DNA of 64,000 nucleotides from Arthrobacter sp. AQ5-05. Lineage in GTDB: Bacteria > Actinomycetota > Actinomycetes > Actinomycetales > Micrococcaceae. Below are positions 1-64,000 of the stretch, piece after piece; position 1 is the first letter of the stretch; every line of letters begins with the position of its first letter. The stretch spans positions 186,001 to 250,000 of the forward strand of contig NZ_QMKQ01000002.1 of the NCBI RefSeq assembly GCF_003287975.1, read 5' to 3'. The position numbers and the translations under genes are program-made. The notes under the pieces were generated by a model. The model did no database searches. It was given only the letters and a program-made list of their open reading frames with translations, and was not told where the DNA came from.

Positions 1-1
1 C

Positions 2-1528
2 GCGGACCGCAACTGCCACAAGTCCCACCACTACGCGCTGATGCTCGCCGGCGCCCAGATCGCCTACGTGGATGCGTACCCGCTGAACGAGTACGCGTTC
101 TACGGGGCGGTGCCGCTGCGCACCATCAAGTCGATGCTGCTGGACTACCGCCGCGCCGGGCGATTGGACCAGGTCAAGATGGTCACCCTGACCAACTGCA
201 CCTTCGACGGCATCGTCTACGACGTCGAACGGGTCATGGCCGAGTGCCTGGCCATCAAGCCGGATCTGGTGTTCCTCTGGGACGAGGCATGGTTCGCGTT
301 TGCCGGCTTCCACCCGGTCTACCGGCGGCGCACCGCGATGGCCGCGGCCGCCAAGCTGGTTGCCGATTTCAAGGACCCCGCCTACATCGCCGCGGCCGCG
401 GCCCAGCGGGCCACGCTCTTCGATCCGGAGACCGGGGAACCCGCCGACGACGAGGCGTGGCTGTCCGCCCGGCTGCTCCCTGACCCGGGGGCCGCCCGGT
501 TGCGGGTCTACGCAACCCAGTCCACGCACAAGACGCTCACCGCGCTGCGCCAGGGCTCGATGATCCACATCTTCGACCAGGACTTCGCGCAGCTGAACGA
601 GGTGACGTTCAAGGCCGCGTACATGACCCATACCTCGACCTCGCCGAACTACCAGATCCTGGCCTCGCTGGACATCGGGCGGCGGCAGGCGGAGCTGGAG
701 GGCTACGAGCTGGTGCAGCGCCAGGCCTATCTGGCCCTGTCGGTGGCCCAGGCGGTGGCCCGCCACCCGTTGCTGAAGAAGTACTTCCGGGTCTTGAGCA
801 CCTGCGACCTGATCCCCGAGGAGTTCCGCGAAACCCGGCGCCCGATGCCGCTGCGCGACGGGATCGCCGCGATGGACGAGGCCTGGCGCACCGACGAGTT
901 CGTGATGGACCCCAGCCGGCTGACCCTGCATGTCGGGAACACCGGGGTCGACGGGGACACCTTCAAGCACAAGTACCTGATGGACCGCCACGGCATCCAG
1001 GTCAACAAGACTTCGCGGAACACGGTGCTGTTCATGACCAACATCGGCACCTCGCGCAGCGCCGTCGCGTACCTGATCGATGTGCTGCTCAAGCTCGCCG
1101 AGCACTTCGAGGCCGAGCGGGCGGAGATGTCGCCGCACGCGCTGGCTGCCCGCGACGCAAGGGTCGCCGGCATGGCCGCCTCCCCGCCGCCGCTGCCGGA
1201 CTTCAGCCGCTTTGCGCAGCGGTTCCGCACCGATGCGGACACCGTCGACGGGGACATCCGCAGCGCCTACTTCACCACCTACAAGACCGGTTCCTGCGGC
1301 TACCTGATGCCCGGCGAGCTCCATGCGCGGGTGGCCGCCGGTGACGAGGTGGTCTCGGCCGGCTTCGTCACCCCCTATCCGCCGGGCTTCCCGGTGCTGG
1401 TGCCCGGGCAGGTCTTCACCCGTCAGATTCTGTCCTTCATGGAGCATCTGGACACCCGGGAGATCCACGGGTTCGACGCGGAGCTTGGCTACCGGGTCAT
1501 CAACGAGGTCCCGAGCCCCGGGTCCTGA
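2..1528 (+). CDS. Orn/Lys/Arg-type decarboxylase, 3' part (5' end outside window)
   Basis: PLP-dependent fold-type I decarboxylase of the ornithine/lysine/arginine family, which makes polyamine-type amines from basic amino acids. The frame is open from base 2, so the N-terminal wing is cut by the window edge; 508 residues are visible. The first visible residues carry the family's NCHKS motif. The PLP-lysine segment STHKTLTALRQGSMIHI lies near 520-570. A C-terminal domain holds the late motif TPYPPGFPVLVPG near 1370-1400. An internal ATG at 41 is the first in-window start but falls inside the conserved core, so it is not the true start. Substrate (Lys, Arg or Orn) cannot be read from these motifs. 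It faces the stress gene at 1603 across a strong palindrome. Confidence 0.9.
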   Translation, partial: ADRNCHKSHHYALMLAGAQIAYVDAYPLNEYAFYGAVPLRTIKSMLLDYRRAGRLDQVKMVTLTNCTFDGIVYDVERVMAECLAIKPDLVFLWDEAWFAFAGFHPVYRRRTAMAAAAKLVADFKDPAYIAAAAAQRATLFDPETGEPADDEAWLSARLLPDPGAARLRVYATQSTHKTLTALRQGSMIHIFDQDFAQLNEVTFKAAYMTHTSTSPNYQILASLDIGRRQAELEGYELVQRQAYLALSVAQAVARHPLLKKYFRVLSTCDLIPEEFRETRRPMPLRDGIAAMDEAWRTDEFVMDPSRLTLHVGNTGVDGDTFKHKYLMDRHGIQVNKTSRNTVLFMTNIGTSRSAVAYLIDVLLKLAEHFEAERAEMSPHALAARDARVAGMAASPPPLPDFSRFAQRFRTDADTVDGDIRSAYFTTYKTGSCGYLMPGELHARVAAGDEVVSAGFVTPYPPGFPVLVPGQVFTRQILSFMEHLDTREIHGFDAELGYRVINEVPSPGS

Positions 1529-1564
1529 CACCAAAACCCATGCCGGCAAGGGGCAACCGGAGGG

Positions 1565-1600
1565 CAGTGGCGCCCGGCCACCGGTGGCCGGGCGCCACTG
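1565..1600. terminator. Perfect 36-bp palindrome, bidirectional terminator
   Basis: Arms of 18 bp (1565-1582 and 1583-1600) are exactly complementary, so the transcript can fold into a very stable GC-rich hairpin from either strand. It fills the 74-bp gap between two convergent genes. There is no T-run, as is common for actinobacterial terminators. Inference: shared terminator. Confidence 0.75.
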
Positions 1601-1602
1601 GC

Positions 1603-2088
1603 TCAGGGCCTCGGGCGGACCACCAGCACCGGGCAGGCGGCGTGCCGCACGCATTGTTCGCTGACCGAGCCCAGCAGCATCCCCTTCAGTCCCCCGCGCC
1701 CGCGCGTTCCCACCACCAGCATGCGCGCATCGTGCGAGATGGCGACGAGGCTCTTGAGCGGCGGCGCATGCACCGGGCTGTAGGTGATCTCGACGCCGGG
1801 GAACTTCTCGGCGACGGGACGCGCGTCGCGCACCATCTCCTCCTTGACCGCGGCGGCGAACTCCTCGAACGGCGGGACGTATCCGGAGGTCCACTGTGCC
1901 GGCTTCGGTGCCGTGACGATGGACCACGCCCGGGAGACGACCACCGGCAGCGCCAACTGCCCGGCCAGTTCCACGGCCGTTTCCAGGGCGAGCTGTGCGC
2001 CCTTGGATCCGTCGTGCCCCACGACGATGCTGCCTGCCGGTGCCGGCTGGATGGGGGGTGTTGCGCCAAACGGGTTCTCGCTGTCCAT
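1603..2088 (-). CDS. Universal stress protein, UspA family
   Basis: Single-domain 161-residue UspA-fold protein. The N-terminal strand ends in VVGHDGS (Asp that contacts adenine in ATP-binding Usps). The C-terminal nucleotide loop GTRGRGGLKGMLLGSVS matches the G-x2-G-x9-G-S/T pattern, so ATP binding is expected. Start at 2088 is supported by AAGGAG 9 nt upstream. It lies 44 bp downstream of the TerC-family gene on the same strand and is probably co-transcribed with it. Usp proteins are general stress or dormancy factors; no specific role can be assigned. Confidence 0.9.
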   Translation of the reverse strand: MDSENPFGATPPIQPAPAGSIVVGHDGSKGAQLALETAVELAGQLALPVVVSRAWSIVTAPKPAQWTSGYVPPFEEFAAAVKEEMVRDARPVAEKFPGVEITYSPVHAPPLKSLVAISHDARMLVVGTRGRGGLKGMLLGSVSEQCVRHAACPVLVVRPRP

Positions 2089-2132
2089 GATCGTTTCTCC
2101 TTGCTGGTCGGTCTCCTGCCCGCTGGCAATGG

Positions 2133-3320
2133 CTATTGCTGCGGGTATTCATCGTGCTGCCGGTGTGCCTCGGCCACCAGCGCGCGGATCTTGTCGACGT
2201 CCTTGGCCTTGTTGCGGTATTTCAGCTCCATCGCCTGGATCTGCGCCTCCTCCTGCGTCAGCAACCGGTAGACCCGCTCGCGCTCGGCGGGATCGGCGGT
2301 GTAGCCGAGGTCCGTGAATTCAACGGCATGCCTGCGCGCACTGTTGATCGCCGTCTGTGCCTTTCCTGCCTTGCTCAGCAGGGACACGACCACCGTCACC
2401 ACCAGCACCCCGATGATGAAGCCCAGGGACAGTGCCGTGGTGATCTCGATGACCGGGACGGGTTCTCCGTCGTTGATGAAGGGCAGGTTGTTTTCGTGCA
2501 GCGCGTGGAGCACCAGCTTGATGCCGATGAACGCCAGGATCGCGGCCAGCCCGTAGGAGAGGTAGATGAGGCGGTCCAGCAGTCCATCGAGCAGGAAGTA
2601 CAGCTGGCGCAGCCCCATCAGCGAAAAGGCCGTGGCGGTGAAGACGATGTACACGTTCTGCGTCAGGCCGAAGATCGCGGGAATGGAGTCCAGCGCGAAC
2701 AGGATGTCGGTGCCGCCGATCGACACCATGACCAGCAGCATGGGTGTCAGCGCCCGCTTGCCGTGGTGCATGGTGAACAGCTTGTCGCCGTCGAAGTGGT
2801 CGGTCGTGTGCAGGAACCTCTTGGCCAGACGCATGACGAAGTTCTCCGACTGGTCCGTCGCCTGGTCCCCGGGCTTGAGCAGATTGCCGGCGGTGACCAG
2901 CAGGACCAGGCCAAAGATGTAGAACACCCAGGCAAAGGAATTGATCAGCGCCGCACCCAGGAAAATGAACCCGGTCCGGGCCACCAGCGAGAACACGATG
3001 CCGAAGAGCAGCACCTTTTGCTGGTCCTCGCGCGGGACCCGGAAGCTGGCGATGACGATGAGGAAGACAAAGAGATTGTCGACCGACAGCGCCTTCTCCG
3101 TGATGTAGCCGGCGAAGTACTCCGAGCCCATCGTGGTCCCGCCGAAGACCATGACCAGGATTCCGAACAGGATGGCAATGCCCACATAGACCGATGACCA
3201 GATCGAGGCTTCCTTGAGCGTGGGCACGTGGGCCTTGCGGATGTGGAAGAAGTAGTCAAAGGCGAGCAGGGCAACGATGGCGCCGACGGTGATGCCCCAG
3301 ATAAGGGGTGAAACACTCAT
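2133..3320 (-). CDS. TerC/Alx family integral membrane protein
   Basis: Polytopic inner-membrane protein of 395 residues, TerC superfamily (Alx-like), a family tied to tellurite resistance and to Mn2+ homeostasis or export. Seven to nine hydrophobic segments are visible. Family hallmarks include the acidic SVDNLFVFLIV segment and the GGTDILFALDSIPAIFG segment with membrane-embedded Asp residues. The C-terminal 70 residues are charged and cytosolic. The ATG at 3320 is chosen over a longer reading frame because AGGGG precedes it and the hydrophobic N-terminus begins there. Co-directional with the downstream Usp gene. Confidence 0.88.
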   Translation of the reverse strand: MSVSPLIWGITVGAIVALLAFDYFFHIRKAHVPTLKEASIWSSVYVGIAILFGILVMVFGGTTMGSEYFAGYITEKALSVDNLFVFLIVIASFRVPREDQQKVLLFGIVFSLVARTGFIFLGAALINSFAWVFYIFGLVLLVTAGNLLKPGDQATDQSENFVMRLAKRFLHTTDHFDGDKLFTMHHGKRALTPMLLVMVSIGGTDILFALDSIPAIFGLTQNVYIVFTATAFSLMGLRQLYFLLDGLLDRLIYLSYGLAAILAFIGIKLVLHALHENNLPFINDGEPVPVIEITTALSLGFIIGVLVVTVVVSLLSKAGKAQTAINSARRHAVEFTDLGYTADPAERERVYRLLTQEEAQIQAMELKYRNKAKDVDKIRALVAEAHRQHDEYPQQ

Positions 3321-3557
3321 GTGCCCCTGCTTTCGGACGGCGGTGCGCGGGTCGGGCGCCGTGGGCTGCGTTGCCGGGCCCGGGCCCGTACACACCCGTC
3401 CGGGCCGTGGCGGGATCCGCGGTGACTAGCAACGCAGCAAGTCCATTGGGACAAAAGTAGCATCTGGACTGGTCGTTTGTTAACCCCCTGCCGGGGTGCG
3501 AGAGACCCTGGGTGTCCTGCTCCCGCCGGGTGTATGCCCCGGCCGATGCCGATTGGC

Positions 3558-4094
3558 CTACAGCGCCCCGCCGGCGGCTTCCGGCGTCCCGCCCGATCCG
3601 CCGGACTGCCCTGGATCCCCCACGGACTCGCGGGCCAGGAACGTTTCGACGTCGAAGAGGTTGCTCGCCCTCCGGGCCACGTTCAGCAGCGTCGACATCG
3701 AGGCCACCTCTTCGACCTGCTCCTTGAGGAACCACAGCATGAACTGCTCGCCCAAGGGGTCCTCCTCGGCACGGGCCAGGGCAAAGAGCTCCTTGATCCG
3801 CTCGGTGACCTCCAGTTCCTGTTCCAGGGCCAGGATCAGCGGATCCTCCGCCGTCTCGAAGTCGTTGCGTACCGCCTCGACGCCCGGGATGCTGGCCTTG
3901 ATGCCGCGATCCAGCATGTACTGGACCATCATCATGGCGTGGTTCCGTTCCTCCAGGGATTGGCGGTAGAAGTGTTTCGCCAGCTGTGGCAGGTCCTTCC
4001 CGTCGTACCAAACGGCGACGGCAACGTACTGCTGGGAGGCGGCGAACTCGTTGCCGATCTGGTGCGTCAGCATGTCGTTGAACTTCGTGCTCAT
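3558..4094 (-). CDS. Ferritin (bacterial non-heme, BfrB/FtnA-like)
   Basis: Iron-storage ferritin of 178 residues forming a four-helix bundle; oxidises Fe2+ and stores it as mineral in the cytosol. Ferroxidase-type residues are visible in helix A (NEFAASQQYVAVAVWYD), helix B (SLEERNHA, the E-x2-H pair) and helix C/D (EQELEVTERI, FLKEQVEE). The ATG at 4094 has AGGAGAG upstream; the open frame continues 5' but without ferritin similarity. The last ~20 residues (after FLARESV) form a Gly/Ser/Pro-rich tail beyond the usual fold, resembling tails of mycobacterial BfrB. No encapsulin gene is in the window. Confidence 0.92.
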   Translation of the reverse strand: MSTKFNDMLTHQIGNEFAASQQYVAVAVWYDGKDLPQLAKHFYRQSLEERNHAMMMVQYMLDRGIKASIPGVEAVRNDFETAEDPLILALEQELEVTERIKELFALARAEEDPLGEQFMLWFLKEQVEEVASMSTLLNVARRASNLFDVETFLARESVGDPGQSGGSGGTPEAAGGAL

Positions 4095-4437
4095 GATGCT
4101 CTCCTGGGCCGGGTGTGCGCGGATGGGGGTCCGTCGGCCGCCAATCCTTCGGGCGGTGACCGACAGAGTGCCTGGTTCGAGGTTCCCCGCTCCCGCTGGC
4201 CCAGTCAAGGGGGCGGGGAACCCCAGGAGCCTCGGCGGTGCGAAGATCCCTCTCCCCTGTGAACCGCGGCTGCGCATCTCTTTGTGCCGTCCCGGGACGT
4301 CTTTTCCCGGAACGGTCCGTCGGCATGGGGATGCAAGCACCCGGATCCCCCGTATTGACATGTCGCCATGCGGTTCCCCGCCACCAGGAATTCGACGGCC
4401 ACGGTCCCTCGACAAAGTGCGGGCGCCCGGATCGCGT
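4095..4437. other. 343-bp intergenic gap between ferritin and reductase genes
   Basis: No convincing gene. Two structures are visible: a hairpin with 10-bp arms (4181-4190 with 4213-4222) and a perfect 12-bp palindrome, CGTCCCGGGACG, at 4288-4299. They may terminate the long minus-strand operon that ends at 4438 and bound the ferritin promoter. I saw no iron-box or riboswitch consensus I could trust. Confidence 0.5.
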
Positions 4438-5409
4438 CTAACCCAGGTCGAGCACCAGGCGCTTGCCCTTGCACCGCGACACGCAGATCATCATGGTGTC
4501 CCCCGCCTCGCGTTCCTCGTCCGAGAGCAGGGAATCGCGGTGGTCGATCTCCCCGGAGAGCACGGGGGTTTCGCAGGTGCCGCAGATCCCCTCGCGGCAG
4601 GAATTCAGCGGATTGCGCCCCGCGTCCTCCAGTGCCTGCAGGATGCTGACCCCGACCGGGACCCTGACCTCGGTGCCGTCGGTGCCCTGGACCGTGAACT
4701 CATGGTCGCCCTCGTGCGGCGCCACTGCCGCTTCCGCGGTCGCGGGGTCGGCGGCAAAGCGTTCGAAGTGCAGGCGGGAAGGATCAAGCCAGCCCCCGGC
4801 CAGGGATTCGATCACCTTCAGCAGCGGTCCGGGGCCACAGGTGTACACATGGAAATCCGCGCCCGGATCGGCGAGCAATTCCGCCAGCGGATAGAAGCCG
4901 CTCTCATCGTCGGCGTGGATGTGCACGTTCTGTCCGTAGCCGGCGAGCTCGTCGAGGAAGGCCATGTTCTTCCGGCTGCGGCCCATGTAGATCAGCCGCC
5001 ACGGCTTGTCCCCGGCGGCGGCGGCCCGCACCATGGGCAGGATCGGGGTGATGCCGATCCCGCCGGCCAGGAACACATGCTCCGCGGCCGGCGCCAGGGC
5101 GAAGTTGTTCTTGGGACCGCGCACCTGGATCTTGGTGCCGGGGCGCAGTTCGTCGTGCACGAAGGCCGAGCCGCCGCGTCCTGCCGGTTCCCGCAGCACC
5201 GCCAGGCGCCAGGAATCCCGCTGCCCGGGATCCGAGCACAGGGAATACTGCCGGATCAGTCCGTTGGGCAGCAGCACGTCCAAGTGGGACCCGGCATCCC
5301 ATTCCGGCAGTTGATGGCCCAGCGGATGGCGCAGTTCCATGGACAGGACGCCGTCGGACTCGTGGGTGATGCGGTGGACTTCGGTTTCAAAGAATTCCAG
5401 GGTCGACAT
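4438..5409 (-). CDS. PDR/VanB-type oxygenase reductase (FMN, NAD, [2Fe-2S])
   Basis: Electron-transfer partner for a Rieske oxygenase, 323 residues. Order of domains: N-terminal flavin-binding barrel (RQYSLCSDPGQ near residue 55), NAD-binding domain (FLAGGIGITPILPM near residue 115), C-terminal plant-type ferredoxin with the cluster motif CREGICGTC and a distal Cys near the end. This order is the phthalate-dioxygenase-reductase / VanB class. Start at 5409 has GAAAGGG upstream; a TTG six codons earlier is possible. It is the last gene of the operon that begins with the Rieske oxygenase at 10747, so the two probably form one enzyme although five genes separate them. Confidence 0.9.
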   Translation of the reverse strand: MSTLEFFETEVHRITHESDGVLSMELRHPLGHQLPEWDAGSHLDVLLPNGLIRQYSLCSDPGQRDSWRLAVLREPAGRGGSAFVHDELRPGTKIQVRGPKNNFALAPAAEHVFLAGGIGITPILPMVRAAAAGDKPWRLIYMGRSRKNMAFLDELAGYGQNVHIHADDESGFYPLAELLADPGADFHVYTCGPGPLLKVIESLAGGWLDPSRLHFERFAADPATAEAAVAPHEGDHEFTVQGTDGTEVRVPVGVSILQALEDAGRNPLNSCREGICGTCETPVLSGEIDHRDSLLSDEEREAGDTMMICVSRCKGKRLVLDLG

Positions 5410-5457
5410 CTGTATGTGCCCTTTCAAGGATGCGTGGATGGATGGTTGATGCGTGTC

Positions 5458-6261
5458 TCAGCGCACCGAGGCCAGGAAGGCGCGGGTGCGTTCGTGCTGC
5501 GGATTGCCGATGACCTCCTTGGCCGGGCCCTGCTCCACGACATGGCCGTCGGCCATGAACACCACCCGGTCCGCAACGTCCCGGGCAAAGTTCATCTCGT
5601 GGGTCACCACGACCATGGTCATGCCGGTGGCCGCCAGGTCCTTCATGACCTTCAGGACCTCTCCCACCAGCTCGGGATCCAGGGCCGAGGTCGGCTCGTC
5701 AAAGAGCATGACCTTCGGGCGCATGCACAGGGCCCGGGCGATGGCCACGCGTTGCTGCTGACCGCCCGAAAGCTGTCGGGGGAAGGACTTGGCCTTGTCG
5801 GCCAGCCCCACCGAATCAAGCAGCTGAAGGGCCCGCGCCGTCGCGGTGGAGCGTTTCTCCTTCAGCACCAGGCGCGGTGCCTCGATGAGGTTCTCCAGCA
5901 CGTTCATGTGCGGGAACAGGTTGAAGTGCTGGAACACCATGCCGATCTCCACCCGGGACCGGCAGATCCGCGCATGTGACTGCTCGTGCAGCTTGGTGCC
6001 CTTGAGGTCGTAGCCCATCACCGACCCGTCCACCCACATGCGCCCGCCGTCGATGGTCTCGAGGTGGTTGATGCAGCGCAGCAGCGTCGATTTGCCCGAC
6101 CCGGAGGGGCCGATCAGGCACACCACCTCCCCGCGCCCGACCTGCAGGTCGATGCCCTTGAGGACCTCCAGGCGGCCGTAGTTCTTGCGGATCGCATTGG
6201 CCATGATCATCGGTTCCAGCGCCTTGGCGGTGGTGGTTGCCTCCATGATGGTTGCACTCAT
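5458..6261 (-). CDS. Polar amino-acid ABC transporter ATPase (GlnQ/HisP type)
   Basis: ATP-binding subunit of 267 residues energising uptake by the adjacent permease. Walker A is GPSGSGKST, the Q-loop is [12 protein letters not shown], the signature is LSGGQQQR and Walker B is [12 protein letters not shown]. The H-loop reads VVTHEM. The [13 protein letters not shown] sequence is typical of the polar amino-acid subfamily. The ATG at 6261 overlaps the permease stop by 4 bp (ATGA), showing translational coupling. The gene ends 48 bp before the reductase. Membrane-associated in the cytoplasm. Confidence 0.95.
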
Positions 6262-7193
6262 TTCTTGGCTCCCTTCGCGCTCAACGGGTCATGGACCCGC
6301 ACGAAGCGTTTGAGTTGTTGCCACGGGGTCGGCGGCAGGCTGCGCTGCCCGCCCTTGGCGTAGTGTCGCTCCAGGTAGAACTGCCCCACGCCCAGGATCG
6401 AGGTCACCACGATGTACCAGATGCTGGCCACCATCAACAGCGGGATCGTCTCGAAGTTCCGGGCGTAGATGATCTGCGCGGAGTACAGCAGTTCGGGCAC
6501 CGAGATGACCGAGACCAGTGCGGTGGTCTTGAGCATGCCGATGGTCTCGTTGCCCGTGGGCGGGATGATCACCCGCATGGCCTGGGGCAGGATGACCCTG
6601 CGCATGGTCTGCAGCCTGTTGATGCCCAGCGCCCCGGCCGCCTCGGACTGGCCGTGCTCCACCGACAGGATGCCGGCGCGCACGATCTCGGACATGTAGG
6701 CCGCCTGGTTCAGGCCCAGCCCCAGGATCGCGGCGGTCAGCGGCGTGATGATCGCATTTGCGTCCAGGTCCACCCCCGGGATCCCGAGGGTGATCGAAGG
6801 GTAGAGCGCCGCCAGATTGTACCAGAACAGCAGCTGGACCAGCACCGGAGTGCCGCGGAAAAAGCTGATGTAGGCGAAGGAGGCGGTGCGCACCACCGGG
6901 TTCGCCGAGATCCGCATCACGGCCAGCACCACTCCCAGGACGATGCCGATCACCATGCAGATGGCGGTCAGCTCCAGGGTGATGGCGATGCCGCGCACGA
7001 TCGAGACGTCGCGGATGTACATCCCGACGGTTGCCCACCCGAAGTTCGGGTTGGAAACCACCGAGCGCAGCAGCAGCAGCCCGATGAACACGATGACCGC
7101 GGCCGAGATCCAGCGCCCGGGGTGCCGGGCCTTGACGATGCTGAAATCGTCTGCCGCGGCCGCGGTCTTGTAACGTTCGGTAGCAATGCTCAT
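6258..7193 (-). CDS. Polar amino-acid ABC transporter permease (HisM/GlnP type)
   Basis: Membrane permease of 311 residues with an extended cytosolic N-terminus (about 30 residues) and about six hydrophobic segments. The EAA loop [22 protein letters not shown], which docks the ATPase, is seen near residue 205. The family [13 protein letters not shown] motif lies near residue 115. Only one permease gene is present, so it probably works as a homodimer. Starts 16 bp after the binding-protein gene; ends in a 4-bp overlap with the ATPase gene. Confidence 0.95.
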
Positions 7194-7209
7194 GGTGTGG
7201 GTATCACTT

Positions 7210-8142
7210 CTACTTCAACACGACGTCGGCGGGGGTGATCGCCACGGTCGAGGGCAGCTTCCACTTGGAATTCATCTCCAGGTAGACCGGGGATTCAAGG
7301 ACCGCGGCCGTGGCGGCCTGGATGGCAGGGATCAGCTCGCTGTTCTTGGCCAGCGCGGCGGCGGTCAGCTCGGGCTCGAAATCAGGGCCCTCGGCGAGTT
7401 CGAACTTCCCGCCGGCCAATTCGCCCTGGTAGGCCAGGGACACCGAGTCGGCCATGACACCTTGCACGCGCCCGGAGGTCAGTGCCAGGTTCGCATCGTT
7501 CTGCGTGGGGAAGAACTGCATGTCGATGGCGGGGTTCCCGGCCTCGGTGCAGGTCTTGGAGAAGGCCGGCAGGATATCCAGGGACTGGATGGAGCCCTTC
7601 TGCGCGGCGATCTTCTTGCCACACAGGCGCTCCGGGTCCACCCCGAGCTTTTCCGGGTTCCCCGGCGCCACGGCGATTCCGGTGCCGCCCTGCAGGTTGG
7701 GAACGAAGTCCACTGCCTTGCGGCGCTCGTCGGTGACGGTGAAGGTGGACATCCCCATGTCGTACTTGCCCGACTGCAGTCCCGGCAGGATGGTGTCGAA
7801 GGTGGCCGGCACGTGCTCGACGCTAAGGCCCAGAACCGCGCCGATTGCGTCGCCCATGTCCACGTCCCAGCCGATCATGGTCTTGTTGTCGGTGTCGTAG
7901 AACTCGAAAGGCGGGTAGGTGGGGTCCGAGGCGATGCTCAGCACGCCCTTGTCGCGGAAGGCCGCCGGCAGCAGTGCGCGGGCTTCTTCGTTGACGCCCA
8001 GGGCAGCCGCGGAGGCGGAACCGGCAGCCGGGGCGGCGCTGCCCTGGGTCGGTTCGGCCTGGGTGACGGTGGTGCATCCGGTTGCGGCAAGGGCAAGGAG
8101 CATGCCGCCGGCCAAGATACCTGCGGTGCGGTGCGAGATCAT
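7210..8142 (-). CDS. ABC transporter substrate-binding lipoprotein (family 3)
   Basis: Extracytoplasmic solute receptor, 310 residues. The N-terminus is a lipoprotein signal with lipobox LAATGC, so Cys near residue 23 is lipidated. The mature part shows the type-3 solute-binding pattern: SIASDPTYPPFEF near residue 70, GWDVDMGDAIGAVLG, and a mid-domain FTVTDERRKAVDF block. These features fit polar amino acids and similar zwitterions. AAGGAC lies 8 nt before the ATG. Its position after a deacylase gene suggests the ligand is an acylated or otherwise modified amino-acid-like compound (inference). Confidence 0.93.
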   Translation of the reverse strand: MISHRTAGILAGGMLLALAATGCTTVTQAEPTQGSAAPAAGSASAAALGVNEEARALLPAAFRDKGVLSIASDPTYPPFEFYDTDNKTMIGWDVDMGDAIGAVLGLSVEHVPATFDTILPGLQSGKYDMGMSTFTVTDERRKAVDFVPNLQGGTGIAVAPGNPEKLGVDPERLCGKKIAAQKGSIQSLDILPAFSKTCTEAGNPAIDMQFFPTQNDANLALTSGRVQGVMADSVSLAYQGELAGGKFELAEGPDFEPELTAAALAKNSELIPAIQAATAAVLESPVYLEMNSKWKLPSTVAITPADVVLK

Positions 8143-8211
8143 GTTCTGTCCTTTTGTGGTGGTGTCCGGGCCGGAATCGGCACCGGATTTTCGGTGTGGT
8201 GGAACGGGATA

Positions 8212-9255
8212 CTACGGATCAAGGGGGTCAAGGGCCCGGGCGATGTGCAGCATGTGGCTGCCCGGGGACACCACAGTTGGTCGACGCAAGATTGCGACAA
8301 CGCCATCGGTGCGTGCAGTGAACAGCCTCGGGGGCCGGTCCAGCTCGTCGATGAAGTGCACGCGCGCCACCGGCTGCCCGGCGGCCACCGTGTCTCCCAG
8401 GTCAACCAGCGGCTCGAACAGCCCGGCCACCGAGGAGGTCACCGGCGATTCCGGAACCAGGCCCAGCCACTGCGGGTCGGCCACGGGTGCGGCGCCGAGG
8501 TCGTCCTTCAGGATCCCCAAGCCGCCGAGCAATGCATCCATACCGCGGCGCAGGCACCCCAGTGCCTGACGGTCCACGGTCCCGGCACCGGAGATCTCGG
8601 TGGAGATCGTGGGGATCCCCGCCAGATCCCCGGCGCTGGACAACGATCCGGGCTCGAGCATCGGGCCCACCACCATCACGTAGGGAAGCCCGAGAAGCCG
8701 GGCGGCGCGCAGCTTCGCACCCCATAATCCTTCGTCGGGGCCGCGATAGATGAACGCGCACGGCAGGTACGTCGAGTTCGACCCTCCGGAATGCATATCG
8801 ATCACGAAATCGGCGCGCGGCAGCAGCTCCCCGGCAATCAGCGCGGCCACCTGTTCGGTTGGCCCGCCGTCTGCGCGGCCCGGATAGCTGCGGTTGAGGT
8901 TTCCCGCATCGATGGGCGAGACCCGCGCGGCACCGCGCACGGCCGGGGAGTTGGCCGCAGGTACCACGATCACGGTGCCCGTCAGCCGCTCCGGGTCCAG
9001 CTCGCGGATCAGTTCGTGGGCCAGGACCTGGCCCTCGTACTCGTCCCCGTGGGTGCCGGCGACCAGCAGGGCCACCGGTCCGGGTCCTGAGGAAATCACG
9101 GCCACGGGCACCGGGATGACCGACCCGTCGTGCACGTTGTCCGAATGCACCACGTGTCCGTAGCCAAGTTGCTTCCCTGGGGCGGAAAAGTCGATCCCGC
9201 TGAAGGCCGAACCGACCGGGGCGAGCTGGCGCGCCGGCAGCGTCCCGAGTTTCAC
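8212..9255 (-). CDS. Succinylglutamate desuccinylase / aspartoacylase family (M14) deacylase
   Basis: Zinc amidohydrolase of 347 residues in the AstE/AspA/DoeB group, which removes acyl groups from N-acyl amino acids. Zinc ligands are visible as H69 and E72 (GTHGDEYEG) and H155 (VIDMHSGGSN). NRSYPG near 121-126 is the family's carboxylate-binding segment, and the catalytic Glu is probably in STEISGAG. The C-terminal ~80 residues form the extra beta domain typical of DoeB-like members. Start is the GTG at 9255, which overlaps the preceding stop by 4 bp (GTGA); a longer frame exists but only by overlap with that gene. The exact substrate is unknown. Confidence 0.88.
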   Translation of the reverse strand: MKLGTLPARQLAPVGSAFSGIDFSAPGKQLGYGHVVHSDNVHDGSVIPVPVAVISSGPGPVALLVAGTHGDEYEGQVLAHELIRELDPERLTGTVIVVPAANSPAVRGAARVSPIDAGNLNRSYPGRADGGPTEQVAALIAGELLPRADFVIDMHSGGSNSTYLPCAFIYRGPDEGLWGAKLRAARLLGLPYVMVVGPMLEPGSLSSAGDLAGIPTISTEISGAGTVDRQALGCLRRGMDALLGGLGILKDDLGAAPVADPQWLGLVPESPVTSSVAGLFEPLVDLGDTVAAGQPVARVHFIDELDRPPRLFTARTDGVVAILRRPTVVSPGSHMLHIARALDPLDP

Positions 9256-9701
9256 GGCACCCAGCGCAGGGCCGGGGCACGGCGCGGCGCCAGCATTGTC
9301 ACCGAGACCCGGGCCTCGGGTGCGGTCAGCGAGAGGCGCAGCGACTCGTCGTCCTCGCCCTCCACGATGAACACGTCGCCGGGATTCAGCCAGCGCTCCC
9401 AGGGACCGTCGACCGCGGCGATGAGCACCTGGCCGTGCAGCGAGGTCACCACCATCTGGTGCCCTGCGGCTCGCTCGACGATGCCGGTGTAGCCGTCGGC
9501 GTACACGCGGGTCTGCACCCCGATGTAGTCGGGGTCCGCCTCGACATGGACCTCGGGTCCGGCCTGTTCCTGGATCAGGCGGGCGGTCCAGCGCCACGGG
9601 TCCCCGCGTTCGTCGGTGTCCGGGCAGGCGGCCAGCGTGCGCTGCCCGGGTTCCGCATCCCAGTAGTCGTCAAGCGAGTCCTTGCGTACCAGCAACCACA
9701 T
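9252..9701 (-). CDS. Small cupin-like protein of unknown function
   Basis: 149 residues, about half beta-strand by eye, with a cupin-like pattern in the second half: GHQMVVTSLHGQVLIAAV, then NPGDVFIVEGEDD. It lacks a recognisable signal peptide, so it is probably cytosolic. I do not recognise a characterised family. Its place between the oxygenase gene (5-bp gap) and the deacylase gene (4-bp stop-start overlap) ties it to the same pathway, perhaps as an isomerase, small dioxygenase or ligand-binding protein. Metal ligands cannot be assigned with confidence. Confidence 0.7.
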   Translation of the reverse strand: MWLLVRKDSLDDYWDAEPGQRTLAACPDTDERGDPWRWTARLIQEQAGPEVHVEADPDYIGVQTRVYADGYTGIVERAAGHQMVVTSLHGQVLIAAVDGPWERWLNPGDVFIVEGEDDESLRLSLTAPEARVSVTMLAPRRAPALRWVP

Positions 9702-9706
9702 GGCGT

Positions 9707-10747
9707 CTAGGCCCTTGCGCCGGCGGCGGAGCGGTCCGCGACGGCGGCCTGCTCGCGCTTGATGAGCGTGGAAAGGATGCGCCGGGCCTTGGCCACGCCG
9801 CCGTCCTGGGCGATGAGCACGTCGAACTCGCCGGCCGGGCGGGACTGCATGCCGATTTCCTGGGCTTCCAGGGCCTCGGCATCCTCGCGCAGCACCGTCT
9901 CCAGGCCCACGCGCAGGTCCTCGGTGGCCTGTGCGTCGTCGACGGCGAAGTTGCGGCTGAAGGCGTAGTAGTACCAGGAGTTGTGCGCGTCGATCGGTGT
10001 GATGCCGTTGAGCACCTTGATCAGGTAGCCCTCGGCGCGGGGCTTGCCTTCCCCGGTGATCCCGGAGTGCAGCACGTGCAGGTTCGGCACAAAGAACTCG
10101 GTGCAGTGGAAGCGGTCGAACAGGCCGCGGGCATTCATGGTGTCGGCGTACAGCGGGGGGGCCTCGACCGAGGGCATCAGCCTATCGACGCTGACCACCG
10201 ATCCCTCGACTTCAACGGTGATGCCGTGCTCGTAGATGTAGTCGTCGCCCACGGTGGTCTTGTGCAGGAAGGACTCGTGGGTCAGGTCCAGCAGGTTGTC
10301 GTGGATCAGTTCGGCACGGCAGGCGAACGGCACCGAGTGGGTCACGGTGGCCCATTCCGGGTCGTTCATCCAGTGGGTGTCGGGTACGTCCGCGGGGTCG
10401 GCCGCCGCCGCGTCGCCCATCCAAGCCCAGATCCAGCCGTCCTTTTCCACCAGCGGGTATTTGCGGACCTTGGCGCGTTCGGGGATGGTGCTCTGCGCGG
10501 GGACCTTGGTGCACATGCCGTCCTCGCCATAGGTGAAGCCGTGGTAGCCGCACTCGATGGAGTCCCCGATGGTGCGGCCCGCCGAGAGCGGGAAGGCACG
10601 GTGGGCGCAGCGGTCGGCCAGGGCCACGGGCGTACCGTTCTGGGTGCGAAAGAGCACGAGTGGCTGCTCGCAGATCACGCGCTTGACCGGTTTGCGGTCG
10701 ACCTCGTTGCTCCAGGCCGCCACGTACCAGGTGTTCAAGACATACAT
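9707..10747 (-). CDS. Rieske non-heme iron oxygenase, VanA/DdmC-like
   Basis: Oxygenase component of 346 residues for O/N-demethylation or hydroxylation. Rieske cluster ligands are C47, H49 (CAHR) and C66, H69 (CGYHG). The mononuclear iron site is marked by D154, H157 and H162 (NLLDLTHESFLH), where the Asp is the inter-subunit electron bridge. Length and the MYVLNTWYVAAWSNE start are those of the vanillate O-demethylase (VanA) / dicamba demethylase type. AAAGGA lies 7-8 nt before the ATG at 10747; a longer open frame runs back through the divergent promoter region and is not used. First gene of the operon; its reductase is the last. Confidence 0.92.
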   Translation of the reverse strand: MYVLNTWYVAAWSNEVDRKPVKRVICEQPLVLFRTQNGTPVALADRCAHRAFPLSAGRTIGDSIECGYHGFTYGEDGMCTKVPAQSTIPERAKVRKYPLVEKDGWIWAWMGDAAAADPADVPDTHWMNDPEWATVTHSVPFACRAELIHDNLLDLTHESFLHKTTVGDDYIYEHGITVEVEGSVVSVDRLMPSVEAPPLYADTMNARGLFDRFHCTEFFVPNLHVLHSGITGEGKPRAEGYLIKVLNGITPIDAHNSWYYYAFSRNFAVDDAQATEDLRVGLETVLREDAEALEAQEIGMQSRPAGEFDVLIAQDGGVAKARRILSTLIKREQAAVADRSAAGARA

Positions 10748-10782
10748 GTTTTTTCCTTTTCCGGAAGGTGGAGAGTGCTTGA

Positions 10783-10810
10783 CTGTATTCACCGTATACA
10801 GTGGATACAG
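10783..10810. promoter_or_regulatory. Candidate FCD-GntR operator between oxygenase and regulator genes
   Basis: CTGTATTC (10783-10790) and GGATACAG (10803-10810) form a near-perfect inverted repeat, with a GTATAC palindrome (10794-10799) in the centre. This gives three TGTAT/ATACA half-sites. FCD-type GntR regulators commonly bind sites centred on GTATAC or GT-N-AC. It lies 36 bp upstream of the oxygenase ATG and about 105 bp upstream of the regulator. Assignment is inference. Confidence 0.55.
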
Positions 10811-10916
10811 ATGGGTCAAGGGTTTTTTGTGACCCATGCCACCAGTGCCGCGACGCGGAGTGAAAACCGCACGATAGAATGCTGGGAACCGCGACGAAAC
10901 ATTTTCAGGGAGACGC

Positions 10917-11579
10917 ATGGCTACGGGAGTCCACGACGCAAGGCCACTGGCGGTGCGCGTCCATGACCAGATCGCCTCCGAAATCGTCAGCGGAGCGCTG
11001 AAGCCGGGAGCCTCCCTGGTCCAGGAGCAGGTTGCCGCCCAATTCGGGGTGTCGCGTACCCCGGTGCGCGACGCATTGGCCCAGATCGCCATGGAGGGGC
11101 TGGCCACGCTGGTGCCCGGGAGCGGGTACGTGGTCAACGACCTCACCGCCCAGGATGTGCACAACGTCTTTGAGGTGCGTTACCACCTGGAGCAGCTGGC
11201 GATGGCACAGGCCATCGGCAGGCACTCCCCCGCGCAACTGGTGCGGCTGCGGGCACTTATCGACGAATTCGAGACGGTGGAACCCACCGACGCGGAGGAA
11301 CAGTTCCGCCTCGGCAAGGAATTCCACCTGAGGCTCATGGATCCCTGTCCCAACCAGTACCTGCGCGAGACACTGGAAAGCATCTGGGGACACCCGATCC
11401 AGCGGAGGATCACCCGCGCCTACCAACTGGGGCCCGAACACCAGGCCTCCATTGCGCGGGCGCACCGCGAGATCCTCGAGGCGTTGCCCGCCGGCGACCT
11501 TCAAACGATCATCCGGGTCCTGGGCTACTGCCACGACTCCGGCGACATCGACCCGCAGGCCCTTCCCACCCGCGGGTGA
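10917..11579 (+). CDS. GntR-family regulator, FCD (FadR) subfamily
   Basis: Transcription factor of 220 residues. The N-terminal winged helix (residues ~12-75) includes the recognition block VAAQFGVSRTPVRDALAQIAMEG. The C-terminal all-helical FCD ligand domain (~85-205) contains the metal-type residues of the family (for example H in GKEFHLRLMD). Start at 10917 has GGGAGA 5 nt upstream. Divergent from the Rieske operon, so probably its ligand-responsive repressor. It converges on the PucR gene with 19 bp between stops. Confidence 0.93.
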   Translation: MATGVHDARPLAVRVHDQIASEIVSGALKPGASLVQEQVAAQFGVSRTPVRDALAQIAMEGLATLVPGSGYVVNDLTAQDVHNVFEVRYHLEQLAMAQAIGRHSPAQLVRLRALIDEFETVEPTDAEEQFRLGKEFHLRLMDPCPNQYLRETLESIWGHPIQRRITRAYQLGPEHQASIARAHREILEALPAGDLQTIIRVLGYCHDSGDIDPQALPTRG

Positions 11580-11598
11580 ACCCGCCAGAACCGGGCCG

Positions 11599-13161
11599 CT
11601 ACGCCCCGGTGGCTCGGGCCCGGATCCGCAGGATCTCTGTCTGGTAGGCGAGGTAAAGGTTCGCGATCAGGCCCGGCTCGCCCAGGCTCCCGCCGAGGAT
11701 CTCGCCCACTTTCTTCACGCGGTAGCGAACCGTGTTCGGGTGGACGTAGAGCCAGGCCGCGACCTTGGCAACATCCTGGTCCAGCGCCAAGTACCCCTGG
11801 ATCGTGTCTACCAGTTCCTTTTCCTGCCGCAGCGGCTGCACAAACCGGGTCAATCGCTTGCGGTCGGCCGGCCCCTTCAGCCTGGCCAGCAACCAACTCG
11901 CGGGATCGACCTGCTCCATCCGGACCATGCATCCGCTCCCGCCCGCATCACCGGATGGCCGCCGCCGGGCGATGCCCGCGGCCAGCTCGGCCTCCTGGAA
12001 CTGCTCCGGGACCTGCGCCAATGAACCGAAGGGCTCGCTCAGCCCAATCGCCATACCCGGTGCAGCGGCTTCCAGCCATTGCCCGCCAACCCGGGACTCC
12101 GGAAGCAGTGCGTGGAACCCCGGCGGCACCTCGGGCGTTTTCCCGTTCTCGGCAAATAGCAGCGGAACATCCAACCGTCCGGCGGAATCCACCAAGGTCT
12201 CAACCCTGGCCGGGGTCAACAACGCTTCACCCAGCGTGGTGGCCACGACCACGCGGACCTGCTCGAAGGCCTTGAACCCCAAGGGCTTGAGCAACTCCCA
12301 GTAGCGCAGTTCCCGGGAGACCTCGATCCCGTCCTGCAGGCTGGTGAGCAGCCTGGCATTTTCATGGCGTTGGCGCGAGGTGTCGAAATGGCTGATGCCC
12401 TCGATGGCTCCGAGCATGCGTTGGGTGGTTTCCAGCAGGACATCGCCCAGGTCATCGAGCAGCGTCCCCTGCCGCGTGGCAATCGCCAGGTGATAGCCGC
12501 GGCCGCGCAGCACCATCGAACGGTACATCACTTCCCAGCGGCCGATCGAGATCCTGTCCAGTGGCGAGGACCCGTTGCCGATGGCCGAGAGGATCAAATT
12601 CGTGGGACCCTCCCCCGTGGATTCGACAATTGCCCCGGAATCCTCGTAGAGCACCGCGGTTCCCCGGCAAGCCGCGCCCACCCGGCCAATAAGCGACTTC
12701 ACCGGAGTGTCCGAGGAGATACTTTCCAGCAGGTCGTTGGTCAGCCACAGCATGCGCTTGAGGCCGTATTCCTTGGGTATCGACGCATTTCGGTTGACGT
12801 GGTTTTCGATGTGCCGGAAGGGGACATCCGGGGCGACCGCCACCAGCGGCAATCCCAGTTCCAAGCAGTTGTCGCGCAACGAATCGGGAATCGAGGGGAA
12901 ATACAGGCCGATGCCGAAGAACAGGGCGGCGATATCCGCCCGGATCAGTGCCTCCACCAGCTCGCGCGCCGCGGCTTCCGGCCGCGCTTCATTCAGGAAC
13001 CGCATACCGGTGGTCAGCATGATGTTTCCCGATTCAAACCAGCGGGCAGGATCGTGGATCTCGGAACTATGGGCACCGGTGACCCGCGGATCAAGGTCGC
13101 CGGCGACCACAAGCTCCAATCCCAGGGTCTTGTCCTTCACCAGGTCGCTTAAGTGCAACAC
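11599..13161 (-). CDS. PucR-family transcriptional regulator
   Basis: 520 residues. The N-terminal PucR ligand domain (about residues 8-125) has the hallmark run DPRVTGAHSSEIHDPARWF followed by NIMLTTGM. The C-terminal HTH_30 domain has the typical LDQDVAKVAAWLYVHPNTVRYR near residue 470. PucR proteins activate purine, hydantoin and related nitrogen catabolism. The GTG start at 13161 has AAGGGA 8 nt upstream and places the PucR domain at the N-terminus; an upstream ATG frame is less likely. It diverges from hyuA, so regulation of hyuAB and the NCS1 permease is the obvious reading. Confidence 0.92.
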   Translation of the reverse strand: MLHLSDLVKDKTLGLELVVAGDLDPRVTGAHSSEIHDPARWFESGNIMLTTGMRFLNEARPEAAARELVEALIRADIAALFFGIGLYFPSIPDSLRDNCLELGLPLVAVAPDVPFRHIENHVNRNASIPKEYGLKRMLWLTNDLLESISSDTPVKSLIGRVGAACRGTAVLYEDSGAIVESTGEGPTNLILSAIGNGSSPLDRISIGRWEVMYRSMVLRGRGYHLAIATRQGTLLDDLGDVLLETTQRMLGAIEGISHFDTSRQRHENARLLTSLQDGIEVSRELRYWELLKPLGFKAFEQVRVVVATTLGEALLTPARVETLVDSAGRLDVPLLFAENGKTPEVPPGFHALLPESRVGGQWLEAAAPGMAIGLSEPFGSLAQVPEQFQEAELAAGIARRRPSGDAGGSGCMVRMEQVDPASWLLARLKGPADRKRLTRFVQPLRQEKELVDTIQGYLALDQDVAKVAAWLYVHPNTVRYRVKKVGEILGGSLGEPGLIANLYLAYQTEILRIRARATGA

Positions 13162-13362
13162 CGCGATTCCCTTCGCTCGATCCGCCGCTCGATCTACTCT
13201 TCGCATTCGAGGCCGTGGGACCCCGGATCATCCCGAGCAGTACGGGATTTTGTAGAAAATACAATGATAGGCCCGAGACCTTTGAAATCCGCCAATGACA
13301 GAGATGCGCGTCACACTGCATGGTTGTGGAAAGCGAAAACCCGAACCAGCAAGGAGCGCAGA

Positions 13363-15417
13363 ATGGCCAATTTACGAGTTGCCGTGGACGTGGGAGGCAC
13401 GTTCACCGACGTCTGCATTTTCGACGAAGAAACCCAGGAAATGCGGGTCACCAAGGTTCCCTCCACGCCCCATGACCCCATGCTGGCCGTCATGGGCGGC
13501 GTGGAAAGGGCCAACATCAATCTTGCAGATGTCTCTTTGTTCTCACACGGAACGACGGTGGCAACAAACGCCCTCATCACTCGCAAGTTCCCGGCTTCGG
13601 CCATGATCACCACCCGTGGTTTCCGCGATGTCATCGAAATCCGCGACGGAACGAAGGACGATCTTTGGGATGCCTACAACGACGTCTCGGGCCCCTACAT
13701 CCGACGCCGCGACCGTTTCGAGGTCACTGAGCGAATCGATTTCTCCGGCAAGGTCGTCACCCCCTTGGACGAGGTCGAGGCCCGGCGGCTCGCCGCATTG
13801 CTGCGCAAGCGCGGAACCACCACGATTGCCGTGTGCTTCATTAACTCCTACGCCAACCCCGCCAACGAGATCAGGATGCGCGAGATCCTCCAGGAGGAAC
13901 TTCCCGAGGCCACCGTTTCGGCATCCGCCGAGATCCTGCCCGAGATCTTCGAGCACGACCGCTTCAACACCGCGGTCTCCAATGCCGTGCTGGCCCCGCT
14001 AGTGACCGGATACGTGGACCGCCTAGCCACACAGCTCAAGGACGGCGGCTATTCCGGGGACCTGCTGCTGCTTCACTCCGGCGGCGGATCGATGACCCCG
14101 CGCATGGTCAAGCGCTATCCTGTGAGGCTCGCGGCCTCCGGCATTGCAGCCGGCGCCATCGCCGCCAAGCATGTCGCCCAGCAATGCGGCTTCGAAAACG
14201 CTGTCGGACTGGACATGGGCGGCACCTCCACCGACATCTGCCTGGTCTCGGACGGCGAATTGCGCATCACCAAGGAATGGCACGTCGAATACGGCCACCC
14301 CATCGTCTTCCCCTCCATCGAGGTCATGACCATCGGTGCCGGCGGCGGCTCCCTGGCCCACATCGACATCGCCGGATCCCTGCGCAACGGCCCCCAGTCC
14401 GCGGGCGCGGCACCGGGCCCGGCCTGCTACAACACCGGCGGTGAAGAGCCCACCAACTGCGACGCCAACCTGGCCTTGAACCGCTTGGGAACCTCCCTGG
14501 CCGGCGGTGCCAAGTCCCTCGACCGCGACCTGTCCTTGGCGGCCATCAAGCGGGTCATCTCCGAACCGCTGGGTATGGAAGAGGCCGAGGCCGCCCATGC
14601 CATCCTGCAGGTCGCCAACGCCAACATGGCCGATGCGGTTCGCCTGATCTCGATCCGCCGGGGCTACGACCCGCGCGATTTCGCGCTCATCGCCTTTGGC
14701 GGGGCCGGGGCGCTGCACGGCGCCGAGGTGGCCCGCGAGCTGAACATCCCCACCGTCGTGGTCCCGGCGAATCCCGGAGTTACCTCCGCGCTGGGCTGCC
14801 TGCTGGTCGACATCCGCCACGACCTCTCGGCCATGTTCACGGGCCTGGCCTCCGAGAGCGATCCGGCAGAAATCGAAGCCCGGTTCGCGACCCTGGAAAG
14901 GGAAGCTTCCTCGCGCCTACGGCACGAGGGAGTCAGCGACGAGAACGCCGTGCTGCAACGCGAGATCTCCATGCGCTATGCGGGACAGTGGCGTTCGCTC
15001 TCGGTGCCCATCGGCTCCGGACGCGGCGCCCTGGACACCGCCATCGAGACCTTCCACCAGGAACACGAGCGGGAGTTCGCCTTCCGCCAGGACGACCAGC
15101 CGGTCGAGATCTACCAGCTGCTGCTCAGCGCCGTCGGCAAGACCCCGAAGCCTGCCTTCATTCCGGCCCCCCAGCTCAACGCCGACCCTGGCCCCCCGGT
15201 TTCCACCCGCGAGGTCTACTTCGGCGACGCCGGATGGCTGTCCACCCCTGTCTACGACAGGGCCCAGCTTCCCGCCGGCGCCACGTTCCCCGGGCCGGCC
15301 ATCATCGACCAGCTCGATTCCACCAGCGTCGTTCCGCCCCGCACGACCGCCGAGATCGACGGCTGGGGCAACATTCGCATCCACCTCCACGATCTTTCCT
15401 CAAGCAAGGAGTCCTAG
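13363..15417 (+). CDS. hyuA: Hydantoinase/oxoprolinase subunit A (HyuA-like)
   Basis: 684 residues, the ATP-using subunit of the hydantoinase/5-oxoprolinase family. Two ASKHA-type phosphate loops are visible: VDVGGTFTDVCIFDE at the N-terminus and GLDMGGTSTDICLVSDGE near residue 285. The glycine-rich IAFGGAGALHG near residue 445 completes the fold. The enzyme opens cyclic amides such as N-methylhydantoin, 5-oxoproline or related lactams with ATP. AAGGAG 7 nt before the ATG at 13363 fixes the start; the open frame extends 70 codons further back with no family match. Next gene starts 2 bp after the stop. Confidence 0.93.
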   Translation: MANLRVAVDVGGTFTDVCIFDEETQEMRVTKVPSTPHDPMLAVMGGVERANINLADVSLFSHGTTVATNALITRKFPASAMITTRGFRDVIEIRDGTKDDLWDAYNDVSGPYIRRRDRFEVTERIDFSGKVVTPLDEVEARRLAALLRKRGTTTIAVCFINSYANPANEIRMREILQEELPEATVSASAEILPEIFEHDRFNTAVSNAVLAPLVTGYVDRLATQLKDGGYSGDLLLLHSGGGSMTPRMVKRYPVRLAASGIAAGAIAAKHVAQQCGFENAVGLDMGGTSTDICLVSDGELRITKEWHVEYGHPIVFPSIEVMTIGAGGGSLAHIDIAGSLRNGPQSAGAAPGPACYNTGGEEPTNCDANLALNRLGTSLAGGAKSLDRDLSLAAIKRVISEPLGMEEAEAAHAILQVANANMADAVRLISIRRGYDPRDFALIAFGGAGALHGAEVARELNIPTVVVPANPGVTSALGCLLVDIRHDLSAMFTGLASESDPAEIEARFATLEREASSRLRHEGVSDENAVLQREISMRYAGQWRSLSVPIGSGRGALDTAIETFHQEHEREFAFRQDDQPVEIYQLLLSAVGKTPKPAFIPAPQLNADPGPPVSTREVYFGDAGWLSTPVYDRAQLPAGATFPGPAIIDQLDSTSVVPPRTTAEIDGWGNIRIHLHDLSSSKES

Positions 15418-15419
15418 TC

Positions 15420-17417
15420 ATGACCGATACACTCGTTGCCCCAGACACCCTGGCCAACACGGCGAGGCACGCATCCCTGGACCCCGTCACCTTCGAGGTG
15501 CTCAAGAACGCGTTCGCGACCTCGGTCGACCTGATGAGCGAACAGATCCTGCGCACCTGCTACTCCTTCGTCATCTACTCCCGCGACTTCTCCTCGGCAT
15601 TGTGCGATGCCCAGGGCAACACCGTGATGCAGGGATCTGGCGACATCGCGGTGCACGTGGGCACACTGCATTTCCAGTGCAAAGCCGTGATCGAAGAGTT
15701 CGGCACCGACATCCACCCGGGCGATGTCTTCGCGATCAACGACCCCTACCGCGGCGGCACCCACTTCAACGACGTGTCCTTCATCCGGCCGATCTTCGCC
15801 GACGGCGAGGTCATCGCCTTCGCCCAGAACAAGGGCCACTGGGCCGACATCGGCGGCAACGTCCCCGGTTCCTTTGACGTCAACGCCAAGGAGCACTTCG
15901 GCGAGGGCCTGCGCATCACCCCGGTGCGCATCTGGTCCAAGGGCGTTTTCCTGCACGACGTCGCCCAACTGCTGGTGTCCAACACCCGCGCGCCGCGCCA
16001 GGCCATGGGGGACCTCCATGCCCAGTCCGAGGCCACCGCCGTCTGCGAGCGCGAAGTGCACCGCCTGGTCGGCAAGTACACCAAGGGCACCGTGCTGGCG
16101 GCCATGCAGGAAACCCAGGACTACGTGGAACGGACGGTCCTGCGACAGCTGGAGTCCCTGCCCCGCGGCGAATGGGAAACCACCGACTACATCGACGTGG
16201 ACCCGGGCAAGGGCGAGGGCCTGGTACCGATCAAGATCAAGCTCACCCTCGACGGGCACGGAATCCACTACGACCTGACCGGGTCGGCTCCCGCCGTGGC
16301 CACCTTCCTGAATTCCGGATACGGAACCACCCACTCGGCCATCTACGCCGGCACCAAGACCTTCTTCCCGGAAGTCCCGCTGAACTCCGGCTTCTACGCT
16401 GCGGTCCGTGCGGAGATCGGCCCGGAAGGCACCGTGGTCAACGCCGGATGGCCCTACGCCGTCACCGGGTTCTGTTCCGGCCCGTACGAAAAAATCATGA
16501 ACGGTATCTTCGAACTGTGGAGCCAGATCATGCCCGAACGCGCCATGGCGTGCGCATTCAACCTCGAATACCTGCTGGTCGGCGGCAAGGACGCCCGGAC
16601 CCCGACCAACGAGTATTTCATGTGGTACGACTGGATGGCCGGCGGCTGGGGCGGACGCGCCAGCAAGGACGGCTCATCGGCCACTGCACCGGTCTTCGGT
16701 CCCGGCCTGGCCGTGCAGCCGATCGAGGGCCAGGAACGACTCTCCCCCGTGCTGACCACCCGGCACGAGATCGCCATGGACTCCGCCGGTCCGGGCCGCT
16801 ACCGCGGCGGACTGGGGATCGAAAAGGGAGGGGTGCTCACCGACGCCTTCGACACCGTCATGAGCTACTGCTGTGACCGGGCCCGCTCCATCACCTGGGG
16901 CATCGAGGGAGGCCTGCCCTCCATCCCGCACGGGGTCTGGCTGAACAAGGGGACGGACGGGGAACGCTACCTCGGCTCGAACTTCTCCTCCGTGCCGGTG
17001 CAGTCCGGCGACACCTTTACCCGACCCTCCGCCGGCGGCGGTGGCTTCGGCGACCCGCTGATGCGCACCGCCGCCGAGGTCAGGGAGGACGTCATCGACG
17101 GCTACGTCTCGATCGACCGCGCCGCCAAGGACTACGGCGTGGTGATTCGCGAGATCGACGCGGAACTCGACGATTTCGAGATCGACGAGGCCGCCACCAC
17201 GGAGTTGCGCGAGCAGATCCGTGCCGCGCGGCACGGCTGGCTCACCGAGGACCCGCACGCGGTCGCCGAAAGCTACCGCAACGGCACCACGGACATGCTC
17301 GATGTCATCCGGCGCCACGGCGTGATCCTGGACTGGGGCACCGGCGAACTGTATGAAAACACCACCGCGGAGTACCGGCAGTTGATGAAGCGCCGCTCAT
17401 CGGCCCACTGGCACTAG
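15420..17417 (+). CDS. hyuB: Hydantoinase/oxoprolinase subunit B (HyuB-like)
   Basis: 665 residues, partner of HyuA. Family motifs include DPVTFEVLKNAFATSVDLM at the N-terminus, AINDPYRGGTHFNDV near residue 105, NKGHWADIGG near residue 140 and the late FTRPSAGGGGFGDP near residue 535. The ATG at 15420 follows AAGGAG; the longer open frame starting earlier lies inside hyuA in another frame and is a shadow. Cytosolic enzyme complex. Substrate not decided by sequence; the NCS1 permease downstream supports a hydantoin-like or N-heterocyclic compound. Confidence 0.93.
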   Translation: MTDTLVAPDTLANTARHASLDPVTFEVLKNAFATSVDLMSEQILRTCYSFVIYSRDFSSALCDAQGNTVMQGSGDIAVHVGTLHFQCKAVIEEFGTDIHPGDVFAINDPYRGGTHFNDVSFIRPIFADGEVIAFAQNKGHWADIGGNVPGSFDVNAKEHFGEGLRITPVRIWSKGVFLHDVAQLLVSNTRAPRQAMGDLHAQSEATAVCEREVHRLVGKYTKGTVLAAMQETQDYVERTVLRQLESLPRGEWETTDYIDVDPGKGEGLVPIKIKLTLDGHGIHYDLTGSAPAVATFLNSGYGTTHSAIYAGTKTFFPEVPLNSGFYAAVRAEIGPEGTVVNAGWPYAVTGFCSGPYEKIMNGIFELWSQIMPERAMACAFNLEYLLVGGKDARTPTNEYFMWYDWMAGGWGGRASKDGSSATAPVFGPGLAVQPIEGQERLSPVLTTRHEIAMDSAGPGRYRGGLGIEKGGVLTDAFDTVMSYCCDRARSITWGIEGGLPSIPHGVWLNKGTDGERYLGSNFSSVPVQSGDTFTRPSAGGGGFGDPLMRTAAEVREDVIDGYVSIDRAAKDYGVVIREIDAELDDFEIDEAATTELREQIRAARHGWLTEDPHAVAESYRNGTTDMLDVIRRHGVILDWGTGELYENTTAEYRQLMKRRSSAHWH

Positions 17418-17751
17418 CCGCACCCACCGCCGCCAGGCGGAGGGGGCAGCGCAAGACCGGCCGGTTTCCTCCCCCTTCCGCCCGGCCGCACCGCCTCCTT
17501 GCGGGGGCTCGAAGGATTCCGAGTGGTTATCCCCCTGCCGAGGCATGCGGAGCCCCGCTCGGTGAAGACGGCGCGGGAATCCGCTGCGGGTCCCCGCACC
17601 AGCACGCAGCACTTGTCCGGCTTCACACACAGGGCACCGGCTGATCCCCAAGGGATGGCCTCGGCGCCATTCCTTGTCACACACCCCTGGCACCAAGCAC
17701 CTGCGGGATCGTCCCCGTTGCCCTGCCGTGCCCTTCTGAAGGAGAAGTCCC
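17418..17751 (+). other. 334-bp leader between hyuB and the NCS1 permease gene
   Basis: No gene seen. It carries a small GC hairpin just after hyuB and a cleaner hairpin at 17650-17675: 10-bp arms 17650-17659 and 17666-17675 (one G-T pair) with loop CTCGGC, about 75 nt before the permease GTG. There is no T-run. It may hold a separate promoter or a structured 5' leader. I could not match it to a known riboswitch. Confidence 0.4.
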
Positions 17752-19101
17752 GTGTCAACCCCGTCAACGGCCGAACAACCGGCCACAGAAAACAGCAAAA
17801 TGAGTGCCGGCTCACTGTCCATGGCCTGGTACGGCCTGGTCTCGGCCATGTTCTTCATCTACATCGGCGCCTCGCTGGCCCAGGCCTACGGCACCATCGA
17901 CACCCTTATCGGGTTGGCAATCACCATCGTCCTCTATGGCGCGATCAACCGGATCCTGGCCGGCTACGCACTGAAGCATTCCCTGACCGTCGCCCAGTTC
18001 TCCCGCACGCTGCTCGGCAGCAAGGGCGCCATGTTGGCCACCCTGGTCTTCGCCGCCACCGCCATCTACTATGCGGTCTTCGAGGGCGCCATCCTCGGCT
18101 ACGCCTTCCAGGCGCAGTTCGGAGGCCCCATCGAGCTCTGGTACGCACTGGTGGTGCTCTACACGATCCCGCTGATAGCCGGCGGCATCCAACGCTGGCT
18201 GGACAAGATCAACGGCTGGCTGCTGCCGATCTACTGGGGCGGCCTGCTCGTCGCCGTCATCTGGGCTTCCATCGCCCATCCCGATGGCGGTGCCTGGCTC
18301 ACCCACTCCCCCGGAGCTCTGCCGTTCACCGCCGGCGGGCCGGGCTGGCTGGCCACCTGCGCCGCCTTCATGGGCGTATGGATCCTGATGATGTACACGA
18401 TGGACTTCGCCGCCCTGGGCCGCGCCAAGGACGTGAAGTTCCACCAGCGGTACACCTTCGGCTGGCTTTTCTACATCCTGGCCTTCGGTGTCAACTCGCT
18501 GATCGGCATCTACCTGATCTTCACCATTCCCGGCGCCGAGGCCACGGAGACCGGTGTCGCCGGCGCCTTGGTCCAGCTCATGGGCCCACTGGGCCTGCTG
18601 GTGATCTTCGTGTCGCAGACCCGGATCAACACCGCGAACTACGCACTGGGCATTGCCAACCTGCGCGAATTCGCCCAGCGCGCCCTGCACTTGCGCCTGC
18701 CCTCGCTGGCCTGGGTCGGGATCGGAGCCATCATCATCTACCTGCTGATGCTGCTGCCGGTGGTCAAGTACCTGTTGCTGGCCCTGTCATGGCAGGGGGC
18801 ATTGGTCACCGGCTGGGTGGCGATCGCACTGGTGCACATCTTCGTCCACGAGCGGCGCGGCAGCATCGTGCCGGACGGTTCACTTCCGGACTCCGCCTTT
18901 CCCTCGCTGAACCGGGCCGGGGTCGCGGCCTGGGTGCTCTCGGCAGCGGCCGGGATCACGCTGGTCCAATCCGGCAGCCCCTGGGCCTCGAACATCGGTT
19001 CGCTGGCCACCCCGGTCCTGGCGGCACTGATCTACGGTGCGTTGATCGGTCGCTCGCGCTCCGAAACCGAGCTTCCCGCCGCGAGCCTGGCCGGCCGATA
19101 G
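17752..19101 (+). CDS. NCS1-family nucleobase/hydantoin-type permease
   Basis: Inner-membrane transporter of 449 residues with about 12 hydrophobic segments, nucleobase:cation symporter-1 family (Mhp1, CodB, PucI types). The early segment FIYIGASLAQAYGTIDTLIG and the mid segment GVWILMMYTMDFAALGRA are in the regions that build the substrate and Na+ sites in this family. The GTG start has GGAG 9 nt upstream. Following hyuAB and PucR it most likely imports the compound that HyuAB opens. A strong hairpin follows the stop. Confidence 0.85.
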   Translation: MSTPSTAEQPATENSKMSAGSLSMAWYGLVSAMFFIYIGASLAQAYGTIDTLIGLAITIVLYGAINRILAGYALKHSLTVAQFSRTLLGSKGAMLATLVFAATAIYYAVFEGAILGYAFQAQFGGPIELWYALVVLYTIPLIAGGIQRWLDKINGWLLPIYWGGLLVAVIWASIAHPDGGAWLTHSPGALPFTAGGPGWLATCAAFMGVWILMMYTMDFAALGRAKDVKFHQRYTFGWLFYILAFGVNSLIGIYLIFTIPGAEATETGVAGALVQLMGPLGLLVIFVSQTRINTANYALGIANLREFAQRALHLRLPSLAWVGIGAIIIYLLMLLPVVKYLLLALSWQGALVTGWVAIALVHIFVHERRGSIVPDGSLPDSAFPSLNRAGVAAWVLSAAAGITLVQSGSPWASNIGSLATPVLAALIYGALIGRSRSETELPAASLAGR

Positions 19102-19171
19102 GACCCGTCCGCACCGGATGCACGGTGGCATCGGCACCGGCCACGGCAAGTGGCCAACAACCGCTTAACCG

Positions 19172-19215
19172 GGTGTCGCCCGCACTCCCCCACGATGGGG
19201 ACTGCGGGCGACACC
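19172..19215. terminator. Bidirectional hairpin terminator
   Basis: Arms GGTGTCGCCCGCA (19172-19184) and TGCGGGCGACACC (19203-19215) are fully complementary, with a further inner CCCC/GGGG stem. It lies between the convergent permease and kbl genes. On the plus strand it is followed by a short T-containing stretch. Confidence 0.75.
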
Positions 19216-19227
19216 TGCTTTGTGGAT

Positions 19228-20427
19228 CTAGCGGCTGGCGACGAACGCCTGCACGCAGGCCTCGATGTCCTCGGCCGAGTGCGCTGCCGAGAGCTGCACG
19301 CGGATGCGTGCTGCGCCCTTCGGGACCACCGGGAAACTGAAGGCCGTGACAAAGACGCCCTGCTCGAGCATCTTGCCGGCGACCTCGGCGGCCTTCACGG
19401 CATCGCCGAACATCACCGGAACGATGGCGTGTTCGCCGTCGAGCAGGTCGAAGCCTTCCTCGGTCATGCGGGTGCGGAAGTGCGCGGCGTTTTCGAACAG
19501 CTTCCCGCGCAGCTCGCCCGAACCCTCAACGAGTTCGAGTGCCTTGAGCGTTGCGGCAACGATGGCAGGGGCCAGCGAGTTGGAGAACAGGTACGGGCGC
19601 GCCTTCTGGCGCAGCATCGCCACGATCTCGCCGCGGCCTGCAACGTAGCCACCCGAGGCGCCGCCCAGTGCCTTGCCGAAGGTGCCGGTGTAGATGTCCA
19701 CGCGGTCAGAGACACCCGCGTGCTCCGGGGTTCCGGCGCCGGTGGCGCCCATGAAGCCCACGGCGTGGGAGTCATCGACCATGACCAGTGCGCCGTACTT
19801 GTCGGCCAAGTCGCAGATGGCCCCCAGCGGGGCGATGAAGCCGTCCATGGAGAAGATGCCGTCGGTGACGACGATGGTGCGGCGTGCACCCTTGCCCTCG
19901 TTCAGCGCGGCTGCCGCCTGCAGCTGGGTTTCCAAATCGGCCATGTCCTGGTTTGCGTAGCGGAAGCGCGCGGCCTTGGACAGGCGGATGCCATCGATGA
20001 TCGAGGCGTGGTTCAGTGCATCGGAGATGATTGCGTCCTCGGGCCCAAAGAGCGACTCGAAGACACCGCCGTTGGCATCGAAGCAGCTGGAGAACAAGAT
20101 GGTGTCCTCGGTGCCCAGGAACTTGGAGACTGCTGCCTCAAGTTCCAGGTGCAGGTCCTGGGTGCCGCAGATGAAGCGGACCGAGGCCATGCCGAAGCCG
20201 CGGGTGTCCATGGCGTTCTTGGCGGCCTCGATGATGCGCGCATCATCGGCCAGGCCGAGGTAGTTGTTGGCGCAGAAGTTCAGCACCTTCTTGGCCTCGG
20301 AGCCGAGCTCGCCGGCGGAGATGCGGTTGGACTGGGCCGAGTCGATGTGGCGTTCCGACTTGAACAGGCCGTCGGTGCGCAGCTGGGCCAGTTCGGCTGC
20401 CAGCTCGTCTTTCATGGTGGTGTACAT
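19228..20427 (-). CDS. kbl: Glycine C-acetyltransferase (2-amino-3-ketobutyrate CoA ligase)
   Basis: PLP enzyme of 399 residues, second step of threonine catabolism: 2-amino-3-oxobutyrate + CoA gives glycine + acetyl-CoA. Alpha-oxoamine synthase motifs: NNYLGL near residue 53, [30 protein letters not shown] and the PLP-lysine loop [14 protein letters not shown] near residue 240. The start at 20427 is backed by AGGAGAAG; the in-frame sequence upstream belongs to the intergenic region. It sits 49 bp after tdh on the same strand, making a tdh-kbl operon. Confidence 0.97.
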
Positions 20428-20476
20428 GTGCTTCTCCTGGAAGTCGCGGGTGGTGTGGAAGAGGCTTGGAGGGGGT

Positions 20477-21523
20477 TTAGAAGACTGTCCAGTCCAGGAC
20501 GACCTTGCCGCCGTGGCCGGAGCGGGCGGCGTCGAAGCCGGCTTCCCATTCCGTGGCCGGCAGGTAGTCGGTGACCACCGAGGCAACGCGCTCGCGCAGC
20601 ACCGGGTTGGAGGTGAGCATCGCGCTCATGGCGTACCAGGTCTCGAACATCTCGCGGCCGTAGATGCCCTTGAGCGTGAGCATGTGGGTGACGACCTTGC
20701 CCCAGTCGATGTCGATGGAGCTTGAGGGCAGGCCGAGCATCGAGATGTGCCCGCCGTGGTTCATGTTCTCGATCATTTCCGGCAGTGCGGTGGGGTGTCC
20801 GGACATTTCCATGCCGAAGTCGAAGCCCTCGCGCATGCCAAGTTCGCGTTGGGCGTCCTTGATGCGGGTCTTGGAGACGTCGATGGCCAAATCCACACCC
20901 ATGCCGCGGGCCAGTTCCAGGCGCTGCGGGGAGACGTCGGTGATGGCGATCTTGCGTGCGCCTGCGTGACGGGCGACGGCGATGGCCATCAGGCCGATGG
21001 GGCCCGCACCGGTGATCAGCACGTCCTCGCCGACCAGCGGGAAGGACAGCGCCGTGTGCACGGCGTTGCCGAACGGGTCGAAGATCGCGCCGAGTTCCGG
21101 GGTGATCGAGGGGTCGCGGTGGACCCAGACGTTGGTTTCGGGGATGACCACGAATTCGGCGAAGGCCCCGTCGCGCTGTACGCCGACCGAGACGGTGTTG
21201 ATGCACATCTGGCGGCGGCCGGCGCGGCAGTTGCGGCACATGCCGCAGACCACGTGGCCCTCGCCGGAGACGCGGTCGCCGATCTTCACGTCGGAGACCT
21301 CGTCGCCAACCTCGACGACCTCGCCGTAGAACTCGTGGCCCGGAATCATCGGGGCCTTGATCATCGCCTTGGCGGCGTCGTCGTAGGCCTGGATATGCAG
21401 GTCGGTGCCGCAGATGCCCGCGGTCATCACACGGATCTTCACGTCGCGGTCGCCGGTCACGGGCTCTGGGCGGTCAACCAGCTCGAACCCTGCGTGCGGT
21501 CCGGACTTGTACAGTGCCTTCAT
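20477..21523 (-). CDS. tdh: L-threonine 3-dehydrogenase
   Basis: Zinc medium-chain dehydrogenase of 348 residues, NAD-dependent oxidation of L-threonine to 2-amino-3-oxobutyrate. Catalytic-zinc region GICGTDLH and [12 protein letters not shown]; structural-zinc cysteines in [15 protein letters not shown]; Rossmann motif [10 protein letters not shown] near residue 172. GAGGAG lies 8 nt before the ATG at 21523. Divergent from a LysR-type gene that probably controls it. An intermediate shuttled to Kbl completes conversion to glycine and acetyl-CoA. Confidence 0.97.
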
Positions 21524-21654
21524 GGGTGGCTCCTCTATTGCGCCGCGCAGGCGCGCCTTCATGGACGATTCGCCTCCAGTCTGGCATCTCCCACCCGCCA
21601 TGGACACCTTAGAAGATACGCATGTTTCTCAATCTACGATTTAGGATTGACTAC

Positions 21655-22563
21655 ATGGAAGTCCATCAGTTGCAGATCCTGCGCGAACTCGGCGACCTCG
21701 GCTCGGTCAAGGCCGTCGCCAGCGCCATGTATGTCACGCCCTCGGCCGTCTCCCAGCAGCTGGCCCTGCTGCAGCGCAACATCCAGGTCCCGCTGACCCG
21801 CAAGGAGGGCCGGAACCTGGTGCTCACCGAGGCCGGGGCGGTGCTGGCCGCCGCCGGCGCCACGGTGATTTCCTCGATGGCAGCAGCGCGCGCCGCGATC
21901 GGCGGGTTCCAGGAAAGCACCGCCGTCCCGGTGTCGGTGGCCGGGTTCCACTCCGTGGGCCAGGTGCTCTTCGCCCCGTTGCTGGGCAAGCTGGCGGCGC
22001 CCGGACTCCCGACGCCGCGGTTCTTCGACGAGGACGTGGCGCAGCAGGACTTTCCGGCGCTGACCGCCCGCTACGACCTGGTCCTGGCCCACCGCATGGA
22101 CCACACCCCGCACTGGCCCACCGACCGGGTACTCGTCACCGCGCTGGCGCACGAGCCCCTGGACATCGCCCTGCCGGCCGGCCACCGGCTGGCGGCCAGG
22201 GACACGCTGCGCCCGGCGGACCTGGTCGGCGAGCAGTGGGTGGTCAGCCGGGAGGGATTCTCCCCGGCCGATGTGCTCGGCGCCATCAGCGCGGTCGCCG
22301 GCTCGGCCCCCGACATCATCCACCGCGTCAACGACTACGCCACGGTCGCCGCCCTGGTCGCCGCCGGGGACGTCATCGGCATCATTCCGCGCTACACCGC
22401 CGGCGCCGCGGTGGGCGAGAACGTGGTGCTGCGCGCCCTGGAAGGAATCGCCAACCGGCGGCGCATCGACCTGCTGGCCCGCCCCGAGTCCATGCACCGG
22501 CGCAGCGTCCAGCTGGTGGCAGCCGCCATGGGCCAGGCCATGGCCGAGCTCACCGGCGACTGA
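21655..22563 (+). CDS. LysR-type transcriptional regulator
   Basis: 302 residues. The N-terminal winged helix holds QILRELGDLGSVKAVASAMYVTPSAVSQQLALLQ, a typical LysR recognition region. The remainder is a periplasmic-binding-like effector domain. The ATG at 21655 begins the conserved N-terminus; an ATG 33 nt upstream is an alternative with no better ribosome site. Divergent from tdh-kbl across 131 bp, suggesting control by threonine or a product. It ends before a strong terminator shared with the Gfo/Idh gene. Confidence 0.9.
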   Translation: MEVHQLQILRELGDLGSVKAVASAMYVTPSAVSQQLALLQRNIQVPLTRKEGRNLVLTEAGAVLAAAGATVISSMAAARAAIGGFQESTAVPVSVAGFHSVGQVLFAPLLGKLAAPGLPTPRFFDEDVAQQDFPALTARYDLVLAHRMDHTPHWPTDRVLVTALAHEPLDIALPAGHRLAARDTLRPADLVGEQWVVSREGFSPADVLGAISAVAGSAPDIIHRVNDYATVAALVAAGDVIGIIPRYTAGAAVGENVVLRALEGIANRRRIDLLARPESMHRRSVQLVAAAMGQAMAELTGD

Positions 22564-22605
22564 CCGCCGCGAGCCCCGGCGCCGGGCCGCAAACGCCGAA
22601 GGGCA

Positions 22606-22638
22606 GCGCCCCTCCCCCGGATCCTGGTGGAGGGGCGC
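22606..22638. terminator. Bidirectional hairpin terminator
   Basis: GCGCCCCTCC (22606-22615) pairs perfectly with GGAGGGGCGC (22629-22638) around a 13-nt loop, between convergent LysR and Gfo/Idh genes. A CCCCCCTTGT stretch follows on the plus strand. Confidence 0.75.
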
Positions 22639-22686
22639 CCCCCTTGTGGTTGGTGCGTCGGCGGCGGTGCCGCGGCCCGGGCCGTC

Positions 22687-23865
22687 TCAGGCGTTCACGC
22701 GCTCCTGGTTGGCCGCGAAGTAGGCCAGCAGTTCCCCGCTGAGCGGCGGAACCGTCTTGGCCGACCCGTCGGTGCGCAGGGACTCGGTGGCCAGCACGCC
22801 CGCGGCAACCGCCGCGCGTGCGGCGACCGGCGAGGTCTGCGTCGGGCCGCCCTCGGAGGCGAAGCGCAGGAACTCGGCGATCAGGCGCGGGTCCGCACCC
22901 CCGTGTCCGCCGTCCGCGGCCTCGATCTCCACCTCGAGGTCGGCATCCACGTAGCCGGCCTGGCTGCGGGTGTTCCACACCTTGATGGTGTTGCCCGCGT
23001 CGTCGCCGAAGTTCTCCAGCCGGCCGGCGGTTCCGATGACCGTGTAGTTCCTCCAGTAGTCGGGGGTGAAGTGGCACTGCTGGTATGAAGCCAGCACGCC
23101 GTTGTCCAGCTTCATCTGCATCATGGAAATGTCTTCCACGTCGATGACCGGGTTCAGGTCCGTCTGCTCGGCCGGCGGCCAGTTCTCCAGCGAGAACCAG
23201 TCCCCCATGCGGCGGTCCTTGTTGTCTCGGCGCGATTCGATGTCCCCGTACACGGCCAGGTCCCCGACCGCGGAGACGGTCTCGGTGTAGCCACCGGCGA
23301 GCCAGTGGATCACGTCAATGTCGTGCGCGCCCTTTTGCAGCAGCAGGGACGTGGTGTTCTTGCGCTCCGCGTGCCAGTCCTTGAAGTAGTAGTCCCCGCC
23401 GTTGCCCACGAAGTGGCGGCACCACACGGCCTTGACCGTACCGATGGCACCGGATTCGATGATCTCGCGCATCTGGCGGACCACCGGCATGTGGCGCATG
23501 TTGTGCCCCACGTAGAGCCGGGTTCCGGTGCGGAAGGCCGTGTCCAGCAGGTCGTCAACGGCATCCAGGGTGACATCCAGCGGCTTCTCGCAGAACGTCG
23601 GGATACCCGCCTCCAGGGTGCGCTTGGCAACCAGCGCGTGCTGGTTGTCCGGGGTCAGCACCAGCACGGCGTCCAGGCCGGCGGCCAGCAGCTCGTCCAG
23701 GTCCGCGGTGATGGTGGCGCCGGGCAGCTTGGCCGCGGCATCGGCGCGGCCACGCTCGGAGGTGTCGCACACCATGGTGACGACCGACCCCTCGCCGGGG
23801 CGGTGTGCGTGCTTGTAGAGTCCGGCGCGCAGGCCGAAGCCGACTACACCTACCTTGAGATCCAC
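22687..23865 (-). CDS. Gfo/Idh/MocA-family NAD(P)-dependent oxidoreductase
   Basis: 392 residues. N-terminal Rossmann fold GVVGFGLRAG, then VLTPDNQHALVA and the catalytic EKPLDVT motif near residue 95. The GAHDIDVIHWLAGG segment corresponds to the catalytic histidine region of sugar dehydrogenases in this family. GTG start at 23865 with GAAGGAG 9 nt upstream. It follows the Opp-type transporter genes (134 bp), which suggests it oxidises an imported sugar, inositol or aminosugar derivative. Substrate unknown. Confidence 0.9.
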   Translation of the reverse strand: MDLKVGVVGFGLRAGLYKHAHRPGEGSVVTMVCDTSERGRADAAAKLPGATITADLDELLAAGLDAVLVLTPDNQHALVAKRTLEAGIPTFCEKPLDVTLDAVDDLLDTAFRTGTRLYVGHNMRHMPVVRQMREIIESGAIGTVKAVWCRHFVGNGGDYYFKDWHAERKNTTSLLLQKGAHDIDVIHWLAGGYTETVSAVGDLAVYGDIESRRDNKDRRMGDWFSLENWPPAEQTDLNPVIDVEDISMMQMKLDNGVLASYQQCHFTPDYWRNYTVIGTAGRLENFGDDAGNTIKVWNTRSQAGYVDADLEVEIEAADGGHGGADPRLIAEFLRFASEGGPTQTSPVAARAAVAAGVLATESLRTDGSAKTVPPLSGELLAYFAANQERVNA

Positions 23866-23999
23866 GAAATGACTCCTTCATTGTGCAGGTTTGTTGGTGG
23901 CGGCCGCCGTCGGCGGTGCCGGGGTCCCCGGGAACCCGGGGCGGGTCGATCACCCTGGTTGATCGGTGTGCTTGATCCGGTGGCTGGGCAGGTGCTTGT

Positions 24000-25067
24000 T
24001 CAGGCTCCCGCGCCCTGGACGAATTCGGCCGCGAGGTCCTTGGCGAAGTGGCAGCGCGCCTCGTGGGTGTCCCCGACCGCGATGAGCTCCGGTTCCTTGG
24101 TCGCGCAGATCGCCTGCGCCATGGGGCAGCGGGTGTGGAACCGGCAGCCGGCCGGCGGGTCGATCGGCGAGGGCGGGTCGCCCTGCAGGATGATCTTCTC
24201 CCGGTCGTTCCCGTCGTTCCTGCGCAGTTCCGGGGCCGCAGACATCAACGCCCGCGTGTACGGCTGCGCGGTCCTGTCATAGACATCCGCGTAGGTGCCC
24301 AGCTCCACGACGCGGCCCAAGTACATGGTCGCGACGCGGTCGGAGATGTGCCGCACGATCTGCAGGTCGTGGGCGATGAACAGATAGGACAGGCCCAGTT
24401 CCCGTTGCAGGTCATCGAGCAGGTTCACCACCTGGGCCCGCACCGAGACATCCAGCGCGGAGACCGGTTCGTCGCAGATGAGCAGCTGCGGGTTCAGCGC
24501 GATGCCACGGGCGATGCCGATGCGCTGCTGCTGCCCGCCGGAGAAGTTGTGCGGGTAGCGGTCGGCGTGGTTGGGGTTCAGCCCGACCAGTTCCAGCAGT
24601 TCCTTGATCTTGGCCTTGCGTCCGGCCCTCGGGGCCACCTCGGGGTGGATCTCGTAGGGTTCGGAGACCAGTTGCTCCACCGTCATCCGCGGATTCAGCG
24701 AGGAGTACGGGTCCTGGAAGATCAGCTGGATGTTCCGGCGCATCTCCTTCTTCTCGTCCCCGCGCAGCGTGTTGATGTCTTGGCCGCGGAAAAACACCCG
24801 GCCCTGCGTGGGCTTTTCCAGTCCGGCCATCACGCGGGCCAGGGTGGATTTGCCGCAGCCGGACTCGCCGATCACGCCCATGGTCTCCCCGGCGTGCACG
24901 GACAGGTCGACTCCGTCCAGGGCCTTGACGAACTTGCGCGGGCCGAGGGGCAGGTGGCGGTGCACGGCGTAGTGCTGCTTCACGTCGCGCATTTCCATCA
25001 GCGGCGTGCCGGCAGGATGGTTCGCGAAGCCCGGCAGGGCCTGCGTGCTGGTGCTAGGCGTTGGCAT
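24000..25067 (-). CDS. Opp/Dpp-type ABC transporter ATPase (OppF-like)
   Basis: 355 residues. Walker [11 protein letters not shown]-loop [16 protein letters not shown], signature [13 protein letters not shown], Walker [13 protein letters not shown]. The C-terminal oligopeptide-type tail has [15 protein letters not shown]. The ATG at 25067 overlaps the end of the oppD-like gene by 14 bp. Works as a heterodimer with the upstream ATPase to power the two permeases. The context (ROK regulator, sugar-type dehydrogenase) suggests a glycan-derived substrate. Confidence 0.95.
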
Positions 25068-26085
25068 GGGCCAGGACCTCCCGGGTGTGGAAGCAGGCGC
25101 TGTGCCGTGCCTCGTCGATCAGTTCCAGTGCGGGGATGGAGGCCGCGCACGCCTCGGTGGCGAAGGCGCAGCGGTTGGCGAACGAGCAGCCGGCCGGCAG
25201 GTGCAGCAAATCCGGCGGCGTGCCGGGGATCGCCGGCAGGCGTTGGCCCTTGAGCTCTTCCCCGGCGATCGAGGCGGCCAGTCCGCGCGAATACGGGTGC
25301 CCGGGACGGGAAAGGACCTCGGCGGTGGGCCCGTGCTCCACGACGCGGCCGGCGTACATGACCGCGACCTGGTCGGTGACCTCCCGGACCACGGAGATGT
25401 CGTGGGTGATCAGGATCAGGCCCATGTTGCGTTCCTCCTGCTGTTCCTTGAGCAGCTCGAGGATCTGCGCCTGCACCGTCACGTCCAGCGCGGTGGTCGG
25501 CTCGTCGGCGATCAGCAGCACCGGATCCAGGGCCAGTGCCATGGCGATGACGATGCGCTGGCGCATGCCGCCGGAAAACCGGTGCGGGTAGTCGTTCACC
25601 CGCTTCGCGGCCGCGGGGATCTTCACCTTCTCCATCATCTTGATGGCCGCGGCCTTGGCGTCCCTGCGCGAGTAGCCGCGGTGCACGCGGTAGAGCTCGC
25701 CGATCTGCCGGCCCACCGGGTGCACCGGGTTCAGCGCGGTCAGCGCGTCCTGGAAGACCATCGAGACCCGCGAGCCGACCAGTTGGCGGTGGCGCCTGGG
25801 GGCCACGGTGAGCAGGTCCTCGCCCTCCAGGAGGATTTCCCCGCGCGGGATGTGCGCCGGGGGCATGTCCAGGATGCCCATGATGGCACGGGCGGTCACG
25901 GACTTGCCGGATCCGGATTCGCCCAGGATGCCCAGCGCCTGCCCGCGCTTGACCTCGAAGTTCATGCCGTTGACCGCCGTGGCGACGCCCTTGGAGGTGT
26001 TGAACTCGACCTCGAGGTCTTTCACGCGCAGCAGCACGTCGTCGGCGGCATCGGCTGCGGGGTTCGCATATTGGTGGCTGCCCAT
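25054..26085 (-). CDS. Opp/Dpp-type ABC transporter ATPase (OppD-like)
   Basis: 343 residues. Walker [11 protein letters not shown]-loop [14 protein letters not shown], signature [14 protein letters not shown], Walker [13 protein letters not shown], and C-terminal [14 protein letters not shown] tail. Start at 26085 is set by AAAGGAAAA upstream; an 18-codon longer frame lies within the permease gene end and is not used. One base separates it from the preceding permease stop, so translation is coupled. Confidence 0.95.
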
Positions 26086-26086
26086 G

Positions 26087-27070
26087 CTATTTTCCTTTCG
26101 GGTCGAATTCATCGCGCATGGCCTCGCCAAAGAGCACAAAGCCCAGCACGGTGATGGTCAGGAAGATCGCGGGGAAGATGAGCAGGTGCGGGGCCGCGGA
26201 GATGTATTCGCGCGCCGCGGCCAGCTGGAGTCCCCAGGACACCGACGGCGGGGTCAGCCCGATGCCGATGAAGGTCAGTCCGGCCTCGGCGGAGATCACC
26301 CCTCCGATGCCCAGGGTCTGGAGCACCAGCAGCGGGGTCAGCGAGTTGGGGATGATGTGTTTGGCGATGATCCGCCCGTTGCCGGCGCCCAGCAGCCTGG
26401 AGGCCTGGACGTATTCGCGGTTGCGGACCTCCATCACCGAGGAGCGCATGAACCGCACCCCGCCGGGCCAGGAGAACAGCGCCAGGGCGAAGATGACGGT
26501 CCACACGGTGCGCTCGGAGAACAGCTGCAGCACCACGATCGCGGCCAGGATGAACGGCAGGCCGAAGGCCATGTCGCAGGCGCGGGAGATCAGGGTGTCG
26601 ACCCAGCCGCCGAAGTAGCCGGCCAGCGATCCCAGCAGTGCGGAGATCACGAAGGAGATCGCGGTGACCACGATGCCGACCAGGATCGAGGCCCGCGCCC
26701 CGTAGATCACGTTGGTGTAGTAGTCGCAGCCCTGGATGTCGACACCGAAGATGTGCTCGGCGCTGGGCGCCTGGTTGGTGTTCATGATGTCGCAATTGGC
26801 GGTCGGGTCCGAGCCGAACCCGGCAAAGAGCTGCGGGAACGCGGCCATCAGCAGCATGATCGCCACGATCGTGCCCGATACCAGGAAACGGGGCTTGAGC
26901 CACACCGGCCCCCGGTTGACCTTCGGGGCTAGCTTGCGCCGGAAGGCCGCGGCGGGTGCCGGCGGGCCGGCCGGGGGCCTGATGCCCGACGGGACGGTAA
27001 TCGGGTTGGTCGGGGCCAACGGATCCGTTGCGGGCACGGTGCCCGGGTTGGCTTCGGTGTTCTGGCTCAT
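26087..27070 (-). CDS. Opp/Dpp-type ABC permease (OppC-like)
   Basis: 327 residues with a ~70-residue Pro-rich cytosolic N-terminus and about six membrane segments. The family EAA-type loop (YVQASRLLGAGNGRIIAKHIIPN) lies near residue 225, and the late PPSVSWGLQLAAAREY segment is typical of OppC. Start overlaps the OppB-like stop by 4 bp (ATGA). Confidence 0.93.
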   Translation of the reverse strand: MSQNTEANPGTVPATDPLAPTNPITVPSGIRPPAGPPAPAAAFRRKLAPKVNRGPVWLKPRFLVSGTIVAIMLLMAAFPQLFAGFGSDPTANCDIMNTNQAPSAEHIFGVDIQGCDYYTNVIYGARASILVGIVVTAISFVISALLGSLAGYFGGWVDTLISRACDMAFGLPFILAAIVVLQLFSERTVWTVIFALALFSWPGGVRFMRSSVMEVRNREYVQASRLLGAGNGRIIAKHIIPNSLTPLLVLQTLGIGGVISAEAGLTFIGIGLTPPSVSWGLQLAAAREYISAAPHLLIFPAIFLTITVLGFVLFGEAMRDEFDPKGK

Positions 27071-27990
27071 ATCCGCACCCTTGGATCGATGATGCCGTAG
27101 AGCAGGTCCACGAGCAGGTTGAAGACGAGGTACACCAGCACGAGCATCGTGGCGATACCCACCACGACGGTGCCCTCCTTGTTGTTGATGGCCGTGACCA
27201 TCAATCCGCCGATGCCGGGCATGTTGAAGATCGCCTCGATGATCACCGCCCCTCCCAGCATGCCCGCCAGGGACAGGCCCAGGTAGGTGACCACCGGGAT
27301 CATGGCGTTGCGCAGGGCATGGCCCCAGATGACCCGGCGCGGGGACAGCCCCTTGGCCCGGGCGGTGCGCAGGTACTCGGCGCGCAGCACGTCCACCAGG
27401 GAGGTGCGGGTCAGCCGCGCCAGGCCCGCGGAGGCCTCGATCGCCATGACCAGGGCCGGGAGGATGAAGGCCAGCGGCCAGCCGGCGCGGATGCCGGCAG
27501 GATCGACCCAGCCCAGCTGCACCCCGAAGACGGTCTGTGCGCCCAGGGCGATGACGAACCCGGGAATGCCCAGGAAGATCACGGTGAACACCAACGCGAA
27601 GTGGTCCCCGGCCTGCCCGTTGCGCAGGCCGCCGTAGACCCCGATGGCCAGGCCGATGGCCAGCTTCAGCACCCAGGCGGTCATCGCCAGGGCAAAGGTG
27701 ACCGGCAGGCGCTCGAGGATCAGCCCGAGGACCGGGCGGCCGAAGAAGTCGATGCCGAAGTTCCCCTGCAGCAGCCCGAGCATGTAGTTGCCGTACTGGA
27801 CCAGGAACGGGTCATCGAGGCGGTAGGCCAACCGGATCTGCTGGACCGTGGACTCGGGCAGCGGGCGGGATCCGGTCAGGGCCGCCACCGGGTCCCCGGG
27901 CATCAGGAACGTGAGGGCGTAGATGATGAAGGTGGCCCCGAGGACCACCGGGACCATCTGCAGGATTCTGCGTACTGTGTAGCCAAGCAT
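27067..27990 (-). CDS. Opp/Dpp-type ABC permease (OppB-like)
   Basis: 307 residues, six membrane segments. N-terminal RRILQMVPVVLGATFIIYAL and the LMPGDPV motif are characteristic of OppB/DppB. The coupling loop YLRTARAKGLSPRRVIWGHALRN is clear near residue 190. The ATG at 27990 has AAAGGAAG upstream; the longer open frame begins in the hairpin region and is not used. Confidence 0.94.
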   Translation of the reverse strand: MLGYTVRRILQMVPVVLGATFIIYALTFLMPGDPVAALTGSRPLPESTVQQIRLAYRLDDPFLVQYGNYMLGLLQGNFGIDFFGRPVLGLILERLPVTFALAMTAWVLKLAIGLAIGVYGGLRNGQAGDHFALVFTVIFLGIPGFVIALGAQTVFGVQLGWVDPAGIRAGWPLAFILPALVMAIEASAGLARLTRTSLVDVLRAEYLRTARAKGLSPRRVIWGHALRNAMIPVVTYLGLSLAGMLGGAVIIEAIFNMPGIGGLMVTAINNKEGTVVVGIATMLVLVYLVFNLLVDLLYGIIDPRVRI

Positions 27991-28044
27991 GCAACTGCTT
28001 CCTTTCGCGGCCCCTTCGAGGGGTCCGCCTCCGCAAGGGGGTAC

Positions 28045-28078
28045 GGGAGGGCGCCGGCGTTTGGCGGCCGGCGCTCCC
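28045..28078 (-). other. Intercistronic hairpin between binding-protein and permease genes
   Basis: GGGAGGGCGCCGGC (28045-28058) pairs with GCCGGCGCTCCC (28067-28078) with a small bulge. It sits in the only sizeable gap of the Opp-type operon, just after the binding-protein stop. Such stems often protect or partly terminate the upstream message so that more binding protein is made than permease. Confidence 0.55.
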
Positions 28079-28105
28079 GCACCACCTTGCACGTGTTGTG
28101 CTTGT

Positions 28106-29707
28106 TTAGCAGCCGTATCCGGCGCGGTAGAACTGCAGATCGCCCTGGGCGTCGTTCATCACGGCACACTTGGTGTGCAGGCCGAAGTCGGTCGGGATGA
28201 ACAGCGGGATCGCCGGCATGTCCTTGATGACCAGGGCCTCTGCCTGCGCGTAGCGCGCGGCCGACTTGGCTTCGTCCTGTTCGCCGCGGGCCGAGCGCAG
28301 CAGCGCGTCGACGGCCGTGTTCGAGTAACCGGTGGTCACGTTGCCGTCGCCGCCGGTCTCGTACTGGCTCAGGTACTGGTCCGAGCTCTTGTACGACCAG
28401 CCCCAGAGGCCGAAGACCGCGCCTTCAAGCTCCTGGTTGTTGCGCCGGGCCTCGAGCTCGGTGCCCAGCATCGGCTTGAGCTGGACCTTGATGCCCAGAT
28501 TGTCCTGGATCTGCTTGGCGATGGCCTGGACCAGCTGCACGTCCGAGGTCGAGGTGTGCTCGATGACCAGGGTGCCGTCGAAGCCGCCGGCCTTTTTCAG
28601 CAGGTCCTTGGCTCCGGCGACGTCAAGGGTGCAGGAGTCGCAGGAGCCTTCCTTGTAGGAATCCAGCGACGGCGGCACCAGGGAATCGGAGGAGGTGGCG
28701 TAGCCCTGGAGCAGCGAGGCGGCGATGGCCTCGCGGTCGATCGACATGGAGATGGCGCGGCGCAGGTCCGGGTCTTCCAGGCCCTTGACGTATTCGGGGA
28801 TCTGCAGCGTGTACTGCTTGGAACCGGTCTTGACCTCGTAGAGGGATTCCTCGCCGAGCTGGCTCTTGGCCTTGGAGACCATGGTCGCCGGCACATTGCG
28901 GATCATGTCCAGGTTGTTGGCGGTCATGTCCGTGTAGGCCGCGTCGACGGCGGTGTAGATCTGGCCCACGAGCTTGTCGGCACCGCCGGAGAAGCCGGCT
29001 GCGCCCTTGAAGCCGTCCCACTTGTCCAGCACGACTTCCTGGTTGTGGTTCCAGGAGACGAACTTGTACGGGCCGTTGGAGACCGGGTTCTCCTCATAGG
29101 CCTTCGCATCGGTGAAGGCGACCTCCGGCAGCGGGCACAGCGGCGAGGTGGAGAGCACCTTCGGGAAGTCCGCGTTGGGCGCGTTGAGGGTGACCTCGAG
29201 GTTGTTCGCGTCGATGACCTTTACCCCGGAGAGCGAATCGGTCTTCGGCTTGGAACCGTCGGTCGGGTTCAGTTCCTTGTAGCCAACGAAGGAGACGAAG
29301 CTGCCGTTGCCCTGCCAGGCGTTGGAGCCGGTGGCGGTCTTGGACCAGGCCTTGGCGAACGAGTCGGCGGTGACCGGGGTGCCGTCCTGGAAGGTCCAGC
29401 CCTCCTGCAGCGCGATCTTCCAGGTGGTGGCGTCCTGGCTCGTGACGGACTTGGCGGCCAGCGGCTCCAGCTCCTGCGTCTCGACGTTGACCTCCATGAG
29501 GTTCGCGCAGGTGGCCATGCCGACCTGGCTTCCCGGGTTCTCGTGCGGAACCAGCGATGTTGGTTCGGCGAGCTGGAACGACAGGCGCTTGGCGCCGTCC
29601 GTCCCCGCGCCCGGTGTCCCGGCGTCTGCTCCCACCGAACAACCGCTGGCTACCAGCATGAACGCTGCGGATGCCGCTGCAACGGCTATCAACTTCTTCT
29701 TCGACAT
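28106..29707 (-). CDS. Opp-type ABC substrate-binding lipoprotein (family 5)
   Basis: 533 residues, extracytoplasmic receptor. Signal peptide with lipobox LVASGC (Cys near residue 23). Mature sequence shows SBP family-5 features: LVPHENPGSQVGMATCANLME near residue 52, WTFQDGTPVTADSFAKAW near residue 105 and AISMSIDREAIA near residue 325. First gene of a five-gene transporter operon. Family 5 proteins bind peptides but also cello-, chito- and other oligosaccharides. A ROK-type operator upstream favours a sugar-containing ligand. Confidence 0.93.
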   Translation of the reverse strand: MSKKKLIAVAAASAAFMLVASGCSVGADAGTPGAGTDGAKRLSFQLAEPTSLVPHENPGSQVGMATCANLMEVNVETQELEPLAAKSVTSQDATTWKIALQEGWTFQDGTPVTADSFAKAWSKTATGSNAWQGNGSFVSFVGYKELNPTDGSKPKTDSLSGVKVIDANNLEVTLNAPNADFPKVLSTSPLCPLPEVAFTDAKAYEENPVSNGPYKFVSWNHNQEVVLDKWDGFKGAAGFSGGADKLVGQIYTAVDAAYTDMTANNLDMIRNVPATMVSKAKSQLGEESLYEVKTGSKQYTLQIPEYVKGLEDPDLRRAISMSIDREAIAASLLQGYATSSDSLVPPSLDSYKEGSCDSCTLDVAGAKDLLKKAGGFDGTLVIEHTSTSDVQLVQAIAKQIQDNLGIKVQLKPMLGTELEARRNNQELEGAVFGLWGWSYKSSDQYLSQYETGGDGNVTTGYSNTAVDALLRSARGEQDEAKSAARYAQAEALVIKDMPAIPLFIPTDFGLHTKCAVMNDAQGDLQFYRAGYGC

Positions 29708-29797
29708 GATGCTCCTCGTGTACGAATGACCCGTGTTACTCCGCCCTGCATGGCGGTGTTAGCCAGGTAACCACATGCTGTGATCGACCTCACCAAC

Positions 29798-29818
29798 TTA
29801 TTTCACGCTCTAAAATAA
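29798..29818. promoter_or_regulatory. Candidate ROK/NagC-type operator
   Basis: TTATTT-N9-AAATAA (29798-29803 and 29813-29818), an inverted repeat in an AT-rich patch that stands out from the GC-rich flanks. NagC/Mlc-type ROK regulators bind TTATTT/AAATAA arms around a GC-containing centre. It lies 91 bp upstream of the binding-protein ATG, and the ROK gene is next to it. Function is inferred. Confidence 0.55.
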
Positions 29819-29959
29819 ACCAGATACAGCACCATGTGTCAATAAATCCAAAAAACACCCACTCGATGGCCTTGGGCATTTGCGCGCCGGCACACGGTTC
29901 GGGCGGCTGCGGCACGGCTTGCCCAATCCCCGCCGGCGGCATCGGGAAAGCGGCGTTGT

Positions 29960-31186
29960 CTAGGGGTTCACCAGGCCCTCGGGAAGCGCGTGGCCCAGCG
30001 GATCGTCGAGTACCGCATCGACCATCGTGGAGGCGGCAAAGAGCGAGAGTGAAAATACATGGTCCGAGGACAGCACGACGCGGCCCGCGGCTCCGGAACC
30101 CGCATGGGCCCTCCGGGCCACCTCCGCCACCAGGGCGGCGAAGACCGCCGGGGTTTCGGCCGGGGTGCCGGCCACGACCAGCAGCTCGGGGTCGTGGATG
30201 TCGATGAGCTGGCTCGCCGCCCGGCCGACGTAGCGGTTGCGCTGTTCCAGCACCTCGATGGCCACCGGGTCCTGGGCCCCGGCCAGTTCCAGCACGTGGT
30301 CGATGTTCTGCACGTCTGCCAGCCCGCGCCCCCTGGCCTCGACGGCCACCGCGTCGTCGGAGGCCATCACCGCCAGGCAGCCGGTCTTGCCGCAGGAGCA
30401 CGGCACCGGCCGGTCGCTGACGCGCAGGTGGGCGATCTGTCCCGCCGTCTGGCTGAATCCCGCACGGATCCGGCCGTCGTCGACCATCACCGACCCGATG
30501 TCCGCGGTGATGACCATCAAGACGAAGTCGTTGGTCCGTTGCCCGTGGCCGTAGAGCAATTCGGACTGGGCAGCTGCCCGCGCGTTGTTGTCGACGATGA
30601 CCGGGGAGGGCAGCCGCCCGCGCAGCAGCTCCATCACGCGCACGTTGTGCCAGCCCGCCCCCGGGTTGTCGATGATCTCCGCCGCATGCCGGTCCACGAT
30701 GCCGCCGGTGGCGATGCCGGTGCCCAGCAGCGGCCTGCCCCGGGCATGGCCGGCCACCAGCCTGTGGGCCGCGGCAACCACCAGGTCGATGGTTTCGGCA
30801 GGGCCCAGGCCGGCGTGCGGCACCAGCACGGAGGCCTGCCCCACGCCGTCGAGTCCCATCAGCACCACGCCCGCGGTGCGCGGCCCCAGGTGGATCCCGA
30901 GCACCAGCGCGGACGTTCCGATTTCCAGGGGCACGCGCGGGCGCCCCTGCGCACCCGTGGGCGAGGGCATCGCCCGCAGCAACCCCGCGTCCAACAGGGT
31001 GGAGGTGATGTTGGTGACCGACGCGGCACTCAGGCCAAGCTGGGCCGCGATCTCGGACCGGGACAGCCCCGGGTGGCCGAAGACGTGCTTCATGACGGCC
31101 GCGGTGTTCAGCCGGCGCAGGTCGTCTCCGCGATGCCCGCGTCCGTTGCGTGGCCCCGTCCCCGGATCCCCTTCGCGTATCTGCAT
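29960..31186 (-). CDS. ROK-family transcriptional regulator
   Basis: 408 residues. N-terminal winged helix (VFGHPGLSRSEIAAQLGLSAASVTNITS) followed by a ROK sugar-binding/kinase-like domain. The zinc motif CSCGKTGC is present. The kinase catalytic segment reads VDNNARAAA, where active ROK kinases have N-D-A-N; the missing Asp says this is a regulator, not a kinase. The ATG at 31186 or a GTG three codons earlier could start it. It lies just upstream of the Opp-type operon on the same strand, with a NagC-like inverted repeat between them. Confidence 0.92.
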   Translation of the reverse strand: MQIREGDPGTGPRNGRGHRGDDLRRLNTAAVMKHVFGHPGLSRSEIAAQLGLSAASVTNITSTLLDAGLLRAMPSPTGAQGRPRVPLEIGTSALVLGIHLGPRTAGVVLMGLDGVGQASVLVPHAGLGPAETIDLVVAAAHRLVAGHARGRPLLGTGIATGGIVDRHAAEIIDNPGAGWHNVRVMELLRGRLPSPVIVDNNARAAAQSELLYGHGQRTNDFVLMVITADIGSVMVDDGRIRAGFSQTAGQIAHLRVSDRPVPCSCGKTGCLAVMASDDAVAVEARGRGLADVQNIDHVLELAGAQDPVAIEVLEQRNRYVGRAASQLIDIHDPELLVVAGTPAETPAVFAALVAEVARRAHAGSGAAGRVVLSSDHVFSLSLFAASTMVDAVLDDPLGHALPEGLVNP

Positions 31187-31420
31187 CCCAGGCACACTTT
31201 CTCTTGGTTCGGTGTTCCGGGCCGGTCGCGGCCCTGCGCCCGCCGGCCGCGGCATGCGGCTCCCCCCAGGGCGGTTGCGACACGGAACACGTCAAGCGCA
31301 TCACACCGGGAACGGTTTTCCGACCTTACCCAGCACATCCTCCGAAACCGAAATTCGCAGGCTTCATGAAACAATGTCGTCTACCGCCAGGCACACCGGC
31401 CCGGCGAGGAAGAGGCAAGC

Positions 31421-32098
31421 ATGGGCGATCCGACGCCGCAGACCCCGGGCTGGCTCCCGCCACCGGAATACCGCCAGCCGCCACGGCACGAGCTGGCCTA
31501 CTGGCTCGATCCCCGGACCTCGGCCGAGGTCCCTCTCGAGGCGGGCTCGGCCCTGCGCACCATGGCGCAAAACCTCGGCGCCCGGCGCGGCGCAGCCAGT
31601 GTTCCGGTGGGGCTGGGCATCGCCCTGGCCTGCGCCGCCCTCACCAACCTGGTGACTTCGGATGCGCTGCCGGGCGCGTTGCCCTGGCTGTTCCTTGCCT
31701 CCGTGGTCCTGACCGTGCTGGGACTGTGTCTCTGGCGCCGGGTCAACTCATCCACGCCAAAGCCCGGCCACGTCTCCACCATGTATGCCAGCCGCAGCGT
31801 CGCCGGCGGATGGATCATGGTGGTGGTGCTCGGCGTTCCGCTGTGCGCCATCGCGCATGTGGTGCTGGTGTCCCAGTTCGACGGCACGGGCCGCGGGGCA
31901 CTGGCCTACGCCGGGTACCAGCTGGCCCTGCTCGCCGGCATTGTCAGCGTCTTTTTCCTGCCCGGATACTTTTCCGGGCACTCCCGGCGGGACCTGCGCC
32001 GGCTCATTGCGGGGAATCCCCGCGTGCGCGCCGAGGTCGAGGAGCTGTCGCGGTCCTGGGTCGATCCGATCGGAACCATGTCCTTCGGCCCGCTTTAG
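31421..32098 (+). CDS. Hypothetical membrane protein
   Basis: 225 residues, not recognised. The first ~65 residues are Pro-rich and hydrophilic. Then four hydrophobic segments in two pairs appear (about residues 62-80, 86-104, 128-150 and 160-182), followed by a basic C-terminal tail. GAGGAAGAGG upstream supports the ATG at 31421. Its stop codon overlaps the stop of the phosphotransferase gene on the other strand (tail-to-tail, 4 bp). Confidence 0.7.
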   Translation: MGDPTPQTPGWLPPPEYRQPPRHELAYWLDPRTSAEVPLEAGSALRTMAQNLGARRGAASVPVGLGIALACAALTNLVTSDALPGALPWLFLASVVLTVLGLCLWRRVNSSTPKPGHVSTMYASRSVAGGWIMVVVLGVPLCAIAHVVLVSQFDGTGRGALAYAGYQLALLAGIVSVFFLPGYFSGHSRRDLRRLIAGNPRVRAEVEELSRSWVDPIGTMSFGPL

Positions 32099-33027
32099 GC
32101 CTCGGCCAGCAGCTGCCCGATGCCATGGACCCCCACGCCATGCAAGGGATCGCCCACCGGCAGCCCGGCCATGGGCACCGCGTAGTTCACCGCCCAGGCC
32201 CGGGCCCGCACCCAGCTGCCCGGCGAATAGAGCCCATGGCCCGCCAACTGCCGCCGGAACTCCGCGCGCCCCGAGGCACTGAAGTGCAACCACGCCACGG
32301 CCAGGTCGCTGGCCGGGTCCCCCGCGGTCATGTCGCCGAAGTCGATCACCGCGCCCAGCCGGGTCTTCCCGGTGCCCTCGGCATCGCCGCCGTCGGCATC
32401 ACGCACGAGCATGTTGTGCGGGCGCGGGTCCCCGTGCAGCCACAGCCGCGGCCCGACATGCCGGACCTCGGCGAGCCCCTGCTCCCAGATGGCCAGCAGT
32501 GCCGCGCGCTCCGGCTCCTCCACGGCTTCCAACCGCTCGCGCAGCGTCTGGTCCCGATCCCGCAGCGGCACCCCGCGCACCGGGTTGCGCGGGGCATCGG
32601 CCGGGGCCGGGACATGCAACGCCCGGAAGAACGCAGCCAATTTCCCCGCGTACCCGTCGCGCACCGCCGCGCCCACCGACGCCGCGCTGGAACCGGCAAA
32701 CCACGGCACCACCGCCCAGTGGTACGGGTAGCCCTCCCCCGGCCTGCCGCGGTGCCGCGGCACCGGAACGGGTAGCGGCAGCCGCGGCGCCAGGAACGGG
32801 AGCCAGCGCACCTCGTTGAGCAGCAACGCATGGGCAACGTCCCGCCGCGGCAGGCGCACCGCCAATTCGTCCCCCAGCCGGTAGATCACGTTGTCCCAGC
32901 CGTCGTCGGCGAACCGAAGTTCCAGCCCCGCCAGATCCGGGTGCTGGGCACCGAGCAGGTCGCATACCAGTTGCTCGTCGATCACCACGTCCCGCTGGGG
33001 CCGGGGCGTGGACCCGGCGTGGGTCAT
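32095..33027 (-). CDS. Aminoglycoside-phosphotransferase-fold kinase
   Basis: 310 residues, APH/choline-kinase-like. Catalytic loop LWLHGDPRPHNMLV (H-G-D-x4-N) near residue 190 and the metal-binding VIDFGDMTAGDPASDLA near residue 225. The N-terminal lobe begins RFADDGWDNVIYRLGDELAVRLPRR with the ATP-binding lysine-equivalent region. Despite the family name many members phosphorylate sugars, alcohols or small metabolites, so drug resistance should not be assumed. The start overlaps the VOC gene's stop (ATGA), showing coupling in an ArsR-VOC-kinase operon. Confidence 0.85.
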   Translation of the reverse strand: MTHAGSTPRPQRDVVIDEQLVCDLLGAQHPDLAGLELRFADDGWDNVIYRLGDELAVRLPRRDVAHALLLNEVRWLPFLAPRLPLPVPVPRHRGRPGEGYPYHWAVVPWFAGSSAASVGAAVRDGYAGKLAAFFRALHVPAPADAPRNPVRGVPLRDRDQTLRERLEAVEEPERAALLAIWEQGLAEVRHVGPRLWLHGDPRPHNMLVRDADGGDAEGTGKTRLGAVIDFGDMTAGDPASDLAVAWLHFSASGRAEFRRQLAGHGLYSPGSWVRARAWAVNYAVPMAGLPVGDPLHGVGVHGIGQLLAEA

Positions 33028-33425
33028 GCCCCCGAGGTCTCGTTCATCGCCGCGATCTGGATCAGGTTCCCGCAGGTGTCATCCAGCACCGCGGTGGTCA
33101 CCGGTCCCATCACGGTCGGCGGCTGGGTAAAGACCACGCCCAGGCCCACCAGTCGTTCGTATTCGGCCTGCACGTCCTCCACGGCGAACGAGGTGAACGG
33201 GATCCCGTCGGCCACCAATGCTTCACGGAACGGGCCGACGGCCGGGTGGTTGGCAGGTTCCAGCACCAGCTCGACCCCGTCACGCGCTTCCGGGGAGACC
33301 ACGGTCAGCCAGGAGAACTCCCCCATCGGGACATCGTTCTTCTTCTCGAACCCGAGCTTGGTCGTGTAGAACTCCAGGCCCTTGGCTTGGTCGTTGACAA
33401 AGATGCTTGCAAGATTGATCTTCAT
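33024..33425 (-). CDS. VOC-family (glyoxalase/bleomycin-resistance fold) protein
   Basis: 133 residues with two beta-alpha-beta-beta-beta modules: INLASIFVNDQAKGLEFYTTKLGF and the second half ending DTCGNLIQIA. Metal-ligand positions include the late Glu-equivalent region, but an exact set cannot be fixed by eye. Members range from lyases and dioxygenases to binding proteins. It starts 62 bp after the ArsR gene. Confidence 0.87.
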   Translation of the reverse strand: MKINLASIFVNDQAKGLEFYTTKLGFEKKNDVPMGEFSWLTVVSPEARDGVELVLEPANHPAVGPFREALVADGIPFTSFAVEDVQAEYERLVGLGVVFTQPPTVMGPVTTAVLDDTCGNLIQIAAMNETSGA

Positions 33426-33487
33426 GGCTTTTCCTTCTCGATCGGTGTTGGTTCCACCCGCGGGGTGCGAGGGTGGCGGTGTTCATG

Positions 33488-33784
33488 TCATGGTTCGGGG
33501 CGAGTGGGGCCCGGCGGCCACCTCTCGAAGATCCCGGCCAGGGGCGAGGTATCCACGTAGTGGAACTTGTAGCGGCCCGAGCGCTCGCTGCGCACCAGCC
33601 CGGCCGCCTCGAGCACCTGAAGGTGCTGCGAGATCGCTTGCCGGCTCGGGTTGATGCCATGCCGCGACGACAACCGGTTGCAGATCTCAAAGAGTGTCTG
33701 GCCGGTGTGTTCCACCAGCTCGTCCAGGATCACCGCCCGGGTCGGGTCCGCCAACGCCTTCAACAGCTCTTCCACACCCACCAT
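33488..33784 (-). CDS. ArsR/SmtB-family regulator (SdpR-like, no metal cysteines)
   Basis: 98-residue winged-helix repressor: VEELLKALADPTRAVILDELV at the N-terminus and NPSRQAISQHLQVLEAAGLVRSERSGRYKFHYV as recognition helix and wing. It lacks the ELCVCDL-type metal motif, so it does not look like a metal sensor; it resembles the SdpR branch that partners VOC or SRPBCC proteins. The frame is open far upstream; the ATG at 33784 sits next to an inverted repeat, and an ATG 11 codons upstream is possible. First gene of ArsR-VOC-kinase. Confidence 0.85.
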   Translation of the reverse strand: MVGVEELLKALADPTRAVILDELVEHTGQTLFEICNRLSSRHGINPSRQAISQHLQVLEAAGLVRSERSGRYKFHYVDTSPLAGIFERWPPGPTRPEP

Positions 33785-33786
33785 TA

Positions 33787-33806
33787 AGGCAAGTGACTGC
33801 TTGCCT
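33787..33806. promoter_or_regulatory. Inverted repeat at the start of the ArsR-type gene (candidate operator)
   Basis: Seven-bp arms AGGCAAG (33787-33793) and CTTGCCT (33800-33806) with a 6-bp spacer, ending three bases from the ATG. Placement fits autorepression by the ArsR-type protein. Confidence 0.6.
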
Positions 33807-34024
33807 GTCAAGGGCATGGTTCCCGCCCGCAGCCATGCCCAGGCGCGACCGGTGTTGGCTCCGGATTCATGGCGCCACGGGCCAACGCAATTCTGCACGG
33901 GTACGGGCCAAGCCGCAGGAGCAACACGATCGTCGCTCCACGCATTGTTTTCTTGGCATCGGGGGACAAGAATGAGTCGACAAGGGACCGGCTTGGGGCT
34001 GGTCCTGCCTTGGGGGGAAGCATC

Positions 34025-35083
34025 ATGGTTCAGTTGACGGGATTGCTCAGGACTATCCTCGGGCCGGCCTCCGGAGTGTTTGCCATCGCCATCATGGCCA
34101 CCGGAGCTGCCGCGGCTCCGCCCACGGTGTATCCAGCGGCCACAATCACGGTTGCGCAACCCGCGGCCATGCTGCCCACTGCGTCCGCGCCCTTGGCGGT
34201 GGCGACGGCCAAGCTGCCCTCGCGGCTGACCACCCAGGCCAACCTGAATCTTCGCACTGGGAACAGCACACGGAAGCGGATCATCCTCACCATACCCAAG
34301 GGCACAAGCGTCAAGGTCCATGCCCGCGCCGCCAACGGCTGGTACAAGGTCACCTACAAGTCGCGCACCGGCTGGGCAAGCGGCCAGTATCTTGCCGCCA
34401 AGAAACCCGTCAAGTCCGCCAAATCGAAGCTTCCGTCCATTCCGCACGCCCACCAAAACCGCGGGCCCAACAAGACTCCGCGTGTTGTCCTGACCTATGA
34501 CGATTGCCCTCGCAACCTGTCCTCGTTCAAGGCCGTGATCAATTACGCCGGCAAATCCAACATCGGCCTGGTGATCGCACCGACCGGCGATTGCCTCGTC
34601 TCCTTCAAGCGCCGCTACGGGGTGGACCTGGCATCCCTGGCCCGCGCCAAGGGGCAGTGGGTCATCAACCATTCGGTCAACCACGTGGACCTGCGCAAGC
34701 TCTCCTGCACGCAGGGAGCACGCGAGTTGCGCGGCACCGGCGTCCGCACCAACTACGGTCGCCCTCCCTACGGAGCCATCAATTCAAATGTGCGCTGCGC
34801 CTATGCACGGGCGGACATGAGGATTTGGACCTGGACCCGCGACACCCTCGACTGGATGGTGCGCTCGAAGCAGACCACCGTCGCTCGGGCCGGTGCGGCA
34901 AAGCGCGGCGACACCGTGCTGATGCACATGCAGTGGCAGGGATTCACCCCGGATTCCGTCCGACAGATCCGCAACCGCCTCTCGGACCGCGGCATCGGCC
35001 TCTGCCGTGCCTATCACGGCAAGGACGGCAAGGGCGCCGTGGCCAGGACACCGGTCAACCTGCCGTCCTCGTTGCCCTGCTGA
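34025..35083 (+). CDS. Secreted SH3b plus NodB-like (polysaccharide-deacetylase-fold) protein
   Basis: 352 residues. Signal peptide over residues 1-33 (hydrophobic run FAIAIMATGAAAA). An SH3b domain follows (about 63-122: TTQANLNLRTGNSTRKRIILTI to SRTGWASGQYL), which binds cell wall. The C-terminal NodB-like domain starts at RVVLTYDDCP, followed by NHSVNH (H-x3-H zinc pair), RPPYGAIN and a late LMHM. The first motif reads TYDDCP rather than the usual TFDDGP. GGGGGGAAG precedes the ATG at 34025. Probable role: cell-wall or glycan deacetylation outside the cell; activity should not be assumed. Confidence 0.85.
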   Translation: MVQLTGLLRTILGPASGVFAIAIMATGAAAAPPTVYPAATITVAQPAAMLPTASAPLAVATAKLPSRLTTQANLNLRTGNSTRKRIILTIPKGTSVKVHARAANGWYKVTYKSRTGWASGQYLAAKKPVKSAKSKLPSIPHAHQNRGPNKTPRVVLTYDDCPRNLSSFKAVINYAGKSNIGLVIAPTGDCLVSFKRRYGVDLASLARAKGQWVINHSVNHVDLRKLSCTQGARELRGTGVRTNYGRPPYGAINSNVRCAYARADMRIWTWTRDTLDWMVRSKQTTVARAGAAKRGDTVLMHMQWQGFTPDSVRQIRNRLSDRGIGLCRAYHGKDGKGAVARTPVNLPSSLPC

Positions 35084-35143
35084 GTACCCGACATTCCCAG
35101 GTGATGTCGACCTGTCAGGGGGGTTGCCCGACCGCCACGCCGG

Positions 35144-35152
35144 TTATCCACA
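35144..35152 (+). promoter_or_regulatory. Isolated DnaA-box-like nonamer
   Basis: TTATCCACA, an exact match to the E. coli DnaA-box consensus, 51 bp upstream of the DUF222/HNH gene. Only one copy is seen here, so it is not an origin. It may be chance or a DnaA-titrating or regulatory site. Confidence 0.4.
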
Positions 35153-35202
35153 ACCCCGCGCACCGCCGACCGAAACCGGGCCCGGGGGCGCATCCTTGAA
35201 CC

Positions 35203-36984
35203 ATGACCACCGAAGCAGCCATCGCCCTGCTCACGAGAGCCCGTGAGGATCCGAGGTACCCAGCGACCCCGGACGATGAGCTGCGCGCCTACACCGCCCT
35301 CGCGCTGGCGCTCGAGGAACTCGGGCCGCGCATTGCCAAGCACACCACCTCGCCTGCGGACGCGGCCTACTTCGTCCAGGTTGTCGAACGAGCCCACCGC
35401 AGCACCGGTTTCGCCCAGCTCTCGGCCACCGATCTGGCCCAGCGCACCCTGGTTCACGAGCTGCCCGGGGACACCCTGGTCGGGATCAACCGGTGCCTTG
35501 CGGACCCGGACGCTTATATCGGCGGAACCATCGATATGCCCGATGCTCCCGCCACCCCGCCGAATGGTCGACCCACTTTCAAGGACACCACCGGGTTCCT
35601 GCAAAACACGTTCCGCATCGGCTTCATCGAGGCCAGGGACCGTGTGCAGGCCGCCACCCACTTCTTCCCGCACACCGATATCCACGGCATCGAGCGGCCC
35701 CCGCAATTCCCTTTGCTGGCCGAAGCACTCGCCAGAGGCAAGGCCTCACCGGCCCAGCTTGCCGATGCCGCCAGAAAACTTGAGCGGCTGCAGCCGGAGA
35801 TCAAGCAATACCCGAACGCCGAGGAACTTGCCGCCAGGCTCGAGGGCCAGGTGGCCGACTCCGTGCGCGAAGAAGATCCCCGCACCACCAACAAATTGTT
35901 CAGTGCCATCCAGGTCGCACTCGATCACGGCGTCAGGGAACCAACCGAGGAAGTGCTGCGCGCCAAGCTCGGCGCGTTCTACCGCGGTACCAACGCCGGG
36001 ATCGCCGAGTTCCTGCTGCGCGTCCGGGCGGCCGACGCCGAGGCATTGCTTGCGCTCTTTGCCCAAATGGACAACCCGCGCACCAAGGCCGGGGACCGCG
36101 GCGCGTTGCTTCAGCAGGCAAGCGACATTTGGAACGGTGCCGATGCCTCCAATACTTCCAACGGTTCCAACGGTTCCAACGGTTCAGATGCTGCCACCGC
36201 CGAGGATGGAAACGGCCCACAATCCGGCAACGCACCTTCACTCCCGGATTTCCCCGACTTCCTGGTCGATCCGGCAACCGGCTTCCCGCTGACCGACCCC
36301 GCCGAAGCCAACAAACTCACCCTGGACCCGATTCCATCCGAAGCCAACATCCTTGAAGCCATGAACAACACCGAATATGGCTCCGACGGCCTCACTCCAC
36401 CACAACGGCACCTCCAGGGTTTGATGAACCTGCTCAAGAGCAACGGCAGACAACCCAACGGGACCAAGACCGCGGGGCTTCCCTCACCGGAAATATTCAT
36501 CATCACGACGCTGGCCGAGCTCGAGGGCCGGGCGGCCCAATCCGGTCTCACGCTGCACGGACAGAAATACACCCCGGCCGAACTCAGGCACGCCTTGTGC
36601 GTCGGCGGGGCGATCCCCATCACCATGAACGGGGAAAGCCGGATCCTGGATCTGGGCACCGCGCAGCGCTACTACCCCGACTACATGCGCAAGGCAATCC
36701 TCGCCGTCTACGGCGGGTGCATCTTCCCGGGGTGCACTGTGCCACCGGAGCACTGCGAGATCGACCATGACGACGAATGGGCCAAGGGCGGAAGCACCAA
36801 CATCCAGGACGGGCGGCCCTTCTGTTCCGGGCATCACCATGCCAGGCACACCGGACAGATCACCGTGGTCCGGGACACCGACGGGCTCTTTTCCGTCATC
36901 CTGCCCAAGTTCTTGGACCCCGAACAACAACCGCGACGCAACACCTATTGGCGGCCATTGCCCAACACCCCGCCGCTGTTCTGA
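35203..36984 (+). CDS. DUF222/13E12-type protein with C-terminal HNH endonuclease domain
   Basis: 593 residues. The N-terminal and middle parts are helical DUF222-type sequence; residues ~318-327 are an Asn-Gly-Ser run encoded by tandem 9-bp repeats; the C-terminus has a clear HNH motif, GCIFPGCTVPPEHCEIDHDDEW followed by NIQDGRPFCSGHHHARH, with zinc cysteines and catalytic His. Such proteins are abundant in Arthrobacter and mycobacteria, often in many copies; function is unknown though nuclease activity is likely. The ATG at 35203 has only a weak ribosome site. Confidence 0.85.
   Translation: MTTEAAIALLTRAREDPRYPATPDDELRAYTALALALEELGPRIAKHTTSPADAAYFVQVVERAHRSTGFAQLSATDLAQRTLVHELPGDTLVGINRCLADPDAYIGGTIDMPDAPATPPNGRPTFKDTTGFLQNTFRIGFIEARDRVQAATHFFPHTDIHGIERPPQFPLLAEALARGKASPAQLADAARKLERLQPEIKQYPNAEELAARLEGQVADSVREEDPRTTNKLFSAIQVALDHGVREPTEEVLRAKLGAFYRGTNAGIAEFLLRVRAADAEALLALFAQMDNPRTKAGDRGALLQQASDIWNGADASNTSNGSNGSNGSDAATAEDGNGPQSGNAPSLPDFPDFLVDPATGFPLTDPAEANKLTLDPIPSEANILEAMNNTEYGSDGLTPPQRHLQGLMNLLKSNGRQPNGTKTAGLPSPEIFIITTLAELEGRAAQSGLTLHGQKYTPAELRHALCVGGAIPITMNGESRILDLGTAQRYYPDYMRKAILAVYGGCIFPGCTVPPEHCEIDHDDEWAKGGSTNIQDGRPFCSGHHHARHTGQITVVRDTDGLFSVILPKFLDPEQQPRRNTYWRPLPNTPPLF
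36156..36182 (+). repeat. Tandem 9-bp repeat (3 copies) inside the HNH gene
   Basis: TTCCAACGG occurs three times in perfect tandem and encodes Ser-Asn-Gly units in the linker of the DUF222/HNH protein. Copy number can change without a frameshift, so it may vary between strains. Confidence 0.85.
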
Positions 36985-37005
36985 TCCAAGAGCACCACCA
37001 ACGAA

Positions 37006-37050
37006 GTCGAGCCCCGGTTCCCCCGCAAAACGGGGAAACCGGGGCTCGAC
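37006..37050. terminator. Bidirectional hairpin terminator
   Basis: GTCGAGCCCCGG (37006-37017) pairs exactly with CCGGGGCTCGAC (37039-37050), and the stem continues inward through TTCCCC/GGGGAA with a small bulge. It lies between the convergent HNH and gatB genes. No T-run. Confidence 0.75.
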
Positions 37051-37075
37051 GCCGTCCAAGCGGAAAACGGGGAAA

Positions 37076-38590
37076 CTAGCCCTCGATGCCCAGCTTCTCA
37101 AGCACCAATTCGCGCACGCGGCCGGCGTCGGCCTGTCCGCGGGTGGCCTTCATGACCGGGCCCATCAGCGCACCGATGGCCTGGAGCTTGCCGCCCTTGA
37201 CCTTGGCGACCACGTCGGGCATGGCCTCCATGGCGGCGTCGATCGCGGCACCCAATGCGGAATCGTCGTTGACAACTGCCAGCGAGCGCTTCTCGACGAC
37301 CTCGGACGGGGTTCCCTCGCCGGCAACCACGAACTCGAGCACCTGTCGGGCGATCTTGTCGTTGATCTTCTTGGACTCGATCAGCGAGTTCAGCTCGACG
37401 ATCGTGGCCGAGGTGACGCCCAGGTCGGCAACGTCCTTGTCGGCGTTCTTGGCCAGGCGGGCGATCTCGCCCATCCACCACTTGCGGGCCACCGCAGCGG
37501 TCGTGCCCGCGGCAATGGTTTCCTCGATCGCTTCGGTGACACCGGCGTTGACGACGTCGCGGAACTCGGCATCCGAGTAGCCCCAGTCGGCCTGCAGGCG
37601 CTTGCGGCGCTCGGCCGGCGGCTCGGGCAGGCGGGAGCGCAACTCCTCGATCCACTCGACGGTGGTGATGACCGGAACCAGGTCCGGCTCCGGGAAGTAG
37701 CGGTAATCATCCGCATCCGATTTCGGGCGGCCCGAGGTCGTGGTGCGGGTGTCCTCATGCCAGTGGCGGGTTTCCTGCACGATGGCGGCCCCCGAGTTCA
37801 GCACCGCCGCGTGGCGCTCGATCTCGAAACGCACCGCATGCTCGACGGCGCGCAGCGAGTTCACGTTCTTGGTCTCGGTGCGGGTGCCGAACTTCTCCGC
37901 GCCCTTGAGCATCAGCGAGACGTTGGCGTCGCAACGCACGTTGCCGCGCTCCATCTTCGCATCCGAGACATCCAGCGCCTTGACGATCTCGCGGATCGCC
38001 GCGACGTAGGCCTTGGCCAGCTCGGGGGCGCGCTTGCCGGCACCTTCGATGGTCTTGGTGACGATCTCGACCAGCGGCACGCCGGAGCGGTTGTAGTCGA
38101 CCAGCGAGTAGTCGGCACCCTGGATGCGGCCGGTTGACCCGCCCATGTGGGTGAGTTTTCCGGCGTCCTCTTCCATGTGCGCGCGCTCGATCTCCACGCG
38201 GAAGACCTCGCCGTCGGACAGCTCGATGTCGATCCAGCCGTCGTACGCGATCGGGTCGTCGTACTGGGAGGTCTGGAAGTTCTTCGGGGTGTCCGGGTAG
38301 AAGTAGTTCTTCCGGGCGAACCCGCACCGCTCGGCGATCTTGCAGTTCAGCGCCAGGCCGATCATGATCGCGTATTCCACCGCGGTCTTGTTGACCACCG
38401 GCAGCACGCCGGGCAGGCCCAGGCACACCGGGGTGACGTTGGTGTTGGGCGTATCGCCGAACACGTTCGGTGCGGAGGAGAACATCTTGGTCTTGGTGTT
38501 CAGCTCGACGTGGACCTCGAAGCCCAACACCGGGTCGTACTTTTCCAGGGCGACGTCGAAGTCGACAAGTTCTTCTTGGTGCATGGCCAT
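37076..38590 (-). CDS. gatB: Asp/Glu-tRNA(Asn/Gln) amidotransferase subunit B
   Basis: 504 residues, the kinase/tRNA-binding subunit of the GatCAB complex that converts Glu-tRNA(Gln) and Asp-tRNA(Asn) to Gln- and Asn-tRNA. Family motifs: DPVLGFEVHVELNTKTKMFS at the N-terminus, YPDTPKNFQTSQYD, and YRYFPEPDLVPV near residue 295. The helical and YqeY-like C-terminal domain ends in REL-VLEKLG. The ATG at 38590 is one base after the gatA stop. Essential housekeeping operon gatC-gatA-gatB. Confidence 0.98.
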   Translation of the reverse strand: MAMHQEELVDFDVALEKYDPVLGFEVHVELNTKTKMFSSAPNVFGDTPNTNVTPVCLGLPGVLPVVNKTAVEYAIMIGLALNCKIAERCGFARKNYFYPDTPKNFQTSQYDDPIAYDGWIDIELSDGEVFRVEIERAHMEEDAGKLTHMGGSTGRIQGADYSLVDYNRSGVPLVEIVTKTIEGAGKRAPELAKAYVAAIREIVKALDVSDAKMERGNVRCDANVSLMLKGAEKFGTRTETKNVNSLRAVEHAVRFEIERHAAVLNSGAAIVQETRHWHEDTRTTTSGRPKSDADDYRYFPEPDLVPVITTVEWIEELRSRLPEPPAERRKRLQADWGYSDAEFRDVVNAGVTEAIEETIAAGTTAAVARKWWMGEIARLAKNADKDVADLGVTSATIVELNSLIESKKINDKIARQVLEFVVAGEGTPSEVVEKRSLAVVNDDSALGAAIDAAMEAMPDVVAKVKGGKLQAIGALMGPVMKATRGQADAGRVRELVLEKLGIEG

Positions 38591-38591
38591 G

Positions 38592-40139
38592 TTAGGCAAC
38601 CCCTCCGGTGGTGGCGGCGGACAGTTCGGGGGCCTGATCCAGCAGACGGCCGCCCCATTTGTCTTCCAGCAGTTTCTCAAGTGCCGCTCCGGCACGGTAC
38701 AGGCGGGCATCCTCGCGGGCCGGGGCCAGGAACTGGATGCCGACCGGCAGGCCCTCGGACAGGCCGCCGGGCACGGTGATGCCCGGGATCCCGGCCATGT
38801 TCGCCGGGATGGTCGCCACGTCGTTGAGGTACATCGCCAGCGGGTCATCGGTCTTCGAGCCCAGCTCGAAGGCGACGGTCGGGCTCGTCGGGGAGATCAG
38901 CACGTCTGCCTGCTCAAACGCGGCGTCGAAGTCGCGCTGGATCAGCGTGCGGACCTTCTGTGCCGAGCCATAGTAGGCATCGTAGTAGCCTGCGCTCAAC
39001 GCGTAGGTGCCCAGGATGATGCGGCGCTTGACCTCGTCGCCGAAGCCCGCGGCACGGGTTGCACCCATGACGCGTTCGATGGTCAGCGGGCCCTGGGTGG
39101 GAAGCACGCGGGTGCCGAAGCGCACGCCGTCGAACTTGGCCAGGTTGGAGGAGACCTCCGAGGGCATGATCAGGTAGTAGGCACCCAGTGCGTACTTGAA
39201 GTTCGGGCAGGAAACCTCGACGATTTCGGCACCGGCGGCACGCAGCGCCTCCAAGGACTCGTTGAAACGTTCCTGGACACCGGCCTCGTAGCCCTCGCCC
39301 TGGAGTTCCTTGATGACGCCGACGCGTACGCCGGTCATGTCGCCCGATGCGCCCTGTTCGGCGGCGGCCACCAGGGCCGGAACCGGTTCGTTGAGCGAGG
39401 TGGAGTCGGCCGGGTCGTGCCCGCCGATCAGCTCGTGCAGGTAGGCGGAGTCCAGCACGGTGCGGGTGACCGGACCGATCTGGTCAAGCGAGGAGGCCAT
39501 GGCGATCGCGCCGTAGCGCGAGACCCCGCCATAGGTCGGCTTCACACCGACGGTGCCGGTGACGGCACCGGGCTGGCGGATCGATCCGCCGGTGTCGGTG
39601 CCCAGTGCCAGCGGCGCCTCGAAGGCGGCCACGGCGGCGGCGGAACCGCCTCCGGATCCGCCCGGGATCCGGTCCAGGTCCCACGGGTTGCGGGTCGGGC
39701 CGTAGGCCGAGTGCTCGGTGGAGGAACCCATCGCAAACTCGTCCAGGTTGGTCTTGCCAAGCATCGGGAGCTTCGCGGCGCGGATCTTTTCGATCACCGT
39801 CGCGTCGTAGGGGCTCATCCAGCCCTCGAGCATCTTCGATGCCGCGGTGGTGGGCTGGCCCTTGGTGACGATGAGGTCCTTGACGGCGATCGGCACGCCG
39901 GCGAACGGGTGCAGCGCCTGCGCGTCGGCTCCGCCGGCGGCGCGGATGGCATCGACCTCTGCGGCCACGGCCAGTGCTTCTTCGGTGTTCACGTGCAGGA
40001 AGGCGTGGACGCCGCGCTCCCCGCCGTCAACCTCTGCGATGCGGTCCAGGTGTGCCTGCACGGCCTGCACGGAGGTGATCTCGCCTGCGCGCAGCTTGGC
40101 CGCGAGCTCGGTGGCGGAAAGTTGGATGATCTGGTTCAT
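38592..40139 (-). CDS. gatA: Asp/Glu-tRNA(Asn/Gln) amidotransferase subunit A
   Basis: 515 residues, amidase-signature glutaminase that supplies ammonia to GatB. The catalytic Lys lies in [11 protein letters not shown] near residue 78, and the Ser-cisSer pair lies in [14 protein letters not shown] near residue 155 followed by [12 protein letters not shown]. Tight junctions: starts 3 bp after gatC and ends 1 bp before gatB. Confidence 0.98.
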
Positions 40140-40142
40140 GGA

Positions 40143-40439
40143 TTACTCTCCATCCAAAATGGCCGGCACCTTGAAGCGGGTGTCGACGGAGTCCGGTGCG
40201 TTCATCAGCGCTTCCTCGGCGGTGAGCGTCGGACCCACGACGTCCTCGCGGAAGACGTTCGACAGGGCAATGGGGTGCGTGGTGGCCGGGACGTCGGCCG
40301 AGGCGGCCTCAGAGACCGACGCGATTGATTCGACAATGACACCGAGTTCGCCGGTCATTTTGTCCAGCTCGGCATCGCTCATCTCGATGTGGGCCAGCTG
40401 CGCCAAATGCGCAACGTCCTCACGGCTGATGGCAGACAT
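40143..40439 (-). CDS. gatC: Asp/Glu-tRNA(Asn/Gln) amidotransferase subunit C
   Basis: 98 residues, the small clamp subunit that wraps GatA and GatB. Typical N-terminus REDVAHLAQLAHIEMSDAELD and the C-terminal DVVGPTLTAEEALMNAPDS segment. First gene of gatCAB. The upstream hairpin at 40532-40560 probably separates it from the gene at 40571. Confidence 0.97.
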   Translation of the reverse strand: MSAISREDVAHLAQLAHIEMSDAELDKMTGELGVIVESIASVSEAASADVPATTHPIALSNVFREDVVGPTLTAEEALMNAPDSVDTRFKVPAILDGE

Positions 40440-40531
40440 GTATCTCCCTAGGTGGGCGGATGGGGTTTCCCCCCTAGTCTAGTACGCCCGGACCCTGCCA
40501 ATGGCTTCGCGCGGCCCGCCCGCAGGGCCCT

Positions 40532-40560
40532 CCCCGGCCCCGCTCATCCCGGGGCCGGGG
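40532..40560. terminator. GC-rich hairpin terminator upstream of gatC
   Basis: CCCCGGCCCCG (40532-40542) and CGGGGCCGGGG (40550-40560) form an 11-bp stem with a 7-nt loop just after the stop of the minus-strand gene at 40571. Confidence 0.65.
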
Positions 40561-40570
40561 CGCGTTTTGG

Positions 40571-41155
40571 CTAGGAGAATTCGATGACCGCGCCACGCAC
40601 CGGCGCACCGGCTTCGGTCCAGGGTGAACCGACCCACGCCGCGGCGCCCGACGAGCCCGCGCCACCGGCAACCGGGCGGCGGATCACGGTGACCTTTTCG
40701 GTTCCGCCAGCCGCACCGGCACCCTGGCCGGCGGCGCGCTCCACGCCCACCAGCGGCTCGAGGGTGTGTGAGTCGTTCTGGTGTTGCGCCTGCACGTCCC
40801 CGGCCAGCAGGGCGCGCACCTGTGCCTGCCACACCGGGTCGCCCTCGCCGTCGTAGATCCAGCGTGTGCCCAGCACCCCGTGGTCGCTGGTGCCCAGCAG
40901 CCATGCTTCGGCCCCTGGCAGTTCCGCCCCGCGGTAGGCCAGCGGCACGTGGTAGGTGACCGGCTCCTCGGGCGCGGTGTCGGCCACGACGATGAATTCC
41001 ATGCCCACCGCGCCGGCCGGGTCATCGAGCCGGAATCCGCCGAGCGTCCGAAGAACCGGATCGCCCTCGCCGGCAAACCACTCCTGGCGCGGCAGCCACG
41101 CCGCAATGAGTTGGTGCTTGGTGGGATTCATGGTGGTGGCAAAAATCTCGCTCAT
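40571..41155 (-). CDS. Maltokinase N-terminal-cap-like protein (stand-alone)
   Basis: 194 residues. The first ~110 residues (LIAAWLPRQEWF, FIVVADTAPEEPVTYHVPLAYRG, GVLGTRWIYDGEGDPVW) resemble the cap domain found at the N-terminus of actinobacterial maltokinases, but no kinase domain follows. Instead the rest is Ala/Gly-rich. AGGAGAGC lies upstream of the ATG at 41155. No glucan genes are nearby, so the role is unknown. The family call rests on remembered sequence resemblance. Confidence 0.6.
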   Translation of the reverse strand: MSEIFATTMNPTKHQLIAAWLPRQEWFAGEGDPVLRTLGGFRLDDPAGAVGMEFIVVADTAPEEPVTYHVPLAYRGAELPGAEAWLLGTSDHGVLGTRWIYDGEGDPVWQAQVRALLAGDVQAQHQNDSHTLEPLVGVERAAGQGAGAAGGTEKVTVIRRPVAGGAGSSGAAAWVGSPWTEAGAPVRGAVIEFS

Positions 41156-41295
41156 GTTGCTCTCCTGCACGACGTCGACGGAAGGAACCGGCAGCCCAAC
41201 GCCGTCCGCCCGTGCGGCGGCATCCCGGCCCTGGCTCCAACCCTATCGAATCAGCCCACGTCGGTGGGCGGAACAACGTCACACACCAGATGCGG

Positions 41296-41336
41296 CAGGC
41301 TCCCGTGCCGCGGAAGATCCGCGGCTCGGGAGCCTG
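41296..41336. terminator. Hairpin downstream of the GNAT gene
   Basis: CAGGCTCCCG (41296-41305) pairs with CGGGAGCCTG (41327-41336) and an inner CCGCGGA/TCCGCGG stem extends it. It lies 72 bp after the minus-strand acetyltransferase stop. No T-run. Confidence 0.65.
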
Positions 41337-41408
41337 GGCCCCGGCACTGCCGCTTGCGCTTTCGGATGGCGGGAGCAGCCCGGCGGGGAAGCCGGAACGC
41401 GCTAAGTG

Positions 41409-41933
41409 CTAAAGCGCGAAGGTGTAGACGACCAACACGATCTCGGTGTTCGGGACGTACCAGTCGCGCGCCGAAACATGGATGAAGCCGTCGGCCTCGT
41501 ACAGCGCGCGGGCGGCGACCCAGTGGCCACCGGTGGTCAGCGAGACCGTGTGCACGTCCTCGAGCTCGCGGGCGCGGGCAATGACCGCATTGAGCAGGGC
41601 GCGTCCGGCACCGGAGCGCTGCACTGCCGGGTCCACCACCAGCATGCGGAATTCAAGCTCGCCCTCGAGGGCGATGTCCGCGTACTCGCTGCCCGGGCGC
41701 ACCAGGGTGACCGAGCCGATGACCACGCCGTCGCGCTCGGCGACCAGGATCTCCGAGGAGTCGTGGCGCTTGGCGACCTGCTGCACGAACTGCAGGTACT
41801 CGTGGTCCGGGTCTTCGAAGTGCCCGGCGTGCAGGTAGGAGTCCACGGTGATCCGCGCAATGTGCGGGTAGTCGGCTTCGGTGGCCGGACGGATCAACAG
41901 GGTGCTGGCGGGTGCGAGGGTTGCGGTAGTCAT
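41409..41933 (-). CDS. GNAT-family N-acetyltransferase
   Basis: 174 residues. Acetyl-CoA binding motif A is visible as FRMLVVDPAVQRSGAGRALLNAV near residue 97, preceded by VAERDGVVIGSVTLVRPG. The C-terminal GHWVAARALYEADGFIHV block is motif B. The ATG at 41933 is chosen; a TTG three codons earlier is possible because the GAAGG sits very close to the ATG. Substrate unknown. Confidence 0.88.
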   Translation of the reverse strand: MTTATLAPASTLLIRPATEADYPHIARITVDSYLHAGHFEDPDHEYLQFVQQVAKRHDSSEILVAERDGVVIGSVTLVRPGSEYADIALEGELEFRMLVVDPAVQRSGAGRALLNAVIARARELEDVHTVSLTTGGHWVAARALYEADGFIHVSARDWYVPNTEIVLVVYTFAL

Positions 41934-42257
41934 TACCTTCAAGTGTGCCAGCCCCCGCCGTCGCCGGGCACCCGGCGACAGCCGCTTGTTGCCAACCTCA
42001 CCCCGGAGACAGCAACGAAAGCGGCTCCATTCCAGGCCAACCGCTTCGCGGCACCGCGCAGCGCCATCGCCCCCGTTGACTCGTCACCGCATTGATCCTG
42101 CAGCAACGAACCCGGGCCTCTGGTCTTTTGCCCGTTGGTGCCGTTGGCTGGTTGGCATGGCCAATTCACACACGCCGCGGTGTTCCCCGGCCCGCCCGGG
42201 CCCCCGCCTGCATTCCCACCCCTACGCCCGCAGCCTCTCCCGGGCGGTGCTGCGCTG
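41934..42257. other. 324-bp divergent intergenic gap (GNAT / nagZ)
   Basis: No gene seen. It holds a 20-bp inverted repeat, GTCGCCGGG-CA-CCCGGCGAC (41960-41979), 27 bp upstream of the acetyltransferase start, and a short TTGGC-ATG-GCCAA repeat (42152-42164). The nagZ frame stays open back to an ATG at 42135, but that extension is Pro/Gly-rich, lacks a signal peptide and is not preferred. Confidence 0.45.
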
Positions 42258-43799
42258 ATGTCGTCCGAAACCCCCGCTCCGGTCCGTCGGCCGGAGGGAT
42301 TCAACGCAACCACGCCGCCACCGGTGGTCAAGGCCCCGCCCCGCCCCGGCGAGGCCCGGCTGCGCACCCTGGCCGCGGCCACGCTGATGCCCGGGTTCAC
42401 CGGCACGCAGATGCCGGACTGGATCGCCGACGCGCTGGCCGCCGGGGTCGGATCGGTGTGCATCTACGGCACCAACCTCACCTCCCCGGCGCAGCTGGCA
42501 ACGCTGATGGCCCAGCTGCGTGCTGCCTCCCCCACGGTGCTGCTGGCCCTGGACAAGGAGGGCGGGGACGTCACCCGCCTGCACTACCTCACCGGCTCCA
42601 ACCAGCCGGGCAACGCGGTCCTCGGGCGCATCGACGACGTCGCCGCCACCGAGGCGTCCGCCGCGGCCATCGCCGCGGAGCTCGTGGCCCTGGGTTTCAA
42701 CCTGAACCTGGCCCCGGACGCGGACGTGAACTCCACCGCCTCCAACCCGGTCATCGGGGTGCGCAGCTTCGGCGCCGACGCCGCCCTGGTCGCCCGGCAC
42801 ACCGCGGCCTTCACCACCGGGCTGCAGCGGGCCGGGGTCGCCGCGTGCGCCAAGCACTTCCCGGGCCACGGCGACACCGCCACCGACTCACACCTTGCCC
42901 TGCCCACCATCGCGGCGGATGGGCACACGCTGCGCACCCGCGAGCTGGTGCCTTTTGCCGCGGCGATCGCCGCGGGCACAGCAAGCATCATGACCAGCCA
43001 CATCATGATGCCGGTGCTCGACGCGGAAAACCCCGCAACGTTCTCGAGGGCGATCCTGAAGGATTTGCTGCGCGGGGAGCTCGGCTTCACCGGCGCGGTC
43101 ATCACCGACGCGCTGGACATGGCCGGGGCCTGCGCGCCCACCGGCATCGAGGCCGCAGCGGTGCGGGCACTGGCCGCCGGCGCCGATCTGCCCTGCCTGG
43201 GTTCGCAGACCCCCGCCGAGCGCTATGCGGGGATCCTGGGGGCAATCGTCGATGCCGTGTACGCCGGGGACCTGCAGGCCTCCCGGTTGGAGGATGCCGC
43301 CAGGAGCGTCGCGGTGCTGGCCGCCGGTTACCGCCCGCGGGCCGATGGTTCCCCGCTTCCGGCCAAAGGCACCGCGGGCGCCGTCCCGGATGCCGCGGCC
43401 ATCACGGCGGCCTTCGACATCGGCCCCGCCGCGCGCTCCTGGCTGGCGGACCGCTCCGCGCCGCTGCTCATCCAGGTCGACAGCGAGGCGAACCTGGCCG
43501 TCGGACGCGTCCCGTGGGGCCCGGCCTCCGTCGGGGCCGCGGGCACGCTGAAACATGCCGACCCGTCGGCGAAGATCGCCCTGGTCGGCCGCGGGCTGGA
43601 TGCGGACCACCCGATCCGGCAGATCGCCGACGAGCTGCGCGCCGATGGGCGCACGCCCATCGTGGTGGAATGCGGCCGGCCCCGCGGCGGGGCGGACCTG
43701 GTGGCCTTCGGCGCCTCGCGCACCGTCTCGCGGGCGCTGGTCGAGCTGTTGGCCCCGGGACCGGCTGGAATGCCCGGCCACGATCGGGATACGCTCTAG
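42258..43799 (+). CDS. nagZ: Beta-N-acetylhexosaminidase, glycoside hydrolase family 3
   Basis: 513 residues. The GH3 NagZ signature KHFPGHGDTATDSH (general-acid His/Asp pair) is at about residue 200 and the nucleophile segment VITDALDMAGA at about residue 280. It releases GlcNAc from muropeptides or chito-oligosaccharides. No signal peptide is seen, so it is probably cytosolic. A C-terminal ~180-residue region beyond the catalytic barrel (from about residue 335) resembles the extra domain of some GH3 enzymes. It is followed 70 bp later by nagB, giving a coherent amino-sugar recycling pair. Confidence 0.92.
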   Translation: MSSETPAPVRRPEGFNATTPPPVVKAPPRPGEARLRTLAAATLMPGFTGTQMPDWIADALAAGVGSVCIYGTNLTSPAQLATLMAQLRAASPTVLLALDKEGGDVTRLHYLTGSNQPGNAVLGRIDDVAATEASAAAIAAELVALGFNLNLAPDADVNSTASNPVIGVRSFGADAALVARHTAAFTTGLQRAGVAACAKHFPGHGDTATDSHLALPTIAADGHTLRTRELVPFAAAIAAGTASIMTSHIMMPVLDAENPATFSRAILKDLLRGELGFTGAVITDALDMAGACAPTGIEAAAVRALAAGADLPCLGSQTPAERYAGILGAIVDAVYAGDLQASRLEDAARSVAVLAAGYRPRADGSPLPAKGTAGAVPDAAAITAAFDIGPAARSWLADRSAPLLIQVDSEANLAVGRVPWGPASVGAAGTLKHADPSAKIALVGRGLDADHPIRQIADELRADGRTPIVVECGRPRGGADLVAFGASRTVSRALVELLAPGPAGMPGHDRDTL

Positions 43800-43869
43800 G
43801 TTCGCCATGCGTGCCCGCACGGCCGCACCGCTGGCCCACTTTCCCGCACCACCTTGAAGGAACACACAC

Positions 43870-44658
43870 ATGGAAGTACTGATCGCCGCCACCGCCGAGG
43901 AAGCCGCGAAGTTCGCCGCCGAGGCGGTGCTTGACGGGCTGCGTTCGCGCACCGAAGGCAACACCGTCCTGGGCGTGGCCACCGGGTCCACCCCGCTGGG
44001 CCTGTACGGCGAACTGGCCAAGGCAGTGGCCAGCGGCGAGGTCGACTTCGGCGACACCCTGGCCTTCGCGCTGGACGAGTACGTCGGCCTGGAGGGCACC
44101 CACGAGCAGTCCTACCGACAGACCCTGGTCCGCGAATTGTGCGAGGTCATCGGCATCCGCGAGGAAAACCTGTTCACCCCCAACGGCTTCGGGGACTCCG
44201 AGGAGCAGATCCGCGCGCAGTCCGCCGCCTACGACGCGGCCATCGGTGCCGCAGGGGTCGACGTGCAGATCCTGGGCATCGGCGCCAACGGCCACATCGG
44301 CTTCAACGAGCCCGGTTCCTCGCTGCGCTCCCGCACCCGGATCAAGCGCCTGTCCTCCAAGACCCGCGAGGACAACGCGCGCTTCTTCGACGGGCTCGAC
44401 GCGGTCCCCACGCACTCGGTGACCCAGGGCCTGGGCACCATCCTCGAGGCCCGCCGCGTGGTCATGGTCGCCACCGGCAGCCACAAGGCCGCCGCGGTGG
44501 CCACCGCGCTGGAGGGCCCGCTGTCCTCGGCCTGCCCCGGCTCGGTGCTGCAGCTGCACCCGGACGCCGTGGTGGTGCTCGACGAGGCCGCCGCCGCGGG
44601 CCTGAAGAACCGCGACTACTACGACGACTCGGCCGCCGGCCTGCAATTCGGCATCTAG
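43870..44658 (+). CDS. nagB: Glucosamine-6-phosphate deaminase
   Basis: 262 residues. Converts GlcN6P to fructose-6-P and ammonia. Motifs: LGVATGSTPLGLY phosphate loop, FALDEYVGL with the catalytic Asp near residue 69, and GIGANGHIGFNEPGSS near residue 137 with the active-site residues. GAAGGAAC precedes the ATG. Located right after nagZ, so GlcNAc released from cell-wall or chitin fragments can feed glycolysis once phosphorylated and deacetylated (nagA is not in the window). Confidence 0.96.
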   Translation: MEVLIAATAEEAAKFAAEAVLDGLRSRTEGNTVLGVATGSTPLGLYGELAKAVASGEVDFGDTLAFALDEYVGLEGTHEQSYRQTLVRELCEVIGIREENLFTPNGFGDSEEQIRAQSAAYDAAIGAAGVDVQILGIGANGHIGFNEPGSSLRSRTRIKRLSSKTREDNARFFDGLDAVPTHSVTQGLGTILEARRVVMVATGSHKAAAVATALEGPLSSACPGSVLQLHPDAVVVLDEAAAAGLKNRDYYDDSAAGLQFGI

Positions 44659-44718
44659 CACTCCGCCCGGCAGCACGCGCAGGCGCCCGCCGTTCCCCGC
44701 TTTTGGGGCCCGTCGACG

Positions 44719-44764
44719 AAGCCCGCCACCCCCGTGGTCCAGCCACGGAGGCGGCGGGCTTTTG
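44719..44764. terminator. Intrinsic terminator after nagB (bidirectional)
   Basis: AAGCCCGCC (44719-44727) pairs with GGCGGGCTT (44753-44761); an inner CCGTGG/CCACGG stem (44732-44737, 44743-44748) completes a long hairpin. It ends in TTTT on the plus strand and AA on the left edge, so it can also serve the convergent gene at 44820. Confidence 0.8.
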
Positions 44765-44819
44765 ACTGCCCGCTGCCCGGCGGTCTCACGGGCCGCTGCG
44801 CCAGGTCCCGGCCGCTGCG

Positions 44820-45854
44820 CTACGTCGCCGGTTGCTCCTTGGGCAGCGCGTCGAAGTCCAGGTAGCCGGCGGCCTGCCAACCCGGGTCGGTGCGCGGGCG
44901 CAGCACCGGCAGGCCGGCCTCGGCCACGATGAGCGCACCGGCCGCCCAATCGAACTCCTGGGTGCCGTACTCCGCATACGCATCGAGCGTGCCGTCGGCG
45001 ACCAGGCACAGATCCAGCGCGGCCGAGCCGATGCGCCGCACGTTGGCGAAGCCGGGCATCAGTCCCAGCAGCGCGCCGACCTGGAACTGGCGGCGGTCCG
45101 CGTCGTACCCGAAGCCGGTGGCCAGCAGGCGGCCGGCTTCTTCCTTGTCGCCGCCGGCCAGCCGCTGCGCCCGGGTCGCGCTGCCGCCGCGGCGGGCATC
45201 GGAGCCCACGTGCAGCGTCGAATCGACCAGCCAGGCACCGTCCCCGACGGCGGCGTAGTACTCGGTGCCCAGCGCCGGTGCGTTGACGGCGGCGGCCAGC
45301 CAGCCGTGCGTGCCCGCATCCATGGCCGCGGCGTCGGCGGCCAGCGAGTTGCCGCCGGGTGCGGCCGGGCTCCCGGGGTCCGCGGGTGCATCGCTCGCGG
45401 CTGCTGCTGCTGCTGCTGCCTTCCCGGCAGGCGTTGCCGCAGCGGTCTCGTCGAGCGGCCCGAAGACCGCCACCGAGGTGCAGTAGTAGACGATGCCGCG
45501 CACGAAGTTCGCGGTGCCGTCCAGCGGATCGATCGACCAGCGGTAGCCCGAGGGGTCCGCCGGCACCGTGCGCCCGTATTCCTCGCCGGTGATCGCGTCG
45601 TTGGGGCGGGCCGCGGCAATCACGTCGCGCACCGCCATCTCCGCCCGGCGGTCGAAGTCGGTGACCCAGTCGCCCGCGGCGCTCTTGGTGTCCGCGGCGA
45701 CCCGGCCGCGGCCGCGTTCGGCCAGCACCGCGGCCCCGGCGGCGGCCGCCTCGCGGGCCACGGCCAACAGCTGGCGGCGCAGCAAGGGGTCCTGGCCGTC
45801 GGATGGCTCGGCGGCACCCTGTGCCGATTGCTTGTGCTTGGGGTTGGTGCTCAT
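44820..45854 (-). CDS. Inositol monophosphatase-family phosphatase with low-complexity insertion
   Basis: 344 residues, IMPase/HisN-like metal-dependent phosphatase. Metal ligands are visible as E91-E92 (ITGEEYG), D109-x-x-D112 (SIDPLDGTANF) and the late EFDWAAGALIVAEAG. An Ala/Pro/Gly-rich insert of about 50 residues (135-183) interrupts the core and includes eight consecutive alanines coded by a CTG microsatellite. AAGGAG 8 nt before the ATG fixes the start. Substrate may be inositol-P, histidinol-P or another sugar phosphate. It follows ligA by 197 bp. Confidence 0.88.
   Translation of the reverse strand: MSTNPKHKQSAQGAAEPSDGQDPLLRRQLLAVAREAAAAGAAVLAERGRGRVAADTKSAAGDWVTDFDRRAEMAVRDVIAAARPNDAITGEEYGRTVPADPSGYRWSIDPLDGTANFVRGIVYYCTSVAVFGPLDETAAATPAGKAAAAAAAASDAPADPGSPAAPGGNSLAADAAAMDAGTHGWLAAAVNAPALGTEYYAAVGDGAWLVDSTLHVGSDARRGGSATRAQRLAGGDKEEAGRLLATGFGYDADRRQFQVGALLGLMPGFANVRRIGSAALDLCLVADGTLDAYAEYGTQEFDWAAGALIVAEAGLPVLRPRTDPGWQAAGYLDFDALPKEQPAT
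45401..45419 (-). repeat. CTG trinucleotide repeat coding poly-Ala
   Basis: Six and one-third perfect CTG units (GCA on the coding strand), in frame within the IMPase-like gene. Length changes would add or remove alanines in the inserted loop. Confidence 0.85.
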
Positions 45855-46051
45855 GTGCTGCTCCTTGGTGACGTCGGGTCCGGGCCAGGTGGACGGGGAG
45901 GCCGGGGTTGCGGGCCGGGCCGTCGTGGACCCGGTCCGCCGGGCTTGAAAGGCTTGAAAGGGATGTGGCGTTGCGTGGCTGCCGCGGGTGCCGAATCCGT
46001 GGACGCCGGGGCCGTGAAGTCCGGGGCCCCGGGGCCCCGGGGCCCGCGGCG

Positions 46052-49647
<3,596 letters not shown>

Positions 49648-50928
49648 CTAGTCCAGCACCAGCCCCGAGCCGGTGCCCGGCGCCAGGAGCACCGGGTTGA
49701 TGTCGCCGAAGCCGCGCACCGAGGTGGTTTCCTGCGGTTCAAGCACAAAACGTGCATCCCCGGCCAATGTGGAGGCTGTCAGTTCGTCGGTGAGCACGGT
49801 GCCGGGCTCGGCCAGCGAGGTCAGCCTCGCGGCCAGGTTCACCGTCGGCCCGTAGATGTCGCCCAGGCGGGAAAGCACCCGGCCCCAGACAAGCGCGACA
49901 CGGGTGTTGGGCAACAGCTCGTCGGCCGCGAACTCCCTGGACATGGCCAGGGCAATCTGCGCGCCGGCCTGCGGGGTCTCGGCCACGAAGAGGACCTCGT
50001 CGCCAACGGTCTTGACCAGCCGGCCGCCGCCGACGGAGATGATTTCCGCGCACTTGGATTCGAAGCGCTGCACCAGCTGGGCGAGGGTGCGTTCGTTCAT
50101 CCTGCGCGAGAGCGAGGTGTAGGAGACCAGGTCCGCGAAGCCGACGGCGCGGGCCAGCGGCAGCGGGGCGTCGTCCTCGGAGCCGTCGCGGCCCTCGGCG
50201 GAGGCGGCCAGGCCGGTCTCTGCGCGCACGGCCAGGCGGTGGACCGCGGCGTTCAGCTGCCGGCGCCAGGAGTAGACCAGCAGTTCCTCGAGCGGCGAGA
50301 TGAGCTCGGGCAGCAGGTTCACCAGGTTGCGCCGGGCCTCGGGGTCGCTCAGCTTCTGGTTCTGCACCATGTCCTCGACCAGCGCCTCGACCTGCCAGAC
50401 CACCATGCGGTCGGTCATCTGGCCGATGGAACGGGTCAGCGAGATCGCGGTTTCCTCGGTGAGGATGCCGTCGCGGACCATGTTGAGCATCAGCTTGAGC
50501 GCGTCCTGGTCGACGGTGGTGAAGAAGACCTCTTCGTCGCCCAGGTTCGGGAAGCCCATGGCGCGCCAGATCTTGCGGGCCGAGAGCAGCGAGACCCCGG
50601 CCCCTGCGGCCATTTCGCGCCGGCGCATGGTGCGATCGGCTCCCAGCAGGCGCCGCTCCAGTTCGCGGACCGCGTCGCGTGCCGGTGCCGGGGTGGACCC
50701 GTCCACCTGGTCCGGGCGCTTCATTGCCTCGACCAGGTCGGCCAGCGGGTCATCGAGCGCCGGCTCGATCTCCGCCGCCGGGTCCCCGGTGCCGCGGTGC
50801 TTGGTGCCGTTGTCCTCGGGTGCCGGGTTCTCGGGCGCCTCGGAGGGATGGCGCTGGGCACGCGCAGCGTCGCGGGCAGCGGTGGGCGCGGCGGGTTGGG
50901 TGCCCGTCGCCGGCGACCGCTCACTCAT
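49648..50928 (-). CDS. Class III adenylate cyclase with Rv1264-like regulatory domain
   Basis: 426 residues from this start. A disordered N-terminus precedes a helical regulatory region (ELERRLLGADRTMRRREMAAGAG to QVEALVEDM) resembling the pH-responsive autoinhibitory part of mycobacterial Rv1264. The C-terminal cyclase domain has metal Asp in VGFADLVSYT and VKTVGDEVLFV (with the ATP-selecting Lys) and the transition-state Asn/Arg in GDIYGPTVNLAARL. All catalytic positions look present. Start at 50928 overlaps the PH-protein stop by 8 bp; an ATG 14 codons upstream (50970) is an alternative. Makes cAMP; partner of the PP2C gene. Confidence 0.9.
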   Translation of the reverse strand: MSERSPATGTQPAAPTAARDAARAQRHPSEAPENPAPEDNGTKHRGTGDPAAEIEPALDDPLADLVEAMKRPDQVDGSTPAPARDAVRELERRLLGADRTMRRREMAAGAGVSLLSARKIWRAMGFPNLGDEEVFFTTVDQDALKLMLNMVRDGILTEETAISLTRSIGQMTDRMVVWQVEALVEDMVQNQKLSDPEARRNLVNLLPELISPLEELLVYSWRRQLNAAVHRLAVRAETGLAASAEGRDGSEDDAPLPLARAVGFADLVSYTSLSRRMNERTLAQLVQRFESKCAEIISVGGGRLVKTVGDEVLFVAETPQAGAQIALAMSREFAADELLPNTRVALVWGRVLSRLGDIYGPTVNLAARLTSLAEPGTVLTDELTASTLAGDARFVLEPQETTSVRGFGDINPVLLAPGTGSGLVLD

Positions 50929-51550
50929 GCTGCGTCCATTCTCTTCGTTCGTGGTGGTGTTGCTGGTCATGCTGGTGGGGCGCTTCGTTCGTCGGCTTCG
51001 CCGGCGGCCCGCTGCCGTCGGCTTCTTCCATGTTTACACCATCAACCCGTGGGAAGTGCGGCAGTGCACCGATCGCCCCGATGCAGTATCCGCGCATGCG
51101 GGCCACCGCCGGGACGTGCGGGATGTTGAAACGTTGTTCGGCCAGCACCAGGGTCAGCGTCCCGGGGGCAAGCTGCGGCGCATTGGGTCTCACCACGGCA
51201 ACGATATCGTGGATTGCGTACAACCCGATGGAATGTTGCCCCGCGGCCCGGCGTCCGCGCTTGGTGACGATGCGCTCGGTGGTCAGGTAGATGAAGCTGT
51301 TGGCCCAACGGATCCACGGCCGCAGGCACCAGATGACCAGCAGCACGGCGAACACCACGGCCAGCAGGGCCAGCAACAGCGCGCGCGCCTCGATGACCCA
51401 GCCGGCCAGGTCCTCGCGCAGCAACAGTCCCAGCAGGTAGCAGGTGCCGGCGACCAGAAGCAGGAAGCGCAGCAGCGGCCCGCGCAGCACCCGGCGGTGC
51501 GCACGGGTCTTGACGAGGACTCGCTCGCGCTTCTCCAGTATCAATTTCAC
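50921..51550 (-). CDS. Membrane protein with bacterial PH-like (bPH2/DUF304) domain
   Basis: 209 residues. Cytosolic N-terminus, two hydrophobic segments (about residues 27-46 and 55-78), then a PH-like fold beginning NSFIYLTTERIVTKRG and QHSIGLYAIHDIVAVV, and a His/Gln-rich tail. First gene of a minus-strand run that continues with cyclase, PP2C and ligA. Such proteins are of unknown function at the membrane. Confidence 0.82.
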   Translation of the reverse strand: MKLILEKRERVLVKTRAHRRVLRGPLLRFLLLVAGTCYLLGLLLREDLAGWVIEARALLLALLAVVFAVLLVIWCLRPWIRWANSFIYLTTERIVTKRGRRAAGQHSIGLYAIHDIVAVVRPNAPQLAPGTLTLVLAEQRFNIPHVPAVARMRGYCIGAIGALPHFPRVDGVNMEEADGSGPPAKPTNEAPHQHDQQHHHERREWTQHE

Positions 51551-51774
51551 GTCCCGGCTCCTTCAACCCACACACCGGTTGTGCGTGCCGGTCTTGCTCC
51601 TTCCATGGTAGGGCCAGGGCACCCACGATTCGGGTCCGGGCGCCGCACCTCGTTGCGCGATGTGTCCTTCACTGGCCGCGTGGCTTCGGTGCCCGGGCGT
51701 TTGCGCCGTCAATTCGAGGCACCATCCGGCCGGAGGTTTCGCGAATGCCCGCCGGGCGGCCCCGGCGCCGGGTG

Positions 51775-52731
51775 CTAGGCGTAGGAGCCGTCGGAGCGGC
51801 GCAGGTGCTTCACGTCCCCGGCCATCACGCTGTGCACCGTACCGTCGTCCTCGCGCACCCTCAACGATCCGTCGGCGTCCAGGTCGATGGCGGTGCCGCG
51901 CAGCACCGTGCCGTTGGGCAGGTGCGCATCGACCCGGTGCCCGATCGTGACCATGACCGAGCGAACCACCTCGCGCAGCGTGGCTTCCGGCGCCTCGGCG
52001 ACGGGGATCCCGGCGTCCGGGGTTTCGGGTGCAATCGCGTAGCGGGCCTTGCCCGACGCGTTCCCGCCGGCGGCCTCGAAGGTCCTGAAAAGACGTGCCA
52101 CACGGCGCAGGTAGCCGCCCAGCAGCTCGCTGCGATCAAGCGTGGCCGCGCCCAGCATCCCCAGGCTGGCGGCGGTGGCCACCGGCAGCTCGGCGGCGGT
52201 GAGGCTCACGTTCAGGCCGGCACCCACCACGACCACCGGGCCGTCGGGCCGCATGACCAGTTGGGCGAGCACGCCGCAGACCTTCTTTCCCTCGGCCACC
52301 ACGTCGTTGGGCCACTTCAGCCCGGCGGCCAGGGAGGCGTCCTCACGCAGCGTCTGCACCATGGCCGCGGCGCAGAGCATCGACAGCCAGGGAAGGCCCG
52401 AGGAGTCGAAGCCGGGGCGCGGGCGGAAGTAGATGGACGTCGCCAGGGCACTGCGCGCCGGGGTCTGCCAGCCGCGCCCGAGCCGCCCGTGCCCGGCCAT
52501 TTGGTGCTCGGTGGTTTCCACCGACAGGTTGGCCAGGTCCGCGCCGTTGGCGCGTGCGGCCAGGTCGTCGTTGGTGGACCCGGTGTGCTCGGAGATCCAC
52601 AGCTCCCCCATGCCGGCCGCGGCCATGCCCCGGCGCAGGGCGGCGGCATCCAGCGGCGCGCGCCCGGCCTCGGAGATCTCGAAGGCGGTGAAAGTTTCGT
52701 GCTCCGGACCGGGGCCCTGTTGGTTGCTCAT
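51775..52731 (-). CDS. birA: Biotin--[acetyl-CoA-carboxylase] ligase
   Basis: 318 residues, biotinylates the biotin-carrier domain of carboxylases. Motifs: SEHTGSTNDDL, biotinyl-AMP loop GHGRLGRGW (consensus GRGRxGRxW, so one Arg is His), GLKWPNDVV with the catalytic Lys, and GAGLNVSL. There is no N-terminal HTH, so it is the monofunctional type. The C-terminal SH3-like domain is present. Its neighbour carboxylase genes at 53881-55727 give it an obvious client pathway, though the biotinylated alpha subunit is not in the window. Confidence 0.95.
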   Translation of the reverse strand: MSNQQGPGPEHETFTAFEISEAGRAPLDAAALRRGMAAAGMGELWISEHTGSTNDDLAARANGADLANLSVETTEHQMAGHGRLGRGWQTPARSALATSIYFRPRPGFDSSGLPWLSMLCAAAMVQTLREDASLAAGLKWPNDVVAEGKKVCGVLAQLVMRPDGPVVVVGAGLNVSLTAAELPVATAASLGMLGAATLDRSELLGGYLRRVARLFRTFEAAGGNASGKARYAIAPETPDAGIPVAEAPEATLREVVRSVMVTIGHRVDAHLPNGTVLRGTAIDLDADGSLRVREDDGTVHSVMAGDVKHLRRSDGSYA

Positions 52732-52773
52732 GAACCCCAGACTATCCAGTCCCGGGCTGCGTCCGCCATGGTG

Positions 52774-52794
52774 CCGGCGGCCCGTCGCCGCCGG
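52774..52794. terminator. Hairpin downstream of the SDR gene
   Basis: CCGGCGGC (52774-52781) pairs with GCCGCCGG (52787-52794) with a 5-nt loop, 31 bp past the SDR stop on the minus strand. No T-run. Confidence 0.45.
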
Positions 52795-52824
52795 CGGGAA
52801 CCGGCTGCGGGAGCCGGCGCGTTC

Positions 52825-53685
52825 CTACAGGAAGATGTCGCCGACCAGGTCGGATTCGGCCGCCCCCATGGAATATCCGGAGAAGTCGGTGGTGCCGGCG
52901 GCGGCCAGCACGGCCTCGTCGGTGAAGAAGTTCCCGCTGCAGGTGCGCGCGTCGGACGTGAGGATGGCGTGCGCCGCGTCGGCCACGATGGTTGCCGAGC
53001 GCGCGGCCCTGACCAGCTGCTCCCCGCCGGGCATGTTGCGGATCGCGGCGGTGTCGATCAGCGTCGCCGGCCACAGCGAGTTCACCCCGATTCCGGTGCC
53101 GCGCAGCTCCTGCGCCAGTCCCAGGGTGGTCATGCTCATGCCGTACTTGGCCATGGTGTAGGCCAGGTGCCTGCCCGCCCACTTGGGGTCCAGGTTCAGC
53201 GGCGGGGACAGGGTCAGGATGTGCCCGTTGGCACTGGCGCGCAGGTGCGGCAGCGCGGTCTTGGACAGCAGGAAGGTGCCGCGGACGTTGATGTCCATCA
53301 TCAGGTCGTAGCGCTTCATGGACACGTCGTCGGTCTTGGACAGGTCGATCGCCGAGGCGTTGTTGACCACCACATCGATGCCGCCGAAGCGCCCGATGGT
53401 CTGCGCGACGGCGGAGATGACGTCCTCGTCGTTGCGCACGTCCCCCACGATGGCCAGCGCCGCCCCGCCGGCGGCGGTGACCTGGTCGGCGGCGGTGAAC
53501 ACGGTCCCGGCGAGGTTCGCCTGCGCGGTGGCGGTCTTGGCCATGATGGCCACATTCGCCCCGTCGGCGGCCGCGCGCAGCGCGATGGCCAGCCCGATGC
53601 CGCGCGACCCCCCGCTCATCAGGATGGTCTTGCCCTTCAGGGGCTTGGCGTTGGCGGCGATCTTCCCGCGGTTCAATTCACTCAT
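52825..53685 (-). CDS. Short-chain dehydrogenase/reductase (HSDL2-like)
   Basis: 286 residues. Classical SDR motifs: cofactor loop MSGGSRGIGLAIA near residue 25, NNASAI, catalytic Ser in LTLSPPLN and Tyr-x3-Lys in AYTMAKYG near residue 174. The LSPPLN variant and the NSLWPAT late motif are those of the HSDL2/fatty-acyl-type subgroup, so a lipid or steroid substrate is plausible. The ATG at 53685 is preferred; a GTG three codons earlier is possible. It diverges from accD, with an inverted repeat between the genes. Confidence 0.88.
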   Translation of the reverse strand: MSELNRGKIAANAKPLKGKTILMSGGSRGIGLAIALRAAADGANVAIMAKTATAQANLAGTVFTAADQVTAAGGAALAIVGDVRNDEDVISAVAQTIGRFGGIDVVVNNASAIDLSKTDDVSMKRYDLMMDINVRGTFLLSKTALPHLRASANGHILTLSPPLNLDPKWAGRHLAYTMAKYGMSMTTLGLAQELRGTGIGVNSLWPATLIDTAAIRNMPGGEQLVRAARSATIVADAAHAILTSDARTCSGNFFTDEAVLAAAGTTDFSGYSMGAAESDLVGDIFL

Positions 53686-53718
53686 GTGAGCCACATTACG
53701 GGAACCCGCGGCACTAAA

Positions 53719-53734
53719 GCTACTCGTGAGTAAC
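53719..53734. promoter_or_regulatory. Inverted repeat in the SDR/accD divergent promoter region
   Basis: GCTACTC-GT-GAGTAAC, arms identical in six of seven positions, 34 bp from the SDR ATG and 147 bp from accD. TetR-type regulators of lipid genes in actinobacteria often bind TTACTC/GAGTAA-like sites. No regulator gene is adjacent, so the factor would act in trans. Confidence 0.45.
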
Positions 53735-53880
53735 TTGTTTTATGGACGACTTGGCCCCCAACACGACACGATTTTGTAGCTTTCCTACACACGGAAGCGC
53801 CCAGAGCCTCATTAGACTGGCCAAGGTGGCATGGTTGTTGTGCCTTTCCTACTACGTAACTACTTCAAGGGAGCCATGGG

Positions 53881-55494
53881 ATGACCCAGAGCCGCATCGC
53901 TGACGCCACGGAATCGATCGACCTGTCGACAACTGCCGGCAAGATCGCCGATTTCCGTCGCCGCGAGGCCCTCGCCCAGGCACCCTCGGGCCAGGAAGCG
54001 ATCGAGAAGCAGCACGCCCGCGGCAAGCACACCGCCCGCGAGCGCATCGAGATGCTGATGGACGAGGGCTCGTTCGTCGAGTTCGACGCCCTGGCCGTGC
54101 ACCGCACCTCCGCCTTCGGGATGGACAAGAAGCGCCCGCTGGGCGATGGCCTGGTCTCCGGCTACGGCACCGTCGACGGACGCCAGGTGGCGGTCTACTC
54201 GCAGGACTTCACCGTCTACGGCGGCTCGCTGTCACAGGTCAACGGCGAGAAGATCGTCAAGGTGCAGGAATTCGCGCTGCGCAACGGCTGCCCGGTGGTC
54301 GGCATCCTCGACGGCGGCGGCGCCCGCATCCAGGAGGGCGTGGCCTCGCTGGCGATGTTCGCCGACATCTTCCGCAACAACGTCCACGCCTCGGGCGTGG
54401 TCCCGCAGATCTCGCTGATCATGGGCCCGAGCGCCGGCGGTGCCGCCTACTCCCCCGCGCTGACCGACTACGTGATCATGGTCGACAAGACCAGCCACAT
54501 GTTCATCACCGGCCCCGACGTCATCAAGACCGTCACCGGCGAGGAAGTGGACATGGAGACCCTGGGCGGTGCACGCCAGCACAATGCCAACACCGGCACC
54601 GCCACCTATCTGGCCACCGACGAATCCGACGCCATCGAGTTCTGCAAGGAACTGCTCGAGTTCCTGCCCTCGAACAACATCTCCGACGCCCCGGCCACCG
54701 ACTTCGACGAGGAACTCGAGCTCACCGCCGAGGACCTGGAGCTGGACGCGCTGATCCCGGATTCGGCCAACCAGCCCTACGACATGCGCAAGGTCATCGA
54801 GCACATCGTGGACGACGGGATCTTCCTGGAGATGCAGTCGCTCTACGCGCCGAACGTGATGATCGGCTACGCCCGCGTCGAGGGCGCCACCATCGGCATC
54901 GTCGCCAACCAGCCGATGCAGTTCGCCGGCACGCTCGACATCGCCGCGTCCGAGAAGGCGGCCCGCTTCGTGCGAAATTGCGATGCCTTCAACATCCCGC
55001 TGCTCACCCTGGTGGACGTCCCGGGCTTCCTGCCCGGCAAGGACCAGGAGTTCCAGGGCATCATCCGCCGCGGCGCCAAGCTGCTCTATGCCTACGCCGA
55101 GGCCACCGTGCCGAAGCTGACGGTGATCACCCGCAAGGCCTACGGCGGTGCGTACATCGTGATGGGCTCCAAGAAGCTCGGCGCGGACATCAACCTGGCC
55201 TGGCCCACGGCGCAGATCGGCGTCATGGGCGCCCAGGGGGCCGTGAACATCCTCTACCGCCGCGACCTGGCGGCCGTTGCCGCCGAAGGCGGGGACGTGG
55301 AGGCGCGCCGCACCGCGATCATCGAGGGTTACGAGGCCGAGCTGCTCAACCCGTACCAGGCCGCCGAGCTGGGCTACGTCGATGCGGTCATCGCCCCCTC
55401 GGAGACCCGCCTGCAGATCGTGCGCGGATTGCGCGCCACCCGCGACAAGCACACCTCGCTGCCCGCCAAGAAGCACGGGAACATGCCGCTGTGA
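53881..55494 (+). CDS. accD: Acyl-CoA carboxylase beta (carboxyltransferase) subunit
   Basis: 537 residues, AccD/PccB family; transfers CO2 from carboxybiotin to acetyl- or propionyl-CoA. Two crotonase-like halves: oxyanion segment [15 protein letters not shown] near residue 182 and second-half [12 protein letters not shown] near residue 445. AAGGGAG 8-9 nt upstream supports the ATG at 53881. The stop overlaps the epsilon gene start by 4 bp (GTGA). Substrate preference (acetyl vs propionyl) is not readable here. Confidence 0.95.
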
Positions 55495-55727
55495 CCGGCG
55501 ACCGGAACATGCATCCCGCCGCCCAGGCCCCCGCAGCGGCGCTGTCCATCACGCACGGGAACCCCACCGACGAGGAAGTCGCGGCCCTGGCCGCCGTCGT
55601 CTCGGCGTTGGCGTCCCAGGATTCATCCGCGTCGATGCCCTCGGGCACGGCGCTGCGCCGCGGGCGCATCCGCCGGCGCCGCGAACTGGCCGGGGCCCCG
55701 CTGCCCTGGAAGGTCGGGCGGCACTAG
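55491..55727 (+). CDS. accE: Acyl-CoA carboxylase epsilon subunit
   Basis: 78 residues, the small actinobacterial subunit that stabilises the alpha-beta complex. The helical core [18 protein letters not shown] and the C-terminal PLPWKVGR are typical of this short family. GTG start at 55491 overlaps the accD stop (GTGA), so translation is coupled. A strong terminator follows at 55779. Confidence 0.88.
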
Positions 55728-55778
55728 CCAGACACCCGGCGTCCCCACTCGAACAGGGGATCCGCCAACGGCATGGCG

Positions 55779-55834
55779 GGGGGCGGTGTGCGGCACGGAG
55801 GTCTTTCCTTCGCGCCGTGCACCGCCCCCTTTTT
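55779..55834 (+). terminator. Rho-independent terminator after accDE
   Basis: GGGGGCGGTG (55779-55788) pairs with CACCGCCCCC (55820-55829), extended by an inner CACGG/CCGTG-type stem, and is followed by TTTTT (55830-55834). One of the clearest T-run terminators in the window. Confidence 0.9.
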
Positions 55835-55940
55835 GCGTTGAATCCGGTGCACTGAGGCCGGACCCGAGGCGCCGCCCGGCGGCCCCCGGCACGACCGCGG
55901 CGCAAAATTGGTCGTGAAATATCTTCAACAACGCTTTCAG

Positions 55941-55948
55941 AAGCGCTT
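55941..55948. promoter_or_regulatory. AAGCGCTT palindrome just upstream of the DUF885 gene
   Basis: Perfect 8-bp palindrome 11 bp before the ATG, next to AACGCTTTC. It resembles the core of LacI-family operators (AAGCGCTT). The closeness to the start would fit a repressor site. No LacI gene is adjacent. Confidence 0.3.
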
Positions 55949-55959
55949 AGGCTGGTGCC

Positions 55960-57627
55960 ATGACCAACACCACAGCCGCGCGCACACCCAGCGCCATCGA
56001 TGCCGTCGCGAACGACTACTTCGCCCGCCTGCTCGAACTCGTCCCGGAGTTCGCCACCGAGCTGGGCCTGCCGGGCCAAGAGGCCGCCTACTCCGACTAC
56101 TCGCCCTCCGGCGTGGCGGCCCAGACCGCCGCGGCCCGCGACGCCCTGGCCAAGCTCGCGCCCCTGGCCCCGGTGGACGCGATCGATGCGACCACGCTCG
56201 ACGCGATGAACGAGCGCCTCGGGCTGGACATCGAGATCGCCGAGACCCGGCGCACCGAGCTGAACAACATTGCCTCCCCCGCCCAGGACCTGCGCGCCAT
56301 CTTCGACCTGATGCCGCAGGAGACCTCCGCCGACTACGGGTTCATCGCCGAGCGGATGCACAACCTGCCCGCCGCGATGGACGGGTACATCGCCTCGCTG
56401 CGCGATTCGGCGGCGCGCGGGCTGGTCGCGGCCTCGCGGCAGGTGAAGATCGTGGTCGGCCAGGGACGGGAGTACGCCAAGGAAGGCGGCTTCTTCGACG
56501 CCCTGGCCGCCGCAGGCACAAAGGTCGACCCCGAACTCGGCGAGCGCCTGGCCGGCGGGGCCGCGGCCGCCAACGCCGCCTACCTGCGCCTGGCCAAGGC
56601 GCTCGAGTCGGAGTTGCTGCCGCTGGCGCCGGAGACGGACGCCGTGGGCCGGGAATACTATGCACTGATGTCCCGCCGCTTCCTGGGCGCCGCGGTCGAC
56701 CTGGAGGAGACCTACGCCTGGGGCGTGGACGAACTGGCGAGCATCATCAAGGAGCAGGAGCGGGTGGCCGAACAGATCCGCCCCGGGGCCTCCATCGCAG
56801 AGGCCAAGGAGGTCCTGAACCAGGATCCCGCACGCCAGCTGGCGGGGACCGACGCGTTGCAGGCCTGGATGCAGGAGAAGTCCGACGCGGCGCTGGTCGC
56901 GCTGGCCGGCACGCACTTCGAGATCCCGGCGCCCATGGACCAGATCCAGTGCATGATCGCCCCCACCCAGGAAGGCGGCATCTACTACACCGGGCCCTCC
57001 GAGGACTTCAGCCGCCCGGGCCGCATGTGGTGGTCGGTGCCCGAGGGCGAGGACCAGTTCACCACCTGGTCCGAGCTGACCACCGTGTACCACGAGGGCG
57101 TGCCGGGCCACCACCTGCAGGTGGCCACCGCCGTCCTGTCCCGCGACACGCTCAACGACTGGCGCCGGCATGCCTGCTGGGTCTCGGGGCACGGCGAGGG
57201 CTGGGCGCTTTATGCCGAGCGGCTCATGCACGATCTGGGGTACCTGGCGGATCCGGGCGACTACATGGGCATGCTCGATGCCCAGCGCATGCGCGCCGCG
57301 CGCGTGGTCTTCGACATCGGCGTCCACCTGGGGCTTCAGATTCCCGAGGCCTGGGGTTCGGGGACCTGGGACAGCGAGTCAGGCTACGCGTTCCTGGAAA
57401 AGAACCTGGACATCTCGGCCGGACAGCTGGAGTTCGAGTTCACCCGCTACCTGGGTTGGCCGGGCCAGGCGCCGGCGTACAAGGTCGGGCAGCGCCTGTG
57501 GGAGCAGATCCGCGACGAGCGTGCAGCCCGCGCCGGTGACTCCTTCGACCTGAAGGCGTTCCACACCCAGGCGCTGGCGCTTGGTTCGGTGGGGCTGGAC
57601 ACCCTGCGCCGCGCCCTGCTGGCGTAG
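55960..57627 (+). CDS. DUF885-family metallopeptidase-like protein
   Basis: 555 residues. The zinc-type motif HEGVPGHHLQ (H-E-x-x-x-H-H) is near residue 384, with a downstream GHGEGWALYAERLM Glu that probably completes the metal site. Mostly helical by eye; no signal peptide, so cytosolic. The family is assumed to be carboxypeptidase-like but few members are characterised. Stands alone between two hairpins. Confidence 0.88.
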   Translation: MTNTTAARTPSAIDAVANDYFARLLELVPEFATELGLPGQEAAYSDYSPSGVAAQTAAARDALAKLAPLAPVDAIDATTLDAMNERLGLDIEIAETRRTELNNIASPAQDLRAIFDLMPQETSADYGFIAERMHNLPAAMDGYIASLRDSAARGLVAASRQVKIVVGQGREYAKEGGFFDALAAAGTKVDPELGERLAGGAAAANAAYLRLAKALESELLPLAPETDAVGREYYALMSRRFLGAAVDLEETYAWGVDELASIIKEQERVAEQIRPGASIAEAKEVLNQDPARQLAGTDALQAWMQEKSDAALVALAGTHFEIPAPMDQIQCMIAPTQEGGIYYTGPSEDFSRPGRMWWSVPEGEDQFTTWSELTTVYHEGVPGHHLQVATAVLSRDTLNDWRRHACWVSGHGEGWALYAERLMHDLGYLADPGDYMGMLDAQRMRAARVVFDIGVHLGLQIPEAWGSGTWDSESGYAFLEKNLDISAGQLEFEFTRYLGWPGQAPAYKVGQRLWEQIRDERAARAGDSFDLKAFHTQALALGSVGLDTLRRALLA

Positions 57628-58141
57628 CCCGGGATCTTCCCTCCTCCGTTTCGGACAACCGGTGCCCGGCCGCTCCCCTCGAAGGCCGGGCACCGCTTGG
57701 CGGCACCTTGGCAGCGAAACCCGCCCAGGCGAAATATTCGAGTCTGATTAGGCATTTTGTGTGCGTCGCGGATACCCTCCCGGCCCTTTTGTCCATTTGC
57801 GTTGGCTTGAGGGTGAAGGCAAGGGTGAAACCGCGTACCGGCACTGATATCCCGCTTGATTACCTGCGATAGTTGGATTTGTTGCTGCAGAACACGCCGA
57901 GGTGACCACAACCCGGGAAACCGGAAAACTCCACTTCGCGTACAAAAGCGTTCACCGCTGGGGAAGTTCGCAGTGCGGCATGGATGCATTGCTTGGGGGC
58001 TGCATCGGTGCCGATGGGGGGAATGTTCCGAGTTGTGTTTGGTGGAAACCCTACCCCCGCCCCCGGGCATCGCATGTCCTGGGACCCTTCTGCCATAGCC
58101 ATGCGGGCTTTGCGGTATCCGTTCCCTCAGACTGCCGCGGC
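57628..58141. other. 514-bp gap between DUF885 and LuxR-type genes
   Basis: Begins with the hairpin 57661-57694. The rest (57720-58130) is less GC-rich than the flanks and contains no ORF with normal codon use on either strand. I recognised no structured RNA. Since both flanking genes end here (convergent), such a long gap is unexplained. It may encode a small RNA or be a decayed gene. Confidence 0.4.
57661..57694. terminator. Hairpin terminator after the DUF885 gene
   Basis: GGTGCCCGGCC (57661-57671) and GGCCGGGCACC (57684-57694) form a perfect 11-bp stem with a 12-nt loop, 34 bp after the stop. Confidence 0.75.
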
Positions 58142-60736
58142 CTAATCGACCGCTTCGACGTCCTTGCTCGGGATCAGGCCCTGCACGCGTGCCGCTTCCA
58201 GTGCGGAGGCGCGGTCGGAGACCCCCAGCTTCCGGTAGATGCTGCGCAGTTGGCTCTTGACCGTGTTCACGGAGACGAATTGCCGCTCCGCGATCTCGGC
58301 AGCGCTGCCGGTGGAAACCAGCTCCCCCAGCACCGCCAGCTCGCGGGCGCTGAGCACCGCACGGCCCAGGCCGCCGGGGATGTTCGAGACGGTGTTCGGA
58401 TCGATCTTCAGCGTGATGCCCAGCTCCCTGGCTTCGGTGAGTATCCGCTCCAGGTCCGGGGCAGGCAACAGGTTCAGTGCCATCCCCAAGCCGTATTCCT
58501 CGCTCAGCGCCGCCACCATGCGAAAGGCCCCGCCGATGGCGGGACGGTTGTTCTGCTGCAGGGTTGCGGCCAGGACCAGGACCGCCTGCTGGAAACGGGT
58601 GCGCGGTTGCACGACGGCTCCCAGCGAGGTGCACAGCCGCAAGACCTCCGCGGCATCCCCCTGGGCCAGGCGCACCCGCGCCTGCAGCAAGGTCCGCGAC
58701 GTTTCCGAGCCGGACCTGGCGGCGACCTTCAACGCGTTGACCGGATCCCCCGCTGCCAGATTCAGCAGGCAGGAAGCCGAAATCAGCATCTGCTTGCCGT
58801 ACTTCTGTGCGACGGGTTGTTCGCGTTCGCGCACCAGGTAGCCCTGCATCCGCACCAGGGACGCCGTCGTTTCGCCGGTGACCACTGCCAGCATCGCCTC
58901 GGCCAAGCGGATGGCCGGCCAGAACTCGTTGTTGTGCTGGTCGATGCGCAACAGTTCCACCCACCGTGCGGCATCCTCGAAACGTTGTTCCTCCATGGCA
59001 CACACGAAGGACGCGGCCCTGAAGGGGGTGGCGAAGTAGGCGCTGGAGGCGGGATTGGCCCAGTGCTCCGGCAAGGACTCGGCCAGCAGTGCCGACGCCT
59101 TGTGGATGTCCCCGCTGAGGGCATAAAAGTAGGCTTGGACCGTGGTTGCGTAGTGGTCGTTGTCTGCACGGTTGTGCCGTTGGTCGGCGGAGACCCCGAG
59201 CTCGGCGGCGATGAGCGCCTCGTCGTGGGCGCCGCCGGCGTGCAGGCCCAGTGCCAGCTGGATGATCATCGGGCCTTCGAACGGTCCCAGGTCGTCGCGT
59301 TGCCCGGGGTCCATGTCCCGATGCAGGGCAAGGGCGCTGCGTGCGGTCTTGACCGACAGTTCACCGATGCCGCTGAGCCTTGCGGCCACCGATTCGATCA
59401 GGACCATAACCAGTCGGTCCGCGGGCGGGGCATTGCGTCCCACGGTGCGCGCACCGGCGGCGGCCAGGGCCAGCAGTTCCAGTGTCTTGAGCTTGAACTT
59501 CCCGGTGGCGCTGTAGGCGATCGCCAGGCAGATGGCCAGCAGCGGGTACCGCGCAAGCACCGCCAGGGGCAGTTCGTCCAGCAGCACCGATCCGCGGGTG
59601 CCCAGTTCCCCCTCGAGGTATTCGTCCGCGTGCATGCGCAGGATGTCGGAGGCCAGCTGGTGGTCCGGCGCGGCCAACGCGTGTCGCAGTGCCCGGAACG
59701 CGGACCCATGGGTCATCTCGTAGCGTGCGCAAATCCGGTGCAGAGAACACAACCGGTCCTTGTCCGCGGCCAGGTAGGCGCTTGTCAGCACCCGGCGCAG
59801 CACGGGGTGCACGCAGTATTCCTCGTCGGGGTTCCGCGACGAGCGGTAGACCAGGCCCCTGCTTTCCAAATCCGGCAACCATTCCGCGGGGTGGTTCTCC
59901 GCCACCAGCGGAAGCAGCGCCCGGGGCACCGTGGTGGGCACGGCGAGCACCGCAAGGAAGTCGAGTTGTCCGGGCTCGAGTGCTTCACCCTCCAGCATCG
60001 CCTTCATGTCGCGGTCCACCGCGGCATTCACCTCGGCCAGAAACGCCCGGGCCGGCGGATCCAGTTCCAGCAGTGCGGGCGTCGGCGGACCCAGGGGCGA
60101 AGCATGCTTGCCCGGTTTGCCCCTTGCCTGGGTCGGCTCCGGAGCGCGCATGGTCTGCGCCCGGAGCTTGGCCATGCGCATGAGTTGCGGGGTGCCGCAC
60201 AAATCGAGGCACAACCGCTCGGCGAAACGCTCAAGCGCGCTACCCCGGAAATAGGCCGCCGTCTCAACGGCGGTAAAGCGGAATTCATGTGGCGGAACCA
60301 CGGCGACCTCGAACGAAAGCAGCGTGCGCTGGCGCTCGAGATCCAGGTACTCGTTCGTGAGAACCAGTGCGCGTCGCTCGGGATGCTCGCGGGCCATCTG
60401 CTGCACGAAGCCGGTCAGCTGGCTGTTGAACCCGGAGGTGCAGTCCTCGAGTACCACCAGGTGCGAGTCCGGGTCTTCGGCCGTCTCATAGTGCCTGGCC
60501 AGCACAAGATCCAGCGGTTCCTCGAGCTCGCTGCATTTGATCCAGCTCCAGTTCCTGGCCTGGGGATCACGCCGGGACAGCCAGTCGCGAACGGCCACGC
60601 GCTTGCCTGCTCCACGTGGTGCCCTGGCGATCACCGCCGAAGATGCCACCGCCTGGTCAAGCAAGCCATCGAGTCGGGGCCGGGACAGCGTGTCGTCGAA
60701 TTTTCCCCAGATCATGCGTTCCGGCCTCCTATCCAC
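58142..60736 (-). CDS. Large LuxR-family regulator (MalT/LAL-like), degenerate P-loop
   Basis: 864 residues. N-terminal NTPase-like region with APRGAGKRVA where a Walker A loop would end in GK[S/T] (here GKR), and LVVLEDCTS as a Walker B-like segment. A long helical/TPR-like middle (~300-780) follows. The C-terminal LuxR HTH is clear (LSARELAVLGELVSTGSAAEIAERQFVSVNTVKSQLRSIYRKLG). The start could be the ATG at 60736 or a Met seven codons later (60715). Divergent from the cation symporter at 60949. Confidence 0.88.
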   Translation of the reverse strand: MDRRPERMIWGKFDDTLSRPRLDGLLDQAVASSAVIARAPRGAGKRVAVRDWLSRRDPQARNWSWIKCSELEEPLDLVLARHYETAEDPDSHLVVLEDCTSGFNSQLTGFVQQMAREHPERRALVLTNEYLDLERQRTLLSFEVAVVPPHEFRFTAVETAAYFRGSALERFAERLCLDLCGTPQLMRMAKLRAQTMRAPEPTQARGKPGKHASPLGPPTPALLELDPPARAFLAEVNAAVDRDMKAMLEGEALEPGQLDFLAVLAVPTTVPRALLPLVAENHPAEWLPDLESRGLVYRSSRNPDEEYCVHPVLRRVLTSAYLAADKDRLCSLHRICARYEMTHGSAFRALRHALAAPDHQLASDILRMHADEYLEGELGTRGSVLLDELPLAVLARYPLLAICLAIAYSATGKFKLKTLELLALAAAGARTVGRNAPPADRLVMVLIESVAARLSGIGELSVKTARSALALHRDMDPGQRDDLGPFEGPMIIQLALGLHAGGAHDEALIAAELGVSADQRHNRADNDHYATTVQAYFYALSGDIHKASALLAESLPEHWANPASSAYFATPFRAASFVCAMEEQRFEDAARWVELLRIDQHNNEFWPAIRLAEAMLAVVTGETTASLVRMQGYLVREREQPVAQKYGKQMLISASCLLNLAAGDPVNALKVAARSGSETSRTLLQARVRLAQGDAAEVLRLCTSLGAVVQPRTRFQQAVLVLAATLQQNNRPAIGGAFRMVAALSEEYGLGMALNLLPAPDLERILTEARELGITLKIDPNTVSNIPGGLGRAVLSARELAVLGELVSTGSAAEIAERQFVSVNTVKSQLRSIYRKLGVSDRASALEAARVQGLIPSKDVEAVD

Positions 60737-60796
60737 AGCTGCGCTTCATCGGGCCCGGAGTCCAGCTCTTCCGCGGGCGCGAACGAGTAACATACA

Positions 60797-60808
60797 AACC
60801 GATTGGTT
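60797..60808. promoter_or_regulatory. AACC-N4-GGTT inverted repeat near the LuxR-type promoter
   Basis: Short inverted repeat, AACCGATTGGTT, in the 212-bp divergent region 60 bp upstream of the LuxR-type gene. AACC/GGTT arms are common in TetR-family operators, and a TetR gene lies 1.7 kb away. Weak evidence. Confidence 0.3.
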
Positions 60809-60893
60809 GAAAGCTCAGCTTAACACCGGGGCGCATCGCTATGTAATGGAACACAAATTCCCCGCAACAATCCGTTGGGGAGGACTTTTGCGT

Positions 60894-60909
60894 AACATTG
60901 CTCAATGTT
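60894..60909. promoter_or_regulatory. Perfect 16-bp inverted repeat upstream of the symporter
   Basis: AACATTG-CT-CAATGTT, exact 7-bp arms, 39 bp before the GTG start. It sits where a promoter is expected, because the gene has no Shine-Dalgarno and may be leaderless or close to it. Candidate operator for the symporter gene. Confidence 0.55.
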
Positions 60910-60948
60910 GGCTATCCCTTGCTGGGGTCCACCGCCTAGCTTCTAATC

Positions 60949-62364
60949 GTGACTACCTCAAATACGACGCCCACAAGGCGCATCCCCGCTTGGGCCACGG
61001 CATTCGGCCCGCAAATCATCATCGCCCTGATCCTGGGTCTTGGCCTTGGCCTGCTGGCCAAGTACTCCGGGCACACCAAGGAAACCCCCACGGGCCTCGG
61101 CACGACCCTGGCAACCATCGGTTCCAGCTACGTTTCGCTGCTCAAGGCCGCCGTCATCCCGCTGGTCTTCTTCGCCGTGGTCGCATCGATCGCCAACCTC
61201 TCCAAGGTGACCAACGCCGCCCGCCTGGCCTGGCAGACCATCCTCTGGTTCGCCATCACCTCGCTGATCTCCGTGGTCATCGGCATGGTTCTGGGCACCG
61301 TGCTGCGCCCCGGCGCCGGCACCGGCCAGGACATACCGGCCGAGTACGACGGGCGCACCGGCGACTGGTGGGCCTTCCTCATCGGGCTGGTCCCCTCGAA
61401 CTTCCTGGGCCTTGGCGCCACCTCGCAGGTCGCCGAATCCGGCGCTGTCGCCACGTCGCTGAACTTCAATGTGCTCCAGGTGCTGGTCATCGCCATCACC
61501 GTCGGCATCGCAGCGCTGAAGGTCGGCGATGCCGCCCGCCCGTTCCTGGACTGCTCCGCCGCCACGCTGGCCGTGATCCAGAAGATCCTGTGGTGGATCA
61601 TCCGTCTGGCCCCGCTGGGAACCGTCGGGCTGATCGGCAACGCCGTGGCCACCTACGGCTGGGACACCATCGGCGCGCTGGGCAAGTTCTCGCTGGCCAT
61701 CTACATCGGGCTGGCCGTGGTGCTCTTTGGCCTGTACCCGGTGCTGGTGCGTGCGCACGGGCTGAGCGTCAGGCAGTACTTCTCCGGCGTGTGGCCGGCC
61801 GTGCAGCTGGGCTTCGTGTCCCGCTCATCCATCGGCACCCTGCCGCTGACCCAGCGCGTGACCGAACGCAACCTGGGCGTGCCTTCGGGCTATGCCTCCT
61901 TCGCGGTGCCGTTGGGCGCCACGACCAAGATGGACGGCTGCGCCGCGATCTACCCGGCGATCTCCGCGATCTTCGTCGCCCAGTTCTTCGGCATCGACCT
62001 TTCGCTGACCGATTACCTGCTGATCGCACTGGTCTCGGTGCTCGGCTCGGCCGCCACGGCCGGGACCACCGGCGCGGTGGTCATGCTGACCCTGACGCTG
62101 TCCACCATCGGCCTGCCGCTGGCCGGCGTGGGACTGATCCTGGCCGTTGACCCGATCCTGGACATGGGCCGCACCGCGGTCAACGTCGCCGGACAGGCAT
62201 TGGTGCCGACCATCGTGGCCAAGCGCGAGGGAATCCTGGATACGGAGCTGTACAACGCACCGCGCCACGGCGACCCGTTCAACGACGAATTCAAGACGGC
62301 CACCGATTCCGCCGGCCCGGGGGAAACCGAGGCGCGCGAGGTGCAGCCGGCCCCTGTCGGCTAG
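60949..62364 (+). CDS. Dicarboxylate/amino-acid:cation symporter (DAACS family)
   Basis: 471 residues, GltP/DctA/SstT family, eight membrane helices with two re-entrant loops. Signature segments: SRSSIGTLPLT (serine-rich HP1), TTKMDGCAAI and DPILDMGRTAVNVAGQAL (substrate/Na+ binding). The HP1 and helix-7 motifs read slightly differently from glutamate carriers (TKMDG), so the substrate may be a C4-dicarboxylate, serine/threonine or other. GTG start at 60949 has no ribosome site. Ends at a strong hairpin terminator. Confidence 0.93.
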   Translation: MTTSNTTPTRRIPAWATAFGPQIIIALILGLGLGLLAKYSGHTKETPTGLGTTLATIGSSYVSLLKAAVIPLVFFAVVASIANLSKVTNAARLAWQTILWFAITSLISVVIGMVLGTVLRPGAGTGQDIPAEYDGRTGDWWAFLIGLVPSNFLGLGATSQVAESGAVATSLNFNVLQVLVIAITVGIAALKVGDAARPFLDCSAATLAVIQKILWWIIRLAPLGTVGLIGNAVATYGWDTIGALGKFSLAIYIGLAVVLFGLYPVLVRAHGLSVRQYFSGVWPAVQLGFVSRSSIGTLPLTQRVTERNLGVPSGYASFAVPLGATTKMDGCAAIYPAISAIFVAQFFGIDLSLTDYLLIALVSVLGSAATAGTTGAVVMLTLTLSTIGLPLAGVGLILAVDPILDMGRTAVNVAGQALVPTIVAKREGILDTELYNAPRHGDPFNDEFKTATDSAGPGETEAREVQPAPVG

Positions 62365-62397
62365 CGGCAACGCCGTGCGGTAGTCACGATTCTTACC

Positions 62398-62464
62398 AGG
62401 GCGGGTCGCCTGGTTCCCGGGATGCAAGATCCCCCGGACACCAGGCGGCCCGCCCTTTGTTGTT
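62398..62464 (+). terminator. Intrinsic terminator after the symporter
   Basis: A 17-bp stem pairs 62398-62414 with 62440-62456 (one G-T pair), and a second stem forms inside the loop (CCCGGGAT/ATCCCCCGG). It is followed by TTTGTTGTT. Confidence 0.85.
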
Positions 62465-62513
62465 CCCCGGCGTCGCCCCATCCCCGGGAGTTGGCAGGGA
62501 ATCGGCGTAGAAA

Positions 62514-62535
62514 TTGCACGGCATGCAAGTTTGCA
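62514..62535. promoter_or_regulatory. TTGCA/TGCAA repeats upstream of the TetR gene
   Basis: Three half-sites in alternating orientation: TTGCA (62514-62518), TGCAA (62524-62528) and TTGCA (62531-62535), making two overlapping inverted repeats. They end 14 bp before the GTG and overlap the region where a -10 (TAGTGT/TAGAAA) would be. This fits autorepression by the TetR-type protein. Confidence 0.55.
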
Positions 62536-62549
62536 CGTAGTGTAGAAAG

Positions 62550-63209
62550 GTGAGCTCTTCCCCCATGCCCCCGCCCTCGCGGCGTGAACTGAACAAGGCC
62601 GCCACGCGGGCGGCCATCGTGCAGGCGGCCTTCGGCCAACTGGAATCGGCCGGCTACGCCGCACTGACCGCAGAGTCCGTGGCCGACGCCGCCGGGGTCT
62701 CCCGCCGCACCTTCTTCAACTACTTCCCCTCGATCGAGGCTGCCCTGAACGAGCCGACCAAGCTCCTGCTGGAAAACGCCGTGGCAGTGCTCGACGAGCT
62801 GGACCCGGAACTGGACCTGCTCTCCGCCGCGGTGGCGACCGTCGAATCCCTCGTGGACCCGGCCCTGCTCGAGCCCATCGCCAACCTGTACCTGCTGGCC
62901 TCCGAGCACCCGCAAATGGCCCGGATGCAACTGGAGGCGTGGAACGACTGCGCCGGGGCGCTCACCGAGATCATCACCGCCCGCGCCCCGCACGGCACCC
63001 CGCTGGCCGCCACGGTCTTCGCCCACTGCGTCATCGGCGCCGGCAAGGCCGCCTTCGCCCAATGGTCCCGCGAGCTCGCAGCCGCCCCGGACCCGGCCGA
63101 TCCGCGCCGCACGCAAATGCTGCGCGCCACCCTCGCCGAGGCCATCGCCCAATTGCGCGACGGCTTTCCCTCCCTGCAACAACGTGCACAGCACACACGA
63201 AAGGCCTAA
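62550..63209 (+). CDS. TetR-family transcriptional regulator
   Basis: 219 residues. N-terminal HTH: TRAAIVQAAFGQLESAGYAALTAESVADAAGVSRRTFFNYFPS, the classic TetR block with F-F-x-Y-F. The C-terminal ligand domain is variable. Start could be GTG at 62550 or the ATG at 62565 (better spacing from AAAGG). It lies 6 bp ahead of the exporter gene, so it likely represses its own operon and controls the MMPL pump. Confidence 0.92.
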   Translation: MSSSPMPPPSRRELNKAATRAAIVQAAFGQLESAGYAALTAESVADAAGVSRRTFFNYFPSIEAALNEPTKLLLENAVAVLDELDPELDLLSAAVATVESLVDPALLEPIANLYLLASEHPQMARMQLEAWNDCAGALTEIITARAPHGTPLAATVFAHCVIGAGKAAFAQWSRELAAAPDPADPRRTQMLRATLAEAIAQLRDGFPSLQQRAQHTRKA

Positions 63210-63215
63210 GACGCC

Positions 63216-64000
63216 ATGGCTTCCTTCCTTTACCGACTTGGTGCACTGGCCTACCGCAGGCGCTGGGCCGTCGTGGGCATCTGGGCCGTCCTGCTGCTGG
63301 TGATCGGCCTGTGCGCCGGCGCCTTCATGGGCAAGCTGTCCAACACCTTCACCATCCCCGGCACCGAAACCCAGCGCACGCTGGACCGGATGAAGGTCGA
63401 GATGCCCGAGCTGGCCGGCGGCACCGGGTCGATCGTCTTCCGTTCCCAGGACGGCGAGGCGCTGAGTGCCGCCCAACATCGGGCCATCGAATCCTCGCTG
63501 GACGATTTGGCCTCCCAGTCCGAGATCACCGAGGTCGCCAAGCCCTTCAAGCTGCAGAAACAACTCGATGAGGCCAAGCCGAAGATCGCCGAGGGGCAGG
63601 CCAAGCTCGACGACGCCGCCAAGAAACTGGCCGACGGCAAGAAGCAACTGGCCGACGGCAAGAAGCAGCTGGCCGAGGCGCAGGACGGCCTCGACTCCTG
63701 GCGCGTGCAGCTGGGTGATGCCAAGAAGGAAATCGCCGCGGGCCGCACGCAATTGGCCGCCGGGCAGGCGAAGCTCGATGCCGCCGCCAAGGAACTTGCC
63801 ACCGGCGCCGCCGCGCTGAAAAGCGGGCAGGGCCAGCTGGCCGCCGGGCAGCGAAAGTGGGATGCGGGCAACCGCGAATACCAGGCCGGTGCGAAGCAGG
63901 TCGCCGAGGGCCGCAAGGCACTGGCCGCAGGGCAGGCGAAGCTCGATGCCGCCGCCCAGGACCTCGCCACCGGGCGGGCGAAGTACGACGCCGGAATGAA
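63216..64000 (+). CDS. MMPL/RND-superfamily exporter, 5' part (3' end outside window)
   Basis: The frame is open to the window edge: 261 residues visible. An N-terminal membrane helix (about residues 15-40, AVVGIWAVLLLVIGLCAGAF) is followed by a large extracytoplasmic region whose residues ~115-261 are a continuous heptad-like series of L-A-x-G-x-x-K/Q repeats predicted to form a long helical hairpin. This architecture matches actinobacterial MMPL-type transporters with coiled-coil inserts; YhgE/Pip-like proteins share the repeat style. The 3' transmembrane part is not seen. Regulated by the TetR gene directly upstream. Confidence 0.85.
   Translation, partial: MASFLYRLGALAYRRRWAVVGIWAVLLLVIGLCAGAFMGKLSNTFTIPGTETQRTLDRMKVEMPELAGGTGSIVFRSQDGEALSAAQHRAIESSLDDLASQSEITEVAKPFKLQKQLDEAKPKIAEGQAKLDDAAKKLADGKKQLADGKKQLAEAQDGLDSWRVQLGDAKKEIAAGRTQLAAGQAKLDAAAKELATGAAALKSGQGQLAAGQRKWDAGNREYQAGAKQVAEGRKALAAGQAKLDAAAQDLATGRAKYDAGM

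Follow-up and report, generated by a model that had tools for sequence, protein, structure and literature searches.

A conserved actinobacterial operon with a Rieske oxygenase, a HutD-fold cupin and an amino-acid importer: a candidate entry of N-methylated histidine into the Hut pathway

The window analysed here is a stretch of 64,000 nucleotides from Arthrobacter sp. AQ5-05. At 4438-11579 it carries seven same-strand genes and one divergent GntR/FCD regulator gene, and all eight were located at the positions given below, together with an operator-like palindrome.

4438..5409, minus strand: PDR-type reductase with FAD and NAD domains and a 2Fe-2S ferredoxin at its C-terminus, 323 aa (Pfam Fer2, NAD_binding_1, FAD_binding_6)
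5458..6261, minus strand: ATPase of an ABC importer of the polar amino-acid type, 267 aa (ABC_tran)
6258..7193, minus strand: permease of the ABC importer, 311 aa (BPD_transp_1; HEQRo_perm_3TM)
7210..8142, minus strand: lipoprotein-like solute-binding protein (SBP), 310 aa (SBP_bac_3)
8212..9255, minus strand: M14 enzyme, a putative DoeB-like N-acyl amino acid deacylase, accessory, 347 aa, GTG start (AstE_AspA_cat)
9252..9701, minus strand: HutD-fold cupin, 149 aa (assigned by fold)
9707..10747, minus strand: Rieske non-haem iron monooxygenase (RO) of the VanA/DdmC type, 346 aa (Rieske and VanA_C)
10790..10803, no strand: palindrome CACCGTATACAGTG, operator-like, within the divergent promoter; core kept in RO-GntR spacers
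10917..11579, plus strand: divergent GntR/FCD regulator, 220 aa (GntR and FCD)

The RO and cupin genes are 5 bp apart, the cupin and M14 genes overlap by 4 bp, and gaps of 69 bp and 16 bp follow between M14 and SBP and between SBP and permease. Permease and ATPase genes again overlap by 4 bp; 48 bp separate the ATPase gene from that of the reductase, or 30 bp with an alternative TTG start at 5427. Comparison with PHROGs gave no match.

RO orthologues with at least 67% identity were found at 45 loci, and the next matches of the scan reached at most 34%. Much of the gene set is common to most of these loci. Together with the window this makes 46 loci, at which partners, detected by similarity within each locus, were counted as follows: cupin 36, GntR regulator 35, SBP 34, permease 31, ATPase 31, reductase 31 and M14 21. 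Many rows that end at contig edges are included here; for the 36 loci with at least 6 kb of downstream sequence, the corresponding figures are 32, 28, 28, 27, 27, 29 and 18. Three counted matches are partial (in L063 the SBP, in L064 the M14 enzyme and in L090 the reductase, of which only the ferredoxin part is present), loci L060 and L061 belong to the same genome, and, judged by identical coordinates, some genomes run under two handles (G171/G311, G006/G326, G262/G327, G282/G332). The gene order varies. For example, the cupin gene adjoins the reductase gene in Streptomyces, and in Brevibacterium permense the genes for M14, SBP, permease and ATPase make up a divergent arm. The cluster goes beyond chance because the same genes recur near RO orthologues in other genera, and by this comparison we regard the seven genes and their divergent regulator as an operon that is retained in many actinobacteria. 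The first-pass annotation had assumed one catabolic operon and had named genome comparison beforehand as one of two ways to refute it; in this comparison the genes do stay together around RO orthologues.

A candidate operator lies in the divergent promoter region. The core of the palindrome CACTGTATACRGTG is present in 26 of the 33 spacers between RO and regulator genes, the mean in Markov simulations being 0.185, and CACTGTATACRGTG is a single site in the whole 4.65 Mb genome. Such an arrangement bears on the idea of a merely historical clustering, with RO, importer and deacylase under one promoter and each of them serving a separate substrate. That some RO loci have no M14 or importer gene, and that the arms are rearranged, would agree with it, but the co-occurrence spans Micrococcaceae to Streptomyces and Brevibacterium and the operator is conserved, with a single site in the genome of the window, so that we consider this explanation very unlikely.

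Family matches also bear out the VanA-type oxygenase, the PDR-type reductase at the far end, the polar amino-acid importer and the divergent regulator of the earlier description. RO scores 75.9 bits against Rieske (cut-off 20.3) and 134.9 bits against VanA_C (cut-off 23.5) in Pfam. Its Rieske 2Fe-2S residues C47, H49, C66 and H69 are unchanged across 24 aligned sequences (L020, with a stop within the stretch, was omitted), as are D154, H157, H162 and D289. The first three of the latter line up with DdmC; we take the four residues to supply the mononuclear iron ligands (two His and an Asp) and the bridging Asp, with D289 among the ligands. The two structures nearest to RO are O-demethylases, an observation in favour of demethylation; no characterised orthologue of RO was found. 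VanAB and the dicamba O-demethylase DdmC, whose substrate is a methoxybenzoate and so speaks against our proposal below, likewise combine a Rieske monooxygenase with a reductase, and RO is about 30% identical to them. In contrast to these systems, the RO operon includes a HutD-like cupin and an amino-acid importer and has a hut context, and the RO family is tight (at least 67% identity, the next matches of the scan at 34%), with paralogues at 50-55% identity existing beside the orthologue group. Identity to the methylxanthine N-demethylases NdmA/NdmB is 22-25%; they differ in their partner genes and presumably in their substrate. The 33 plasmid records of RO relatives are all below 60% identity, at most 41% among the matches listed, and no orthologue is among them. 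We propose the reductase as the electron donor of RO, and RO itself as an N-demethylase of a histidine derivative.

The importer fits the polar amino-acid type in combining SBP_bac_3, a HEQRo-type permease, an ATPase and residues for binding alpha-amino acids. The permease exceeds the NCBIfam cut-off for HEQRo_perm_3TM, and the best NCBIfam matches of the ATPase (TcyN, EhuA and GlnQ) each stay below theirs. Among the SBPs at RO loci, counted without the L063 fragment on account of its length, an Arg is kept in 33/33 and an Asp in 32/32 covered sequences. From the roles in HisJ and GlnH we assume that this Arg binds the carboxylate of an alpha-amino acid and this Asp its free amino group. As far as such residues can tell, they fit a free alpha-amino acid as ligand.

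The M14 enzyme matches AstE_AspA_cat with 127.3 bits (cut-off 25), and its HGDEYEG, NLNRS, HSGG and TE sequences, presumably the active-site motifs, line up with DoeB 6twl. It thus has the same domain and motifs as the DoeB and AspA-AstE deacylases, whereas its score against DoeB (TIGR02994), its sole NCBIfam match, is far below the curated cut-off (216.3 versus 402.7 bits), and the genes around it differ from those for the use of ectoine. A DoeB-like deacylase suits N-acyl substrates, which conflicts with the import of an amino acid in its free form. The DoeB and Ehu scores raised the candidate of an ectoine-type compatible-solute pathway with an Ehu-like importer plus DoeB, the ATPase coming closest with 324.6 bits against EhuA (cut-off 345.4). 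It is disfavoured since all scores, including EhuB 36.8 (190.9), EhuC 153.6 (196.95) and EhuD 132.6 (205.2), lie under the curated cut-offs; moreover, no ectoine hydrolase match appeared among the operon proteins scanned, and we know of no Rieske step in the ectoine pathway. We give this candidate next to no probability.

The cupin of the window has no Pfam match, hence none to HutD (PF05962, gathering score 25 bits). When four of its relatives were scanned singly, two scored 13.0 and 17.8 bits against HutD (cut-off 25) and the other two gave no HutD match. The cupin profile resembles that of HutD, which in a comparison of the profile with the PDB came second of two weak matches (E 0.059); by fold, HutD is the best match. 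Compared with the HutD structures 5fcc and 5v00 (P. fluorescens) and 1yll (PA5104), which we take to be HutD, the cupin is shorter (149 versus about 185-195 aa) and 10-11% identical. Its kinship with HutD is therefore weak by Pfam and PDB sequence comparison and convincing only by fold. Of the 45 RO genomes, the search for HutD covered 27.

Further links point to histidine degradation. In L079 and L080, two MAG species from lake samples by name, RO and an IclR gene are divergent from hutU-hutI-hutH, with all hut genes above the NCBIfam cut-offs. Such direct vicinity is seen at 2 of the 45 loci and in one lineage only. Six of the 45 genomes have RO and hutU on one contig; the four besides L079 and L080 are close relatives, with 27-32 kb between the genes. 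The genome of the window has hutU about 32 kb from the RO gene, and its HutU, HutH and HutI score 888 (cut-off 375), 607.6 (539.15) and 320.8 bits (298.15), respectively. A hutU gene above the cut-off was detected in 40/45 RO genomes versus 164/297 genomes of the window's order (Fisher p 3e-6, with seven RO genomes taken out of the background and kinship and genome size uncorrected); the background covers this order only, and many RO genomes belong to other orders. A second Fisher test, with RO genomes above 2.5 Mb set against a background of any genome size, was discarded as unfair. Four RO genomes of 1.7-1.9 Mb have no hutU match and a fifth (2.1 Mb) has a fragment only, so either RO can exist without Hut, or these MAGs are incomplete.

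These data weigh on the substrate suggested in the first-pass annotation, an acylated, amino-acid-like, quaternary or methoxylated compound. Its amino-acid importer is retained here, while the acylated, quaternary or methoxy-aromatic part is weakened by the kept SBP Arg and Asp, by the histidine context and by the absence of M14 at 18/36 loci with 6 kb downstream. Import of an acylated, betaine-like or methoxy-aromatic compound, followed by M14 deacylation and oxygenation with no link to histidine, would suit a DoeB-like M14 enzyme and a VanA/DdmC-type RO close to O-demethylases. The HutD fold, the hut neighbourhood and the co-occurrence with hutU point elsewhere, and we consider this pathway improbable.

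A sister operon provides another histidine connection. The nearest paralogue of the reductase in the genome is 68% identical, the next one 37%. The former sits with HAL2, a paralogue of histidine ammonia-lyase, with an amino-acid ABC importer and with a divergent CYP199-like P450. HAL2, which we looked for in G128 and in all RO genomes but those of L052, L073, L075, L078, L081, L083 and L086 (38 of 45), retains the Glu of QEDH, and Asn or Asp replaces the histidine-lyase His at RSHA in all 15 rows, drawn from 12 genomes with three duplicate rows. The P450 is present at 9/12 HAL2 loci and a dedicated HutU-HutI-HutF-M20 set at 3/12, with both at none of them within neighbourhoods of about 15-20 kb each. 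This pattern would be expected if the P450 strips a group that canonical HutU cannot accept. Beliaeva, Atac and Seebeck reportedly described bacterial degradation of N-tau-methylhistidine in 2022 (ACS Chem Biol 17:1989), and the HAL2-HutU-HutI-HutF-M20 loci may represent their pathway. A passage of a paper citing this work states that a histidine ammonia-lyase acts on N-tau-methylhistidine (PMC11432326). The pathway of Beliaeva, Atac and Seebeck and our proposal for the RO operon both concern methylhistidine catabolism in bacteria. Unlike the N-tau-methylhistidine pathway, however, the operon of the window includes neither a lyase nor a Hut-like set, and would strip the methyl group oxidatively and lean on canonical Hut.

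Every link to Hut applies equally if RO acts on another histidine-derived substrate that still feeds Hut, such as methylurocanate, imidazole lactate, N-acetylhistidine or an imidazole alkaloid, by ring hydroxylation or by the removal of some group other than methyl. A cluster around a 55% RO paralogue (L045) with an FMN-dependent dehydrogenase, a FAD-linked oxidase and an SBP in which Asn takes the place of the amino-binding Asp suggests non-amino analogues within this enzyme group. Against such substrates, the amino-binding Asp is kept in the 32/32 covered SBPs of RO loci, and near the RO orthologues of the 46 loci there is no HAL/HAL2 match except the canonical hutH of L079 and L080. We regard this possibility as rather unlikely.

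According to our proposal, which we hold with middling confidence, the operon serves to take up an N-methylated histidine, remove its methyl group and pass the product to Hut. The substrate is probably derived from histidine and feeds Hut, as suggested by the hut adjacency in two species, the HutD-fold cupin and the sister operon with its histidine-ammonia-lyase paralogue; whether it is an N-methylhistidine is about evenly balanced; the N-pi isomer is a doubtful preference, made because several RO genomes also have the HAL2 cluster, taken to serve N-tau-methylhistidine. The importer of SBP, permease and ATPase would take up the free amino acid, and the reductase would relay NAD(P)H electrons to RO. 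RO would hydroxylate the N-methyl group, with release of formaldehyde, and the remaining histidine would then be degraded by the chromosomal Hut pathway. The M14 enzyme, if present, may as an optional step cleave an N-acyl derivative (with an N-acetyl group or, as in anserine, a beta-alanyl group) and so liberate the amino acid. The HutD-fold cupin may sense or buffer a pathway intermediate, and the GntR/FCD protein would repress the operon via its one dedicated palindrome.

Methylhistidines are freed by the decay of muscle proteins and anserine, and their breakdown by bacteria outside the gut is little described in the literature we searched. A search of PMC, a weak negative in being restricted to open-licence papers, gave no Rieske route for methylhistidine among the matches listed. 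As a tentative generalisation, which we rate somewhat below even, oxidative demethylation might be the general actinobacterial entry for methylated histidines: the Rieske enzyme and its HutD-like partner would handle one isomer, probably N-pi, where M14 would give access to N-acylated compounds like anserine, and the CYP199-like P450 with its special ammonia-lyase the other, the P450 replacing a whole dedicated Hut-like set. If true, the Rieske and P450 routes would both be undescribed as far as the searched literature goes, and Rieske enzyme, P450 and duplicated Hut set would be three alternative answers to one chemical problem. RO would then be, to our knowledge, the first Rieske enzyme for the imidazole ring of an amino acid; a substrate would be assigned to an entire orthologous family so far recognisable just as VanA-type, and the HutD-like protein would gain a role. 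As the conserved operon has a single operator, importer and oxygenase, the idea lends itself to an easy direct test.

In L042, an RO paralogue (50% identity) is found in one locus with HAL2 and a P450, which also favours the proposal.

The seven co-oriented genes with a divergent GntR/FCD regulator reported in the first-pass annotation were all found at 4438-11579 of the window, in a genome of 4,647,352 bases:

10747 down to 4438, minus strand: Rieske oxygenase (RO), cupin, M14 deacylase, solute-binding protein (SBP), permease, ATPase and reductase, in transcription order, with intergenic distances of 5, -4, 69, 16, -4 and 48 bp
10917-11579, divergent: GntR/FCD regulator

Pfam assigned the expected families to the operon proteins except the cupin, for which the search with the window protein gave no match. 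The SBP (7210-8142) aligned with positions 300-594 of the NCBIfam kinase model StpK7, MSMEG_1200 (163 bits, cut-off 900), which suggests that mycobacteria have a serine/threonine kinase with a related SBP domain fused to it.

Two short peptide patterns drawn from close RO orthologues were scanned against one genome per species (84,980 species), yielding 52 loci with RO relatives, 45 at ≥67% identity and then seven at ≤34%. Relatives at 50-55% do exist, and were missed because the patterns were short and came from close orthologues. The closest relatives (92-94%) belong to Paeniglutamicibacter species, one Arthrobacter, one Glutamicibacter and one Micrococcaceae MAG, and on this basis the window is assigned to a member of the Micrococcaceae. 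As labelled, 42 of the 45 loci are from Actinomycetota (two of them MAGs deposited as Bifidobacterium breve) and three from uncultured bacteria.

The operon is real and kept across genomes, its gene set recurring around the 45 RO orthologues. Partner counts are listed below for all 46 loci (window included), many of whose contigs stop near RO, and for the 36 with at least 6 kb downstream.

Partners near RO (all loci; loci with ≥6 kb downstream), including partial matches for the SBP of L063, M14 of L064 and reductase of L090
Cupin: 36/46; 32/36
SBP: 34/46; 28/36
Permease: 31/46; 27/36
ATPase: 31/46; 27/36
Reductase: 31/46; 29/36
GntR: 35/46; 28/36
M14: 21/46; 18/36

The core is thus RO, cupin, reductase, importer and regulator, M14 being optional in view of its frequency. 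The search for the same gene order elsewhere recovered the set but not a fixed order: RO-cupin-M14-importer-reductase in Micrococcaceae, RO-M14-importer-cupin-reductase in Streptomyces, and two divergent arms in Brevibacterium permense.

In the window, the spacer between RO and the regulator gene contains ACTGTAT-N7-ATACAGT, overlapped by CACCGTATACAGTG at 10790-10803. Of 33 spacers that separate RO from a divergent GntR gene, 26 contain the core TGTATAC or GTATACA (chance mean 0.185, maximum 2, in 1000 first-order Markov simulations), these 26 coming from related species and hence not being independent of each other; the core is absent from the spacers of L060, L061, L069, L071 and L073-L075. 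CACTGTATACRGTG is complete in nine Streptomyces loci and intact save its last base in two Brevibacterium loci. Since a whole-genome search for this pattern with ≤1 mismatch returned the window's spacer only, the regulator looks dedicated to the operon, which, judged by the predicted operator, is under separate regulation. In L073-L075 the operon itself, alongside the importer, encodes a second, different Rieske oxygenase, 28-34% identical to RO:

L073:4751-5265
L074:13179-14330
L075:3567-4022

The nearest reductase paralogue in the genome (68%; next best 37%) lies on contig C10. Its operon also includes an importer, a paralogue of histidine ammonia-lyase (HAL2) and a divergent P450; among solved structures, CYP199 enzymes are the best matches to this P450. 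A search of 39 genomes (G128 and 38 of the 45 with RO) found HAL2 in 12. HAL2 is distinct from canonical HutH (identity ≥63% within HAL2, ≤44% between groups). The 15 HAL2 rows compared, which represent 12 genomes since three are repeats, all retain the QEDH-motif Glu and carry Asn or Asp at the RSHA position, which is His in the nine canonical HutH rows. Both positions face the imidazole in the Pseudomonas enzyme; given the change, the HAL2 substrate should be a histidine with an altered ring.

A P450 adjoins HAL2 in nine of the 12 loci, with a reductase in eight of these and an amino-acid importer in four. The remaining three, all Arthrobacter-like, carry a complete second Hut-like set instead, its HutU 43% identical to the canonical one:

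L044:8965-17778, L150-L156, L042: HAL2 and P450 (CYP199-like in L044)
L147:8814-16060, L148, L149 (G308, G305, G307): HAL2, HutU, HutI, HutF, M20 in a row

In none of the 12 HAL2 stretches read did P450 and Hut-like set co-occur. The simplest reading of these sequences is that the substituent would be either taken off by the P450 or carried through specialised enzymes. The P450 looks like a demethylase replacing the dedicated set, and the latter may be the N-tau-methylhistidine pathway. In L147 an M20D-type amidohydrolase lies divergently beside it (DoeB2 257 bits, below the cut-off of 550).

L042 combines an RO paralogue (50%), HutD-like cupin, reductase, HAL2 and P450 at one locus, and in L060 the neighbours are RO, cupin, a P450 encoded on the opposite strand, and the reductase. 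The first-pass substrate, an acylated, betaine-like or methoxy-aromatic compound, is revised to a histidine derivative, with an N-methylhistidine as the likeliest candidate. An RO cluster and a HAL2 cluster both occur in, for example, the window's genome, G305, G307 and G308; if HAL2 serves N-tau-methylhistidine, the best explanation for a further cluster is a different isomer. By this argument, which rests on non-redundancy rather than on turnover, RO would serve N-pi. The type of system, in which a Rieske demethylase operon delivers its product to a standard pathway, is known. Neither the proposed substrate nor the HutD-like partner appears to have been described, judging from the open-licence literature searched.

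Beside the operon, 11599-19101 encodes a PucR regulator, homologues of caprolactamase A and B that score below cut-off, and a membrane protein that gave no match in Pfam and resembles a permease by eye; among the 45 loci this group of four is complete only in L046-L048. Close A and B homologues (74-79%) also adjoin HAL2 and P450 in L153, and the genes may therefore be connected with hydantoins formed as by-products of histidine breakdown. L084 has, downstream of RO and the HutD-like gene, a Rieske oxygenase nearest GbcA (11552-12640; 196.5 bits, below cut-off) and, upstream (5315-7725), an agmatinase (above cut-off) and an amidase; L085 is similar by eye. In L045:2077-12317 (G000 contig C2, 109-119 kb), an RO paralogue (55%) with HutD-like cupin accompanies a luciferase-like oxygenase, divergent importer, IclR, FMN-dependent dehydrogenase and FAD-linked oxidase; Asn replaces the amino-binding Asp of its SBP, which may point to an analogue of the hydroxy- or keto-acid kind.
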